A stretch of DNA of 64,000 bases. It comes from Skeletonema tropicum. Taxonomy: Eukaryota > Bacillariophyta > Thalassiosirophyceae > Thalassiosirales > Thalassiosiraceae. The notes under the pieces were generated by a model. That model searched no databases. It saw only the letters and a list, made by a program, of their open reading frames with translations, and was not told the origin of the DNA. Where the stretch lies: assembly GCA_037178625.1 (NCBI GenBank), contig CM074133.1, positions 868,001-932,000 of the forward strand, in the 5' to 3' direction. The position numbers and the translations under genes are program-made. How positions within the stretch are numbered: position 1 is the first letter of the stretch; every line of letters begins with the position of its first letter. Positions 1-64,000 of the stretch are shown here, piece by piece.

Positions 1-1044
1 CCAAAGACACCATCGCGAATTTTGGATGCTCCCGAGTTGGTGGATGATTATTATCTTAATTTAGTGAGTTGGGGCGAAAACAATGTTTTAGCCGTTGCAC
101 TTGGTCAATGTGTGTACCTTTGGGAGGCTGCCACTGGCAACATTCGACACTTGCTTACTTTGCAGCATGATGATGACTTTGTTACCAGTGTATCTTGGGT
201 GAGAGACAAGGCCAATGCAAACTACATTGCCATTGGGACGAATCATAATGCAGTGCAACTGTGGGATGCCGAGGCGGAACGTCGATTACGCACTCTGGAT
301 GGGCACAGTGCTCGAGTTGGAGCATTGTCGTGGAATCAACACTGGTTGTCTTCTGGTGGACGAGATTCGCAGATCATTCAGCACGACGTGAGAAGTCGGA
401 ATCATATTGTATCAACATATGTGGGGCATACCCAAGAAGTCTGTGGTTTGAGGTGGAATGATGAGGGAAGTACTCTCGCGAGTGGAGGGAATGAAAATCT
501 GTTGTGCTTATGGGATGCGTCAATGTCAAGAAGAGGAAACAATAGTAGCTACAATCGCTCAGAGAATTTTGATCAGTCGAATATTGGGCCCAGACTTCAT
601 TTGATGCAACACAAGGCAGCTGTGAAAGCATTGGCATGGTGTCCTTTCCATCGAGGACTGCTTGCGAGTGGCGGAGGTACTGCTGATAGGACAATCAAGT
701 TTTGGAACACCAACTCTGGTGCAGTCTTGAACTCGGTCGACACTGGATCGCAAGTGTGTTCACTGCTTTGGTCCAAGCATCAGAGAGAACTTTGTTCGAG
801 TCATGGATTTAGTGAGAATCAGTTGATTCTGTGGAAGTACCCGACCATGACGAAGATTCAAGAGTTTAAGGGCCATACTGCTCGTGTGCTTCATATGGAT
901 CAAAGTCCAGATGGTGGGTGCGTGGTTTCAGCGGCAGCTGATGAAACGCTTCGTTTCTGGGATGTGTTTGGGAGTGCACCGAATGAGAGGAAGGGGAAAG
1001 CGTTGTCGATGGGAAATTTCTGTGGAAGCCCAATGATTCGATAG
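1..1044 (+). CDS. CDC20: Cdc20/Fizzy APC/C activator (5' partial)
   Basis: WD40 co-activator of the anaphase-promoting complex, which recruits substrates for ubiquitination at the metaphase-anaphase transition. The reading frame is open from base 1 and begins with a KTPSRILDAPEL stretch, the Cdc20/Cdh1 signature just before the propeller, so the N-terminus (C-box, KEN or Mad2-binding segments) lies upstream of the window. About 347 residues are visible. They hold the complete seven-bladed propeller, with blade motifs such as SARVGALSW, GHTQEVCGLRW, KAAVKALAWCPF and GHTARVLHMD. The protein ends in Ile-Arg, the IR tail that docks on APC/C TPR subunits. DAPEL and the blade sequences look closer to Cdc20 than to Cdh1, but the two families are similar and this call is by eye. 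No intron is needed in the visible part. Confidence 0.93.
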   Translation, partial: PKTPSRILDAPELVDDYYLNLVSWGENNVLAVALGQCVYLWEAATGNIRHLLTLQHDDDFVTSVSWVRDKANANYIAIGTNHNAVQLWDAEAERRLRTLDGHSARVGALSWNQHWLSSGGRDSQIIQHDVRSRNHIVSTYVGHTQEVCGLRWNDEGSTLASGGNENLLCLWDASMSRRGNNSSYNRSENFDQSNIGPRLHLMQHKAAVKALAWCPFHRGLLASGGGTADRTIKFWNTNSGAVLNSVDTGSQVCSLLWSKHQRELCSSHGFSENQLILWKYPTMTKIQEFKGHTARVLHMDQSPDGGCVVSAAADETLRFWDVFGSAPNERKGKALSMGNFCGSPMIR

Positions 1045-1244
1045 ATGGATGGAAGTGTGTAAAGTGTCAATGTCAGTCAATTGAATGATATATAATATGT
1101 GGTGCATGATTGTGTATGTCTTAGCTAACTTTTAACTTTAATCGAAAGCAATTGTGATCAACGTCTTCAAAAATTCATTCAAGGCATTCATGTAGTCAAT
1201 AAGATTACCCCTAGAGTATGGCATCCCCCAAACAAACTCAATAT
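1045..1244. other. Convergent 3' intergenic spacer
   Basis: AT-rich spacer between the convergent ends of the Cdc20 and APS reductase genes. It must contain both 3' UTRs. I see no other feature in it. Confidence 0.5.
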
Positions 1245-2822
1245 TTAAGCAGTTGACTTCTCGAAAGACTTTTCAAAGTTGGCAAAATCGTCAGCAGAAC
1301 GAGCCTCACTATCATACTTCACAACACTTCCATCAGCCTTGATAAAGTTCACAGTGGGGAAGCTCTCTGTATTCATGCTACCCTGAACAAAGTCACGCTC
1401 CTCATCTCCACGGAACTTGTAAACGGGAACACCAGCACTCTCAGCATACTTGGCAAATTCCTCCTCCATTCCCTGGCAGAATTGGCACCATGGTGCGTAA
1501 ACAGCAACAATCGCCTCCTTTCCACTGCCAATGATTTCCTTAGCCTCGTCAACGGATGCAATGTTCTGAACGGCACCCTCTTCCCACAAGTCACGATCGA
1601 AGGTTTGTTCGGCTCCGGCAACGTGGATACCGCATTCAGTCTTGGTGGATCCATCTTTGTTGGCCAAACCGACGAATCGTCCCTTACGTTCGCAGGCGTA
1701 GTCGAGCCATGGGGTTTTGTCTCCCTCGAACTTGAAGTTGACGAATTTGGTGGATCCATCCTCTGGGATGGGGATGGTATCCTTGGCATCTCTGTGAGAT
1801 AAAATTGTTGTTTGTTTGAGTGAACAATCATTGTTGAGGTGATTGTCGTTGGTTGCATCATTCACAATTGTTTTATTGACAAGAAATGATCGATAAGTAC
1901 GGTTTCCAAGTCATTAGCCAATTTGCAGATATGAAAACGTTACAAAAACAGCACATCATGTGTGCACAAATCATAAACCACACAATCCACCACCAAAAAC
2001 ACAGATTCCATAGATATATAAACTCACCCAATAGAAGGATATCCCTGAGCATGCAAAGGATGATGAGGAACCTCATACTTGGCAATATAATCAAACGTAT
2101 CCTCCAAAGTCCAATACGCAATAGGGTTACACTTGGCCAACCCCCCTCCAATCGGAGCATTCTCAAACTGATCAATCCACGCCCTCTCAAATCCCTGCCA
2201 CCTCGTACGTCCATTAATCATACAATCAGTATTCAAAGTCTTCAATCCACGTTGGAATGGTTCCACCTTGCACACCTTATCGTATTGTTCAATATCCTCC
2301 TTCCACAAGTTGGCACCATACTTGGCATCATAGGCCGCCTTATCACCCACGGGGACACCCTCGGCACAGAACACTTCGGCCTTGAATCCATAAAAGTCTT
2401 CAATTTCACGAAGGAACTCCATAGTTTCGGGGAAGAGGTGGAAGGTGTCCACCACCATAACCTTGGCCTTCCCATCCTTGAGATATCCCATGCGGTGCAA
2501 CAAATGGGTGATGACGACATCTCCGGCAATCATGGCGTTGGGGAATACAGCGTTACCGTAGTTTTCGACGGCGATTTTGAGTGCGAACATGGCTTGTTCT
2601 TCGAGGTGCTTGAGGACGCATTTCTTTGGATTCGGCAATGTAGGCTTCTTGGTCGAATACTTTGTCGTCATCGGCCATGGAGAGGGCGGAGGAGAATGGT
2701 GTGTGGATGATGGAGGAAGTGGCGCGTGTGGTGATGCCATTTGATGATGCGGTGGGGGCAAAGGCCGAGATGGCGGAGGCACCGAAGAGGACGGTGGCGA
2801 CGGCGGCGGCGTAGGCTTTCAT
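1245..2822 (-). CDS. Plastid APS reductase-thioredoxin fusion (APR-B-like)
   Basis: Reduces activated sulfate (APS or PAPS) to sulfite in assimilatory sulfur metabolism. It reads from ATG at 2822 and starts with a signal peptide ending at SAFAP, the diatom plastid-targeting junction. A PAPS-reductase domain follows (MIAGDVVITHLLHRMG, DTFHLFPETMEFLREI, INGRTRWQGFERA). An intron lies at 1792-2027 (GTGAGT donor on the minus strand, CAG acceptor). Exon 2 carries the catalytic ECGIH motif and a C-terminal thioredoxin-like domain with a WCQFC redox site. The CC and CxxC cysteine pairs that bind the 4Fe-4S cluster in plant APS reductases are absent: there is only KVCKVEPF, and YPSIG is followed by DAKDT. 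This is the iron-free APR-B type known from mosses and some algae. Near position 2612 the frame shifts by one base without room for an intron, so the assembled sequence has an apparent one-base insertion between AYIAESKE and KHLEEQ. Substrate preference, APS versus PAPS, is inferred only. Confidence 0.87.
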
Positions 2823-3191
2823 GATGATGATTGTTTGTTTCTTTGGCTTCGTAAAAAGTGAGGACGGAAGCGTGAAGATTCAGTCGTTGTCGCTCGGGGT
2901 GATGGGTGATCGTGCGTCGAACATACGTTCCACGCGCTAAAGGGAAGGAGCGGCTCATGTCAATTCCTACGTCGCTCTCGTACGTTCGTTTTGGTAGTGT
3001 CGATTAAATGTAGATGGGAAAGATACAATGACGCGCTTCTCTCGACTAAAATATCTTTCATCGTCACCACCATGACGCTTTTATTTCATCATCTATGCAA
3101 GAACAAAAGCATCAGCAATACTATGCTAAGGTAGAACTCCTCTTTGGTGAAGCGTTCAATAGCATCTCTCTGATACTTCTATACGATCAAA
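2823..3191. promoter_or_regulatory. Divergent intergenic region
   Basis: A 369 bp spacer between the divergently transcribed APS reductase and LTA4-hydrolase-like genes, so it must hold both promoters and 5' UTRs. No convincing TATA box or operator was recognised. Confidence 0.4.
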
Positions 3192-5426
3192 ATGACAGCA
3201 GCATCATCGGCTACTACCACTACCAGCCGCTTGGCAAGAGATCCCTCCTCTCTGTCCAACCCCGACGAAGCACACATTACCCACCTCTTCTGGGATGCCT
3301 GTATCAACTTTGACCAACAAATCATCATTGCCAAGGCCACCTACACCATCCAAATTGTCGGCAACAATGATGATCCATCCACCGTCAAAAGCATCAAATT
3401 GGACACTGCTCACCTCGACATTCACTCCGTACTAATCAATGACTCACCCGCCACATTCTCACTAACCACACCCGATCCACAAAAATTACACTTGGGATCC
3501 TGCCTCGAAATCCCTCTACTCCACAACAACAACAACAACACTCATCAATCCAATAATACTACACTCACCCTAACCATATCCTACACCACCACCAATCAAT
3601 GTTCCGCAGCCCAATGGCTCCCTCCCGCACAAACTGCCGGAAAACAATATCCGTACATGTTTACCCAATGTCAGGCGATTCATGCTCGGTCATTGATGCC
3701 TTGTATGGATTGTCCAAGTGTCAAGTTTGAGTATGAGGCGAGGGTTGTGGTGCCAAAGTGGGCGACGTGTGTGATGAGTGCGTTGAGTATGGAGAGTGCC
3801 AGTAGTGATGCTCCACCACCTCCATCAAGTACAACAGTAGCAGCAGCATCCAACAATAATGATGATGATAGTGCAACAACAAGAACATTTCACTTTCACC
3901 AACCAACACCCATACCATCCTACCTATTCGCTCTAGCCACAGGACAACTCTCCTCCATCCCCATTTCTCCCCGATGTTCCTTCTGGTCGGAACCCAGTAT
4001 GGTTGAGGCAGTAGCATATGAATTTGCACAAGTGGAACAATTTTTAGAGGTGGCAGAAGAATTGACTTTGGACTATCAGTGGGGACGATATGATATTTTG
4101 TGTTTGCCTCCTAGTTTTCCTTATGGGGGGATGGAGAATCCTTGTGTGAGTTGTTGTTTGTTTGTATGCATGTATTGTTTGTAGTGTGTATGTGTGTTTG
4201 TGACTTGTTGGTTCATCTCTCTCATGCAATTTCTTTTCCTACATCACTACATTGATAATTATATACATCATGTTGTTATACAGTTGACATTTGTCACACC
4301 AACATTACTAGCAGGAGATCGTTCCCTCGCCGACGTGGTAGCACACGAGGCAGCACACTCCTGGTCGGGAAATCTGGTAACAAATGAAACATGGGAGCAT
4401 TTTTGGTTAAATGAAGGATGGACCGTTTTCCTCCAAAGGAAAATCATGGCCAAAGTATACAATGATGACAAATTCTTTGATTTTGATGCCATTGGTGGAT
4501 GGAAGGATTTAAAAGATAGTGTGGATGAAATGCCAGAGGGTTATACGAAATTAATTCCAGATTTGGGTGATGGTGATCCAGATGATGCATTTTCGAGTAT
4601 CCCGTATGAAAAGGGGTTTAATTTACTATATTCGTTGGAGAGGATGGTGGGGAAAGACAAATTTGGGGAGTTTACCAAGGCGTACTTTGAAACGTTCAAG
4701 TTTGGTGTGATTACGTCGGAAAAGTTTCAGGAGTTCTTTGAATCGTACTTTGAGGGTGATGTTGTGGATGTATCCTCGTTTGATTGGAATAAATGGTTGC
4801 ATGAGCCTGGCATGCCGGAAGAACCTGCGTTTGATCGGACATTATCTGCCGAGTGTGAGGAACTTGCCAAGGCTTGGATATCATTGGATGAAAGTAAAGG
4901 TGTGAAAACACCCGATATCAACATTTCCGAATGGTCAACCGCTCAAACTGTGACCTTTCTTGACGCACTGACTAGTTTATGTGACGATCGAAATGAGCCC
5001 CTGTCTCTTACAACCATCCAAATCATGAATGATGCGTACAACATGCAACAATGCAAGAATTCCGAGATATTACATCGATTTTGTATGCTTGCAGTTGCAG
5101 CTGGTGACAAGGAAATCATCCCAACTGTCATTCGCTTCATTACGACACAGGGACGAATGAAATTTGTTCGACCATTGTACCGTGCATTATACAAATCAGA
5201 AATGGGGAAGGAGATTGCTGTAAAGACTTTTTTGGCAAATAGAGAGTTTTACCATCCGATTGCGGCCAAGATGGTTGCGACTGACATGAGTGTAGGAAAG
5301 GCCAACGAAGATGATGATGATGGTGAGAGCAAGAGTAAGAAGAAAAGCGTTAGTTTGGCAGTTGTAGGAGCAGTGATCGTCGTGGCAGCGGCAGTTGGAA
5401 TTGCTCTTCGTCGTGGAAAGCGGTAA
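3192..5426 (+). CDS. LTA4 hydrolase / M1 aminopeptidase with C-terminal TM tail
   Basis: Zinc metallopeptidase of family M1, closest to leukotriene-A4 hydrolase/aminopeptidase B. Exon 1 is 3192-4145 and ends inside the GGMENPC signature. The intron is 4146-4283 (GTGAGT to CAG). Exon 2 is 4284-5426 and resumes with LTFVTPTLLAGDRSL, giving about 698 residues (human LTA4H has 611). Substrate-binding GGMEN is near residue 312. The zinc site HEAAH, followed 18 residues later by Glu in WLNEG, is near 338-361. SSIPYEKGF and the helical C-terminal domain (TQGRMKFVRPLY) match LTA4H. After the family's usual end there is an acidic linker, a KKK stretch and a hydrophobic helix (about 20 residues), ending RRGKR, a predicted tail anchor that soluble LTA4H lacks. 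Peptidase activity is likely. Epoxide hydrolase activity toward LTA4 is not implied. Confidence 0.92.
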
Positions 5427-5502
5427 TAGTCCGTTGATCTGCCGCTTCGTTGATGTGTGTAGTTTAGCAGCGTAACAGTGTAGTCATTACATTATTTCAT
5501 TC

Positions 5503-8205
5503 TCATGTACTTTTACTCTTTTCCTTTAAACGTGCAAACTTCTCCCAAAGGTATCCATCTTTCACACCTCTCGTCTGCGACTTGGTCATGTAGAGCACTA
5601 AATTGCACGCATTTGGCTCTAAAATTGCACTCGAAACCACCTGTGCCAAATCAGCTCTTGAGACAGGAACGATATCTTTATTCATTTTCTGTAAACGTAC
5701 CGTCGATGAGTCGGTCCCTACCTGTTTCTCATTGTAGCCTGCGACTCGGATAATTGTATAACTCAATCCACTTTGTTTGATCATTTCTTCGCCCATGTAT
5801 TTGAAATAAGTTTCTTCCGCGCTGCGATCTGCCTTGTCTTTCACTTTTTGCGCTTCTCTTTCATCAATGATACGAATTACATCATCACTGGATGACTCTA
5901 TTGGATTGGTTGTCAATCGTTTAATGTCATGTTTTACCATGCCATCATTGACTACGGGGGGTATCCTCGAATCACTCAGATACACAAATTCTGGTTCCGG
6001 CTGTCCTCGATACACCTTGATAAAGTCCATTGCCAAGTAAAACCTGCCAAATCCCGAACTACTATTCCAACTCAAAGGATTACTCTGACCTCGAAATCGG
6101 AATCCAAGCTGTCGTATATCCCTCCCAACAAACTTGGGTATATTGCCACTAATCTTCCCCAATGCCTCTCTTGAATCTTCTTCATCCTCCTTGGTCTGAA
6201 ATTGAGGTCGTATTCTCGGTAAAAAGTCTTTGAATTCCAACCGCACTGTTGAAAATTTATCTCGTGAACGATTCCCCTCACTCCCACTCGATGGTGCCTT
6301 CGACGCAGTCTTGAATTCACAAACATACTCGACACCCAATCGTTCAAATGCCTCTGTCCGGACAAATGCTTCATAGACACCCCCGTCACTACATATCCGA
6401 CAAACTAATCCGGCAAACCCCCCCACGGATAAATCAATCCCCAATTCTGGATCATTCCGTGATCGTAACCGTGCGGATGCCAATGCCGCCTCACCATATC
6501 GATCTACCCATCCGGTAAAGACACCCGAACCAAATTTATTCTTTGTCCATTCACATTGAGATAGAGAAGCAGTATTATCACTTCTTCTTGTCGTCGTATC
6601 ATCATCATCATCATCATCCTTATTGGAATCTCCTCCATCAATCGATCCATCATCAATACCAAACAAACCAAAATCCGCAGGCCTCTTTCGAAATTTGAAT
6701 AATGTACGTTTGGCAGCCTGACTTGGCCCATAATCGCTATGTCGTACATTCATGTAGGCATGGAGTAAATTCCGTAATCCTATCCCATCAACTAATTCGG
6801 CTTGTTGTTTTCGTTGGATTCGTATGGATTCTAATTGGTCCCATCCCTCCTCTTCTTGTTGTTGACCATTATGATTATGATTTCCATGACTCTTCTTCTT
6901 CTTAACAACACCATCATCATCATCATCATCATCATCGACACCATTACCACCGTCAGCACAAAAAATAATCTTATCGACATCGGTAACAGCATATTCCAAA
7001 CTTTCCACATTGCGCAAGTCCCCCTGACAATACGTGACACCCACACCCAATTTATTGAGTGTGTTGGAATACAAATCACGCACCAAAACACGAACACGGA
7101 CCTTGTTTTCGAGTATGAGACGTTTCACGAGGATACGACCGAGTTTCCCTGTGGCACCGATGATTAGTACCTCGGGACGATAGTCGGATTCTTCTTCGGG
7201 TTGTTGGGTTAGCCATGAGTTGGTTGTGGTTGGTATGGTTGTTGATGTTGATGTGACTGCATTAGTTGTAGAACTAGAAGATGTAGTAGCTGCAGTACCA
7301 GCAGTAGTCGACAAGGCATCATCCTTCAACTCCAAGCGACTCAACCCCAACCGATCATCAACATAATAATTATAATAAATGGATCGTCGATCGGGTGGCA
7401 ATCGTGATGCCAAGACGACCTTGGATTCCTGATTGGTGTTGGTAATGGCCGAGGCTAGGTCGATTGCGTTGTTGACTGTGGAGCGGAGTGATTTTCCGGC
7501 GTTGAATGGGTTGATCATCTGGAGGATGTTGGGGGGCTGTTGTTGTTGTTGTTGTTGTTTGGTGGAGGATGATTTGGATGGTTTGTTGTTGTCTTGTTTC
7601 TTGGTCTGTTGTGGATTATTGTTATCTTTTGATGATTTTTGGGGTGATTTGTCTCTGTTTGCATCTTGCCCTCCTCTGCCATCATCCTGATTACCCGCCT
7701 TTTCTGTATCATTGTCATCATTATTATTTCGAGATAGAAAGAGACATGTCGATGAACGTCTCCGCCGCCTTGTAGTAGTCATCGTCTGATGCTGATGATG
7801 GTTGAGATGTATTATTGTTCTAGCACATGATGTGTCCAGTACTCCATCGTTACAACCGCTACTACCATCATGCTGACTAAACGTCAATGCCGTCCAGCCT
7901 TTTTCTCCGTCTCGCCTTCGTATTCTAGTCGTATCAAATCTACAATGATGCTGGTATTGAAATGCCGCTATTGATGATGATGATGATGTTGATGGAAGTG
8001 TCGGCGCAGCAGCATCTGCAGCAGATGGGGTGGGCAAAACTGATGTCAAGAGAAAGAGAGAGATTTTCCAAAGGCACATCGATGATGATACCGAACTCTT
8101 TTGCTGCGGTGGGCCCGTCATTGATAGTAGTCTTTCGCTATAGCTACCATACGAATGCATGCAATCTATGTAGCAGCACGCAGTAGCAAAGGTGTCAGCT
8201 GACAT
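5503..8205 (-). CDS. HCF173-like atypical SDR with CIA30 domain, plastid
   Basis: A 900-residue ORF with a Rossmann fold split by a CIA30 domain. The dinucleotide motif GATGKLG is near residue 348 within VLIIGATGKLGRILVKRL. A CIA30-type beta domain spans about residues 505-700 (FGLFGIDDG, DLSVGGFAGLVCRICSDGGVY, LGFRFRGQ). The C-terminal SDR part contains SGLSYTIIRVAGYNEKQVG. This arrangement matches the plant thylakoid-associated factor HCF173, which is needed for psbA mRNA translation. The N-terminus has a hydrophobic signal (ISLFLLTSVLPTPSA) and then IAAFQY, an AF-type plastid junction. The start may be at the internal Met before CLWKISLF rather than at 8205. Gln-, Asn- and Asp-rich inserts pad the linkers. 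The function is inferred from architecture only. Other CIA30-SDR proteins exist in algae, so HCF173 orthology is uncertain. Confidence 0.72.
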   Translation of the reverse strand: MSADTFATACCYIDCMHSYGSYSERLLSMTGPPQQKSSVSSSMCLWKISLFLLTSVLPTPSAADAAAPTLPSTSSSSSIAAFQYQHHCRFDTTRIRRRDGEKGWTALTFSQHDGSSGCNDGVLDTSCARTIIHLNHHQHQTMTTTRRRRRSSTCLFLSRNNNDDNDTEKAGNQDDGRGGQDANRDKSPQKSSKDNNNPQQTKKQDNNKPSKSSSTKQQQQQQQPPNILQMINPFNAGKSLRSTVNNAIDLASAITNTNQESKVVLASRLPPDRRSIYYNYYVDDRLGLSRLELKDDALSTTAGTAATTSSSSTTNAVTSTSTTIPTTTNSWLTQQPEEESDYRPEVLIIGATGKLGRILVKRLILENKVRVRVLVRDLYSNTLNKLGVGVTYCQGDLRNVESLEYAVTDVDKIIFCADGGNGVDDDDDDDDGVVKKKKSHGNHNHNGQQQEEEGWDQLESIRIQRKQQAELVDGIGLRNLLHAYMNVRHSDYGPSQAAKRTLFKFRKRPADFGLFGIDDGSIDGGDSNKDDDDDDDTTTRRSDNTASLSQCEWTKNKFGSGVFTGWVDRYGEAALASARLRSRNDPELGIDLSVGGFAGLVCRICSDGGVYEAFVRTEAFERLGVEYVCEFKTASKAPSSGSEGNRSRDKFSTVRLEFKDFLPRIRPQFQTKEDEEDSREALGKISGNIPKFVGRDIRQLGFRFRGQSNPLSWNSSSGFGRFYLAMDFIKVYRGQPEPEFVYLSDSRIPPVVNDGMVKHDIKRLTTNPIESSSDDVIRIIDEREAQKVKDKADRSAEETYFKYMGEEMIKQSGLSYTIIRVAGYNEKQVGTDSSTVRLQKMNKDIVPVSRADLAQVVSSAILEPNACNLVLYMTKSQTRGVKDGYLWEKFARLKEKSKST
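7535..7560. repeat. Coding trinucleotide repeat (TTG/CAA)
   Basis: A run of TTG triplets that encodes a polyglutamine tract in the HCF173-like protein on the minus strand. Confidence 0.8.
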
Positions 8206-8557
8206 ATGTGTTGTGGCACGGGTCGCGTCGGGTGGTCGGTCTCGAGTGATTTTCTTTCAAAAGAATCTTGAAGAGATCTGCAGCACTGTACGTTGGAATT
8301 AGTACTCCAGTGACAACTTGCTTCGTTATTCATCTGTCGCTTCTTCTGCTTTTTGCGTTTGGCTCTTTTCTTGATGACGGCGATGATGATCACATTCCTA
8401 ATTCACTGACCTTCGCCTTCCGGAGTGAACGAACCGAAGTCCATGAACATAAAGTTGCCGTAGTAATAGTCTTGTCAAATCATCTTGGTAGCTGACAATA
8501 TCATTATCATTCTTATGATCATCCTGCATTCATTGCATTATTAAGAAAGTACTGATC
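8206..8557. promoter_or_regulatory. Divergent intergenic region
   Basis: A 352 bp spacer between the divergent HCF173-like and TAG lipase genes, presumably carrying both promoters. Nothing more specific was recognised. Confidence 0.4.
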
Positions 8558-11500
8558 ATGACGCTGAGCCAACTGTACGAAAACCTCCTCCACCTCCTCC
8601 TTAACCCACCACTCTCCCCAGGCAGCGGAGGCAACAATACCAATGATCCCCTCCTCCTCCGCTACCTCCCCCTCCTAGTCCTACTAACCCTCTTCTACCC
8701 AATCTTCGTGACACTCCTCGCCGCATCGATTTCCGCCTCGGCATGGCTCTTTTGGTTGGCCATTGGTGCCACTACCGGCCTAGTTCAATTATTATACGTC
8801 TTGTATAATTTCATCATGATATCGTGGGATTTGGGAATGTTGGTACTGTTGAAAACGTTTAGTATGATACGGAGTCGGACACGACGGTGGTATTATCGTG
8901 CCGTGTTTGCAACGTATACTAGTTTGGGAATTGAACATACCAAGCAGGGAAAGGGTAAAAAGGAGGGAAGTCGAAGGAGGAAGGAATGGAGTCAGGATGT
9001 GGGAAGGGCGACGTGTTATAAAGAGTTTGAGGAGATTGAAATTTATGAACCAATGGTGACTACGAATAATAATAATGGAAGTGGTGATAGAGTGAAAAAG
9101 AAGAAGAGGTTGGTGTCCATTGTGACAAAGAAACCGAATTCGATTCACCAGAGTAAGTCGACTGCTGTATTGCAGTCAAATACTGCTACTACTGCTACTG
9201 CTACTGCTACTGGAGGGTTGAGGAGACGACACCAATTGTCCAAATCAGCACCTCAAGATGAGACAACACAATTTCCACCAGCATCACCCATCAAAACAAT
9301 CGAAGAATCATCACCCATCGAAGATGGTGATACTAATGGTAGTCCAATCCGAATGATACATAGCTGTCTCGAATTGAAACAAGGACAACAACAATCATCA
9401 TCCACTCCTTCTTCTTCTTCCAAACTGACATCACCCAAAGTACGAGGTACTACTAAATCATTATCATCGAGGAATAAGATCATCCAACGTACCTATTCCT
9501 CAAGTTCACTGTCAAGATACAGTAATCAAGACAACGATGATGACGACGTAGATCAAGAAGATGAGAGTTGGCAAAATATTGTCAGGGATGATTTAGGTAT
9601 GGAGGGTAGTATGCTATTGACAACTTTGGCAAGGTTGAAGGAGGCACGTGTGCAGGCGGCTTCGTCTGGTAGGAAAGATTACTCTGCAGATGATAATAAT
9701 TGTGGAAATGATGATGATGATAGAGAACAAGCGGATGAGGATAATGGAATTATACTACCAAGTCTGTCTTCTTTATCGAAAGACGAAGAAGAAGAAGATT
9801 CCGATACAGAACCGAAACGATCATCCTATCACATTACCGCATCATTTGGATCCTCCACCACCTCCACCTCCTCCAAAATACCCAAACAACGTCGTAATAA
9901 GAAACAATGGAACGAAGACTATTCCTCCTCACTCAAAACACTCCTAAGTGGCATAGTCAAACGCAATCATCTCAGTATTGAAGATTGGTTGATTCAAGAT
10001 GCACGGAATGTCGCCGAACGTGGACAACATAGTTTGAAGAAGGAGACACGTGATGCAATTGATCGATATGGGGAGGAGGTGGAACGGTGTATGGATTGGA
10101 TTGCGAATGGGCCTGTGTATTTGGGACCAAAGTCGTCGGGTGGTGATGATAGGAATGAGGAAGAGGATAAAAAGAAGAAGAAGACGACGACCACTACTAC
10201 ACCACAAGATGTCATGGAAAAGCAGCGTGAGGAGCTATCAAAGCGATATACACTAGTGAAACGAATGAAGCAAAATGTAGGCCATACAGCACTAATGTTA
10301 TCCGGAGGAGGAGCACAAACCATGTACCACCTGGGATCCATCAAGGCATTAGTCGAAAGTGGCGTATACGAACACATCCACGTCATCTCGGGAACATCCG
10401 GTGGGTCCATCTCGGCAGCCATGTGTGCCATCAAGACACCTCAACAACTCCTTACGGATATTTGTGTCCGGACTGTGTCGACCGACTACATGCTCACCGG
10501 AGAGCAAAAGAAGAAGAATGTACGATGGTTCCCCACAGCATTTGATATGGGTGCGTACTTTTTCAAGAATGGGATAGTTGTCGATGGTGATGAATTCAAG
10601 CGTTGTTGTGATTTTTACTATGGGGATATTACCTTTGAGGAGGCGTTTGAAATGACACGGAAGCATGTGTGTATTACGGTAACGGCGAGTCGTGCCACGT
10701 CGGGAAAGGGTATGCAACGATTGTTGTTGAATCATATTAGTACACCGAATGTTACTTTGGCGAGTGCGGTACGAGCAAGTTGTGCAGTACCAGGATTCTT
10801 TACTGCTGCCACGCTAATGATTAAGGATAGTCGTGGGAAGGAGGTCCCGTTTGAGGTGGATGGTGTGGAATGGATTGATGGGAGTGTCCAGGCAGATATT
10901 CCTGTCAAGAGAATTTCGACACTGTTCAATGTTTCCAATTATGTTGTGTGTCAGACGAACTTTCATGGTGCGTACATCATGTATTTGCTTGGTTTGCTTC
11001 TTCACTGTGTCTTTGTTTCGTGTTTTGTCACCTTTGCTCATGCTTCGTTTCTCCACATGAAACACACAGTGGTTCCTTTCATTCACAAATCTCATCATCC
11101 AAGCATCAACTCTCTGTACTGGAAATTGTAAGTTGCTTGAACATGAACAGGCTGCAGGCTTTGTTTCTTTGATAATATGACTCTCACATTCCTACCTCCT
11201 TCGAACAGATTCCAATTTTGTATGAATGATGCAGGAAATAGAGTGGCTGCACTCAGTAATTTTGGCTTGATACCAAACTTCTTTGGTAATGACCTCACCA
11301 AGATGTTTCGGCAGAGGTATTACGGTGACTTGACATTGGTTCCGAAATTTACTACCGCACACAAGTGTAAGTGTTTATTGAGAGAGTATCAAAGAATTAT
11401 ATCGTTTTTTTTCGCCTCGTGCTAATGATTTACTTCTCTCATTTGTACAGTTGGTCTGAACGTTTTATCAAATCCAACCGAAGACGACATGGATATTTAT

Positions 11501-11893
11501 CTACAAGGAGGACAGGAAGCTGCGTGGCCCTTTATTCGAAGTCTCCGAGAAATGCTTCACCTGGAACGTTCCATCGACAAGTGTTTGAATGATCTTGTTG
11601 AACGCCTACGCTCTGTCACTTCTGGTCTGGATCTCAACTTATCCAATGACGACGTTGATTCTGTTTCCTCTATTGTGGGTGCTGCGAATAGAGCTAGGCT
11701 GCCTGGGCTTGGTCGTGAGGCAGAGTTGCTTAGAGAAAAGGTGCAAGATTTGGAGGCGGAGAATGATCAACTTAAGAAAAAGGTGCAGCGATTACAGCGA
11801 GCACTTGGGATTTCGCCACCAGATAATACGTTGGGAGTTGGAGAGATAGGTCCTATTGTTTCTGCAGATGAAAGTGAATTGCAAGACACGTGA
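8558..11893 (+). CDS. SDP1/TGL-type patatin triacylglycerol lipase
   Basis: Patatin-fold lipase expected to hydrolyse storage triacylglycerol on lipid droplets, like yeast Tgl3/4/5 and plant SDP1. Four exons: 8558-10967, 11070-11127, 11209-11366 and 11451-11893, with GTGCGT, GTAAGT and GTAAGT donors; all phases agree and the product is about 1022 residues. The N-terminus has a hydrophobic hairpin (LLRYLPLLVLLTLFYPIF and the next segment), then a long acidic Ser-rich linker. The patatin domain has the oxyanion loop SGGGAQTMYHLG near residue 582, nucleophile motif GTSGG near 612 and the catalytic Asp in WIDGS near 773. Exon 2 restores the NFHVVPF motif shared with SDP1. Exon 4 ends in a coiled coil (about LLREKVQDLEAENDQLKKK). 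The low-complexity middle region looks expanded compared with plant relatives. The lipase call is firm; the physiological substrate is inferred. Confidence 0.9.
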
Positions 11894-12041
11894 TGGAAGT
11901 AACTCGTAATAGATGTATGTCTTAGGTTGATAACTGGAGTTTTACTTCATGATGAGTTCTTGATAAAATATTAACCTATACGGAGCCTCTTCATTATGTG
12001 GCCTTTTTCTACAATACACTACTCTTAACAGGATAATACGC

Positions 12042-13121
12042 TCATGGAGCTTGAAAGCCAGGAAATTGGGCGAATGGAAAGGCAAACATGGGCATCCCTT
12101 TCGAAGCAGATTCTTTCATTTGACGATGGAAGTTGGCGGCTTTGATGGCAGCTGTAGCAGCTGCAGCTGCTGCATTGGCTGCTGCGGCTTGCTGCATTGC
12201 AAATTGGTTCAAATCTTCAATACAGCTGCTGCTGGTGGTGGGGCCAGGAAGACTGGGTCCCATCGATTTCATGAGAGATGCATTATTCGACATCTCGAAG
12301 AAGTTGGCGAAAGGATTACTCTGCAAGGCAGTTGGTGGCGTGGTAGTCTTGGTTGGCTCCATGGCTTTTGGTGGAGAAACTGGAGCAGCCTGTGTCGGAA
12401 CAGAGGAGAATGTAGAAGCCGCGGCTCTTGCAGCTGCAGAAGGATAGCCCATGGATGCATATAGAGCTTGAGTAGCCGCAAATTGTGCCTGCATGGCTTC
12501 ACTCTCGATATCCTGTTTGGATTTGTTCCCAAAGAAGGGAGCGGCAGCAAAAGCAGACATGTCCATCATAGGAAGTGTATTGCTGATTACAGGTGCCGCT
12601 GCCTTCGCACTTGCTGCCTTGGAGTCGGCCTTCTCCTTATTGAAGAGGATGGCTTGCTTTGCCATTAAGAGCTGTCGCTCCAAGTCGGCGTTTTGGGCCT
12701 TGAGACTGGTGTTGGCCTTGGTGTAGAAGTGGACGCTCCTCTTGAGTTCATCGACCTGCACGATCAATAAGAAGTAGGTTGAACGAAGGCGAAGGTTAAG
12801 ATGAGCACGTGTCATGTACCAAGAAGAAGAGAACGCAGGCAAGCAGCGCTACGAAGCGCAACCAAACTCATTGGCGACGGCGGCACAGTTCCTCGCCACC
12901 CGGAGTGGCCAATTACAACTCACCATTTCCTTCTTGCGACGTCTTGACTCAATAGCTGCTTTGCGATTTTGCTCAAGACGTTTCTCCCTCGAAATGTCAC
13001 CTCCCTTCTTGGTCCTACCAGTTCGAGCCTTCTTGGCAGGAGGAGGTGCAAGAGCGCCGTGGTCATCGCCGTCGGTAGCTGCTGCGAGGGCGGAAACAAG
13101 GTTGTCCATTGGGTTGCTCAT
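12042..13121 (-). CDS. bZIP transcription factor (Ala-rich)
   Basis: Nuclear DNA-binding regulator. Exon 1 is 13121-12924 and exon 2 is 12755-12042, joined by a 168 bp intron (GTGAGT donor, CAG acceptor) that falls at the end of the basic region; the product is 303 residues. The basic region reads EQNRKAAIESRRRKKEM, with the N-x7-R pattern of bZIPs. The leucine-zipper coiled coil VDELKRSVHFYTKANTSL and LKAQNADLERQLLMAKQAI follows. The C-terminal half is Ala-rich with a YPSAAARAAAS segment and a helix of Ala repeats. It is a paralogue of the bZIP at 15453, sharing the basic region and both C-terminal motifs. Target genes are unknown. Confidence 0.88.
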
Positions 13122-13826
13122 GGTGATGTTCTCACTGATTGTTTAGTATGAGCTCACAGCCAAGGAAACGTTTGCATCATCGTTGGTCACCGGCCCACAA
13201 TCCGAGCACGTTTGTATGGAATACATAGTCTGGAATTAGTATTCACGTGCACGCACGCACATTCTGCGTTTTTTGAGCATCAGCTTGTCCCACTTTTGAA
13301 TGAAAAGAAGATGTTATGTCTTTTATCTGTTCCTGATTAAATGCAATAAAAATCAACATTAAAGTCATGTACAGACGTTCCAAAAGTTCGGACAAGCAAA
13401 AGTGACGATGTAGTGACGATTGAACTTCCCGGCCCAGAGGAAGAAGCTCTCTGGCTTTACGGACTCCCTGACGTACCGGATAAGCAATCAGGTCTCTCCG
13501 ACGTCTGTCTTCGCCTCGCATCATTCTCCTTCTTGAAGCACTTCTGTGTCCGTCTTGCTGCTGCGCGGCGCTTCATGCATGCTGACTGCATGCTGCATGC
13601 TGCATGCTATGCTAACTGCTGCTCTACATGGTTTCATGTTTGTGCTATGTATGAGGCTATGATGTAGTAATTGCCGACAGCACCATTAATTACAAATTAT
13701 TGTACGGCCTGTGCCTTACTTCGTCAATACTATGATAGCTTTTTTACCTCTTGCGAAGAAGGAATGACATTATTTACTTTCCGTCGGATACGTGCTCATC
13801 ATAAAAAACGAAGAAAAAGAGAAATC
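13122..13826. other. Divergent intergenic region with short CATGCTG repeats
   Basis: About 700 bp between the bZIP gene (minus) and the ferredoxin-like gene (plus), which must include both promoters. Around 13573-13615 a short imperfect tandem repeat of GCATGCT-type units occurs. No coding sequence is supported. Confidence 0.5.
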
Positions 13827-14501
13827 ATGATGCTTCTTTCAATATATCTGTTTACCTCCTTCATGGTAACTGTGAATGCCTTCTCAACAACACATATTAC
13901 TACGCAACCCCATTTGATTTTCCCTAAACGGTCAACAACTCAAATTTACAATACTCATTCAGAAATTGGCTTGGAAACAATTAGTGACCATCAAGATACA
14001 ACAAGCTATCCTGTGCAAATCATTCACCAAGGTCGCAAAACCACTATCAACGTTCATGAAAATGAACCGATTTTACAAGCGTTGGAGCGACAATCAACAA
14101 TAGCCGACGGGCGTGACCAAAAAATGGCATTAGCTCTGTCGAACGTACCACATGAATGTAGACGCGGAAATTGTCTCACGTGTGCATCAAGAGCTGTCAA
14201 ATCTGCAACCAGTGATAACAATCTAGTTGCCAATTTGGACAATGGCCTATCACCAACAATTTCTTCAGAACTATCAAAATCTGGATATGTCTTGACATGC
14301 TGTAGCTACGTCACCGGCGAAGGAGTAGTATTGGAATTGGATCAAAATAATGAAGTTTGGGATGTAGTGTATAAACAAAGATTGTGTGATGGCGACACAA
14401 AGCAAGTTGCATTGGAAGCTCAGGCTCGTTTGTTGCGTAGAGTTGATGAAGAAAATGTAGAAAAGTGGAAGAATAAAATGAAGAAGGTTATGGATGAATG
14501 A
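13827..14501 (+). CDS. Plastid-targeted 2Fe-2S ferredoxin-like protein
   Basis: Plant-type ferredoxin fold, presumably an electron carrier in the plastid. I chose the ATG at 13827 (MMLLSIYLFT) because it begins a clear signal peptide ending VNAFSTTH, a diatom plastid-targeting junction; the upstream in-frame extension has no such signal. The product is 224 residues. The iron ligands lie in CRRGNCLTC and, about 40 residues on, the second Cys in LTCC before SYVTGEG, matching C-x4-C-x2-C and the final Cys of plant ferredoxins. The C-terminus extends about 55 residues past the domain as a charged helix, a feature reminiscent of the FdC-type ferredoxins of plants. Partner enzymes are unknown. Confidence 0.85.
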   Translation: MMLLSIYLFTSFMVTVNAFSTTHITTQPHLIFPKRSTTQIYNTHSEIGLETISDHQDTTSYPVQIIHQGRKTTINVHENEPILQALERQSTIADGRDQKMALALSNVPHECRRGNCLTCASRAVKSATSDNNLVANLDNGLSPTISSELSKSGYVLTCCSYVTGEGVVLELDQNNEVWDVVYKQRLCDGDTKQVALEAQARLLRRVDEENVEKWKNKMKKVMDE

Positions 14502-15452
14502 ACAGTCTGTGGGGAAGTTAGCATAGCTCTTGCAGAATCAAATTAGCAACATGTAACAAATTAGAAGTTTAGAAAGGATTTTTGAAAGGTATAAAGCATC
14601 TACTGTGGGATACCAAAGCATTTCCAGCTGCTACTTGCAAAAGGTAGAGGTAGTTGAGTTTTGAAACAATGTGACTATTAACTTATTGGTATGGTAGTTT
14701 ATTGCTAGAGAATATGTGACGTTGATTGACCCTTTCCTGAGCGCGCAGCTGTAGCGGAATCATTTTACATTTGCTAGAGATAAAACACATGTAAATGTAC
14801 AATACCTCTCTCTCAGGAGTGTGTACTCCTTCCCTTCACCTCAAAGCCTGCACCAAAGCCTTCGCGTTCCACATCCGTCGACCAGTTAATAGTATATACC
14901 CAGCAGGCCCCACAGGCATCTTCGGGACCAGCCCGAGCCCCTACTGGTTCAAGTTCTCCTTTCTCTCCTGCACTAGTACCTAGAGAGTAGTAGCAACTAA
15001 AATAATCTATCTTTCTATCAACTATCAAAGCCTCAGCGAGCGCAGCAATCATTATTACATCACATAGAGACAAAATCATAAAACTTCCACGTTCATGTTC
15101 ACGTTCACATTTCACATGCATCATGCTGACGGACAGCGGGAACCAGCTCAGGCATGCTAACGTCACCTAAAGAAAGTGCAACGTCATCATTTCCACGTAA
15201 TCAATTCAACGTGGGAATCGTCCAAATTCAAAGACACCGAATTTTTTCACGAAACAACAGCAGCAGGAAGGCAGTAAAGCATCATCACAACCACAAGATG
15301 TACTTTGTTGCAGTAGTAGCCTACTACTTTTACCATCACAACACAGCCAGTAAAGCTCCAGGACGCATGGTGAACGGCAGAAATAATAATAGAAGTACCA
15401 AATAATTAATTAGGAGGGGGACCGCACAATTTGCAACTGCTTCTGTTATACC
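14502..15452. other. Intergenic region, no gene seen
   Basis: About 950 bp between the ferredoxin-like gene and the second bZIP gene, both on the plus strand. Short ORFs on both strands lack signals or domains I recognise. It should contain the 3' UTR of one gene and the promoter of the other. Confidence 0.5.
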
Positions 15453-16355
15453 ATGAACGATTCAAAACAGGACGACAACAAACAATCTGCCGAAGACGCC
15501 GGCAAATCAAGCCCTATGGACGGGCTCGTGGCGGTGGCCGCAGCGGCTGCTGCAATAAGCGATAATCAGGAAGGTGGCGCAGAGAATAAAAAGAAAAAGC
15601 GAAAACAGAGCAGTGGCCAGCAGAGAGATGGAGCACAGATTTCTGCTGCTCGTGCTCGGCGTCTGGAACAGAACCGCCGAGCGGCCATTGAATCTAGGCG
15701 GAGGAAGAAAGTTATGATTGGAGAGCTCCAACGCTCTGTGACTTTTTACAGCAAAGCGAATGAAAATCTTAAGAAGTCAAATGAAGAATTGGAAGAGCTC
15801 CTCTTGATTGCGAAACAAAAGTTAAGCCAAAGAGATGGCAGTGAAAGTGTGTTGACGGCTGAGGCAGGCTTGAAAACGCCAGAGGAGCCCTGCAGTGTAG
15901 CGGAGAGTTCTACTGGATTAGAAACAAAGGTTGAACAACAACCCGCTCCTGTTGCTGTTCCTACGCCATTTGCTCCTGTCAACCCAGCAAATGTCGCACA
16001 AGTAGATCAAGCTCATTTCTCTGCTATGCAAGCTGAGTATGAAAACATGGGCTACCCACCAGCTGCGGCAAGGTCGGCAGCAAGCTTATTTGCACAGTTT
16101 GATTCAGGATTTCATAATGCACAGAAGCCAAATCAAGCACTTCCCGATGTTACTTCAGTTGACAGTGATGCATTGACTGTGATGCTTGAGCAGTATGCCT
16201 TGCAAAAGACAGCAGCGGCCAATGCTGCCACTTTGGCTGCAAATCAAGCCCTGCGCATTGCAAACTGGCACAAAATGATGAAGACGTCAGGGCAAAAGGC
16301 TTCCACCTCGGATGGAAAGCCGTTGCCGATGGCTTCTGTGAACGAAGAGAACTGA
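15453..16355 (+). CDS. bZIP transcription factor, intronless paralogue
   Basis: A 300-residue nuclear regulator. A lysine-rich segment (KKKKRKQ) precedes the basic region LEQNRRAAIESRRRKKVM (N-x7-R pattern). A coiled coil follows: IGELQRSVTFYSKANENLKK and EELEELLLIAKQKL. The C-terminal half shares YPPAAARSAASLFAQ and the Ala-rich helix AANAATLAANQALRIANWH with the bZIP encoded at 12042-13121. Unlike that gene it has no intron at the basic-region boundary. The pair flanks the ferredoxin-like gene, which suggests a local duplication followed by intron loss or gain, or an RNA-mediated copy. Confidence 0.88.
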   Translation: MNDSKQDDNKQSAEDAGKSSPMDGLVAVAAAAAAISDNQEGGAENKKKKRKQSSGQQRDGAQISAARARRLEQNRRAAIESRRRKKVMIGELQRSVTFYSKANENLKKSNEELEELLLIAKQKLSQRDGSESVLTAEAGLKTPEEPCSVAESSTGLETKVEQQPAPVAVPTPFAPVNPANVAQVDQAHFSAMQAEYENMGYPPAAARSAASLFAQFDSGFHNAQKPNQALPDVTSVDSDALTVMLEQYALQKTAAANAATLAANQALRIANWHKMMKTSGQKASTSDGKPLPMASVNEEN

Positions 16356-16686
16356 AGCACGTCTTAAGATATGATGTATAGTTTGCTTGGTTGTATTTAA
16401 TTTCATTCAAATTTCTCATGTAAAACTAAAAGCTTCTTGTTCAATTACTCCTACCATACATGAGTCTCTCTAGGTGTATTGTGTCAGTTGTAACGAAGCA
16501 CAGCTTTCATCAAGCATTTGAACCCTCAATGCAAAATATTGAACTGGCCCAAACTTGGCTCCGTGCACTTGTACGACGATCCGTCCTGAGGCGCCTATTT
16601 TATCACGTGTAAACTCATCCTCCTCAACCAATATTTGAACAGCAATTATTTGCACTTCTTTCTTTAATTTTTATCAACACTATTGC
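16356..16686. other. Convergent 3' intergenic spacer
   Basis: Spacer of 331 bp between the convergent bZIP and ribosomal S6 genes. A 61-codon minus-strand ORF (16470-16655) lies here, but nothing supports it as a gene. Confidence 0.45.
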
Positions 16687-17806
16687 TTAGGCGGACTCAG
16701 CAATCTTCTGAGATCTGCGAGTACTCCTCCTCTTGGAGATCAATGAACGACGGGCCTCCTTCTGCTCAGCAAGACGTTGGGCAACAACCTTCTTGTAAGC
16801 AGCGGCATCCTCCTTGTTTCTAAGAACGGACGCCAACTTGGCAGCCTTTCTAGCCCTCTTTCTCTGAAGAGTAAGAGGTGTAACCAAACGTTGGATCTTG
16901 GGTGCCTTACGGACCTCCTTGCCCTTCTTGTTGGTGAAGGTACGGGCGATGACGTATTTGGTAACATCGTCCTCCTTGGACAAGTTGAAAAGCTTACGGA
17001 TCTTCTGAGCACGCTTGGGCCCAAGACGACGGGGGATGGAGTCATCAGTAAGTCCAGCAATTGTGTTATCACCAATCTTGACAATAGCCAAGTTGAGGAC
17101 AGCGATGTCTTGTGAGACGATGCATCCACGGATACTCTTGCGCTTACGCTCACCTGCACGACGCTGTCTGTAACCCTTGTGTCCCTTGTGCATCAAAAGA
17201 CGCACACGGTGGTTGACGAGGACACCCTGACGCATGGGGAATCCCTGCTTATCGTTACCTCCGGTGATGCGCAAGACGTAACCAGCGAATTCATCTCCGA
17301 GGACACCTCCGTCAACCTCTTGGGCCATACGCTTCTCGTAGAAGTTTTGGAGACGCTTTTCGTCATCGATTTCGATAACCTTTTGCAATCCGGTGCTAGG
17401 GCAAGAAATATTGATCTGTAGGTAATGAAAAGTAAGATGGATGTGTTAGAAAGAGTTGCAAAAGCATGTGGATTGAATAGGTGAAGTATTGCACCATCGA
17501 TTTTTCTTTTTGAAATGTGGAAAAAGCTCGGGCGGATGCATGCCGGTAATTGCTGATATGCAACGTTGCAACACTGTGTCACTTGTATTCATGTGCATGT
17601 GATTGTAAGAGCAGTATCATGGTGTTATTTATCACCATGCACTCATCTGCGGGCATGAAAGGCCGGCAATTGATAGCCTCGCAATAATCTTCTACATGTG
17701 TGCACGTGGACTTTTATCATCACCGCTGGCCGCCCAATGCCCAAACCAGAGCTTTTCCGCCTCCCACATCGTCTATTAACATTGCTATTCTCCAACTTGC
17801 CTTCAT
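16687..17806 (-). CDS. RPS6: 40S ribosomal protein S6
   Basis: Small-subunit ribosomal protein eS6. The main exon, 17415-16687, encodes [20 protein letters not shown] through the phosphorylatable tail [16 protein letters not shown], with family motifs [38 protein letters not shown] and [11 protein letters not shown]. The exon has a CAG acceptor and lacks the start. eS6 proteins begin M-K-(L/F/I)-N. The best upstream match is ATGAAG at 17806-17801, followed by GCAAGT: a two-codon exon 1 and a GC-AG intron (17416-17800, 385 bp). This gives 244 residues, close to the human 249. The first exon is inferred; an ATG used with a weak GT donor cannot be excluded. Confidence 0.93.
17416..17800 (-). other. 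Probable GC-AG intron of RPS6
   Basis: The junction ATGAAG|GCAAGT fits the known strong consensus of GC-AG introns (AG|GCAAGT), and the acceptor is TACAG at 17416-17420. It is longer than the other introns in this window. No GT-donor alternative giving an M-K start was found between 17416 and 17810. Confidence 0.6.
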
Positions 17807-18138
17807 GGTTGCTTGTGTATTAAGCTATTGGTTCACTACTACTAGACGCAACAACGTGAGAGATGGCAGGAGGATGTTTTTCACGTGGGATGAGCGGAGG
17901 TCTAGCTACGATGGTAGGAATTCAGTACAATTTGCTTTTTAGTAAGCTGTAAGATGGAGACGCCTCTGTGAAGGAGTCTCATCTAGAGGGGGAAGGGCAG
18001 AAGATATGACAAGAATCGGCACTTTCTGGACAGCAACAATGCTGACATAAAAGTGACGAAGCAAGAATGAAGAATGAAGAATGAAGAATGGTCATAGAGA
18101 TTCGAGACTCATCGTTGATTTGAGTTCGGTGGTCCATT
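17807..18138. other. Intergenic region with short tandem repeat
   Basis: About 330 bp upstream of RPS6, presumably including its promoter. Positions 18058-18088 hold four to five copies of a GAATGAA-type unit. No gene is seen. Confidence 0.5.
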
Positions 18139-18300
18139 GTGTAGAGAGGTAGACTGATACAATGGCTCTAAACACATCTGAACGCAACAAACGCAAACGT
18201 GAGCCCATGAAGCGCCAACGTGCTGAGGCCCAAAGCTGCAACAGCAACAGAATCTGAAAAATACCATATGATGATGATTTGCAAAATTGTGAATTCACAT
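18139..18300 (+). pseudogene. Truncated 5' fragment of the SF3B2 gene
   Basis: From just upstream of ATG 18162, this stretch matches the start of the SF3B2 gene at 26281. The encoded MALNTSERNKRKRE corresponds to MALTTAERNKRKRE, and the upstream GAGAGGTAGAC-like context and the downstream GATGATGATTTGCAA are also shared. A lost base after GCCCAAA shifts the frame, and a stop comes after about 31 codons. Similarity fades by about 18300. It is a small dead copy about 8 kb from its parent. Confidence 0.75.
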
Positions 18301-18639
18301 ATCCAAGCAACTCATCTTCCTTGGCCAAACATCAAAAGGCACTCACAATTTTATTCGAACAATCGTTTCTAGCCGAAACGGGAAATCCCTGGTAGGATTC
18401 GAAGTGGAGGTGTTTGAAACTTCTTTGGAGGCCTCATATTTCATCGTATGAGAGTACAACAAAATGGAAAGTAGATGATGAAGGATTGATTGAAAGTCAA
18501 ATGCGTCAATGGAGTATTTCAGCATCACATGCTCTCAGAGAGACCAAAAAACTAGTAATGTGTTACCTTGCACAACTAGTTATGTATACCTTGCGGGAAA
18601 TGAAGTGATTGAATATTATTTGCACAATATGTACATTAT
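18301..18639. other. Intergenic region, no gene seen
   Basis: About 340 bp between the SF3B2 fragment and the 3' end of the multidomain enzyme gene. Nothing coding was recognised. Confidence 0.45.
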
Positions 18640-21600
18640 TTAAACGCCTTGCTCGTCAGCAAGAGCCTTGATAGCATCCACTACCTCAACCATGTCACCA
18701 ATTGTTTTGGCTTCCACTAAATCAGATGCCGTGATATTGAATTGCATCTCTTTGGTCGAAAACTTCTTGTTCAGCAAGTTGACTAGGACGGGGACGCCAA
18801 TTGATGCCAAACCACACTCTCCCAAAGTATATTCCATCAAGGGTTCAATTCCAGTCATGCCTTCAATAAGTTCAGCCAAAAGCGTAGCAGTATCTTCATC
18901 GTTTTTTTCGGCTGGCACAAAATTTTCCTTGACTTCGGATACTGCGGCAGAAGCAGAAGAAAAGAAACAAGATCAGTTTTCTTAATTCAGTAGGGCAGGC
19001 AGTGATCAAGTCTTTTCCTCAATCAAATACTTACATTTCTCGCTCACAAATGGCTCAATGGTATTCATTAACCTGGAGAAACCAACAATAAGTCCAACAA
19101 CATAAAAGTATTCATACCACTCCACTGGGCATGGAGCGGGGCTAAACCAGTAGAAATCCTTCCGGAATCTCCACCAGTTCCACATTGTACCATTTCGAGT
19201 GGCAGCATAATACCATTGACCAACCATTTGATGAAACAAGAAACAGTTGTACGCATTGGGTGCAAGATCCTTTGACAAATAGGACCATCGCAAGATTTTA
19301 GCGGTAAACCCTTGTCCGGTAGAAAGAGCATAGATCCACAGTGTAGTCAAAGGAGCGAAGATGCGGCCACCAATATTGTCCCAGAGACGATTGGAAGTCG
19401 CCGAATCCGTTTTCTGGTTAGCAGAATCTGGTCGCATGTACCTTTCACCATCATCAGGCTGAACTCCTTGCATGACGATTGCAACGCTCATACCAAACAT
19501 GACCAAGGTAATCAGATCCGCGACCCAGCCCCACTTGCGAGCGCTGTGTTTCTCGGCTGGACGGTGAGCATCATACAAAAATGCGGTGGCAATACCAATG
19601 ACAAAGTAGATCTGCCAGATGGGACCAAACAAATAAAAGGACAGAACTCCAACATTTTGACCAACTCCAACAGTTGGATTGCCCTCTTCGTCATAATTTC
19701 CGTAATCTTCCATATCCTTCCAAATGAACCATGCACCCGTGCAGATAGCAGCATTAGCTAGTAGCAATCCGATGAGCCATATCAACAACAACTTCACTTT
19801 TTTTCGAGTCTTGTGATAAAAATAATTGTATGTGGCCGGAAAACAGGCGAGGCAGCAATAGTACATAGAACTGAACCAAAGGTAGTAACCCAGCCACCAG
19901 GTAATCGGCCAGAATGGCGTGATTGCAAGTCCGAAGATGTAAGTGAAAACAGTGAGGAACAAACTTCCCCAATAACTATTGGGCGTAGCTGGTGTACCCT
20001 CACAGAAGAGTGGAGCTAGAGAGCCATCTTCAAGGTACAGATCGTCAGGCTGAGCTTCCCAATGGAAGTCGGAGCGGAACGTTCTTGGTCGGCAGACGAT
20101 GATAAGATTCAATAGGCCAAAAGAAAGAGCCACTGCGTACATTGGATACATATTGCCTATTCTTGCCATGAAGTAAGAGAATTTCTTCTGGATGGCGGGA
20201 TTCATTGGTGATGCCATAGAGTAACCACCCAAAGTGAAGAAGACGTGAACGTGCCAGGGCCAGCCTCTTAAGTTATTGAATGGTCCCCAACTCTCATTCG
20301 AGCCAATATGCATGAACATGACGTAGCAGGCGAGAACAAAACGGAAAGCACCAATTACTTCCCAATCCACCTGCGCCTTTGTCGATGGCTTCGAGACATC
20401 AATATCTTCTTCCTTTGGATCCAATCCCAAATGCGTGGATAAATTCACCCTGATGTACTTCTTGGTTTTTGTCTTGGGAAGCTGGTCGTCGCTAACAATA
20501 ATCCACTTTGTAGGCCATTTGATCTGCATTGGTACGACCAATGAACAAAAGGCGTACGAATTAAACAAAGAATGAAAGGTAAGAGATAAGCCGAGTTCGA
20601 ATCTGCCCAACACAAATGGTGAAAACGTTCACTTACTGGTGCTACCTGAGCTGCCTTCAAACATTCTCTCATCTCTGCAGACACTAATTTCAAGGTATTT
20701 TTAGCATCAATGCCCTGTTCTTGTGTTTCTTGTGTATGCTGAGTACTCGAAAGATATTGCTTTTGATGCAGCGAAGTATTAAGAGAATTCTGACCGTTCG
20801 CTTCTGTTCGATTATTAAACGAAGGTGAAAGCACCAATGCACAACCAACTTCTTCTCCGTACAACTTCGATGGGACGGCGAAACAGATAGGTGTTTCAAT
20901 CCACGGGTGAGTCTTAAGTGGCTCTTCGATTTCAAAAGGAGACACTTGCTCGCCACCTTTCTTAATGAGCTCCTTGGCACGACCCTTCAAACTGAGATAA
21001 CCATCACTATCGATCACACCAACATCTCCGGTGAGAAAATAAGGCAGCTGTTTTTTCCTAGGGTTAGGGTTCTCGGCGACGGACAAGTAAAAGAAAGACT
21101 TCTTGTCAGCATCCGGATTGTCTAAGTAATTCTTCAAGACAGTTGGACCAGAAATAGCAACTTCTCCCTCTACGCCTGGCGGTTGTGGCCTTAAGTTGCG
21201 ACGGGATATAATTGCAGTCGAAGCTGCGACTGGGACACCTACAGAACCTGGCTTGGAGAGAAAAGAGTCATCTCTCCAGCGACATGGGGGCTGCGATATT
21301 GGCATCTGTTCACTCATAGAATATGTAGCATAGACTGGCACGCCACCAAACGTAGCAGCAAGGGCGTCGCCATCTGCTCTTAACAATGCTGCAGCTCCGG
21401 ATCGAATCATCCGAAGAGAGTGGCCCCTGGCCCAGACCCCGTTGGGACCAATCCCCATTTTTTTGTATTTTTCATCGCTTGATGCGACGTTCTTTATGAA
21501 GCTCACGGTTGAATTATGAATTGTAGGCACCGAGCTGTACCAAGTTGGTTGAGGGTTAGACATTCCCAATGCATCCACCATTCGAGAAGGATCAAAAGGA

Positions 21601-23466
21601 TCGGGATCGCATGACACTGCTCCTCCAGAGGTCATGGTACAAAGGATCGAAGCACTAATGCCACCAATGTGGAACAAAGGCATGATAGAATAGCAAACGT
21701 CTGACGGAGTAAGTTGCTGGGGAAACGAAAACGATGAGTCGGAGTTGCGGCATTACAAGCGACAATTTTCAGTAATCACGTACCATGGCATGTGCAATAA
21801 TTGCCCCATTTGTAATGAGATCACACTGAGTTAATGGTACTCCTTTAGGCCGCGCAGTTGTTCCAGAAGTGCGAAGCAGTAGACACGTTCCATCCTCCGC
21901 GTTAATTAGGGGTCGTTTCCCACTATAATCAGTAGCAGTAGTTACACCAGCACTATAGGCAAACAAACCAGGCTTTTCTCTACCTTTAGCAGATGCTCTA
22001 TGAATCTTGGCATTGCCGGTCGCAGCATGCTTTTGAAACGCTGCTTCCACATCAGGACACTCGACTCCATCAAAAAGGATGAGGTGCTTAGCATCGAATT
22101 GATCTAAGGTATCAAGGGCATCAGGCTCGGCAGTACCAGGGGCCAATGGAGCCGCAGCTGTTTGAGCCCCAATCGATAAGAAAGCGACTGCTGCCATAGC
22201 ACTACCGCCTGGGGGAGCAGCATAGGCGACAACTTCTCCTGGCTTGACGCCCAATGCGCGAAGGTCTCCCGCTCCTCCGTCGATAAAGCTCAATAAATCA
22301 CCATACGTAGTAGTTTCTCTGACAGTATTTCGAGAAGTGTACAGGAATGGCCTCTCTGCAGGCTGTGCAGCCAACGCACCCCGTATCGTAGCTCCGCCCC
22401 TAAATATCCCTTCAGGGAGCAACTCGTGTTTCAGCTTTACGAGTGCAACCTGGGATTCCCTCAGAAGGTGTATCGAGGATACCTTATTCATTTGAATGTA
22501 TTCTAAATCCGGTTCCCTTCTCCGTCTTCGGGGCCTTCCAAGTGTCCTTGCAAAATTCCTCAGTGCTGCACACAAATCTTTGTCCAGGCTGACGTCACGA
22601 GGCACTCCGTGCCCACCAGGCATATATCTGATTTCACGAGCTGCATAAATCAAAGCATTCTTTTCACTTTTTACTTTGAAGTCATCATCCATTCCAATGA
22701 TATGGAACGATGGAAGAGGAATTGAGCCAGCCCCGATTTGAGAACAACCTAATACCTCACGGAGAGGAGAAATATCTGGTGCAGCACATGCGAGAATGGC
22801 AAATTTGAATAGAGGCTGTTGTAGGTTGATGGGTTGGCGTGCATGGTTCGACCGAAGTGAGGAGAGAGGCGTCTTAGCCAATATATTTTGAGAGAATTGA
22901 CCGTGCGAGTCAGCATTCCGGTTCCGGAACTGGAGGAGATTTCTAAGTTCTGTATCTCTGGAGAGATTATTGACGAGAGATGCAACTAATGCACCAGTTG
23001 AAAACCCATAAATGCCATCAAATGGACCGTGCGTGCGGCAATAATTAACAACATCCATCACAGCTCCGATGACGGATGCAGAGTCGTCTTTGTCAAACCA
23101 TGAATAGAATGGGCCTTGGATTAGTCCGTCAATACTACTATGAGCTTCTTCGACTTCAACTCCTCCCTGAAGATAATCGATATCGTAGTCATCATCTGTG
23201 ATTTGCAAGTTCGATAGCTGCAACTTTGTCACATTATTATTACTCTGAGCACCATGTAGGGCCAGTATTCGGGGTCGATAATTAAATTCGACAATAGGAC
23301 GCGAACGCAAAACCACTGCTTCTTCATCATCTATTGAAGTCTCTTCATGTTGTTTCTGTAAATATGATACTGGCAGCGATACTGTTTTTCTCCTTCTCAG
23401 AGTTGGCATATTCAGTTTGTTACCCTGAGCTTCTATGTCAACATACATGGGCAAAGCATCACCCAT
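18640..23466 (-). CDS. FSH hydrolase-adenylation-acyltransferase 3-carrier multidomain enzyme
   Basis: One 1517-residue protein from four exons: 23466-21784, 21716-20637, 20523-19035 and 18941-18640. Introns are 67, 113 and 93 bp with GTACGT, GTAAGT and GTAAGT donors; all phases agree. Domain 1 (about 60-330) is an FSH1/OVCA2-like serine hydrolase with LALHG, nucleophile GFSTG, Asp in IIGMDDDF and His in GGHGVP. Domain 2 (about 350-960) is an AMP-binding synthetase with TSGTTARPKG, MPLFHIGG, TYSMSEQ, LTGDVGVID, GRAKELIKKGGEQVSP and LPKTKTKKYIR. Domain 3 (about 980-1410) is a multi-pass acyltransferase-3 domain starting FRFVLACYVMFMHIG, with the family's TM1 His. Domain 4 (about 1420-1517) is a phosphopantetheine carrier with the attachment Ser in GLASIG. 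The parts suggest that an acid is adenylated, loaded on the carrier and moved to a membrane or lumenal acceptor, with the hydrolase editing or transferring. Substrate and acceptor are unknown. I know of no named protein with this order. Confidence 0.85.
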
Positions 23467-26280
23467 AGCAACGGGGTGTTATAAGTGCGCGGCGGAGATG
23501 TCGGTGCCGCTGAGGAGTTAGTGAACAAATTCAATTGTCAGGCTGTAGCAGGAATAAGAAGCCCGACCCGAGACACAGAACTGCTCGGGATACAAGGGAA
23601 GACAGCCACATCATAATATTTAGGCCTTTTTTCCTATGTAGTATTGACATCATTCTTTCTCCAATCACCTGCAGTTGTGTTTTGTCAGTAGGAGTATTGT
23701 ACGATGTTTGCACGATGGAACATAGTAACAAGCACACAGACACATGAAAAGTGAATTACTTTTATGTGCAGAATTCTTGCGAGCTACACACACATGCACA
23801 ACGGCGAACACACACACAAACTTGCACATACGCAACGCGGATGGATGGTGTCTGTGGAAGTAATATTAATTCCATCGTTGAGGCTAGTCGCAATAGACAC
23901 TTAGAAGAAGGAGGTGAAGACAGTACAGTACAGCCGATAATGCACTCAAAAAGTGAAGAATACGTGTGTCTTCGTGGCAAAGCGAAGTGTCAGGTATTGC
24001 CCTGCGATCCCCAAAAGCAAACTTCCAAAGATTCATAGAGAGAATCGGAGAATCGGCATTGGATACGCATTTTCTTTTGCCCGATTTGCAGACATGCAGA
24101 ATAATCATCTCCCATCTCCACCCCGCCCTCAGCCACCCGCCCTCTTCTAGCCTCTTCTCCACCCATCTCGAATCTGACTAATCACGAATCTTCAATCGCT
24201 TTGATGGAGCTTGGGACATTTCGGGTTCTTGGCCTGCGCGCCTTTTCCAGGGGTTACTCCAGCGGGGAAACGGGGCGTCCCGTCCATCATTTTTCTAGCC
24301 GTTTCACACACTTTTCAAATTCAGATCATTTTGCACACCAGAACCATGGCGGAGGCGGCTGCTATGGTATGGAGCGGAACGTCGGCCGGCATCACCAACA
24401 ACCGACTGCGATGTCCTCAGTGGACCGATATGACGTCATGATGTGAAGGAATTTCTGTCAAAGTGCCCAGAGCCTTTATTCTATCTGGGTGTCGCCTACC
24501 AAAAGTGACCGTTATTTTGATACCAATGCAACAACTGCACCGCCCACTCATGAACAGAGGACCTTTTGGCCATATTCACCCTTCCATTACTATCCTATCC
24601 GGTAGTGGTGATGATGTAACAATAATTGACGAGTCGGTTTCGTTTTCATCGGTGAGGAACCGCCGATATGAGACCCCTTGATTGTCCAACGACGCCGCGT
24701 GTCATATCGCACAAATACAGCACAACGTACAAGAGGAGAGGTGTGGGGATACTACAACAAATAGAGCAAGATCATAATCACAATACGACAATAGAATGGG
24801 TTTGATGGAAATAGCGGCGTCTCGTCTCCGTGCGGTGTGGTCCAGGTGGCATATGGCCTGTTGTGGTAGCTTGTATCAGTACACAACACTTTGAGGGAGG
24901 GCATTGTGTACTTTGAGCGACGGAGGGGATAATGATCAGGACTGCGGGAACATGCAACAATATGATAAGCTTTTGAAGTGCATTATACTTTAATGGACTA
25001 TCATTGATGTTGCCTTTTGCTGGTACTCCTTTCATCATCACTCGCAATACCACGGCTTCAGTGGACACAAAAGCTTACAATCAATCTGAGATATCGGGTG
25101 ACTTACTATTCAGCTTCAGCAGCAGCGGCAACATGAGTGTTGATAACTGCGCCATATCTTCGAAAGGAGTCGGTGATTCCCATTGTAAATCATCGAGTCA
25201 AAGAGGCGGCATTCGGCATTCTGTACTAGATGAATCCACCACGGAACGAATCTGCTGTTGAAATAAGAGATGAATAGGGTGTCAAAAAACAATACACGCA
25301 ACCTCTGGTAGAAGTTATCAATTTGGAACTAGAGTTGACAATCGTTTGTTGAGAAGTACTGCACTGGATGGAGGGTGCGGCGACATTGTCTAAGGAGGTT
25401 TGTCAACTAAAGAAAAGATAGTCTTTGGACGCATCTGGGGTGTAACATGTGTCTTCCTGTCGACCTATTCAACAATCAACATAATAATAACAATGTAGAA
25501 CAACATTCATATAATAAACCTCATTTTAATGGTTGTATTATCATTGTAGACGCAACCTTCACACAAGCACTTACCTTGTCTGCTAGATTACATGTTGATA
25601 ATGATATGGTACAGGCTGCAGTGGATAATAAAGAGCACAGCGGCTTTGATCTTGCGTTATCACATAGACACTAGACACTATATTAATAGTTTAGGCAGGA
25701 GAGTGCAATATTATGTGTAATTGCATAGTTTAATACCATCAATTGAGGTGTGATGCCCACACATGAATCTGTTCACAATCATAAAAATATTACACCCTCA
25801 AGAGACATGGCCTATTAGCAACGCCGAGGCGGATAACATGGCGTTATGACCACCCATATCGGTCATCTATATCAATATAAAGCAGGGAGTGCCGCGGGGG
25901 GCCTTATGAATCGATTATTGTATTTCCCCTACGACAATATTTGCAGCTTCCACCAAAATAGACCAAAAATCGATGCCTGAGATATAGCCGCAAATACGTC
26001 TGTGACTAAGAGTTTTGGCAAACTTCCGAAAACACCATTGGATTCTGCATCAAAATATAGTCTAGAAAATGTATCACCGATGAATCATATCCAGAAACAA
26101 TTGTGATAATATGGACTCCTGCTCAATTGATGTCGAGGCAGAGGGCTTTGTGAGATGTGTTTTTTCAAAAAAAAAAAAGCGGGAGGAGCGCGCAGGCCAA
26201 TAGATCATAAGTCCGAAGCTGCTCCATTAGAAGTCATCAATTTCAAGTGATATTATTGTACTGTTTGTGTTCATAGATTT
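23467..26280. other. Gene-poor 2.8 kb intergenic region
   Basis: Between the multidomain enzyme gene (minus) and SF3B2 (plus). Many short ORFs occur on both strands, but none has a domain, signal peptide or convincing composition. There are CA-rich stretches near 23790-23830 and an A12 run near 26167. It includes both divergent promoters. I see no RNA gene or transposon end. Confidence 0.5.
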
Positions 26281-28050
26281 GTGGAGAGATATAGACCGGC
26301 CAATACGATGGCTCTAACCACAGCCGAACGCAACAAACGCAAGCGTGAGCGCAAGAAGCGTGAACGCGCTGAGGCCCAAAAGCTGCAGCAGCAACAGCTA
26401 GAAGAAGCGGCTAAAAAATCTGAAAAACAAGATGATGATGATGTGCAAGTGGAGATTGAATATGTCGCGGAGCCGCCACCAGCAAATAACAACAGCAATA
26501 ATAATAATAACCAAGGAGGTGATGATGATCAAGATTTACAGGCGGTGATGCGCCGTTTTCAAGATCGTGCTGCTCTAGTCTACGTTACTGATGGCGAAGA
26601 TTCTAACACAAATAATGAAAATGGTACATCCGATACTAATAAATCGGCAAAGGAGAAAGACACGGACAGCCTCCTCCACGATGAAGAAAACTCCACCACC
26701 CTCAGCAAAACGAAATTAAAGGCCATGTTCCGCCCCACAGTCGCCGAATTAAAACAACGCTCTCTCAATCCAGAATTAGTCGAGGCCCATGACATTACTG
26801 CACCTGATCCAGACTTTTTAATTTACCTCAAGGGTATACCGGGAACTGTTCCCGTGCCAAGACATTGGGGACGGAAACGCAAGTATTTACAAGGGAAGCG
26901 TGGGGTGGAAAAGCCTCCGTTTGCTTTGCCAGATTTTATTGTCAAGACTGGGATTTGTGATGTGCGGGATGCAACGGCGGAAGATGATGCGAAGATGTCG
27001 GTGAAACAAAAGAATCGGATGAGGGTGTCTGGTAAAGGGGCGGGTGTGGATGTGGATTATCGGACGTTATATGAGGCTTTCTTTCAGCATCAGACCAAGC
27101 CGGAGAATATGACGGACTTTGGTGATTTGTATTATGAGGGCAAAGAGTATGAAACGGCAAGGTCTTCGAATTTCCGCCCCGGGTTCATGAGTGAACGTCT
27201 GCGGGAGGCGTTGGGGATGGCGAATGAGTACAGTCCACCACCATGGTTAATTAATATGCAAAGATATGGGCCACCGCCGTCCTATCCCAATGCGAGGATA
27301 CCTGGTTTAAATGCTCCTTTGCCTACGGGGGCGAGTTATGGATATCACGTGGGCGGGTGGGGTAAGCCACCTGTAGATGCATTTGGTAGACCGTTGTATG
27401 GTGGCGATCCATTTGGTCAACCAGATGTGGCAAAGAAGGATGGAGATGACGAAATGGAGGATATGTATGGACTAGCCGGCGGATTAGTCCCAGGGTCTGT
27501 TGTTACCAGTGATGGAAAAGCAATTGGTAAAAAGAGCTGGGGGGCATTGCCGAATTCGTTTGGAGATGGAAGGGGGGATGATGACGAAGAAGAAGAATCG
27601 TCTTCAGAAGAGGAAGAATCATCTGAAGAAGAAATGGAAGAATCTGAGGAAGAAGAAGATGAACAGTTGGCAATTCCTGAAGGGGCGGCTGATGCAGGAT
27701 CACGTGCTGCAGGGATGGACTCTGTCCTACCTGACGGTGTTGATAGTGTGGTGCCGTCATCGGCAATCGATCTGCGTAAACCTGGCGATGAAACACCAAT
27801 GATTAACGAAGGGCCGAAGCAATTATACACTGTGCTACAACAAACAGCCGTGGATAAGGGCGACTCAACTGCAGTCTTCGCATCAGATCACGCCTATGTG
27901 TTGCCCGGTGCTGGTCCTGGATCTGGTGTTCCAGAGGGAGCTGCAAGCGTCTTGTCCAAGGCAGTACCAGCTGGAGATGGAAAGAAACGAGCAAGGCCTA
28001 AGGATGACGAGGATGAAGCTGATGAACTTGGAAAGAAGTTCAAGTTCTAA
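26281..28050 (+). CDS. SF3B2: Splicing factor 3B subunit 2 (SF3b145/Cus1)
   Basis: Component of the U2 snRNP SF3b complex that helps bind the branch-point region of pre-mRNA. The central part has the DUF382 region (LKGIPGTVPVPRHWGRKRKY, GKRGVEKPPFALPDFI, GVDVDYRTLYEAFF) and then the PSP proline-rich domain (LGMANEYSPPPWLINMQRYG, YPNARIPGLNAPLP). An acidic Glu/Ser run follows. The N-terminus is highly basic (ERNKRKRERKKRERAEAQ) with poly-Asn. The likely start is the ATG at 26308 (MALTTAERN), because the dead copy at 18162 also begins there; the ORF opens at 26281. The product is 580-589 residues, shorter than animal SF3B2, and no N-terminal SAP domain is visible. Confidence 0.93.
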   Translation: MERYRPANTMALTTAERNKRKRERKKRERAEAQKLQQQQLEEAAKKSEKQDDDDVQVEIEYVAEPPPANNNSNNNNNQGGDDDQDLQAVMRRFQDRAALVYVTDGEDSNTNNENGTSDTNKSAKEKDTDSLLHDEENSTTLSKTKLKAMFRPTVAELKQRSLNPELVEAHDITAPDPDFLIYLKGIPGTVPVPRHWGRKRKYLQGKRGVEKPPFALPDFIVKTGICDVRDATAEDDAKMSVKQKNRMRVSGKGAGVDVDYRTLYEAFFQHQTKPENMTDFGDLYYEGKEYETARSSNFRPGFMSERLREALGMANEYSPPPWLINMQRYGPPPSYPNARIPGLNAPLPTGASYGYHVGGWGKPPVDAFGRPLYGGDPFGQPDVAKKDGDDEMEDMYGLAGGLVPGSVVTSDGKAIGKKSWGALPNSFGDGRGDDDEEEESSSEEEESSEEEMEESEEEEDEQLAIPEGAADAGSRAAGMDSVLPDGVDSVVPSSAIDLRKPGDETPMINEGPKQLYTVLQQTAVDKGDSTAVFASDHAYVLPGAGPGSGVPEGAASVLSKAVPAGDGKKRARPKDDEDEADELGKKFKF

Positions 28051-28135
28051 GTATAAAACTGTTGAGAAACTTTCTTTCTTCAAAAACAAGGATAAGTTTA
28101 CTCTTCTTTTACATTATGTACAAATTCCTACTCAT

Positions 28136-29284
28136 CTACAACCCACCATCATCTTGAACAAAACCCCAAGCTGGTTCAAGTGGATCAAGAGGCATGGTCA
28201 CATTTACATACATATCCGACAACTTCTCATATGTTTTCTTCTTCAACCTTGGCCATTCAATCTTTGCCGTCACCGGCCGATGGTCGGACAACACTTTTCG
28301 CCCTGATATCATGATCTTGTCACGTTGCACTGCCAATATTCTGGTCCCCTGGGTATCCAAATAACCCAGTGCAAGTGCCGAACAACGCTCTTGTTTCGTA
28401 CTACGCTGCCGCCCACCTTCTTTGTTGTCTTTACGTTTTGCCACGCGCAGAAAGATGTGATCTACAGAAACTCTATTGCCAAGATGATCACAGTGAGTTG
28501 TCCCTATGTTGACAGCACCTCCGACATTTGTAAGTAGTTGATTGGCAGTTGCCGACACGGAATTGACAAAATTGTTGTCCTCAACAAGAGCAGCTGCTGG
28601 ACTGCAAGAATTTGAATTAAAGTCCCCGCAAACAATTTCTAAGCAGCTTTCGGAAGATGATGATGATGTTGTCTCCCAATCATTCCTTGCTCTATCCAAA
28701 GCATCTAATATTATACCCGCTTCTTTCTTTTGCCTTTCACTGTTAATTGTAGGGTCTTTGTTACCCGGAAAAGAAAGATGCGAGTTGGCAATAAACACAT
28801 GTCGTCCACCTTTTCTTTCTCTACATTGTATAATTTGTGCTATTCTCTGAGGACCCGTCAACACCTTATCAGATTTGACCAGTTCCAACAAGCCATTCTT
28901 TTTCACTAAGCAACACATGCCATCGTCTCTATCCTGCCCTGCAACATTGCCAGGACGTCGTTCCGCGACTCGCTCAAACGCATCACTTATGGCTTCATCG
29001 AATATTCTCGTGAAAGAATCATCAAACCACCATTCTTGGAGTAGAATAACATCTGATGAGGCAAACTTCTCAGCGATGTATTGAGCAACTCCCTCTGCTC
29101 GGGGTCTCCACCATTCCTGACGTTCGGATTCTCGTAGGTTGAGATCTGGGTCGGGTTGATTGGGCATTGATCGATGTACAGGTGCCAATATGTTGAATGT
29201 TGTGATGGCTAGAGCATTACCAAAAGGTAATGCCGTCGATACCCAGATGGAGAGAAGCAGAAATGAGGAGAACATTCTCTTCAT
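28136..29284 (-). CDS. Secreted endonuclease/exonuclease/phosphatase family protein
   Basis: A 382-residue protein with an N-terminal signal peptide (FSSFLLLSIWVSTALPFGNA) followed directly by ITTFNILAPVHRS, the first strand of the DNase I-like/CCR4 fold. Metal and catalytic motifs are present: the Glu of ILLQEWW near residue 80, ANSHLSFPGN, CGDFNSNS near 219, VDHIFL, and SDHRPV near 333. It therefore looks like an active phosphodiesterase or phosphatase of the secretory pathway or cell exterior. The substrate (nucleic acid, nucleotide or inositol lipid) cannot be assigned. Its 3' end converges on SF3B2 with about 85 bp between stop codons. Confidence 0.85.
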   Translation of the reverse strand: MKRMFSSFLLLSIWVSTALPFGNALAITTFNILAPVHRSMPNQPDPDLNLRESERQEWWRPRAEGVAQYIAEKFASSDVILLQEWWFDDSFTRIFDEAISDAFERVAERRPGNVAGQDRDDGMCCLVKKNGLLELVKSDKVLTGPQRIAQIIQCRERKGGRHVFIANSHLSFPGNKDPTINSERQKKEAGIILDALDRARNDWETTSSSSSESCLEIVCGDFNSNSCSPAAALVEDNNFVNSVSATANQLLTNVGGAVNIGTTHCDHLGNRVSVDHIFLRVAKRKDNKEGGRQRSTKQERCSALALGYLDTQGTRILAVQRDKIMISGRKVLSDHRPVTAKIEWPRLKKKTYEKLSDMYVNVTMPLDPLEPAWGFVQDDGGL

Positions 29285-29660
29285 GTAGTGTTCTTCAGCT
29301 CAACTATATAATCTTCGGTATGGATTGTTGTCGCAGGGCCGCTGAACCTGTCCTCTGCTTACTCACGTATCTCTGGGGTGATACTCCTAATGCAATAAAC
29401 AACCACTGTCAGACCACTGTCCTACTAACTTCTTCTATTGGCTGGACAGCACAACCCGATACGACAGTCAACAGTTATTCGTACTTTTAGTATAGCATAT
29501 ATAGCTGGAACATCATACATCATGAGATGCAAGATGGAAGATGCAAGATGCAAGCAGTTGAGGAGGAAAAGTTCGGCAGTTGGCGCGATGATGACGATAC
29601 GACAGCTGATGATGGCGATACGACAGCTTTTCTTTCTCCATGAAAATAGAGGTTACTTTT
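29285..29660. other. Intergenic region with short direct repeats
   Basis: About 375 bp with no gene. It contains short near-tandem repeats around 29521-29552 (AAGATG/GCAAGATG units) and 29590-29625 (GCGATGATGACGATACGACAG-like, repeated once with variation). Confidence 0.45.
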
Positions 29661-30038
29661 TCAGAAGCTTGCGGCTACTGTAGTAAAGTCATCCTCAAAC
29701 GCCTTGTCAATCTGGTCCTCGTTCTCAGCGGTAAGTAAAGACTTTATGAGATGTCGTGCACCTGTATTTGTGCTAATACATTTGTCTCCATCTGCTACTG
29801 CCACGAGCTTATTGCCACCTTCATCGAAATGGAAATCTTCGAGTGAGAGATCTGTACATATAAGAGGAGAAATCCATCGGCACGTTGTGGATAGGTGACA
29901 AAATTTGAGGTAAAGAGCATACTAGCACTGTCAGAAGTCTTGGAAGCACCTACGTGAAGGAGTTTGAGCTTCTTGCTTCCACTCTTTTTGACGAATGATG
30001 CTGATAGTCCTGCGTCTTGCGCGCTTCTCGTCAGCCAT
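29661..30038 (-). CDS. Small two-exon gene, hypothetical protein
   Basis: Not recognised. Exon 1 (30038-29954) encodes MADEKRARRRTISIIRQKEW and a few more residues. The donor is GTAGGT, the intron is 29852-29953 (102 bp) and the acceptor is TACAG. Exon 2 (29851-29661) encodes LSLEDFHFDEGGNKLVAVA onward, ending FEDDFTTVAASF. The phases agree and the product is about 91 residues: a basic N-terminus followed by an acidic C-terminal half, with no signal peptide. An alternative frame through exon 1 (MRLLWLTRSAQD) does not join in phase with exon 2. The protein-like composition of exon 2 is the main support. Confidence 0.55.
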
Positions 30039-30286
30039 AGTAATCTCATGCTTTTATGTTGAAAGTGCTGCTTATAAACTGTCTCATCTACTTAATATGT
30101 TGTATTGGCATGCGATGGAGAGAGGTTGAACACAAGTAGGTAAATCCGCTGCTGACGTTGTGAAAGGAAGCAGTTTGGTTGCAAGCAAAGATGTGATATA
30201 AACAACATAGAGTATAACATTAATGTAGGGCTCTCTTCTATTAACGAAATCCTGCAATGATCATGGTCAACTTTCTTTCAATGTAT

Positions 30287-33200
30287 TCATTTCCACGGTT
30301 TGTTAATCTTCAAGCAGCCAACGGGAGCTTCGACCCCTTGCTGTTTCGCAGTGTCATCACTAGAAATGGTCCGTTGGCGGTACAAAACATTATCCAACGA
30401 AAGTTTGTCAGGAACAATGCATTCCACAAGACCATCTTTGATCAACTCATCCAAAATGAAATTGATTATTTCAATCGTAGAGAGAGATCTCAACTCGAGC
30501 CAGCTAGTGGGAACTTCGTAGTCCCATTGCTGCAATTGGACTTGAAGGAGAACTTCATTCCCAGAAAGAACGTGCTTGCCAAGCGAAAAGAACGTCATGG
30601 ATTTTAGGATGTCAATTGAGTCCTTGTTGAGAGAGCCATCGGGTTGACAAAATTTGTCGTAGCCGTATAAGTGATGCTTGGAGTTGGGCCTGCGCATGTG
30701 ATTTAATTCTCCCCACACACGAGAGCAGGCCATGTAATCAAATATAGAAGGTTGAAGCACCTTATTGGTTTCTTGCGCGGAAGCCTTGGCAAGACTCTTT
30801 TTGTTAAAGAATGCGCTTGACTTGGCATACATCGCAGTTGGAGGCGCGCTCATGTCAACATCTTCCTCTCGGGCGAATAGGGACTCCTGTGCTCGCATCC
30901 TTTCAGAAATGTTGCGCTTCTGACGACCATTTCCGAAAATTAAGTTCCGATAAGAAGTTTTGCTGGAGGAACCTGCAAATGTTGGGATTTGGCTTTGAAC
31001 ATTGTATTCCTTGCTATTCTCCTCGTGCTTGTCCTCAATGGCAGTGCACGTAGCCAAGTTGATATCCCATGTGTTCATGCTGCAGTACCAAACGTCGGGC
31101 AACTCTTCGGCAGAAATTCGAGGCGGCAGTCTTCTCCACTTTTCACACTTTTCGCATTGAACCCACTCTTGCTTTGGTGCATCCTTTCCTTTCTCGCCTG
31201 GAGCAGCGTTGGGGGCATTGGAAAGAGTCTTTTCTTTCTCCTTATCACTACGTGGAGGACGCCCACGTCTTTTCGGCTTTGGTGGGATGGGTTTTGGTGA
31301 CTGGCTACGCGGAGACGAAGGAGCAACAGCAGCTTCACTAACATCGTGATCATCTGTTTTCTTATCAGCAGAAGATGTAACGACCGCATCGAATTCAGGG
31401 GAGGGTGAGGCGGATCTCGCCCTCTTCTTCGACCCAGCTTCCTTTGCTAACGCTTGTGCCTGCTCCATTTGAAGTTTCTTCCACGCCAGCTTCTTGGCTC
31501 GTTTCTTTTCCTTTGCAACTTCCTTTGGAGTTTGCTCAGCCGCTTCGCAGTTGTTCCGCTTGGGATCATGCGTGTTGAGTTCACAATACCAGTGTTCTGG
31601 CAAATCGTCTAGATTAACCGTTGCAGGAAGATGACGCCATTTGTGACAACGATCACATTGTACCCATGGATCTTCTTCTTTCTTCGCCTTAATAGCAGGC
31701 GAGATCGCAGCCTTGTCCTCAGCAGTATCTTTGGCAGTATCCTTGACACTATCCTTCGACCTTTTCTTGGTCTTCTTCTCGGCAATCTTTTCTGCTGCCC
31801 TTTGAGCTGCCTTCCTTCCTACTCGAGCCATCGAAAAGGCATTATCATCATCAATTGTATCAGAAGTCGATGAACGGGGCGATTTACCCAAATCTGCGTC
31901 CACTGCTTCGTTCATTGAAACATCCTTACCTGGAAGAGTCGACTCCTGTTTGGATTTTTCAATGATCGTATCCCGTTTCAGTTTCTCAATTTCCGTCAGT
32001 TTCTTCTTCCTTCCTGGCTTCTTGCGTTGGGGAGGGGCAACTTCATCAACACTTGGCACCTTCTTCGATCCACCATCCTCCTGAATTTCAGAGTCTGAAG
32101 CATCTTCGCTATCAACACTCTTTCTCTTCTTTGGTGCCAACTCTTCGGGCATACCGCCTTGCGGTTTTTTCAACTTCTCAGTCGTCTCAGTTGATGGCAG
32201 AGCGACATCTGCCGGAACATCCATCATGATGTTTGCGTCACCATCGCCATCATCATTACTGGCTAGCTTTACCTTCTTCTTACTCCTCTGTGTCGCCCCA
32301 TCATTCATGGCATCCATCTCCTCTTCAATCTTTCTCTTGACGGCAGCAGATAAACCAATCCTGATACGCAATGGACCACATTTCTTTTGCACGGGGGGGT
32401 CGTCTTTCGGAGGACTACTTGCCGCATCGTCGCCCTCGTCAATTTCACCCTCTTCCTCCTCGTCGTCGTCATCATCATCATCATCTCCATTGGCAGCATT
32501 ATCCTTCTTTGCCTCTTTACTATCTTCCTCGTCAAACAAGGCAGCCTCTCCATTGGTATCCTCTCCATCATTTACATCCACATGCGACGGCATTTCCACT
32601 GAGACGTCCGCTTCATTCGTCTTGGCAGCATCAGCAGTAGCAACGGCACCTGCAGCAGCAGCAGCGGCAGCGGAAGAAGGTCCTGCAAATGACACACTGG
32701 AACATGTCGAACCACTACTGGAACTTGCATTTTCGTCTTTTGATTCCTTTTCCGGTGTCATTTTCTTGGATGGTGATGGAGCAGCAGTTGCAGCAGTAGC
32801 AGTTGCAGCACTAACCGCGATCGATCCATCCATCTTCTTCTTCTCGTCACTAACAAGAAGTGATGGTGGCGGAACTGAATCTGCTTCCTTTTGTGAAAAG
32901 GACGATGATGACATGGCTACATCCACATCTTTTGTAACGGTTGGATTCAAATGTCCTTGTACTGTAGAAATCTCGGGGGCAGCACCTACAGTAGTGTTCG
33001 TTTCTTCCACGGGCGCCGGTGCAGCAGTTGGAGCAGCAGTTGTAGTGTTAGTTTCAAGAATCTCCCCTTCTTCTTCCGAACTAGCTTCTTCTTCTTCTTC
33101 TACCTTTTCAGCACTTGCAGCGGTATTATCGAGTGCACTCCACGGTTGAGTAGTGTTCGAGTTAGTACCAACTGTCGCCAATCCTGGCTGCTCATTGCTC

Positions 33201-34930
33201 TTGGATAGTTCCTTCACAATGGATGCCGTTTTCTCCTCTACAGCTGCCCCCCCCACTACAGCTTCATGACTTACTTGGTGTGGCGTCGAGGAACTTGATT
33301 CAACAATCTTGGTCTCACTCGTTTCCTCCGCATGAGATGATGACATTTCCTTTTCTGAACCCTTTGACACACCAACAGCAGCAGCAGCAGTTGTAGTGGT
33401 GGTATCCACGTCCATCATTCCCCCCTGCTGCTTTTGCTGCTGCTGCTTCTCCTCACTCTCAACCTCCATCCTTTCTTCTTCCTTCTCCCCACCTCCCAAC
33501 TTCTTCTCATCATCATCATGATCCATCAAACTTGGTCGAAACACACTCCCCCTATTCACCACCTCACCACCATTCCCACTCCCACTACTACTACTACTCA
33601 ACGTCCCAAATCCATGACATCCATTCCCAACATCATCCACAACAATATCCCTATCCGGAAAATCTGCCACCTCACTTGTCCCATCATCATATTCAATTTT
33701 AATCTTTCGTCCCTTGGTTCCAATATCGACAATGACTCCACCATACCATTTGAGCTTTCGTGAGAGTTTACCTGTGGTGGGGTCTTTCGTTTTTTTAACG
33801 AAGCGGACTTTGACACGGAGGTTGGTATGGATGGACCGACGTTGACGTTTGGGGGGGAGGTGTTGGAGATGTTGAAGGATTTGGGGGGTGGGTGGTTCGA
33901 CTGTTTTGGATGTCTTTTTGTTGTTGGTCGTTGTAGTAGTGGTGGTAGTTGTGGTTGTGGTTTTCTCCTCCCCCGCAGTTGATGATGTTGGAGTTGTTGT
34001 TGTTGACAATGATGGTGGAAGTGGTTGTTTCATTTCTACACTTTTTTCATGGGCAATCTGAGAAGGATATCCCCTATTCCCTTCCTCCCTATCATCATTA
34101 TCATTCCCTTCCTGTTGATCCTTCACTTCCCCCTTATCCTTCTTCCAATGACTCTGAATCATCCCCGCCGCATCATCATTATCATCCTTCGGATGTTCAA
34201 ATCGTTCCTCATCATGCTCTTCTTCTTCTCTCTGCTGCTGCTTCATCTTTCTACGTGCCTTTAGTTTCGTCTTGGATTGTTTCTTGAGACGTTTCCTTCG
34301 TCGTTTTTCCATGGAGGAATTTTCATCATCTTCATCATCATCATTGTTAGTATTGTACATGATGGTGTTAAGTGTCTTGGGTGGTTGATGATGTCGTTGT
34401 TGTTGTTGATGTTGTTGCTCATCATCATCACTGGAGGAGAGATCCGCATCAAATAATTGTTTCGCTTCTCGGTCCACACTATCATCCTCCGAAGAGTCAT
34501 CCGAACTACTCGAGGAATCATCATCATCATCATCACTACTACTACTGCTACTACTATCGTCACTGGAGCTGGAACTACTGTCGCTCGAGCTAGAACTGCT
34601 ACTGGAGGAGGAATCATCATCGTCATCATCGTCATCATCCGAACTGGAGAGGGTGGACGACGATGCTGATCCACTTTCCTTGAGTGGATCACGTATACCG
34701 CTTGTGGTGGTGGTGGTGGGAGTGTGTTTGAGATAATGGATTGCACCACCTCCTCCTTGTAGAGTATCTCCTATATTATCGGCAGCGGCAGCAGCAGCAG
34801 CAGCAGCAGCCTGGGCAGCCAATAATTTCTTCTTCTTTTTCAACTTTTTCATCCGACGGCGATGATGATCTGTGTCGATTTTTGTGGTGTCTTCGAGCGA
34901 TTGCTTTAGGGCTAGGCGGAGCGAACTCAT
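30287..34930 (-). CDS. Large double CW-type zinc finger chromatin protein
   Basis: A 1547-residue single-exon ORF. Two CW zinc fingers lie near residues 1083-1125 (WVQCDRCHKWRHLP, HWYCELN, C of NNCEAAE) and 1253-1300 (WVQCEKCEKWRRLP, VWYCSMN, C of LATCTAIE). Such domains read histone H3K4 methylation. A Tudor-like segment near 367-430 (WYGGVIVDIGTKGRKIKIEY) and AT-hook-like motifs (KKPGRKKKL, KRRGRPPRSD) also point to chromatin. Much of the rest is low complexity: Ser/Asp runs, poly-Ala, poly-Thr, Glu blocks and basic clusters. The C-terminal 250 residues look folded but match no family I recognise. No SET, ATPase or other catalytic domain is seen, so a scaffold or reader role is inferred. 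Confidence 0.82.
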   Translation of the reverse strand: MSSLRLALKQSLEDTTKIDTDHHRRRMKKLKKKKKLLAAQAAAAAAAAAADNIGDTLQGGGGAIHYLKHTPTTTTTSGIRDPLKESGSASSSTLSSSDDDDDDDDDSSSSSSSSSSDSSSSSSDDSSSSSSSDDDDDDSSSSSDDSSEDDSVDREAKQLFDADLSSSDDDEQQHQQQQRHHQPPKTLNTIMYNTNNDDDEDDENSSMEKRRRKRLKKQSKTKLKARRKMKQQQREEEEHDEERFEHPKDDNDDAAGMIQSHWKKDKGEVKDQQEGNDNDDREEGNRGYPSQIAHEKSVEMKQPLPPSLSTTTTPTSSTAGEEKTTTTTTTTTTTTNNKKTSKTVEPPTPQILQHLQHLPPKRQRRSIHTNLRVKVRFVKKTKDPTTGKLSRKLKWYGGVIVDIGTKGRKIKIEYDDGTSEVADFPDRDIVVDDVGNGCHGFGTLSSSSSGSGNGGEVVNRGSVFRPSLMDHDDDEKKLGGGEKEEERMEVESEEKQQQQKQQGGMMDVDTTTTTAAAAVGVSKGSEKEMSSSHAEETSETKIVESSSSTPHQVSHEAVVGGAAVEEKTASIVKELSKSNEQPGLATVGTNSNTTQPWSALDNTAASAEKVEEEEEASSEEEGEILETNTTTAAPTAAPAPVEETNTTVGAAPEISTVQGHLNPTVTKDVDVAMSSSSFSQKEADSVPPPSLLVSDEKKKMDGSIAVSAATATAATAAPSPSKKMTPEKESKDENASSSSGSTCSSVSFAGPSSAAAAAAAGAVATADAAKTNEADVSVEMPSHVDVNDGEDTNGEAALFDEEDSKEAKKDNAANGDDDDDDDDEEEEGEIDEGDDAASSPPKDDPPVQKKCGPLRIRIGLSAAVKRKIEEEMDAMNDGATQRSKKKVKLASNDDGDGDANIMMDVPADVALPSTETTEKLKKPQGGMPEELAPKKRKSVDSEDASDSEIQEDGGSKKVPSVDEVAPPQRKKPGRKKKLTEIEKLKRDTIIEKSKQESTLPGKDVSMNEAVDADLGKSPRSSTSDTIDDDNAFSMARVGRKAAQRAAEKIAEKKTKKRSKDSVKDTAKDTAEDKAAISPAIKAKKEEDPWVQCDRCHKWRHLPATVNLDDLPEHWYCELNTHDPKRNNCEAAEQTPKEVAKEKKRAKKLAWKKLQMEQAQALAKEAGSKKRARSASPSPEFDAVVTSSADKKTDDHDVSEAAVAPSSPRSQSPKPIPPKPKRRGRPPRSDKEKEKTLSNAPNAAPGEKGKDAPKQEWVQCEKCEKWRRLPPRISAEELPDVWYCSMNTWDINLATCTAIEDKHEENSKEYNVQSQIPTFAGSSSKTSYRNLIFGNGRQKRNISERMRAQESLFAREEDVDMSAPPTAMYAKSSAFFNKKSLAKASAQETNKVLQPSIFDYMACSRVWGELNHMRRPNSKHHLYGYDKFCQPDGSLNKDSIDILKSMTFFSLGKHVLSGNEVLLQVQLQQWDYEVPTSWLELRSLSTIEIINFILDELIKDGLVECIVPDKLSLDNVLYRQRTISSDDTAKQQGVEAPVGCLKINKPWK

Positions 34931-35327
34931 CTTTGTTATTGATCAATTGTTGTTATTATTACTGTTGTTGCTTACTGTGTAAATTGCATTGATATATATA
35001 TATTGAATACTGCATCTCGCTCGATCTCTATCATCACTTCGATGTTATGATGTGCTTCATTCAGTTTGAAATAGTAGGACGTGGAGGTGAACATCTAAAT
35101 CGGGGGGCATAGTGGCATGCCCTAAAACGATTGTCGAGTCTATTAGCATTGAATCATGCAATAAAACTCTGAATTTAGAGGGATAAACCCTCGTAGATAT
35201 AGAAAGTGGCCCCCTTTTCTGTCGTGCCATCGCTTTTTCAATCACCCACTTTCAGTTTCACCAACCTTGCTTCACCTTCACGATATCTTTCATCCAACAA
35301 CACAAACCACCCCCCAACAAAACCAAC
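34931..35327. promoter_or_regulatory. Divergent intergenic region
   Basis: A 397 bp spacer between the divergent CW-protein and Sm D2 genes, holding both promoters and 5' UTRs. No other feature is seen. Confidence 0.4.
34991..35004 (-). promoter_or_regulatory. TATA-like element upstream of the CW protein gene
   Basis: An alternating GATATATATATATT stretch 61-74 bp upstream of the CW-protein start codon. It could be a TATA element or only simple sequence. Confidence 0.25.
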
Positions 35328-35581
35328 ATGGCCGAAGCTCCACCCGAACAATCGAAAGAAACAGACCTCAAATCAGGTCCCTTCAGCGTACTCTACAAAG
35401 CAGTCAAGGGAAATACACAAGTGTTGATTAATGTCCGGAATAATCATAAATTGTTGGGGAGGGTCAAGGCTTATGATCGCCATATGAATTTGTAAGTTTG
35501 TTATGTTACATATTGTTATTTATGAGTTGTATTGTTTATCGATGAATACTCACCCAATACGCATCCATTATACACCATACC

Positions 35582-35615
<34 letters not shown>

Positions 35616-35809
35616 TCATCACAAACACAAAATACAAAAGACTGCTCGAAGACGTCAAAGAAATGTGGACCGAATACTCCAAAGGAGGCAAATCACGAAA
35701 TAATCGAGGCACAGCTGTCAATAAGGATCGATATGTGAGTAAAATGTTTTTACGGGGGGATTCGGTTATTTTGGTGGTGAGTAATCCTGCTGCTTTGGCG
35801 GGGGCATAA
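35328..35809 (+). CDS. SNRPD2: Small nuclear ribonucleoprotein Sm D2
   Basis: Core Sm-ring protein of spliceosomal snRNPs. Exon 1 (35328-35491) encodes MAEAPPEQ through [38 protein letters not shown] (Sm1 motif). The intron is 35492-35640 (GTAAGT to AAAAG, 149 bp) and is filled near its 3' end by a CAA repeat. Exon 2 (35641-35809) encodes [29 protein letters not shown] (Sm2 motif). The product is 110 residues, matching human Sm D2 throughout. A GTGAGT hexamer lies inside exon 2 but must be retained, because it encodes conserved VSKMFLRGD. Confidence 0.94.
35580..35613. repeat. Intronic CAA microsatellite
   Basis: About eleven CAA/AAC triplets near the 3' end of the Sm D2 intron. Confidence 0.85.
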
Positions 35810-36091
35810 GTTAGATGATGATGATTGATGATGATATAGATATATATTCATTGTGATGTATTGTAGTGAAAAGGAAAGTGCAGAGAGATGGAAATGAGAG
35901 CATGATTACTATGTATTGCAATGAACAATATATCGGGATAGATTTACAGAAGAGAGAAAGATTCTCTCAAAGGGTTCTATTAATATAATTTATATATACA
36001 TGTCGAGGCAATCTACAATATCTTTTCCAGCGTATAGTATTTACATCATAACATTTTGTGCATTCCTTTTCCACCACCATCATCATCAAGA
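35810..36091. other. Convergent 3' intergenic spacer
   Basis: AT-rich spacer between Sm D2 and the SRPBCC gene, with no feature beyond the 3' UTRs it must contain. Confidence 0.4.
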
Positions 36092-36554
36092 TCAATTCAT
36101 AAGTACAAAATCCTCCGACTCCTCCTGCACCTCCTCCACCATCTTCACCATATTTCTCAACCCACCCTCCGTCCCCTCCACAACATCCCGTTTCCGTATC
36201 AGTGCCACCACAAAGCCCAACGCACCCGATAATTCAAAACTATACTCAATTCTTGTACTGAAATTATCAATGGGTGTAATCACAATCTTTCCCTCTGCCT
36301 TGAGTGTTCCACCCAATGCCTGACCAGAAAATGTGACACATCGATCCTTCGTTACGTTGTGCAATGTGAAATAGAAAGTCCTTTCCGTCCTTTTGTTCGA
36401 AAATGGCAGTTGTGCCATTCTCGCATTTGCCGGAAACGTCTCGTAGTTGGTGGAGGTTGTGATCCCAATCTTGCCATTTCATTGGGGCGAGGCAGGTGTT
36501 CCAGATTAGGGTGGGGGGTGCGGATATTATGGCGGATGTTTTGCAGTAGGACAT
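36092..36554 (-). CDS. SRPBCC/START-like ligand-binding protein (frameshifted)
   Basis: Short single-domain protein with the helix-grip pattern of the SRPBCC superfamily: MSYCKTSAIISAPPTLIWNT at the N-terminus, then DWDHNLHQLRDVSG, and from a second frame FTLHNVTKDRCVTFSGQAL, EGKIVITPIDNFSTRIEYSF, ending in a long helix (MVKMVEEVQEESED). The first half is in the frame of ATG 36554 and the second in the frame that stops at 36092. The switch falls near 36379-36390, with no room for an intron, so one extra base is present compared with an intact gene. The protein would be about 154 residues. The ligand is unknown. Confidence 0.65.
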
Positions 36555-36791
36555 GGTTTTGGTGGTGGGGGATTGGATTTGTCATTGTTGTCATCAAGAG
36601 CAATACATAATATGCTAGTAGCGCGGCAAGAGCGGGCGAGTGCGTGGAGAGAAGCGACAGGTGAGGTGTGAGTGGTGCCGAGGTGGTGCCGTGCTACGTG
36701 TACCGTGCGGCAACATGCAACACCCACAAAGAATGTCACTGAATTCACAAGTACTTCTATGCTTGAATCAATATTTAGGAATTATTACTGG
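36555..36791. other. Spacer
   Basis: Between the SRPBCC gene start and the ankyrin gene end, both on the minus strand. The ankyrin direct repeat begins inside it, near 36742. Confidence 0.4.
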
Positions 36792-37953
36792 CTAAGGAAC
36801 TGGAATTGGTTTATCCTCCTTCTTGGTCGTGGAACCTTTCGAAGCAACCTTGGCCTTGATCGTCTTTACTTCTGCTTCCTTAATCCTCATGATCATCGAA
36901 GATTTCAGTAACAGTCTTACTATTCTCATACTGAGATTTGATATAATCGCGTATTCTATGGGATTCATTTCGTCCTTATCTTCCACCAAGACAGCTTGCA
37001 AAGATCCAGAAAGGAGAACCTTCACAACGTCGATGTGAGGTGGCGCTCGTGGAGTCACATCTCCCTCAAAAAGGGCACACTCAGTATCACATGCAAGGTG
37101 GAGCGGCAGCCTTCCATCTTCATCTTGTAGGTCACATGCTCGAGGAAACGCAATGACGAGTCTAGTGATGATCTGATAGTGAGCACCGCTTCCGCATGCG
37201 ACGTGTAGTGGTGTTCGTCCTACGTAATCTTGACCCCCGAGAGCATCGCCATGAGCAAGAATGATTGCATCAAGGATGTGCATGGGAGGATTGTAGCGAA
37301 CTACTGCATGAAGAAGAGTCATTCCGTTGTACTCATCGCACTTTTGGATGTGTTCTGATATCACCTTGAGGAGCTTTTGCTGGGAAAGAACCTTTCCAAG
37401 TTCAGTCCATTCCTGGCAATGGATCAAGTCAAGGACAATTCGCCACGTAGTTGACAATATTATCGATTGATATGGTCATCGTTTGGTTGTTGTTTGCTTT
37501 GGACGAAGTCAGAAAAATGGGACAAGGTTAGAGATGTAAGTAAGTAGTTATTGATTGTATGTGGTATTTTCATTTTGGATTCTCTGCATTCTGTTCTGCA
37601 TGCATCTCAATAAATTTGCATGCAGCGTTGACTGAATGGCCTATGGAAGGGCACAGGGCCTCTTGTGTGGACTAACTTCAAGAGGTACCTACTTCGAGTG
37701 ACTCAGGCTTGAGCCTAAAGGCCTACTTACGGGAAGCGCGCGGGCGCTTTTGTTACTATTCTGTGCGGGCGCGCCCAATGAGCCCAACTATGTTTAGAAT
37801 TAGGTAGAACTTAGCTCAAATACCCGTAAAAGTACAATTTATATCCTAAACATGACCAAACATTCCCCGTGAACTTCTCCCAATACAGACTGTGTTGTGG
37901 GCACATCCGCACGCCCGCTATCCCAAACAAGAGGCCTCTATCTAGCCAAAAAA
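36742..37953. repeat. Direct repeat copy 1 (ankyrin gene unit)
   Basis: About 1.2 kb, nearly identical to 38368-39580. It contains the ankyrin ORF plus about 500 bp beyond its start, including a GC-rich GGGCGCGCCC stretch near 37770 and a CGCACGCCCGCTATCCC stretch near 37908. Small indels separate the copies. Confidence 0.85.
36792..37494 (-). pseudogene. Ankyrin-repeat protein, copy 1 (frameshifted near the start)
   Basis: Encodes ankyrin repeats: GMTLLHAVVRYNPPMHILDA, VGRTPLHVACGSGAHYQI, DGRLPLHLACD and NPIEYAIISNLSMRIVRLL. Compared with copy 2, one extra A (GCGAATTG versus GCGATTG) after ATGACCATATC...GTGGC puts the conserved start out of frame and leads to an early stop. The open frame of 221 codons has no ATG at its beginning. 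Near the stop another extra A changes the last residues from VLSQ to VP. It could still be made from a downstream Met, or the extra base could be an assembly error. Role unknown; ankyrin repeats bind proteins. Confidence 0.7.
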
Positions 37954-38367
37954 GGTATCCTACATCCCCAAGTGCAAGTCGCGTTCACATTGTTCTTGCT
38001 TGTGCAAGTCGTACTTTTAGATACCTTCTCGGTCTTGGTTTGACTCCAAAGCTACATCTGACTTGGGTACCAGATTCCCAACCTGAAGTATGTATATCTT
38101 CAAATCAATGTCTCTGCAAAAAGTCGTATTATGTAATACTTGATAGCTGCAATCATTGTCAACGTACTTACCTAGGGAAAGTAAGCAAAGAAGAAACCAG
38201 CAATGTGCGCTGCCTTCCTCTGCCCAGGCTTAGTAGCAAGCCTAAGTCTGTTCAAGGCAAAGCGTAGAACACATTGCTTTGGTTTGATCAGGCCGCTCAT
38301 CCAAAGCACTGACGAATCCGGAGAAGATGCACCGCTCTTCCAACTTCTCAAAGCTTACATTGATCCA
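37954..38367. repeat. Dispersed repeat fragment R (copy 1)
   Basis: The sequence at 38146-38345 (GCAATCATTGTCAACGTA, CCAGCAATGTGCGCT, CACATTGCTTTGGTTTGAT) is shared with 39838-40020 and 41950-42060. The copies are diverged and carry no intact ORF. Confidence 0.7.
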
Positions 38368-39580
38368 ATTCACAAGTACTTAAATTATATTTATTAGCTT
38401 GAATCAATGTTTAGGAATATTACTGGCTAAGGACTGGAATTGGTTTATCCTCCTTCGTGGTCGTGGAACTTTTTGAAGCAACCTTGGCCTTGATCGTCTT
38501 TGCTTCTGCTTCCTTCATCCTGACGATCATCGATGATTTCTGTAACAGTCTTACTATTCTCATACTGAGATTTGATATAATCGCGTATTCTATAGGATTC
38601 ATTTCGTCCTTATCTTCCACCAAGACAGCTTGCAAAGATCCAGAAAGGAGAACCTTCACAACTTCAATGGGAGGTGGCGCTCGTGGAGTCACATCTCCCT
38701 CAAAAAGGGCACACTCAGTATCACATGTAAGGTGGAGCGGCAGCCTTCCATCTTCATCTTGTAGGTCACATGCTCGAGGGAATGCTTTGACGAGTCTTTT
38801 GATGATCTGATAGTGAGCACCGCTCCCGCATGCGACGTGTAGTGGTGTTCGTCCTACGCAATCTTGACCCCCGAGAGCATCGCCATGAGCAAGAATGATT
38901 GCATCAAGGATGTGCATGGGAGGATTGTAGCGAACCACTGCATGAAGAAGAGTCATTCCGTTGTACTCATCGCACTTTTGGATGTGTTCTGATATCACCT
39001 TGAGGAGCTTTTGCTGGGAAAGAACCTTTCCAAGTTCAGTCCATTCCTGGCAATGGATCAAGTCAAGGACAATCGCCACGTAGTTGACAATATTATCGAT
39101 TGATATGGTCATCGTTTGGTTGTTGTTTGCTTTGGACGAAGTCAGAAAAATGGGACAAGGTTAGAGATGTAAGTAAGTAGTTATTGATTGTATGTGGTAT
39201 TTTCATTTTGGATTCTCTGCATTCTGTTCTGCATGCATCTCAATAAATTTGCATGCAGCGTTGACTGAATGGCCTATGGAAGGGCACAAGGGCCTCTTGT
39301 GTGGTCTGAAAAGAGGTACCTACTTCGAGTGACTCAGGCTTGAGCCTAAAGGCCTACTTACGGGAAGCGGGCGCTTTTGTTACTATTCTGTGCGGGCGCG
39401 CCCAATGAGCCCAACTATGTTTAGAATTAGGTAGAACTTAGCTCAAATACCCGTAAAAGTACAATTTATATCCTAAACATGACCAAACATTCCCCGTGAA
39501 CTTCTCCCAATACAGACTGTGTTGTGGGCACATCCGCACGCCCGCTATCCCAAACAAGAGGCCTCTATCTAGCCAAAAGG
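38368..39580. repeat. Direct repeat copy 2 (ankyrin gene unit)
   Basis: Second copy of the 1.2 kb unit at 36742-37953, same orientation. After 39580 the flanks diverge. Confidence 0.85.
38420..39112 (-). CDS. Ankyrin-repeat protein, copy 2
   Basis: A 230-residue intact ORF starting MTISIDNIVNYVAIVLDL. Ankyrin motifs run from residue 50 on (GMTLLHAVV, VGRTPLHVACGSG, DGRLPLHLTCD, NPIEYAIIS), with a charged Lys-rich C-terminus (KTIKAKVASK). The repeats resemble the short ankyrin-containing proteins that are abundant in diatoms. No other domain, signal peptide or membrane segment is seen. It differs from copy 1 by few substitutions, so the duplication is recent. Confidence 0.78.
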   Translation of the reverse strand: MTISIDNIVNYVAIVLDLIHCQEWTELGKVLSQQKLLKVISEHIQKCDEYNGMTLLHAVVRYNPPMHILDAIILAHGDALGGQDCVGRTPLHVACGSGAHYQIIKRLVKAFPRACDLQDEDGRLPLHLTCDTECALFEGDVTPRAPPPIEVVKVLLSGSLQAVLVEDKDEMNPIEYAIISNLSMRIVRLLQKSSMIVRMKEAEAKTIKAKVASKSSTTTKEDKPIPVLSQ

Positions 39581-40356
39581 CCTCCTCACAAGTCGCGTTC
39601 AGTACATCTGCAAGTCGTCCTTCGGTATCTTCTCAATTTTGGTTTGACTTGTAAAAGCTACATCTGACCACTTACACGCCGCTATCCCGATAGGCCTCTA
39701 AAGCAAAGGCCTCCTACAAATCCTCACCAAGACGCGTTCACTTACTTCTGCAAGTCGTACTTAATGTTGTAGATATCTTCTTCCCAGTTTTGGTTGACTT
39801 TTTAACAAGTCTACAATACGTAAGTATTACTCCTACTTGATGGCTGCAATCATTGTCAACGTATGTAGGGAAAGTAAGCACAGGAGAAACCAGCAATGTG
39901 CGCTACCTTCCTCTGTGCGGGCTTAGTAGCAAGCCCGAGTTGTTCAAGACAAATCGTAGCACACATTGCTTTGGTTTGATTAGGCCGCTCTTCCAGAAGC
40001 TTGACGAACCCGGAGAAGATTATACCACTCTTCCACCAGATGTAGTAGAATGGACCGATGAAAGATTACCCAGAGAAAATCGAGGAAGGAAACGTACATG
40101 AAACCAACATATTCGAGAACATTCTATCGACATCCAGAACAACCCCTTGGTTAAGATCTCTACCGTGGTGCACAACACTCTAGAGTTGCTATCTAACCAG
40201 GCAGTACCAAAACATAATACTTGAACTTCAATGGTTTCATTTACCTTGATATTATTCTGTCTTAAACGTTCACATAAACATTGAGTAAATGCTTGATAGA
40301 AATAGACACATCCCCCATAACCCCGCAGGCGCCTTGGCCATGCGACTACTTATCCT
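39581..40356. repeat. Dispersed repeat fragment R (copies 2 and 3)
   Basis: Decayed copies of the R repeat. 39660-39810 is similar to 41505-41700, and 39838-40130 is similar to both 38146-38345 and 41950-42175. An 82-codon ORF at 39853-40101 runs through it. A second in-frame stretch after its stop (40102-40215) also looks protein-like, so the repeat may be a dead gene. Family not recognised. Confidence 0.6.
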
Positions 40357-41439
40357 TCACATATGATGAATTGCATCTTCAATGAAGTTAGCAAAGTCAT
40401 CATCAAGACTAGAGTCAATATCAACCCAGAAGGGCAAAGGCTCAAAATCCTCGTCAATATGCCTAATTGGGCTGATATAGACATCATTAGATTTGGCTCG
40501 GGGTGTATGAGAATGAGATTGAACTTGTTGATAAGTCCCTTCAAAACTATCTTGATGCGCATAGGAGTGTGACAGACGATTGTGAACTTTGAGAGGCAAG
40601 GTGAAAGTGTATGAGAGGGACACTTTCACTCTTATCGGAGGTCGGTGAGTGAGGAGGCGGCAGCATGAATGGCTCTTCTAGATTGAAGTCTATACAGACC
40701 TCGCAAGCGCAAGCACAAGCACTCTTAGATGTTGGCGATTCTGTTCGATGATCAGTGATTTGACGATGCATAGGAGGAGGCACCGTCAAAACCCGATCAT
40801 GATGCGAGATAGAAGAGCCCATCTCCAGGATTGCTTTTCTCATCTCATCAAGCACATCATCTGATGGTTGCTTGTCGGTGGGGAGGGGTGGTAGTTCGTA
40901 GAAATTCGGTGCTATATAGTCATCGCTACTGTCAATTGTGATGCCTTTGATCTTCGTTCTTACCAGCAGCTCCATGGATTCAGGCATTCCACGGAGGAAG
41001 TTCTTGTTGTACCAGGCTTTTTCATTCCCTTTACCGATCCTATGATTTTTCCAACAACAAGTACATCAGTGTGAGAGTGAGTAGAAGAAGAAGAACGACA
41101 GCAGAAGAATGCAGTCCGTATCTTTCAGACAGCGACTTACCGATGGAATCCCCATATATGTAACTGTCTATTGAACGATCGGATCTTTGTCTGATTAAAG
41201 AACAAAGGAACTACATCGTTCATGAATATGTCCTGATCGAGTACCCAGAACGCTCTTCCGTGTGGCAGCCACTTGACTGCCCTCGCAAATTCGGGAATAT
41301 TACCCGCAAGTTCGAGCATTGCATATAGCTTCACCGGGAATTTAGACTTTGAGCTTCTCGGAGATGCCGATCTCGAGGCAGCCATATTACTGCTGCGTAT
41401 TCCTTGTCTTTGTTCTGGGGCTGGACTTCTAATGGTCAT
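40357..41439 (-). CDS. Heat-shock-factor family transcription factor
   Basis: Exon 1 (41439-41141) carries most of the HSF DNA-binding domain: KFPVKLYAMLELA, FARAVKWLPHGRAFWVLD, FMNDVVPLFFNQTKIRSFN, RQLHIWGFHR. A 101 bp intron (GTAAGT to ATAG, 41040-41140) follows, in the usual place for diatom HSFs. Exon 2 begins at 41039 with IGKGNEKAWYNKNFLRGMP. The frame continues to a stop at 40547, but the next frame to 40357 reads like a typical acidic HSF C-terminus (ISPIRHIDEDFEPLPFWVD, DDDFANFIEDAI). A one-base extra nucleotide near 40560-40630 probably splits one gene, so the end is uncertain. Diatoms have large HSF families; whether this one is heat-responsive is unknown. Confidence 0.8.
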
Positions 41440-42175
41440 CTTTTCGATAATTTTATTATTGTTATCTTTTCGATAATTTTATGCAGTGGTTTGACTTGTT
41501 AAGCTACTTACATAATCTGACAACCCACACGCCCCACGTACGCCCTATCCCGATAGGCCTCTCTAGAGAGTCAAAAGGCCTCCCTCTTATCCTCACGCGT
41601 TCACGTACCTACTTACTTCTTACATAGCAAGTGCCAAGTCGTACTTAGATATGTAAGTAAGTATCTTCTCCTCAGTTTTGGTGGACTTCTTTTAAAAGCT
41701 TACCAGATCCCCAACTTACTGTGCTCTCATGAGTACCTACTTAAGGATTCTTTCCGATGGACATCATCCTTCTCAATGCACTCGGGACTCTTCCAGTGGT
41801 CATCGGTCATTCCTTAGCCATCGTGACTGATTGACAGCAATAAGCTGACCATCTCTGAGACGGACGGCCATCTTCGATCGTGCCTTATCATAGACTAAGC
41901 CACTACTAGAGCTCACTCTTTCTTCGCCCGATCATGTTCACTTGAGTCGTTAAGCTCTGTGCGGGCTTAGCAGCAAGCCTGAGTCTGTTCAAGACAAATC
42001 GTAGCCCACATTGCTTTGGTTTGATTAGGCCGCTCTTCCAGAAGCACTGGCGAATCCTTAGAAGAATGTACCACTCTTCCACCAGAAGTAGTAGAAGGGA
42101 CCGATGAAAGAATGCCCAGAGAAAATCGAAGAAGGAAATGTACATGAAACTAACATATTCGAGAACATGTATGGC
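41440..42175. repeat. Dispersed repeat fragment R (copy 4) in intergenic DNA
   Basis: 41505-41700 repeats the motif CCCTATCCCGATAGGCCTCT and the sequences after it seen at 39670-39810. 41950-42175 repeats 39920-40125, including CACATTGCTTTGGTTTGATT and AACATATTCGAGAACAT. Orientation is the same as the other copies. Confidence 0.65.
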
Positions 42176-42599
42176 AACAAGCAAGAGTGTCCAACATATT
42201 ACCAGGTACTCACACTTGATCCGTACACATTATAGTATCTCTTTCGCAGCTCAGTCATATTCAACGATCCGAGCAAAGCACTAGAGTCATCTATCCAACA
42301 GCTTTCTTCGCTGACAAACTCATTATTCTCTTTCTTTTCTGGAATGTACAATACATACCAACATGCTCTACAAAATTATGCTGATAGATGTTTCTACCAC
42401 CATGGTGATGGTCTTGACCCAAATGCCGCCGAACTCCTTCACATTAACTAGCCTATTGTAGAGGTGGAGAGAACGCAATATTCACTGGGAAGAGATGAAC
42501 AACTGCAACGGTACCGTGCTAATTCTTTACTTGACTTCATTCGTACTACATACTGCTACTGCTTACAGAGTCTATCAATAGGATATACTCTCATACAAA
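42094..42599 (+). pseudogene. Decayed protein-like ORF of unknown family
   Basis: One frame reads like protein for about 150 codons, with only two stops: GPMKECPEKIEEGNVHETNI, NMYGNKQECPTYYQVLTLD, a stop, SKALESSIQQLSSLTNSLF, FYHHGDGLDPNAAELLHI, a stop, then VERTQYSLGRDEQLQRYRA. Its beginning lies in R-repeat copy 4. Either this is a dead gene or fragment carried by that repeat, or the stops are artefacts. I do not recognise a family. Confidence 0.35.
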
Positions 42600-43973
42600 T
42601 CAAAACTGCTTCAGAAAGTTCAAACTCAAATCCAATATATTATCAGAAGCCTCAAGCACATCCGCATCGCCCAACGCAAGGAATTTACCCAAACGACGCA
42701 GCAACGCCTTTGGCAGCCAAAACCCTACATCACAAAAGTTTTGATGCTTCGTATTTGGAATCACATGAAGTGTCGATTCTGGAATAGTTCCATCATGTTT
42801 GTTGTTGTATGCATTAATGTTGTTAGCGAGTGTTGTCGTGGCAGCATACATTTTTTTGTAACCTGCAAATTGTGCCGAGTTGATGAAAATAGACGGAATC
42901 GTCACGCCATTTTTGTGTTCGATCATGTGACTCTTTGCATTTCCGTCGTTTGCTCCGTTGGGCCAATCTTCACCAAACGCTTCTGGAGGGAAATTGTAGA
43001 CATATCCTTTTGACGAGTAATCTATATGGAACCAGCCGTCCAAAAATACTGCACATTGATATCGTTTTGGTTCAACTGTCGCAGCCAAAGCGCTTGTGGT
43101 GCATCCGTAGCTAAACCCTGATGCAATCACCTTTTTCTCGTCTAATTTTGGTCGAATTTGATGCAATATGGGATGATCAAAATCGTGACCACCTCGTTCT
43201 TCTCCCAGTAACCATTTTGTGGCATACAAAAACTCCTTAGCTCTATAGGATACTTGTTCCAGCCTATGATTGGGAGAATAATCGTCTCCATTTGGTAAAT
43301 GTTCATAGAATTTGCATGTTCCATCCGGCATGGGGACACGGGAGCTGCTCCCATCGCGATGATGAATACAGGCCACGACGTATCCCCGTTTGGCCAGGGC
43401 TGCACAGAATAGAGCGTTTTCTTCTCCGGTTCCTGTCAAGCCATGGCTAAACATGACGAGGCTGCTATTGTTGTTGACTGGTGAATATCTTACTGGAGTA
43501 TCATCTTTGTCCGTAGGAACGAGTGCTGTATCAGGAATCTTGAGGAATCGAACTGGAAAAATCAATGATATCAACCACATGAGTGGTCGGATGACAAATC
43601 TAAATAACTTTGTTGTGTGACGAGCTAGTGCAATGTGTGCAAATCCCTGTAGCACATAGGAAACTCGATTGTTGATAAAATAATTTGCTTTCTTTATTTG
43701 ACGTGGTTTTGGTGGGGCGGCGGTGGTGGTATCAGCTGGGAAGAATAGTCGAATAGGTGGACGCTCGTGGTTGGATGCGGAGGATGGGAGATCGAGAACT
43801 CCAACTACTGGAGCGTCGCCTACCAGCAGACGGTGTGGCGAGTGAAAGAGAGGCGCTACTTTCATGATAGGCACGATGATTGTTACGATTATGTCGCGGC
43901 GATTGCGACGGAGCCTAAAGTGTTGGCTATTTGTGCAATAGAAGAATGAAGAAAAGCAATGCATGCAAAGCAC
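42600..43973 (-). CDS. PAF-acetylhydrolase-like lipase (family II)
   Basis: Alpha/beta hydrolase resembling plasma/type II platelet-activating-factor acetylhydrolase, which removes short or oxidised sn-2 acyl chains from phospholipids. Visible motifs: VMFSHGLTGTGEENALFCAA (oxyanion strand), YVVACIHHRDGSSS, nucleophile GFSYG near residue 284, Asp in VFLDGW, and the terminal His in NTKHQNFCD. A start at the internal MKVAPLFHSPHRLLVG is plausible, because relatives begin near that point; the ORF itself opens at 43973. An N-terminal hydrophobic stretch before the domain (VIRPLMWLISLIFPV) may act as a membrane anchor. The C-terminus overlaps no other supported gene. Confidence 0.85.
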   Translation of the reverse strand: MLCMHCFSSFFYCTNSQHFRLRRNRRDIIVTIIVPIMKVAPLFHSPHRLLVGDAPVVGVLDLPSSASNHERPPIRLFFPADTTTAAPPKPRQIKKANYFINNRVSYVLQGFAHIALARHTTKLFRFVIRPLMWLISLIFPVRFLKIPDTALVPTDKDDTPVRYSPVNNNSSLVMFSHGLTGTGEENALFCAALAKRGYVVACIHHRDGSSSRVPMPDGTCKFYEHLPNGDDYSPNHRLEQVSYRAKEFLYATKWLLGEERGGHDFDHPILHQIRPKLDEKKVIASGFSYGCTTSALAATVEPKRYQCAVFLDGWFHIDYSSKGYVYNFPPEAFGEDWPNGANDGNAKSHMIEHKNGVTIPSIFINSAQFAGYKKMYAATTTLANNINAYNNKHDGTIPESTLHVIPNTKHQNFCDVGFWLPKALLRRLGKFLALGDADVLEASDNILDLSLNFLKQF

Positions 43974-44048
43974 AGCGCAGCAACAGACACGGACACGTCA
44001 TTCAGGCTCATGCATACTTCTTAGAGGCAACAGACACGTCATTCAATT

Positions 44049-44288
44049 GTTTCACAAAAGTTGCAGATTTCACACACTTTTCGCACACTTCTCGCACACT
44101 TCTCGCACACTTTTCACGGTTTCGCACACTTCTCGCACACTTTTCACGGTTTCGCACACTTCTCGCACACTTTTCACGGGTGAAAAGTGTGCGAGAAGTG
44201 TACGAAAAGTGTGTGAAGGGTGAAAAGTGTGCGAGAAGTGTGCGAAAAGTGTGTGAAACTTGTGTGAAATCTGCAACTTTTGTGAAAC
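44049..44288. mobile_element. Foldback element with tandem 30 bp units
   Basis: A 240 bp near-perfect inverted repeat. The outer arms are GTTTCACAAAAGTTGCAGAT at 44049 and its complement ending at 44288. Inside are about three 30 bp units built from CGCACACTTCTCGCACAC and TTTTCACGG on the left. The centre is near 44178-44180 and inverted units lie on the right. It would form a long hairpin. No obvious target-site duplication or ORF is seen. A left-truncated copy begins at 47300. Confidence 0.8.
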
Positions 44289-44680
44289 TTTCTTCACATG
44301 AAAGGTATTCACGGGCAACCGATAAAGCGGGCATGTGGGCGTGACCACATGATGGCCTGGTTTTCCAGAAGAATTTGCTAGGGTATTTTTAGCTCATTTT
44401 ACCTCATTATCCAGAGTTGGGGGCCCCGCGTTAAAAAAACTGATAACAATCCCTCAAAAAGCGATTCGATTTTGTTCTCATCCTCTTCACGCCTCACGCT
44501 TCATTTCTTCTTTGGTGCGTGTTGGCTGTTGGCTGTTGCGGTGGGGGTTGCTGGCTCATAAAGTTGACAGAGTATTGAACTAAACACAACATCATCTGTC
44601 TTGCTTCTCTCACTACGCCATACATAATTGGTGGTGCTGGACAGCCTCTCACGGTCTCCTCACAACATATCTCCAAGCCG
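44289..44680. promoter_or_regulatory. Upstream region of the beta-lactamase-like gene, copy 1
   Basis: About 390 bp between the foldback and the ORF, duplicated at 47505-47896, so each gene copy keeps the same promoter region. The sequence holds no supported ORF. Confidence 0.4.
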
Positions 44681-45949
44681 ATGCCACTGCTACACAAAAT
44701 AATGACCACCAAATCAGCTACCTCCATAACAGCCTTGCTGCTACTGCAATTGGTAACATCTACTCTCGGTACCAACACAACGCGCATCATCGATCTATCG
44801 CAAGATATCCCACTAGACATAGGAGCCATTATATCCTCACCCGGTGCCAGAGCAATTCAAGAAGCTGCATCGCAAGATCCACTCATCCGAGCTGCCATCG
44901 TACTCGAGCATGGCGACATAGTTTCTTCCTACCATCGTGATGATGTCGATCCCAACGGGACTACGTTTGAAGTTTATAGTACAACGAAAAGCTGGGTGTC
45001 TCTAATGATCGGCATGTTGGTAGAGGATGGCTTACTCTCTCTTGATGAAACGCTTGGTGATATCTTTGCAAATGATGATGCATGGGCAGATGTGACAGAT
45101 GGGAGCACCGACTTCCGAAAGAATGCGACCATTGAAGAGATGCTCACCATGACATCAGGCCTTATCTCATCTACTAAAGACCCATTTGGGTTTGCAAACT
45201 GTTTCGGTGGCTGTACATTGGCAGACTCTCTATCCGTTCCGGATATTGGAGTCAAGGGTGAATTTTCCTATCTGGCAGCGAGCCAGATTCCGAGTTATAT
45301 CATTCAAGAGCGCAGTGGTATGACTCCAAGACAATATCTGGAAAAGCATGTGATGGGTAAACTAGGTATTAGTGGAGATGAATACGATTGGCAGAAAAAT
45401 GATGATGGAATCGAGGCGGGGTATCATGGTTTATTGCTAACTCCGATGCAAATGGCTAAATTTGGACAATTGTATTTGCAAGGGGGTCGAACAAATCCAT
45501 CCAATGATGAACGTGTGATCTCACAGGAATGGATAGATGCCTCATTTACGCAGTATGCTATGGAAGATGCATTTGGATTGCCATATGGCTATTTGTTTTG
45601 GGGCATGGGATCAGCGTATTGCGCTATTGGCATGGGCGCACAAGTCATATGTGTAGACCGTGATCTTGGTCGAGTGGCGATTCAACAGAGGGACTTGGAT
45701 TGGGGATCAATCGATGACATGCAAGGATTGGAACACTTGGTTGTTACATCTGTTGCCTTGAATGGGACATTGTCGTTTCGTGCTTCTGATGATGGAATAA
45801 TGGGAAGTAGTCCAACGCAACCTAAAGATGATGAAAAGGAATCTGCATCCCTGTCAGAGAGGGATACAAGTGACGATGTACAACTCGTCGCAACATCTGT
45901 GTGGTTGATTTTGACTTTGAGTTTATCTGTGCTAGTTGTAGTGTGCTGA
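44681..45949 (+). CDS. Secreted serine beta-lactamase-fold hydrolase, copy 1
   Basis: A 422-residue protein of the class C beta-lactamase/penicillin-binding-protein-like family, whose eukaryotic members are esterases or peptidases. It has an N-terminal signal peptide (ITALLLLQLVTSTLGT). The SxxK catalytic motif is in YSTTKSW near residue 99. The second catalytic Tyr is probably in FSYLAAS, and the usual YxN Asn is replaced. Family features include LTMTSGL, YLEKHVMGKLGI and a GYGYLFW-like strand. A Ser/Asp-rich stalk and a terminal hydrophobic helix (LVATSVWLILTLSLSVLVVV) follow, suggesting a GPI or membrane anchor on the cell surface. The start could be the second Met (MTTKSATS). The protein is identical in the second copy. 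Confidence 0.87.
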   Translation: MPLLHKIMTTKSATSITALLLLQLVTSTLGTNTTRIIDLSQDIPLDIGAIISSPGARAIQEAASQDPLIRAAIVLEHGDIVSSYHRDDVDPNGTTFEVYSTTKSWVSLMIGMLVEDGLLSLDETLGDIFANDDAWADVTDGSTDFRKNATIEEMLTMTSGLISSTKDPFGFANCFGGCTLADSLSVPDIGVKGEFSYLAASQIPSYIIQERSGMTPRQYLEKHVMGKLGISGDEYDWQKNDDGIEAGYHGLLLTPMQMAKFGQLYLQGGRTNPSNDERVISQEWIDASFTQYAMEDAFGLPYGYLFWGMGSAYCAIGMGAQVICVDRDLGRVAIQQRDLDWGSIDDMQGLEHLVVTSVALNGTLSFRASDDGIMGSSPTQPKDDEKESASLSERDTSDDVQLVATSVWLILTLSLSVLVVVC

Positions 45950-46068
45950 GATTAGTAACTATTCATTGCATCCTTCATTAACTTTCATGAGTTAATTGTG
46001 TAAGGTAATGCAGCGTGGTGTATGGTAATTAGCGTGTATTAAGGCCTTCAGAACCACAGCCTTGATAT

Positions 46069-46084
46069 ATGACGACTTCCGCAG
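46069..46084. repeat. Target-site duplication, left
   Basis: ATGACGACTTCCGCAG, repeated exactly at 46406-46421. Unit 2 has a single copy at 49285-49300 (the empty site). Confidence 0.93.
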
Positions 46085-46405
46085 GGGTGGTGTGGTGTAG
46101 TGGTATCACCGCCTCTCTTCTGGTTCGGGGTCTTGGGTTCGAGTCTCCCCCGTGCCAAATCCTGGCTGTTAGAGGTGTCGCAGCTCGGAGTGCGATCTGG
46201 GAAAAAAGACCATTACTTGGTTTGGAATTTCATATCACTGCCTCTTTGCTAATTCCGGGGTGATGGAAAAACTGTTGGTTATTTGCTTAATTACACTCGA
46301 AGGGTAGTAACTTGTGACATTGCTCTAGATAATTGTAGATAATTTCGCCCCTGGAGGGCCAACCATGACGTACTTTAAGATTTCCGTTAATTTTTTTTTT
46401 TTTTT
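46085..46405 (+). mobile_element. tRNA-derived SINE with T-tail
   Basis: A 321 bp insertion absent from the otherwise matching unit 2. It is flanked by a perfect 16 bp target-site duplication and ends in about 15 T. Its head carries RNA polymerase III promoter boxes: A-box-like TGGTGTAGTGG at 46093-46103 and B-box-like GGTTCGAGTCT at 46136-46146, with a partial CCGTGCC acceptor-like segment after it. The body after 46160 is not tRNA-like. No ORF. This is the structure of a short interspersed retroelement mobilised by a partner LINE, of the T-tailed kind known from plants. Confidence 0.88.
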
Positions 46406-46421
46406 ATGACGACTTCCGCAG
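46406..46421. repeat. Target-site duplication, right
   Basis: Exact copy of 46069-46084 directly after the T-tail. Confidence 0.93.
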
Positions 46422-46930
46422 CGCCGAAGTACCATGGGAACAGGATACTTCTTACTTGAACTTACTTAGCATAGCCCTTCTCATCCTCACAAGAACAATC
46501 AATGTGCATGTTTCCACTCAATCTCAATTATTTTCTTCTTTGAACCACGATCAGAAAAAGCAAGATCAGTAGATAGATACAGTTCAAGTACAGGGATTCT
46601 CGATGCTTTAAAATCTCGAAGGGGAAATGCACGGACGTTGGTTTTCCCATCTAATAGAGAAGTCATCGTATCATCATCTGTGAGAGAATCACGGAATGAC
46701 CGCGGTTTGTGTGTGGGAACCGTTGTTTGTATGTGGGTCAAAGGAATGACTGGGTTAGTGAGTGGGGCTTCTGGTTTGTACTTGACACGTAAGGAATGGT
46801 CGTAACGGCATTAGAATCCCAGAAGACAGTCATGACTGTGGCCCTAACGTTCTCACATAAACCTAAAAAACAAATCCAAAATTGTGGCGTGCAGGTGTGA
46901 GCGAAGAAGCAGTCCAAGGCTAACAACATT

Positions 46931-47560
46931 ATGATGAACTCTAACTTTAGCAACATTGATGTTGTCAACGGGCGCGGACAAGGCGTCCAGCGCCTACCAG
47001 GCAACGTGATGTTTAGAAAACTTGTGTCTGCCCACAAGCGGACTTATGCACAAGCGCCCAAATCGCATAAAGTGAAGGTTGCACAAGGCATAGTTATCGC
47101 GCTTCGTCGGTTCGGTGCCAAATTCTTAGAGTTCGATACCAAGAAGAGACGCTATTACGACATAGGGGACGAAAAGGCCGCGATTAAGACGGGCCAAGCC
47201 TTAAGGGAAGGTCAGGTCAAAATTAAACGAGAGCTAGCCGCTGAGGCTGTAAAAGGGATCTCAAGCTCAGATCATTCTTCTTTCATCACTTCAAGTGACC
47301 ACACTTCTCGCACACTTCTCGCACACTTTTCACGGTTTCGCACACTTCTCGCACACTTTTCACGGTTTCGCACACTTCTCGCACACTTTTCACGGGTGAA
47401 AAGTGTGCGAGAAGTGTACGAAAAGTGTGTGAAGGGTGAAAAGTGTGCGAGAAGTGTGCGAAAAGTGTGTGAAACTTGTGTGAAATCTGCAACTTTTGTG
47501 AAACTTTCTTCACATGAAAGGTATTCACGGGCAACCGATAAAGCGGGCATGTGGGCGTGA
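46931..47560 (+). pseudogene. DUF6824-family gene, copy A, truncated and fused to foldback
   Basis: The first 120 or so codons are a DUF6824-type protein (NIDVVNGRGQGVQRLPGN, VMFRKLVSAHKRTY, FGAKFLEFDTKKRRYYDIG, AAIKTGQALREGQ). At 47299 the duplication junction replaces the rest with foldback sequence, which by chance stays open and encodes TLLAHFSRFR-type repeats to a stop at 47558-47560. The result is a 209-codon chimeric ORF. The original C-terminus is lost. Confidence 0.8.
47300..47504. mobile_element. Foldback element, left-truncated copy
   Basis: Copy of 44084-44288 lacking the outer left arm; the duplication breakpoint cut it. Confidence 0.8.
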
Positions 47561-47896
47561 CCACATGATGGCCTGGTTTTCCAGAAGAATTTGCTAGGGT
47601 ATTTTTAGCTCATTTTACCTCATTATCCAGAGTTGGGGGCCCCGCGTTAAAAAAACTGATAACAATCCCTCAAAAAGCGATTCGATTTTGTTCTCATCCT
47701 CTTCACGCCTCACGCTTCATTTCTTCTTTGGTGCGTGTTGGCTGTTGGCTGTTGCGGTGGGGGTTGCTGGCTCATAAAGTTGACAGAGTATTGAACTAAA
47801 CACAACATCATCTGTCTTGCTTCTCTCACTACGCCATACATAATTGGTGGTGCTGGACAGCCTCTCACGGTCTCCTCACAACATATCTCCAAGCCG

Positions 47897-49165
47897 ATGC
47901 CACTGCTACACAAAATAATGACCACCAAATCAGCTACCTCCATAACAGCCTTGCTGCTACTGCAATTGGTAACATCTACTCTCGGTACCAACACAACGCG
48001 CATCATCGATCTATCGCAAGATATCCCACTAGACATAGGAGCCATTATATCCTCACCCGGTGCCAGAGCAATTCAAGAAGCTGCATCGCAAGATCCACTC
48101 ATCCGAGCTGCCATCGTACTCGAGCATGGCGACATAGTTTCTTCCTACCATCGTGATGATGTCGATCCCAACGGGACTACGTTTGAAGTTTATAGTACAA
48201 CGAAAAGCTGGGTGTCTCTAATGATCGGCATGTTGGTAGAGGATGGCTTACTCTCTCTTGATGAAACGCTTGGTGATATCTTTGCAAATGATGATGCATG
48301 GGCAGATGTGACAGATGGGAGCACCGACTTCCGAAAGAATGCGACCATTGAAGAGATGCTCACCATGACATCAGGCCTTATCTCATCTACTAAAGACCCA
48401 TTTGGGTTTGCAAACTGTTTCGGTGGCTGTACATTGGCAGACTCTCTATCCGTTCCGGATATTGGAGTCAAGGGTGAATTTTCCTATCTGGCAGCGAGCC
48501 AGATTCCGAGTTATATCATTCAAGAGCGCAGTGGTATGACTCCAAGACAATATCTGGAAAAGCATGTGATGGGTAAACTAGGTATTAGTGGAGATGAATA
48601 CGATTGGCAGAAAAATGATGATGGAATCGAGGCGGGGTATCATGGTTTATTGCTAACTCCGATGCAAATGGCTAAATTTGGACAATTGTATTTGCAAGGG
48701 GGTCGAACAAATCCATCCAATGATGAACGTGTGATCTCACAGGAATGGATAGATGCCTCATTTACGCAGTATGCTATGGAAGATGCATTTGGATTGCCAT
48801 ATGGCTATTTGTTTTGGGGCATGGGATCAGCGTATTGCGCTATTGGCATGGGCGCACAAGTCATATGTGTAGACCGTGATCTTGGTCGAGTGGCGATTCA
48901 ACAGAGGGACTTGGATTGGGGATCAATCGATGACATGCAAGGATTGGAACACTTGGTTGTTACATCTGTTGCCTTGAATGGGACATTGTCGTTTCGTGCT
49001 TCTGATGATGGAATAATGGGAAGTAGTCCAACGCAACCTAAAGATGATGAAAAGGAATCTGCATCCCTGTCAGAGAGGGATACAAGTGACGATGTACAAC
49101 TCGTCGCAACATCTGTGTGGTTGATTTTGACTTTGAGTTTATCTGTGCTAGTTGTAGTGTGCTGA
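47897..49165 (+). CDS. Secreted serine beta-lactamase-fold hydrolase, copy 2
   Basis: Protein identical over 422 residues to the copy at 44681-45949, with the same signal peptide, STTK catalytic motif and C-terminal hydrophobic anchor, and the same upstream region. Both copies therefore appear functional and recently duplicated, doubling dosage of this putative cell-surface hydrolase. An allelic copy placed in tandem by the assembler is possible, but the clean junction and the SINE in only one unit favour a real duplication. Confidence 0.87.
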   Translation: MPLLHKIMTTKSATSITALLLLQLVTSTLGTNTTRIIDLSQDIPLDIGAIISSPGARAIQEAASQDPLIRAAIVLEHGDIVSSYHRDDVDPNGTTFEVYSTTKSWVSLMIGMLVEDGLLSLDETLGDIFANDDAWADVTDGSTDFRKNATIEEMLTMTSGLISSTKDPFGFANCFGGCTLADSLSVPDIGVKGEFSYLAASQIPSYIIQERSGMTPRQYLEKHVMGKLGISGDEYDWQKNDDGIEAGYHGLLLTPMQMAKFGQLYLQGGRTNPSNDERVISQEWIDASFTQYAMEDAFGLPYGYLFWGMGSAYCAIGMGAQVICVDRDLGRVAIQQRDLDWGSIDDMQGLEHLVVTSVALNGTLSFRASDDGIMGSSPTQPKDDEKESASLSERDTSDDVQLVATSVWLILTLSLSVLVVVC

Positions 49166-49809
49166 GATTAGTAACTATTCATTGCATCCTTCATTAACTT
49201 TCATGAGTTAATTGTGTAAGGTAATGCAGCGTGGTGTATGGTAATTAGCGTGTATTAAGGCCTTCAGAACCACAGCCTTGATATATGACGACTTCCGCAG
49301 CGCCGAAGTACCATGGGAACAGGATACTTCTTACTTGAACTTACTTAGCATAGCCCTTCTCATCCTCACAAGAACAATCAATGTGCATGTTTCCACTCAA
49401 TCTCAATTATTTTCTTCTTTGAACCACGATCAGAAAAAGCAAGATCAGTAGATAGATACAGTTCAAGTACAGGGATTCTCGATGCTTTAAAATCTCGAAG
49501 GGGAAATGCACGGACGTTGGTTTTCCCATCTAATAGAGAAGTCATCGTATCATCATCTGTGAGAGAATCACGGAATGACCGCGGTTTGTGTGTGGGAACC
49601 GTTGTTTGTATGTGGGTCAAAGGAATGACTGGGTTAGTGAGTGGGGCTTCTGGTTTGTACTTGACACGTAAGGAATGGTCGTAACGGCATTAGAATCCCA
49701 GAAGACAGTCATGACTGTGGCCCTAACGTTCTCACATAAACCTAAAAAACAAATCCAAAATTGTGGCGTGCAGGTGTGAGCGAAGAAGCAGTCCAAGGCT
49801 AACAACATT
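49166..49809. other. Intergenic region of unit 2 with empty SINE site
   Basis: Corresponds to 45950-46930 without the SINE. The single target site is at 49285-49300. The part after about 49400 is also similar to the upstream region of the third DUF6824 gene (51190-51480), for example TTTGAACCACG and AGAAAAAGCAAGATC. Confidence 0.55.
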
Positions 49810-50575
49810 ATGATGAACTCTAACTTTAGCAACATTGATGTTGTCAACGGGCGCGGACAAGGCGTCCAGCGCCTACCAGGCAACGTGATGTTTAGAAAAC
49901 TTGTGTCTGCCCACAAGCGGACTTATGCACAAGCGCCCAAATCGCATAAAGTGAAGGTCGCACAAGGCATAGTTATCGCGCTTCGTCGGTTCGGTGCCAA
50001 ATTCTTAGAGTTCGATACCAAGAAGAGACGCTATTACGACATAGGGGACGAAAAGGCCGCGATTAAGACGGGCCAAGCCTTAAGGGAAGGTCAGGTCAAA
50101 ATTAAACGAGAGCTAGCCGCTGAGGCTGTAAAAGGGATCTCAAGCTCATGAGCATTCTTCTTTCATCACTTCAAGTGACCAATCCTTAGAAGAATCTTAC
50201 GCAAATCTATCTATTCAGATCTTACAATCATTGATGGTTGAGGATGAAAAGGTGATTGTGGAAGATAAGTCGCCTTATCAAAGTCCAGCGCCAACTAAGC
50301 AATCATCGAATAGTGCTCTGCAAGAAGAGTCAAAGTCTAGTAACCCTCTTAGCAATCCGTCAGATAGTGAAACATCACTACGTGCGATCTTTGATGATAG
50401 GATTGCATCAGAGAGTGAGTCTTCTGTCCAATTACTGAGTACTACTGATGAAAAGATCAATGATGTCCTTGAAGAAATGGGTTTCGAGTTCGATCTCAGT
50501 GAAATGGAAAGGGATGCTGTACTCTGCTCAATGAGTCTCGGTGATGACGAAAATGTCATGGCCAAGATTGTATAA
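49810..50575 (+). pseudogene. DUF6824-family gene, copy B (frameshifted)
   Basis: Starts as copy A, but at 50148-50153 the sequence AGCTCATGAGCATTC replaces AGCTCAGATCATTC of copies A and C. This adds one base and creates a TGA stop after 113 codons. In the next frame the protein continues to a stop at 50573-50575 with an acidic Ser-rich tail (SLEESYANLSIQILQSL, EEMGFEFDLSEMERD, GDDENVMAKIV), closely matching copy C. The intact form would be about 255 residues. Either the gene is dead, or only the N-terminal domain is made. Confidence 0.75.
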
Positions 50576-51485
50576 ATGTTTACTGTAATACGTAGGTGGT
50601 CATATAATTGTAAAAACACATTATTGCTAAATAATCCTCTTTATTAAAAGTCGAATGGTACCTACAGATATATCACCTCTGTTCTACTGCGAAGTTGTAC
50701 CAGACCTTGTCGTCCTTACTCTCCCATACTTCCTTCAGCACTGATATGACGAGGAACAGCTTTTGTGTCACTGCTGATGTAGAAGGCTTATCCTTCTCGG
50801 CTGTTGTTCAGCCGGCTGATTGACGACGAAGATATTCAAAGCAACAAAAGCAAAGGAAGCAAATGAATGATAACACTGTGTGCGTTACACCTGTAAAAAA
50901 ATACTCAGAGAGATGATGAAAAAATGAGAATCCGATGCCAGCTAGCTACCAGTTCTCCGCAGCATAGGAAAAGACTACTTATTTAGCCTTTCTCACCTCT
51001 ATTTTTAAGAAAATTAAAGGAAGTGAACACAACTCGAAATGTACTCCCTTAGGTAATAATTATTGCTAAATATAGGCTAGTATCGAGGGACAAATCGATA
51101 GTGTCAGCTATTTCGCTCATTCCTGTTTGAGGTGGGGGTAAGTCAAAGTTGGGGGTACAGTTCGAGGGGTTGAATTCAGTTCCACGTTCCACGTGGCCCA
51201 AAAGCAAGATCAAATATTTTCTCTTTTCTTTGAACCACGCTCCAGAAAAAGCAAGATCTAAGAATCGCCAAGATACCTGAAGCAAAGGTGAATATAGGTT
51301 GGTCCTTTGATCTTGCCCTGCGAAGACAGTCATGCCCCAAGATACTCTCACAGCAAGACTCGGAACATCTTCGAAGTGCCTCGAAAGATGTAATCTGGAT
51401 AATTAGAACACAAACCTGTCAGGTTTGCCCTTCAGGTATGCCCTCACAAAACTTTGTGGTGTGCAGAGAGTCCAAGTCTATCACT
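50576..51485. other. Intergenic region
   Basis: About 900 bp between copies B and C. It holds the 3' UTR of B and the promoter of C. Its last 300 bp resemble the upstream region of copies A and B. No other gene is seen. Confidence 0.5.
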
Positions 51486-52250
51486 ATGGACTCTGACTTC
51501 AGCAACATTGATGTTGTCAACGGGCGCGGACAAGGCGTCCAGCGCCTACCAGGCAACGTGATGTTTAGAAAACTTGTGTCTGCCCACAAGCGGACTTATG
51601 CACAAGTGCCCAAATCACATAAAGTGAAGGTTGCACAAGGCATAGTTATCGCGCTTCGTCGGTTCGGTGCCAAATTCTTAGAGTTCGATACCAAGAAGAA
51701 GCGCTATTACGACATAGGGGACGAAAAGGCCGCGATCAAAACGGGCCAAGCCTTAAGGGAAGGTCAGGTCAAAATTAAACGAGAGCTAGCCGCTGAGGCT
51801 GTAAAGGGGATCTCAAGCTCAGATCATTCTTCTTTCGTCACTTCAAGTAACCAATCCTTGGAAGAATCTTACGCAAATCTATCTATTCAAATCTTACAAT
51901 CATTGATGGTTGAGGATGAAAAGATGGTTGTGGAAGATAAGTCTTCTTCTCAAAGTCCAGCGTCAACTAAGCAATCATCGAATAGTGCTTCGAAGGAAGA
52001 GTCAAAATCTAGTGTTAGTAACCCACTTAGCAATCCGTCAGGTAGTGGTACATCACTACGTGCGATCTTTGATGAGATTGCATCAGAGAGTGAATCTTCT
52101 GTCCAATTACTGAGTACTGAGGAGATTAAAGATGTCCATGAAGAAATGGGGTTCGAGTTTGACCTCAGTGAAATGGAAAGGGATCCTTCGGATATACTTG
52201 CCTCAATGAGTCTCGGTGATGACGAAAATGTCATGGCCAAGATTGCATAA
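51486..52250 (+). CDS. DUF6824-family protein, copy C (intact)
   Basis: I chose the ATG at 51486 (MDSDFSNIDVVNGRG) because it aligns with the starts of copies A and B; the ORF opens upstream at 51288. The product is 254 residues. The domain (about 5-100) has GRGQGVQRLPGN, MFRKLVSAHKRTYAQVP, VIALRRFGAKFLEFD, YYDIGDEKAAIKTGQALREG, the pattern of the family I know as DUF6824, which is expanded in diatoms. The C-terminal 150 residues are acidic and Ser-rich, ending in a short conserved helix (EEMGFEFDLSEM). Function is unknown; the basic domain plus acidic tail would suit a nuclear factor, but this is inference. Confidence 0.82.
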   Translation: MDSDFSNIDVVNGRGQGVQRLPGNVMFRKLVSAHKRTYAQVPKSHKVKVAQGIVIALRRFGAKFLEFDTKKKRYYDIGDEKAAIKTGQALREGQVKIKRELAAEAVKGISSSDHSSFVTSSNQSLEESYANLSIQILQSLMVEDEKMVVEDKSSSQSPASTKQSSNSASKEESKSSVSNPLSNPSGSGTSLRAIFDEIASESESSVQLLSTEEIKDVHEEMGFEFDLSEMERDPSDILASMSLGDDENVMAKIA

Positions 52251-52632
52251 ATGTTTTATTGTCGTATATATGTGGTTGTATAATTGTATAAAACAAATTA
52301 TCTAAGGATAAGGTGCTGAATTGAATGGTGCAAATTATCGTGTTTGTTCTACTGCGAAGTTTGTCATGACCAGACCTTGTCATCCTCACTCTCATACAAT
52401 TGCAGTATACCTATTTCAGCACAGACCTGCAAATGAGCAGCTTTTATGTCACTGTCACTGCTGATGTACGAAGGATCATCCTGGATTGAAGACGAAGTTA
52501 TTATGAATGATACCAAGATGTGAATTGAACTCAAGTTGTTATGTACATTTAATCTACAAACACGGACATTCTCGAAACCAAATAGTAATAAGTGCCGATG
52601 ACAATGGCACATGCATTCTCTACCTTCCTCAA
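52251..52632. other. Convergent 3' spacer
   Basis: Between DUF6824 copy C and the TPM/RING gene, which point toward each other. A stretch near 52350-52480 (CAGACCTTGTCATCCTCACTC) resembles 50690-50770, the region after copy B, so the duplicated family shares 3' flanks. No gene is seen. Confidence 0.5.
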
Positions 52633-54825
52633 CTATATCAAGGGAGTGGTTTCTACAGAGTACAACGACGTCGCAGAGGAATCATTTAACCCTTCCTCGT
52701 AGTCTACGCGATTTGATCTCAGCAATGTAGAGCCATAGTTGGTGGTGTGCACGGTGTTGATTGGCCGGAGGAGTGTTGCAGGTGCCGCCGCGGCATGGGC
52801 ATGCTCCATAATCCGAAGGAACAACGAATGTTGCTGCTGCTGTTGTCCTGAATTACCATTATCATTATTCGTGCTCGCCGACGCGTCACCTGCTGCATTC
52901 TGTTCTTGCCTGTTCCCTCTCTTCCCACGTCCAATATCTTGACGGCACACAGGACACATCATGGCATTTCCATGCCCACTATCCACCCACGCCTTCCAAC
53001 ACGTCTCATCAAATATATGTCCGCATCGAAGGAATTTGATGGGCCTGTTGTCATTCCCTTTCATCGGGATACCGTGACTATCCACCCACTTATTCTTCTC
53101 CTCTTTCTTCTTTCGATCCTTCATTGAAATTGAATTATTGGCATCGACGGCAATGTCACTGCAATACCCAACAAAATTCTCCAAACAAATCGGACAAGAC
53201 TTCGTCTGAAACTCTTTCTGCAACGCCTTCGCCTTCTCCCTCTCCCCCTCATTCATACGACTCCTCCGTTCTGCCAAAATCACTCTCTTTCTTCGATCTT
53301 GAACTTCACCATAGGTTGCAAACAAAAAGGTAAAAAAGGCAAAGGCCAAGACAACACCAAATCTTGAAAAGAAGTCATCCATTCGATCCTTCACCGTGGG
53401 ACTCCCCGCTCGTAAGAGCGAAGTCATATCCTCAATGGCAATTTCCAATGCTTCCCCCGTCCGACCTTTACGAAGCATGGGTTTCATATCTTGAACGACA
53501 TGTTCCAATCTCCACCATGGTAATATTGACGCTATTCGTGTTCCGGAGGATATGTAACATATTCGATCATGGACAGATATAAATATCAATACAATATTCG
53601 TTTTTGTATCACTATTACCACCCTCATTCTGTTTTTGCTCTTGCATCAATCGTCTGTTCCAAGTATCATGAACATACCGTGCAAAGTACTGAGCTGCATC
53701 ATTGACCATGTCATCTTGATCGGAGTAGAAGAAGTAGTTATTCGCTTGGAGGATTGCGGGGAGATTGATTTTTTGGACTAGGGCAATGGCTACTTCGACG
53801 GTGTCTGTTTCGGATAGAGTGGTGTGTGGTGGTAGTAGTAGTTGTCGGTTGATGTCTTCGGTGAGGATTGGATTGTTGGCCTGACGTAGCCTTCTTCGTA
53901 GATTAGTCATTACTTCTTCAGGAGTGCTGTCACTATCATTGCTAGTATGTACATCTTCATTTGAATTCAAACCATCACTGTCATCACTTTGTTGTTCCTG
54001 CTGCTGCTGCTGTTGCTGTTCACCTTGTTGCTGTTGTTCCTGCTGTAACTTCTCCTGCTCCTCCTCCTCCCTCTCATCATTATCATCCACCACCTCCAAA
54101 CCAAAGTCACCACCCTCCACATAATCTCTACTCGCAAACTCTTGTGAAAACTCTCGTAACTTCATCATGACCGTACCAAGTGTCGGTTGATCTAATACCT
54201 GATCTGGATCACAAAATAGTGGTCGTTTCATCCGTACTGCTGCTGTTGTTGCTGACTGCTGCTGCTGCGGTGGTGGCGGTGGTGGTGGTGGTGGTGACGA
54301 AGGAATATCTACCTTATTTGTCAGACTGTACTCTCCTTGCAATTGTTGGAATTGAGATGCAGTAGCGGCACCCCCACATAGGAGGGGGTTGGTCCATGGA
54401 TCGGGAAAATCTTCGGGGGTCCATGACGTTGGAAATGTGTGTACATTGCTGTTGGTATTGTGGGAATGATGTTGCAATGAGGATGGTGGTGGTTGCTGCT
54501 GCTGGTGCTCCTGACGATTGTGGTTATTGGAATCACTGCTACTTGCTTCAACGGATCCATCGTCACTACCACTACCGTTCTTCGTTGAATCATTTGCATT
54601 TGCATTATGGACGTAATTGTTGATTTTATTATTATCACTTCGTACCGCACTCAGCCCACCTCGAAATGGTGTCACTGGTGCCGGAGGAAGATGTAGGGCT
54701 TGCTGAAGTGCTCGTTTTATTTGGGAAATATTAGTCGTGATCGTGGATTGGAGTTCTTCTGTCGCGGATACAACATGACATGTTAGTAGTATGCAGCAGA
54801 GAGGAATAAGGATGAAACGCTGCAT
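52633..54825 (-). CDS. Membrane protein with TPM-like domain and RING-H2 finger
   Basis: A 730-residue single-exon protein. It has an N-terminal signal peptide (FILIPLCCILLTCHVVSA) and a long Gln/Ser/Asn-rich lumenal linker. A TPM-like domain (TLP18.3/Psb32/MOLO-1 type) spans about residues 335-475 (YFFYSDQDDMVNDAAQYFAR, IVLIFISVHDRICYIS, LEHVVQDMKPMLRKGRTGEA). A transmembrane helix is near 490-510 (FGVVLAFAFFTFLFATYG). A cytosolic RING-H2 finger has CPICLENF near 541, LRCGHIFDETCWKAWV near 605 and CPVCRQ near 625. It is likely a type I E3 ubiquitin ligase with a lumenal or extracellular TPM domain. Its location (ER, Golgi or plastid envelope) is not clear. No plastid junction motif follows the signal. 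Confidence 0.83.
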   Translation of the reverse strand: MQRFILIPLCCILLTCHVVSATEELQSTITTNISQIKRALQQALHLPPAPVTPFRGGLSAVRSDNNKINNYVHNANANDSTKNGSGSDDGSVEASSSDSNNHNRQEHQQQQPPPSSLQHHSHNTNSNVHTFPTSWTPEDFPDPWTNPLLCGGAATASQFQQLQGEYSLTNKVDIPSSPPPPPPPPPQQQQSATTAAVRMKRPLFCDPDQVLDQPTLGTVMMKLREFSQEFASRDYVEGGDFGLEVVDDNDEREEEEQEKLQQEQQQQGEQQQQQQQEQQSDDSDGLNSNEDVHTSNDSDSTPEEVMTNLRRRLRQANNPILTEDINRQLLLPPHTTLSETDTVEVAIALVQKINLPAILQANNYFFYSDQDDMVNDAAQYFARYVHDTWNRRLMQEQKQNEGGNSDTKTNIVLIFISVHDRICYISSGTRIASILPWWRLEHVVQDMKPMLRKGRTGEALEIAIEDMTSLLRAGSPTVKDRMDDFFSRFGVVLAFAFFTFLFATYGEVQDRRKRVILAERRSRMNEGEREKAKALQKEFQTKSCPICLENFVGYCSDIAVDANNSISMKDRKKKEEKNKWVDSHGIPMKGNDNRPIKFLRCGHIFDETCWKAWVDSGHGNAMMCPVCRQDIGRGKRGNRQEQNAAGDASASTNNDNGNSGQQQQQHSLFLRIMEHAHAAAAPATLLRPINTVHTTNYGSTLLRSNRVDYEEGLNDSSATSLYSVETTPLI

Positions 54826-57069
54826 GGTGGGTGTTCGTCTGTGATCTCTTCATGTATGATCTACTCATTGAAGGTGCGGTTGACTCATTGCCACTGATGA
54901 TTCATGCAATGGGCCGCCAGCCGCCAACATCAATTGATTGATTGTATTGGAAGTGCACTGCCGTGCCTTCGATCGGAACGGCGTTGTGTTCTCAGACAGC
55001 AGTTGACGCCATCGCCATCACCGCTGCAGATGACTTTTCACCCCTATTGTCCCTGTATCCCCCTCAAATCTCAGCCAAGAGTCAAACTACTTATTATACC
55101 CCCTCCCTTTGTAAGAGATGAAGCTCGCCCTGGCTGACACATCCGACTTCTACCCCCTTAGCCCCAGTCTAGCCAAAATTTAGCAGGGTGCAATCTGAGG
55201 GGTTCAACTGTAGCCCTCAATCTGTTGAGATGAGTCTTCTCCGATTCACGAGCTAAAAAAAGCTGAAGCAAGTCAGTCCAAAGACGTCGAGCTGCGAAAG
55301 TTATATAAGCCTGGATGACAGAAAAGAGTTGATTAGTACTCGACATTCACCAAGGGTAATGGTACTGAGTTACCTGTAGTGTGTGTGAAGTTCGTGGCAG
55401 GTGTACCGTGTACCGCTGGACTTGGGCAGTATGATCGTGACATGTACTCATGAAGGTCGCATGATGAATCATGACAATGTCAAGGTCAAGCTGGGGAGAG
55501 TGAGCGATGTAGCCCAACATGATCATGCCCATGATTGTACGGGCGATGCTGAAGGATGTGGCTGGCATATCAATAGCAGTACAGGAAGTCAACAAGTCGG
55601 TACAGGAAATATCGACTGAAGAGCAAAACGGATAGCACATATGAACAAGTCTCGTGAGTAGCAGCAATAGCAATACTGTACTGGAGTATGAACGTAGTTT
55701 GGTGGTAGTGTACAATAACAATAACACGGAACGATGTATAGGCAGAGAAATAGAGTCTGGTGTCAATAGTGTGGGTAATATGCGCAGAGATAAGTCTGAC
55801 GATGACTGATGAGAAGTTAAGTTTTAGTCTGTGAAAGACTGAAACTGAAACGAAACCTGAGAATGGAAAGTACGACGACAAGAAGAGCTCTTGACCTGGA
55901 TAGGTGTGTGGCTATTGTTGTCAATAGCAAGCTTGCAGGAAATGTATCTGTGGCGAGTGCGAGAGTTTGCTTCGAGAAGAATGCAAGTTTTGTCGCAAAA
56001 CTGAAAGGAAGCGTGATAGATTCGTTAGAGAGTGCAAGACCGAAGACGGGGGAATACAATTGGTATGAGTATGAGGCGTACACATACACATTGGAGATTC
56101 TTGAGCACAGGGAAATGTTAGAGCGTAAAATATGCTCTACTTACTATCTGAGAACTTTAGAGAGAGTGACGAGGTGAAGCAAGACTCGAGGAGAGTCGGA
56201 GGAGGGCAACTCACTGAGTTCAAATAAATAATTTCAAGGCACCGCGTCATATTGAATTAATTAGGAATAACTAAGAGTAGTGAATAGAAGAAAGTAAACA
56301 GATGATTAGATCAATACAATCTTGATATCAAACAGTCAATAAGTAGATGGCGATGCATGGGAGAAATGACAGAGCATTTGAATCTTCTGTCACGCGGATC
56401 TATGAACTGACTCCAGCAACCTCATGAATCACAACTGATCCCTGCCGTAGCTGCTCGATACCATTCTCCATCTTGAATACATGATGTGACCTATCATTTG
56501 TATCTTACCTACCTTACCTGATTATATCAATTATGTGCCCACGACTTCGAGACATCAGCTCAATGTGAAATGATAGCCGCCTACCGCCGGATACCAATCG
56601 GCGAAAGCAGAACACATCAAGTAGGAGACAACAGATCATTTTTATTGAAAAGTGTACATATTAATTGATGAAAGATGTCAGGATGTCGCTTCGTATGTTG
56701 CAAATGTCGTACAACATATTTGACTTGTATGAATCGCGTCATATCTACCACAAATTCAAACAGATGGTCCTCTGACGGTGCCAGCAGGCCACCACCTCAC
56801 CACGTCGCCACCTGTTTCTGACGTTCTACAACCTTTGTTTCACGTTGTTGCTTGCATCATGCAGTAAATGCAGCTACTACAATACGCAAGAACCATCTAC
56901 TTCTACTCTCAGCCTCACGATGACATCGATCCCGCGTGGAGCACATCATCAACTTCTATTTGTAGTTCTTCACAGCATCACACGGTCACACTGCTAGCTA
57001 TCCTCCTCATGGCTTCATATACTTCAGGTCAGTCAAGAAAGCCCTGAACCTCAACACGAAACGAATGAG
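54826..57069. other. Gene-poor 2.2 kb intergenic region
   Basis: Between the TPM/RING gene and the first Gln-rich DUF6824 gene. One plus-strand ORF at 55863-56177 is listed separately. Otherwise no domain, RNA gene or transposon end was recognised. Confidence 0.45.
55863..56177 (+). CDS. Possible small hypothetical protein
   Basis: A 104-codon ORF (MESTTTRRALDLDRCVAIVV to TYYLRTLERVTR) with protein-like composition: an N-terminal Arg-rich stretch, a Val/Ala-rich middle and a Tyr/Glu-rich end. No domain, signal peptide or membrane segment is recognised, and overlapping minus-strand ORFs exist. Weakly supported. Confidence 0.25.
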   Translation: MESTTTRRALDLDRCVAIVVNSKLAGNVSVASARVCFEKNASFVAKLKGSVIDSLESARPKTGEYNWYEYEAYTYTLEILEHREMLERKICSTYYLRTLERVTR

Positions 57070-58095
57070 ATGGCGTTGAAGCCAGGTGATAACGATGTGT
57101 TGTCCGGCCGTGGAGCCTGGTTTAATCAACATCCTGGCAATGAGCAATTTCGAAGGATGCTCAATGAGCAAAAGGTAAGTTAGCCTGAACTTCTTCGTCC
57201 TAGTCTTCCAGTCAATTGGAGTCATCTATTGATAACAATTTCCCACACTATCATACTGTATCGTATCTCAAAGGATGTCTACATGGCTAGCACGAAGAAG
57301 CAAAAGATGGACATCTCCAAAGCCATCGTTGAAGTAATCTATTCGAAAGATCCACCAGGTAGATTTCTCAAACAATGTCCGAAAAGTTGTCAATGGAACG
57401 AGCTGTCGAAGAGAGAAGCAGCCGATAGAGTAGCCCAAGCGATGGCATATGCCGTTAGAGGTAAAGATATATCGAAGCGTAAGAAAGAAGAACTGCGGCG
57501 TTCCCGTCAAATATCACAGCACAAGTCAAAGAATAATGATGCTGATGATGCTGATGTGGCTTCGTCGCAGCATGCTGATGATCGACCGACTACTCAACAT
57601 CAATTGCACAGCTCGAGTAATCAGTTGGAAGATAATGCTTCTTCATCGTCGTCTGTGACAAATCAAAAACTCACTGCCCGTAATCCAGTAGCAGGAGACA
57701 CCAATAATACAGCTGTGGCAGAGTCGGCTACAATGGAGATTGATGGTACTGATTCGGCGGCGGATAGAATGCATCTTGTGCCAGGAAACTCCACATTTCG
57801 TCAGCAACTGCAAAGTCCTCCGCAAATGGATCAATCCAGTGATGCCGTCACCCTGCCAACATCCTCCATCGATCAAAGAGTGACTCAAAATGGATTGGTC
57901 CGAGTTCTAGCGCAGGCAGTGCAGCAGCAGCGACGCCATCATGACCATACTCAGCAGCAGCAGCAGCAACAGCTCCAGCTTCTCCAATCTAATTTGGCCC
58001 CGATCCCCAATCCATTGATACAGTTACTTCACACACAAACTCCGCTTCAGCCTACTTCACTTGAAGGATTGACTCATCAACTCTTGGCTCAGGCA

Positions 58096-58130
<35 letters not shown>

Positions 58131-58746
58131 TTACCTGCAGCAGTTCCTTCTCCTTCAACATTTGCTGCATGCACAAAATATGCTCTCAACTGATTCGCTA
58201 CTAACGACTCTACCCCCATCAGCTCCATCCTCGGCTTCTCAGGGGGTGTTGCCCACAAATAATGGCATGATTCTGAATGGGGCATCTTCTTCAAACTACT
58301 CATTGCCTCTCCAATCTGATCAGGCCGCTAATATGAATATCTTGCAAAACCTGCAACAACAATCAAATCCATCATTAAATCCAAATGCGCTTTTGCTTAG
58401 CAACTTATTGAGTAATTTACAGCACCAACCAAATAATAACGTGGGGATAATCAGCGCACTCCAGGGAGCACAACAATTGGATCAATTGCAGAGCAGTCTC
58501 AGGATACATCATTCGCAGCAGTTGCTGTCTTCACCTCCAGCTGCTTCCAATCAGTCCTCCGGGCAGCTGTTGGATCATCCTCATCAGGCATGGCAGACAG
58601 CTCTGCTGCTCCAGATCCAAAACTTGCAGGATGACCCCCCTTCGATAGTTGCGCAGCCATCGGCTAATGCAGCTTCTGCATCGACTAGGCAGGATGAGAG
58701 TGGCGTAGATGGAGGGCAGAGCATGCCGGAAGAGGAACCGACATGA
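57070..58746 (+). CDS. DUF6824-family Gln-rich protein 1
   Basis: Exon 1 (57070-57174) encodes MALKPGDNDVLSGRG and FNQHPGNEQFRRMLNEQK. The intron is 57175-57273 (99 bp, GTAAGT to AAAG). Exon 2 (57274-58746) continues DVYMASTKKQKMDISKAIVE, IYSKDPPGRFLKQC, WNELSKREAADRVAQAM, AVRGKDISKRKKEELRRSR. The domain of about 115 residues matches DUF6824 (DVLSGRG, HPGN, FR, GRFL, W, A..RVAQAM). The remaining 400 residues are Gln-, Asn-, Ser- and Leu-rich, with polyglutamine tracts, like an activation domain. Total 525 residues. A nuclear, possibly DNA-binding role is inferred from the basic domain and Gln-rich tail. Confidence 0.85.
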
Positions 58747-60865
58747 AATTGTTGTTTCAGTGTACTGGTGTTGCTCGGTTAACTTGAGATATTTAATTTC
58801 ACATAAGTCTTTTCCCGACCACTCATTAGGGGACCAAGAACCGAGCGAGCCACAATAGATATGATAGACAACACATTTGCAAATTGATGTCATCTCAGAG
58901 GCTGAAAGGCGTCACTACCTACTTCTGTGCCCATCTCTTCAAACTCTAGCTAGAGAGAGTAGAGCTCAGCCAGGTGAATGAAGTTGTTGAGGTTGAGGCA
59001 AAGAATGAAAGGTGTGACAGCCAACATCGGACAGATAAACGACACGATATGAAAATGATGAATGACGTAAGGGCAACAATTCCCGAAAATTGAGAGAAAG
59101 AAGAGGAACCCATTTGGAAAGTGACGTCACAGACCTTTGATTGAGATGATTGAATGTCAGAAGGTTGGAAACACTCGCTACGTTTGTCAGCCTCGAAGTA
59201 GCTTTGAGCTTGAGTGCATGCAAGGTGCTTGTGTGGCACCGATGACTCATACCAAACCCTCTCGTATGAAATCTGAGATGGGTGAATTGGTGGAAGGTGC
59301 TATATCATCATAGCCGTATACAGGGGAGTTGTTTCTATCTGCGAAGAACTGAAGGAGTCAGGGCTTGTCATTGTGAAGTGTCTTGACCTTATCGATATTT
59401 GTTTCGAGGATTTTAAGCTATCAATCGACTTATCCTCTCCTTTGCTCCATGCATCATTGCTCCAGCGGCTTCAAGATTCTTTGCTGGGTCACAAACGATG
59501 TGACGTGCATACTCTCACATGCATTCATATTCATTGCTTCGTTCACATCCCCATGCTTCCGATGCTCGAATCATCTCTCTTGAATGGCGATCTGTTTGAA
59601 AGTACACGCGGAATACATATATACCATCACATCATGATATTAATTTGCAGCTAGCTAATGATAGGATAAATGATGTCGTCAATAATGAATAATGAATGAA
59701 TGCATAACTAGTCGAATCAATAACGTCATCCTGACACACTCTCTTTCGACTGTGGAGGGGATAGTGGAGACCACAGCAGTGATGCGTTCAGAAGCATGTG
59801 AGTTAAGTTTGCATAATATTATTACAACCAATGGCATCACCACCATGGCCACAGCTCAAAATCAAAATCTTGTTGCGTGAACTTGAGCCGGTCAAAGAAT
59901 GGGGTCAATGTAGCTTCCACAGCGTGTAGATGTAGAGTATGATTAGGATTGAAATGTTTCATCAAATAATGTGGTGCTGATACACTATTTTCTGACGCTG
60001 TCATAAAATGCTTGTTATTACAGAAAAAGAGTTGAAGCAGCTGTGACATGCTTTACGGCTTATTTCAACAAGAGGAGATACTGAAGTGACGGTGATACCT
60101 TAATGAGTACTGCTATGGAATGATGTGATCAAATGCGACATTGAAAAAAGAACACATCTTAGCTCAAGAATGGGGGGCACTTCTAAGTAATCCACCAACT
60201 TCTTCTTCGTCTTGATATTGAAAAGGCGATCGATCGATGGTGATAAGGATGTCTCCTGCTCAGCTTGTCATCTCGCTAAATTTCGTACTCCGATTTGTCT
60301 GCGTCATGTGGCCACAATCCATATTCTTCGGGCCGAGAAGAATGAATAGTCTCATCAAAACTTATCTACTACTAGCTCAGCAGCAGTGCCAACATCACCA
60401 TTGATTCTCTCGATGATGCTAATGAACTTGATTGCGTGCGTGCTCTACTTATCATTTATCATCATCTGAGACAAAGTACTGATGAAGCTGAACAACCTTT
60501 TGAATGAGGAAAGGAAGAAAGATGCGTCATACCTACCACGATTTGAAAGATTGACTCCGACTACCGACTACTGCTTTCCGTTGAACTGAATCTCTAATCT
60601 CTCTGCTCTCTGCATCGGGCTACTCGTCGGTCGTATGTAACTCTGAATGATACTTGGGTGACACTACTGAATCGTCGTCTTGGGTGGTGTGGTAGGTGAT
60701 TGATCATATCAGCCTGCATTGTAAACAAACCTGATTAGTTAGCTATCATATTTGAGAGGAGAGGGGGGAATAAGTGCTCCTGATAAGCATAATCATATTG
60801 TGGTAACCACTGTCCATTCGATCAAATCTCAAATATCTAGAGTGAAATTCATCGCTCATAATATC
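58747..60865. other. Gene-poor 2.1 kb intergenic region
   Basis: Between the two Gln-rich DUF6824 genes. Several small ORFs but none convincing. It contains the 3' UTR of the first and the promoter of the second. The sequence is not obviously repeated elsewhere in the window. Confidence 0.45.
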
Positions 60866-62432
60866 ATGAAGCCAACTAAAAACGATGTCCTTTCAGGCCG
60901 TGGAGCTGGATTCAATCAACATCCCGGCAATGAGCAATTTCGGAAGATGATCGACATTAAGAAGGTAAGTAGGATGTCCCAATAAATTTTTTCAATGGCC
61001 CTAATTGCACCAAAATTGTCTTGAACGTAATTCGTGATATGTATGTGTAATGATTGCTCAATAACAATGATGTCTATCCACCACATTCCACATTCATCTT
61101 CCAAAGGATGTCTACATGTCTGGCACGAAGAAGCAAAAGATGGACATCTCCAAAGCCATCGTTGAAGCAATCTATTCGAAGAATCCACCTGGTAGATTTC
61201 TCAAACAATGTCCGGAAAGTGGTCAATGGAACGAGCTGTCGAAGAGAGATGCAGCCGATAGGGTAGCCCAAGCGATGGCCTATGCAGTTAGAGGTAAGGA
61301 TGAAACGAAACGTAGAAGAGAAGAACTGCGGCGTTCCCGTCGAATATCACGGCAAAAGTCAAAGGATAATGACGATGATGCTGATGATGTGGGTAGGAAA
61401 TCATCGCAGAACGTTGATCAACCGGTTCGCCTTCAGCGACACGAGGCAACGAATCAGTTAGATCACAATCATTCAACTTCCGTGACAAATCATGAGCTTG
61501 CTGCCCGACGTGGAGTGGCAGTAGGCACATGGAGTAACACACAATCTGCAACTGATCTGCTTCGTATGCCTGGAACTGGAAATTCCAATCTACAGCAGCA
61601 ACTTGATCTTCTCCTTCAGCAATTGCAACAATCTAGTGCTGTAGTCAATTCTTCCATCAATGAAAGCGTAAATCAGAATGGATTGACTCAGCGACTGGTT
61701 CAGACGCTGCTGCAGCAGGCGCAGCAGCAACAACTTCTTCTTCAGCTTGAATACACCACTTTGGGTCCCCCGAATAATTCATTGGGACAGTTACTGCAGT
61801 CACAAAGTGCACTCCAACCTGCTTTGAATGTAGGGATAAATCATTATCTGCTGAATCAACAACAGCAACAACTGCAGCAACCAAATCAGCTTCTCCTACT
61901 CCAGCAACTCTTGGATCAGCAAAATGTGATCCGGTCTGCGACATCTCCTGTATCAATATCCACATCATCTGCTCCATTCTTGGCAGGGCATCAATATCAG
62001 CCAGCTACAATTGATCACCTACTGAATCTACAGCAGCAATCGAATCATGCATCATCAAATGCACTCTTGCTCGGCAGCGTGTTGAATCATTCACACTACC
62101 AACCAAGTTCAAGTGCAGGGGCACCCAACGCCCCCCAGCCAACGCAATCTCAGCACATGAATCAACTACTACGCAGTGTAATGCTGCATCAAAGCCAGCC
62201 GCTGACGTCAACTTCAGCTGCTTCTTCGGATAATAATCAGCAGCAACTTCAACAGACATTACAGGCAACTCTACAGCAGATTCAACAGCACTTGCAGGGC
62301 CCTCCACCGCCACTACCACCGCTTAATTCTACTGGGATGGATCCAGCCAATGTTCCTTCTCAATCGACTAGGCAGAAGGACAGCGAAGTGGGAGAGCAGA
62401 GCGAGTCAGAAGACGACAGCATTGGTGACTAG
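60866..62432 (+). CDS. DUF6824-family Gln-rich protein 2
   Basis: Paralogue of the gene at 57070 with the same exon structure. Exon 1 (60866-60964) encodes MKPTKNDVLSGRGAGFNQHP and ends at MIDIKK. The intron is 60965-61106 (142 bp, GTAAGT to AAAG). Exon 2 (61107-62432) encodes DVYMSGTKKQKMDISKAIVE, NPPGRFLKQC, WNELSKRDAADRVAQAM, RRREELRRSRRISRQK. The product is 474 residues, with the second two-thirds Gln-, Leu- and Ser-rich (for example QQQLDLLLQQLQQS). An intron in the same place and near-identical first 100 residues show a tandem duplication; the Gln-rich tails have diverged. Confidence 0.85.
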
Positions 62433-64000
62433 GTTTGCTCGTCTGAACTTGACTTTTCATATTCTACAAAGTTAGTTGGTCATGATGATATCACTTATCA
62501 GATTAGAATAGAACGAACTCTCTACTTATCAGCGAAGTCAGTGACGATGATCGTAATTACTCTTTTCACTTCGTATAATCTGCCCCCCTCCCCGAGCGAA
62601 ACCAACCTATGTCTACCATCATGTATTGTTTGGTTTGGTTGCCTCTCTTCGAATGATTCATTCCAGATGGGTCACAGCGGTATGTCGTCTCGTTGGACGG
62701 AGGTATATACCTCTCTAGGCGAGAGATAGTGGAACCTTTGACGTCATGCGTCATGGATGATTGTTGCGTTGGATTTTCTGGGATCGAGTCAAATGATCAG
62801 TGGAATGTGTAACGTGGAACACGCCATCATCGCCTCTGGCTCTCTAGTCGGCGCGTCATTCGTCGCATGCGACGATGCGGCGTCGCACGGATAGAAAAGC
62901 CGATATCGAACACAAAAGCGTCAATTTGGATAGAAACAGGTATTTTTCACCCCAACAACCAGCCTAATCTTGTTGCGACGCAGAAAATCTGGCATTACTA
63001 CGCCAATATTGGCCAATAAAATGCCGATGCTTTAAGCTGAAAGACTAATAACTTTCTACTTCTATCGTTTGGAATGCATCTTTAACGTTTGGTGGTGGTG
63101 CTCCGTTCAATTGCCTCGATATTTGAGGTAATCACGCACAAACACTAAAAAAATCTTGAAAAAGTGCATCTGACATGACGAATCCGAAGGCAAACCATAG
63201 CATTATCGATCCCATACACCCTCCATCAACACTAAGAAGACACTCACTAACCTAATTTTTCACGCTGATTCCGATTATGTAAGCTGTAGCGTCTAATTCA
63301 AAGTGGATTTGATGATAATTGCAGGTGACGCACACACACATGAAAATCTGCACATACCGGGCATGTCAAAAGATGCTCATGATTATGTAATTTAGACAAC
63401 AGAATAGTAGTAGATCATTAACAACTCCATCTGTAAGTTATGATAATTGTTTAGCTTACTCGGATGTATTAATTACACGCAACATCTACGCCATCATGGA
63501 GTTTTATGTCGATCATTCGGCCTCTCATTCCATGAGACTTTGTGGGAAAGGCACTGATAACAGTTGTAACATTGTCTCCAACCACAGCAAAAGGCGCACA
63601 TTAGATGGCTGTTGGTTTGATGAGGCGAACGGTTCCCAATTGCACATGGAGGAGACGTCAATATCATGCCACAACACTCGTGTAGGCGTCTTCGGGTGGG
63701 CTTCTCATAACCCACAATCAGTTATAGTTGTCGAGGAAACCGAGGGTTGCAGTAGTCAATGTGGTAAGATGGAGCAGTCCACCTCAACAATCTTGATTAT
63801 CATATAGTAGACAAGACAACTATGATCCATGGTGCGGTTTCAACATGTTTTGTGTCAGATATATACCCACTATTGATGGAGATAAATTGTGGAAATCTTT
63901 CTAAATCGACTCCATAGATTTGATATGTTGGATAGGCGTTGCATGAGACCCACACCCGGTTAATTAGCGCATATTCCACCCATATATATAATATTAGTCG
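62433..64000. other. Terminal 1.5 kb, no supported gene
   Basis: Contains a perfect 16 bp palindrome (TCGTCGCATGCGACGA, 62860-62875) and a 103-codon plus-strand ORF (63496-63807) that I cannot support. The rest is AT-rich and unremarkable. Confidence 0.45.

Follow-up and report, generated by a model that had tools for sequence, protein, structure and literature searches.

A four-domain diatom protein as a candidate self-loading transmembrane acyltransferase

A gene in the window, which is the whole 64,000-nucleotide stretch of Skeletonema tropicum DNA analysed here, encodes a single polypeptide with an FSH-type serine hydrolase, an ANL adenylate-forming domain, an AT3/TmAT membrane acyltransferase and a carrier domain (Table 1). 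As originally predicted, the catalytic residues of all four domains are present, also, with few exceptions, across the 75 full-length rows of the family alignment. We give about even weight to the reading that this protein is a self-loading transmembrane acyltransferase, which is fed by its own carrier. The ANL domain, probably cytosolic, would activate a carboxylic acid with ATP, not an amino acid and probably not oxalate, and would load it onto the phosphopantetheine arm of the C-terminal carrier of the same protein. The loaded arm would then take the place of acyl-CoA in the cytosolic opening of the AT3 bundle, and AT3 may hand the acyl group to an acceptor across the membrane, the far side presumably being the periplasm in bacteria and the lumen of the ER, Golgi or a vesicle, or the cell surface, in algae. 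The FSH domain could be a tethered thioesterase, emptying or editing the carrier, or it could release the acid at an earlier step. Activation, carrier loading and transfer at the membrane follow the logic of the Dlt system, and this part of the original prediction is still the best reading. D-alanylation employs the separate proteins DltA, DltC and DltD together with the MBOAT protein DltB, whereas here one polypeptide has a TmAT-fold AT3 in place of DltB and an FSH domain in place of DltD, and lacks the Asp that binds the amino acid.

Table 1. Features of the gene, in positions of the window
Feature	Position	Strand	Residues and sites	Basis
Whole gene, four exons	18640..23466	-	1517 aa	spliced frame and collinear bacterial single-frame homologues
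Exon 1	21784..23466	-	1-561	spliced frame
Exon 2	20637..21716	-	562-921	spliced frame
Exon 3	19035..20523	-	922-1417 and one base	spliced frame
Exon 4	18640..18941	-	includes stop codon TAA at 18642-18640	spliced frame
FSH1 serine hydrolase	22594..23277	-	64-291 (Ser156, Asp261, His286)	PF03959 E 2.9e-22, residue conservation
ANL adenylate-forming domain	20452..22368	-	367-945, including C-terminal lid; catalytic Lys943; crosses introns 1 and 2	PF00501 E 3.3e-46
AT3/TmAT membrane acyltransferase	19036..20367	-	974-1417 (Arg982, His993, Asn1045)	fold of exon 3, motifs
Carrier	18640..18936	-	about 1420-1517; putative phosphopantetheine Ser1464 at 18802-18804	Ser conservation; PF00550 in relative P0060
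Vestige, C-terminal end of isochorismatase-like domain	23413..23478	-		tblastn

The hydrolase shares PF03959 and the Ser-Asp-His triad with the FSH1 serine hydrolases, such as LovG and OVCA2, but forms one part of a multidomain membrane protein. The triad is almost invariant (Ser and Asp in 75/75 and His in 74/75 full-length rows), and the sole match of the domain to a solved structure is 1ycd (E 9.5e-4), which we take to be yeast FSH1. As an FSH-type enzyme, the hydrolase is not the counterpart of DltD that it had been suggested to be. The FSH family includes polyketide-releasing enzymes, and LovG is an FSH-type thioesterase that releases its product, which would fit an NRPS-like synthetase. 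In such a synthetase the ANL domain would load the carrier, the FSH domain would release the product and AT3 would acylate or export it as a soluble compound, with a secreted metabolite rather than a modified glycan or lipid as the outcome. This reading draws further on the bacterial homologues, where the gene lies in a small cluster and has a patchy occurrence.

Seventeen bacterial loci carry the same fusion (two of them, L034 and L038, are fragments of one MAG), contrary to the assumption that bacteria use only separate proteins for these steps. The architecture is common to diatoms, other algal-type sequences and bacteria, and the idea of a diatom-specific role in the frustule was not borne out. 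An AraC-type regulator is found at 14 of the 17 loci. At 11, a PEBP-like gene on the same strand lies immediately upstream; an ElbB-like gene is present at seven and a porin at three. Four loci, all of them in Acinetobacter, have an Sfp/EntD-type phosphopantetheinyl transferase nearby. These family names come from the annotation of one representative of each. When 398 genomes sampled from the phylum were scanned at E ≤ 1e-100, with two candidates scored per genome among the matches listed, one had the gene, namely the seed itself, and it was rejected on this count as a common bacterial gene. Carriage on plasmids was also rejected, with 80% of the bacterial homologue P0046 held in one place by none of the 2517 plasmid records that match it. 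Among the matches listed, those of plasmids to P0046 run through the ligase part. Against the NRPS-like synthetase stands that neither the protein nor its conserved neighbours showed a chain-building domain such as condensation or ketosynthase, and that a lone module would yield an acyl-transfer product only. We regard it as unlikely, though marginally more probable than the other alternatives.

A Pfam search of the spliced protein at E ≤ 0.1 recovered two of the four predicted domains, FSH1 and AMP-binding, and gave no match to AT3 or to the carrier. In relatives, PF01757 (AT3) scores above its cut-off in P0028, P0046, P0060 and P0090 and below it in P0115 and P0119, with no match in P0116, P0023, P0097 and P0100. 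The fold predicted for exon 3 of the window protein supports an AT3 domain with the 10-helix TmAT architecture. A simple hydropathy scan of this exon gives nine overlapping segments, a weak point of the self-loading model as regards topology. The R-X10-H motif of TMH1 is present (Arg in 72/75 and His in 75/75 full-length rows), the His also being kept in 104/104 rows of a separate, larger family alignment. A putative TMH9 Tyr, assigned by motif, is largely retained (Tyr in 68/75 and Phe in 5/75 rows), and passages of a study on HGSNAT place the TMH9 Tyr among the residues round the beta-mercaptoethylamine (PMC12423673).

Compared with the AT3/TmAT superfamily (OafB, OatA, HGSNAT, GWT1), the family adds an ANL domain and a carrier of its own, lacks, as judged by eye, the Asp of the TMH1 DxxR, and is missing the second Arg of the TMH3 RxxR motif. 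Arg or Lys stands at this second position in 0/98 aligned family rows versus 25/27 control AT3 domains, which were the best scorers against the Pfam AT3 profile and are hence biased to the canonical motif, whereas the first position is Arg or Lys in 98/98 family rows. The window protein has Asn1045 at the second position, which is non-basic in 47/47 rows of an independent alignment, with Ala in P0046. The family alignment started from the window protein and 120 relatives, 121 rows in all; 11 without a usable R-X10-H stretch were dropped, as were 5 of the remaining 110 with fewer than 400 residues, and 7 of the resulting 105, including P0046, are gapped at the TMH3 site. Of 30 control loci three were dropped, L059 and L066 as short matches and L054 for an internal stop. 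The attachment Ser of the carrier lies in a GLxS motif and is found in 75/75 full-length rows. Among six scanned relatives PF00550 (PP-binding, cut-off 20.8 bits) scored 31.3 bits in P0060 and 18.4 bits in P0119 and had no match in the other four, a sparse recovery that counts against the self-loading model. The model of the relative P0019 (1088 residues, pTM 0.57) ends in four helices; at this pTM it allows no claim about docking of the carrier on AT3.

In simulations of OafB, as reported in passages of PMC9833829, R74, the second RxxR Arg, forms a hydrogen bond with the CoA 3'-phosphate, and its absence alongside the retained first Arg and TMH1 His argues for a donor other than acyl-CoA. The opposing reading is that of a CoA-using enzyme, in which the ANL domain, as an acyl-CoA ligase, feeds AT3 directly and the carrier is an accessory. 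CoA ligases are the closest matches of the ANL domain, its closest solved structures being oxalate-CoA ligases, namely 5ie0 by sequence (E 3.4e-56) and, for P0019, 5ie3 by fold, and passages of a 2022 review give acyl-CoA, not ACP, as the AT3 donor (PMC9558356). Moreover, the missing Arg amounts to one inherited change and may be dispensable for CoA, as only the first RxxR Arg is termed general across the superfamily in passages of PMC12423673, and the TMH1 Arg, another contact of the 3'-phosphate, is retained. However, an accessory carrier would leave its invariant Ser unexplained, the second Arg is absent from every aligned row, and the phosphopantetheinyl transferase lies close to the Acinetobacter genes; we consider a CoA-using enzyme rather improbable.

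The A10 catalytic Lys of the ANL domain is found in 75/75 full-length rows. The best match to oxalyl-CoA synthetase (AtAAE3, Pcs60) suggested oxalate as substrate, which was rejected because Ser289 and His319, which we take to be the oxalate contacts of that enzyme, are both changed, with Ala and Pro at these sites (hand-counted on the alignment); the motifs RSGAAAL and SMSEQMPI are present family-wide in the bacterial alignment. The proposal of an amino-acid substrate such as D-Ala did not hold up either. In amino-acid-activating domains an Asp at the A4 site holds the amino group, whereas this family has His in 74/75 rows and Asn in one, on which D-alanylation was rejected. A Dlt-like transfer, in which D-alanine or another amino acid is loaded on the carrier and moved by AT3, would keep the chemical steps in the same order, and the amino-acid adenylation model TIGR01733 does match, though at 106.9 bits far under its 317.4-bit cut-off. 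Given the A4 His, and best-matching models and structures that are activators of plain carboxylic acids, such a transfer is very improbable. Acid activation and acyl transfer are likewise fused in the Aas-type acyl-[ACP]-phospholipid O-acyltransferase (NF006386), which matches the ANL part at 92.3 bits, far under the 1221-bit cut-off. In Aas, however, the acyltransferase is of the PlsC type and the ACP is a protein of its own, in contrast to the AT3 and built-in carrier of the window protein.

That the four exons join in phase, as first proposed, was confirmed by an exact frame of 1517 codons without internal stop, and the three introns (67, 113 and 93 nt) all have GT..AG ends. The splice model is supported by single-frame bacterial homologues such as P0046, which align unbroken over all three junctions (window-protein residues 66-1514), and by purifying selection on the AT3 exon (dN/dS of 0.212, 0.209 and 0.128 against three same-genome paralogues over 495, 490 and 494 codons). 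An artefact in which separate genes were fused into one is hardly conceivable, since, although the exon joins were drawn solely from genomic DNA and homology, the bacterial homologues have one continuous frame and the Corethron relative P0007 (1665 aa), listed under a name from MMETSP, a transcriptome project, has the same domains. Compared with its relatives, the frame is shortened on the 5' side through loss of an N-terminal isochorismatase-like domain, which is complete in close diatom relatives. A residual match, HPVAMGDALPMYVDI, has an in-frame TAA immediately upstream, while the remainder of the domain has no tblastn match at E ≤ 10 anywhere in the window, on which a further isochorismatase exon upstream within it was rejected.

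This loss, the conserved bacterial neighbourhood and the missing second RxxR Arg go beyond the original prediction, whose view that the architecture is undescribed agrees with the open-access literature in PMC, where no account was found among matches judged from titles and abstract openings. The first tree was built with FastTree and rooted at the midpoint, and later trees and group tests used the ANL domain only; from these, with a group picked for testing after a tree had been seen and a long root branch, bacteria may have acquired the fused protein from algae. We propose, with somewhat less than even confidence, that the family is a separate AT3 branch that works without free acyl-CoA, its donor being its own ANL-loaded carrier arm, with activation and trans-membrane transfer in one chain, and that it is of algal origin and reached bacteria from algae, the reverse of the usual direction, to become in bacteria the core of a small regulated cluster. 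How AT3 proteins take up acyl groups and move them across membranes is an open question, the donor being held to be free acyl-CoA in passages of the review (PMC9558356). A natural carrier fusion that lacks the Arg at the CoA 3'-phosphate allows a direct test of the donor-site model and lends itself to reconstitution as a single chain. Should the nested position of the bacterial clade hold, a large multidomain enzyme would have been transferred from algae to bacteria.

A protein search with the window protein returned 189 homologues at E <= 1e-5. Going by their names, the matches listed (best 120 of 189) include diatoms (Skeletonema, Corethron, Rhizosolenia and, from the CCRYP tag, Cyclotella cryptica), the haptophyte Calcidiscus, and Pseudomonas, Acinetobacter, Duganella, Burkholderia, Methylobacterium, Serratia, Microbulbifer and other bacteria. 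The named bacterial proteins align in a single stretch at 38-44% identity, which for most of them spans about residue 64 to 1505-1515 of the window protein. Scanning genomes for the fused gene gave 17 loci in bacteria; two of these are fragments from a single Zoogloea MAG, and the Aeromonas popoffii copy is broken into two reading frames. The original prediction had contrasted the diatom fusion with separate proteins in bacteria, which is not borne out, since bacterial fusions exist. When 13 divergent members served as queries for a further search, 167 proteins matched at E <= 1e-20, which beyond the family itself were mostly NRPS and ligase proteins annotated without AT3 (best 120 of 167). 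Judging from these searches and the bacterial loci, the hydrolase-ligase-AT3-carrier order defines a separate family. The enzyme family is real, intact and unusual, an AT3-type variant that is not peculiar to diatoms. It is rare in bacteria: of 398 genomes sampled from the phylum of the seed, the seed alone has it, and none of 2517 matching plasmid records reaches 80% coverage. Two relatives, P0097 (Calcidiscus) and P0100, carry a large N-terminal extension (about the first 745-780 residues) with a hydrophobic segment ahead of FSH; it has no Pfam match at E <= 0.001 and by eye looks like an outward-facing module. EF-hands are annotated in relatives P0115 and P0117, and those of P0115 precede FSH, hinting at calcium control.

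With five NRPS/ligase-type domains as the root, an ANL-domain tree joined the nine bacterial rows in a single clade (support 100/100), which sat next to the diatoms (99/96) and within the other algal-type rows, and a constraint grouping all non-bacterial family rows was rejected (AU p 0.00093). Since many non-bacterial rows were metagenome proteins, the tree was repeated with eukaryote-sourced rows only (eight including the window protein; P0026 is an MMETSP transcript), and the bacteria were nested again, with 93/88 against Calcidiscus and 100/99 against Seminavis (AU p 0.025). Transfer from algae to bacteria is likely, with the reservations that the trees cover the ANL domain alone and have a long root branch, and that the tested group was picked after an earlier tree had been seen.

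Precomputed annotation places the isochorismatase-like PF00857 in ten relatives (P0001-P0008, P0010 and P0011; best 120 of 189), all among the eleven best matches. It precedes FSH1 in P0001 and P0004, and that of P0004 resembles amidohydrolases, e.g. RutB and biuret hydrolase. The window gene retains the final residues alone. By contrast, a tandem pair of almost identical paralogues on contig C19 of the same genome (L019 and L020, some 22 kb from each other) retains the domain, in which, by eye, Ser replaces the Cys of SNVCVEE and Gln replaces a Lys of P0001/P0004, both of which we take to be catalytic. In a fourth copy, on contig C10, the domain tail alone is found in the examined stretch, and the whole-genome search gave no PF00857 match on C10. 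Given these tails and the Ser/Gln changes, this genome is in the process of losing the front domain. The remainder of the gene is constrained, with dN/dS for the AT3 exon against the three paralogues of 0.212, 0.209 and 0.128 (495, 490 and 494 codons).

Further features of the window and of the same genome
Position	Strand	Feature
16687-17445	-	ribosomal protein S6e frame (PF01092), about 1.2 kb past the gene's 3' end
44068-44269		array of 30- and 40-base units
44579-45949	+	456-aa open frame, beta-lactamase fold (PF00144, E 2.6e-16)
47300-47485		array of 30- and 40-base units
47795-49165	+	456-aa open frame
51234-52250	+	open frame with DUF6824 (PF20710)
57184-58746	+	open frame with DUF6824 (PF20710)
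C19:1425300-1426061	-	weak matches to FSH and carrier parts, two TAG stops; possibly a decayed additional copy

The two equally long frames are offset by 3216 bases, as are the identical repeats that accompany them, and are likely a recent tandem duplication; the 30- and 40-base units beside both are largely reverse-complementary to one another.

Across 75 full-length rows the FSH triad is kept (Ser and Asp 75/75, His 74/75), as are Glu, Asp and the A10 Lys of ANL and the carrier Ser (each 75/75). In AT3, TMH1 has Arg in 72 rows (Gln in 3) and His in all 75, TMH2 has Phe in 74, the first Arg of TMH3 is Arg in 72 and Lys in 3, and TMH9 has Tyr in 68 and Phe in 5. The A4 position of ANL is His in 74 of 75, which, by the A4 rule for amino-acid-activating domains, counts against an amino acid as substrate. 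Oxalate is disfavored as well, since Ala and Pro (counted by hand on the alignment) occupy the places of two AtAAE3 residues that are presumably oxalate contacts. The substrate is likely some other carboxylic acid.

The carrier arm provides phosphopantetheine, but no 3'-phospho-AMP, and therefore a carrier-fed AT3 would be predicted to retain the pantetheine side yet lose a contact to the 3'-phosphate. According to PMC9833829, R14, R338, K279 and R74, which is the second RxxR Arg, surround the CoA 3'-phosphate in OafB simulations. For comparison, 27 of 30 AT3 loci from 40 genomes (27 genomes with AT3) were aligned with 105 family rows. At the second-Arg site the controls have R 23, K 2, H 1 and T 1, whereas the family, which lacks the equivalent of OafB R74, has A 30, G 20, N 13, S 13, T 7, V 7, Q 3, P 3, H 1 and L 1 (7 gaps); a second alignment is likewise without R or K in 47/47 rows. 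The first Arg is kept in all 98 aligned family rows (R 95, K 3), and the TMH1 His in 104/104. The loss agrees with the predicted carrier-fed AT3, but is not proof, since it is one ancestral change, the family retains the TMH1 Arg, the control loci were those scoring best against the profile, and PMC12423673 calls the first Arg alone general in the superfamily. By eye, the family likewise lacks the DxxR Asp, a residue that is dispensable in OacB but essential in HGSNAT (PMC12423673).

Around the 17 bacterial loci, where ORFs were clustered and one representative per conserved cluster was annotated, an AraC-type regulator lies close by in 14, PEBP-like (YbhB/YbcL) ORFs in 13, an ElbB-like protein in 7 and a porin in 3. 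In 11 loci (L022-L030, L033 and L037) a PEBP-like ORF immediately precedes the gene in the same orientation, and both that were read (L022, L023) seem to begin with a signal peptide; a secreted protein of this kind would fit an extracytosolic product or acceptor. An Sfp/EntD-like PPTase occurs in four loci, every one Acinetobacter, and would fit a carrier requiring its arm.

Domain order, active sites and selection are shown by the data, while for carrier loading, hand-over to AT3 and topology we infer, as the best reading, that ANL would load the carrier, whose arm would feed AT3 in place of acyl-CoA, that AT3 would acylate an acceptor on the other side of the membrane, and that FSH would edit or supply. 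Rival explanations are a plain CoA-using enzyme and a metabolite synthetase whose product would be released by FSH. With the carrier-fed scheme, the family yields a sharp, testable prediction on the donor of its AT3.
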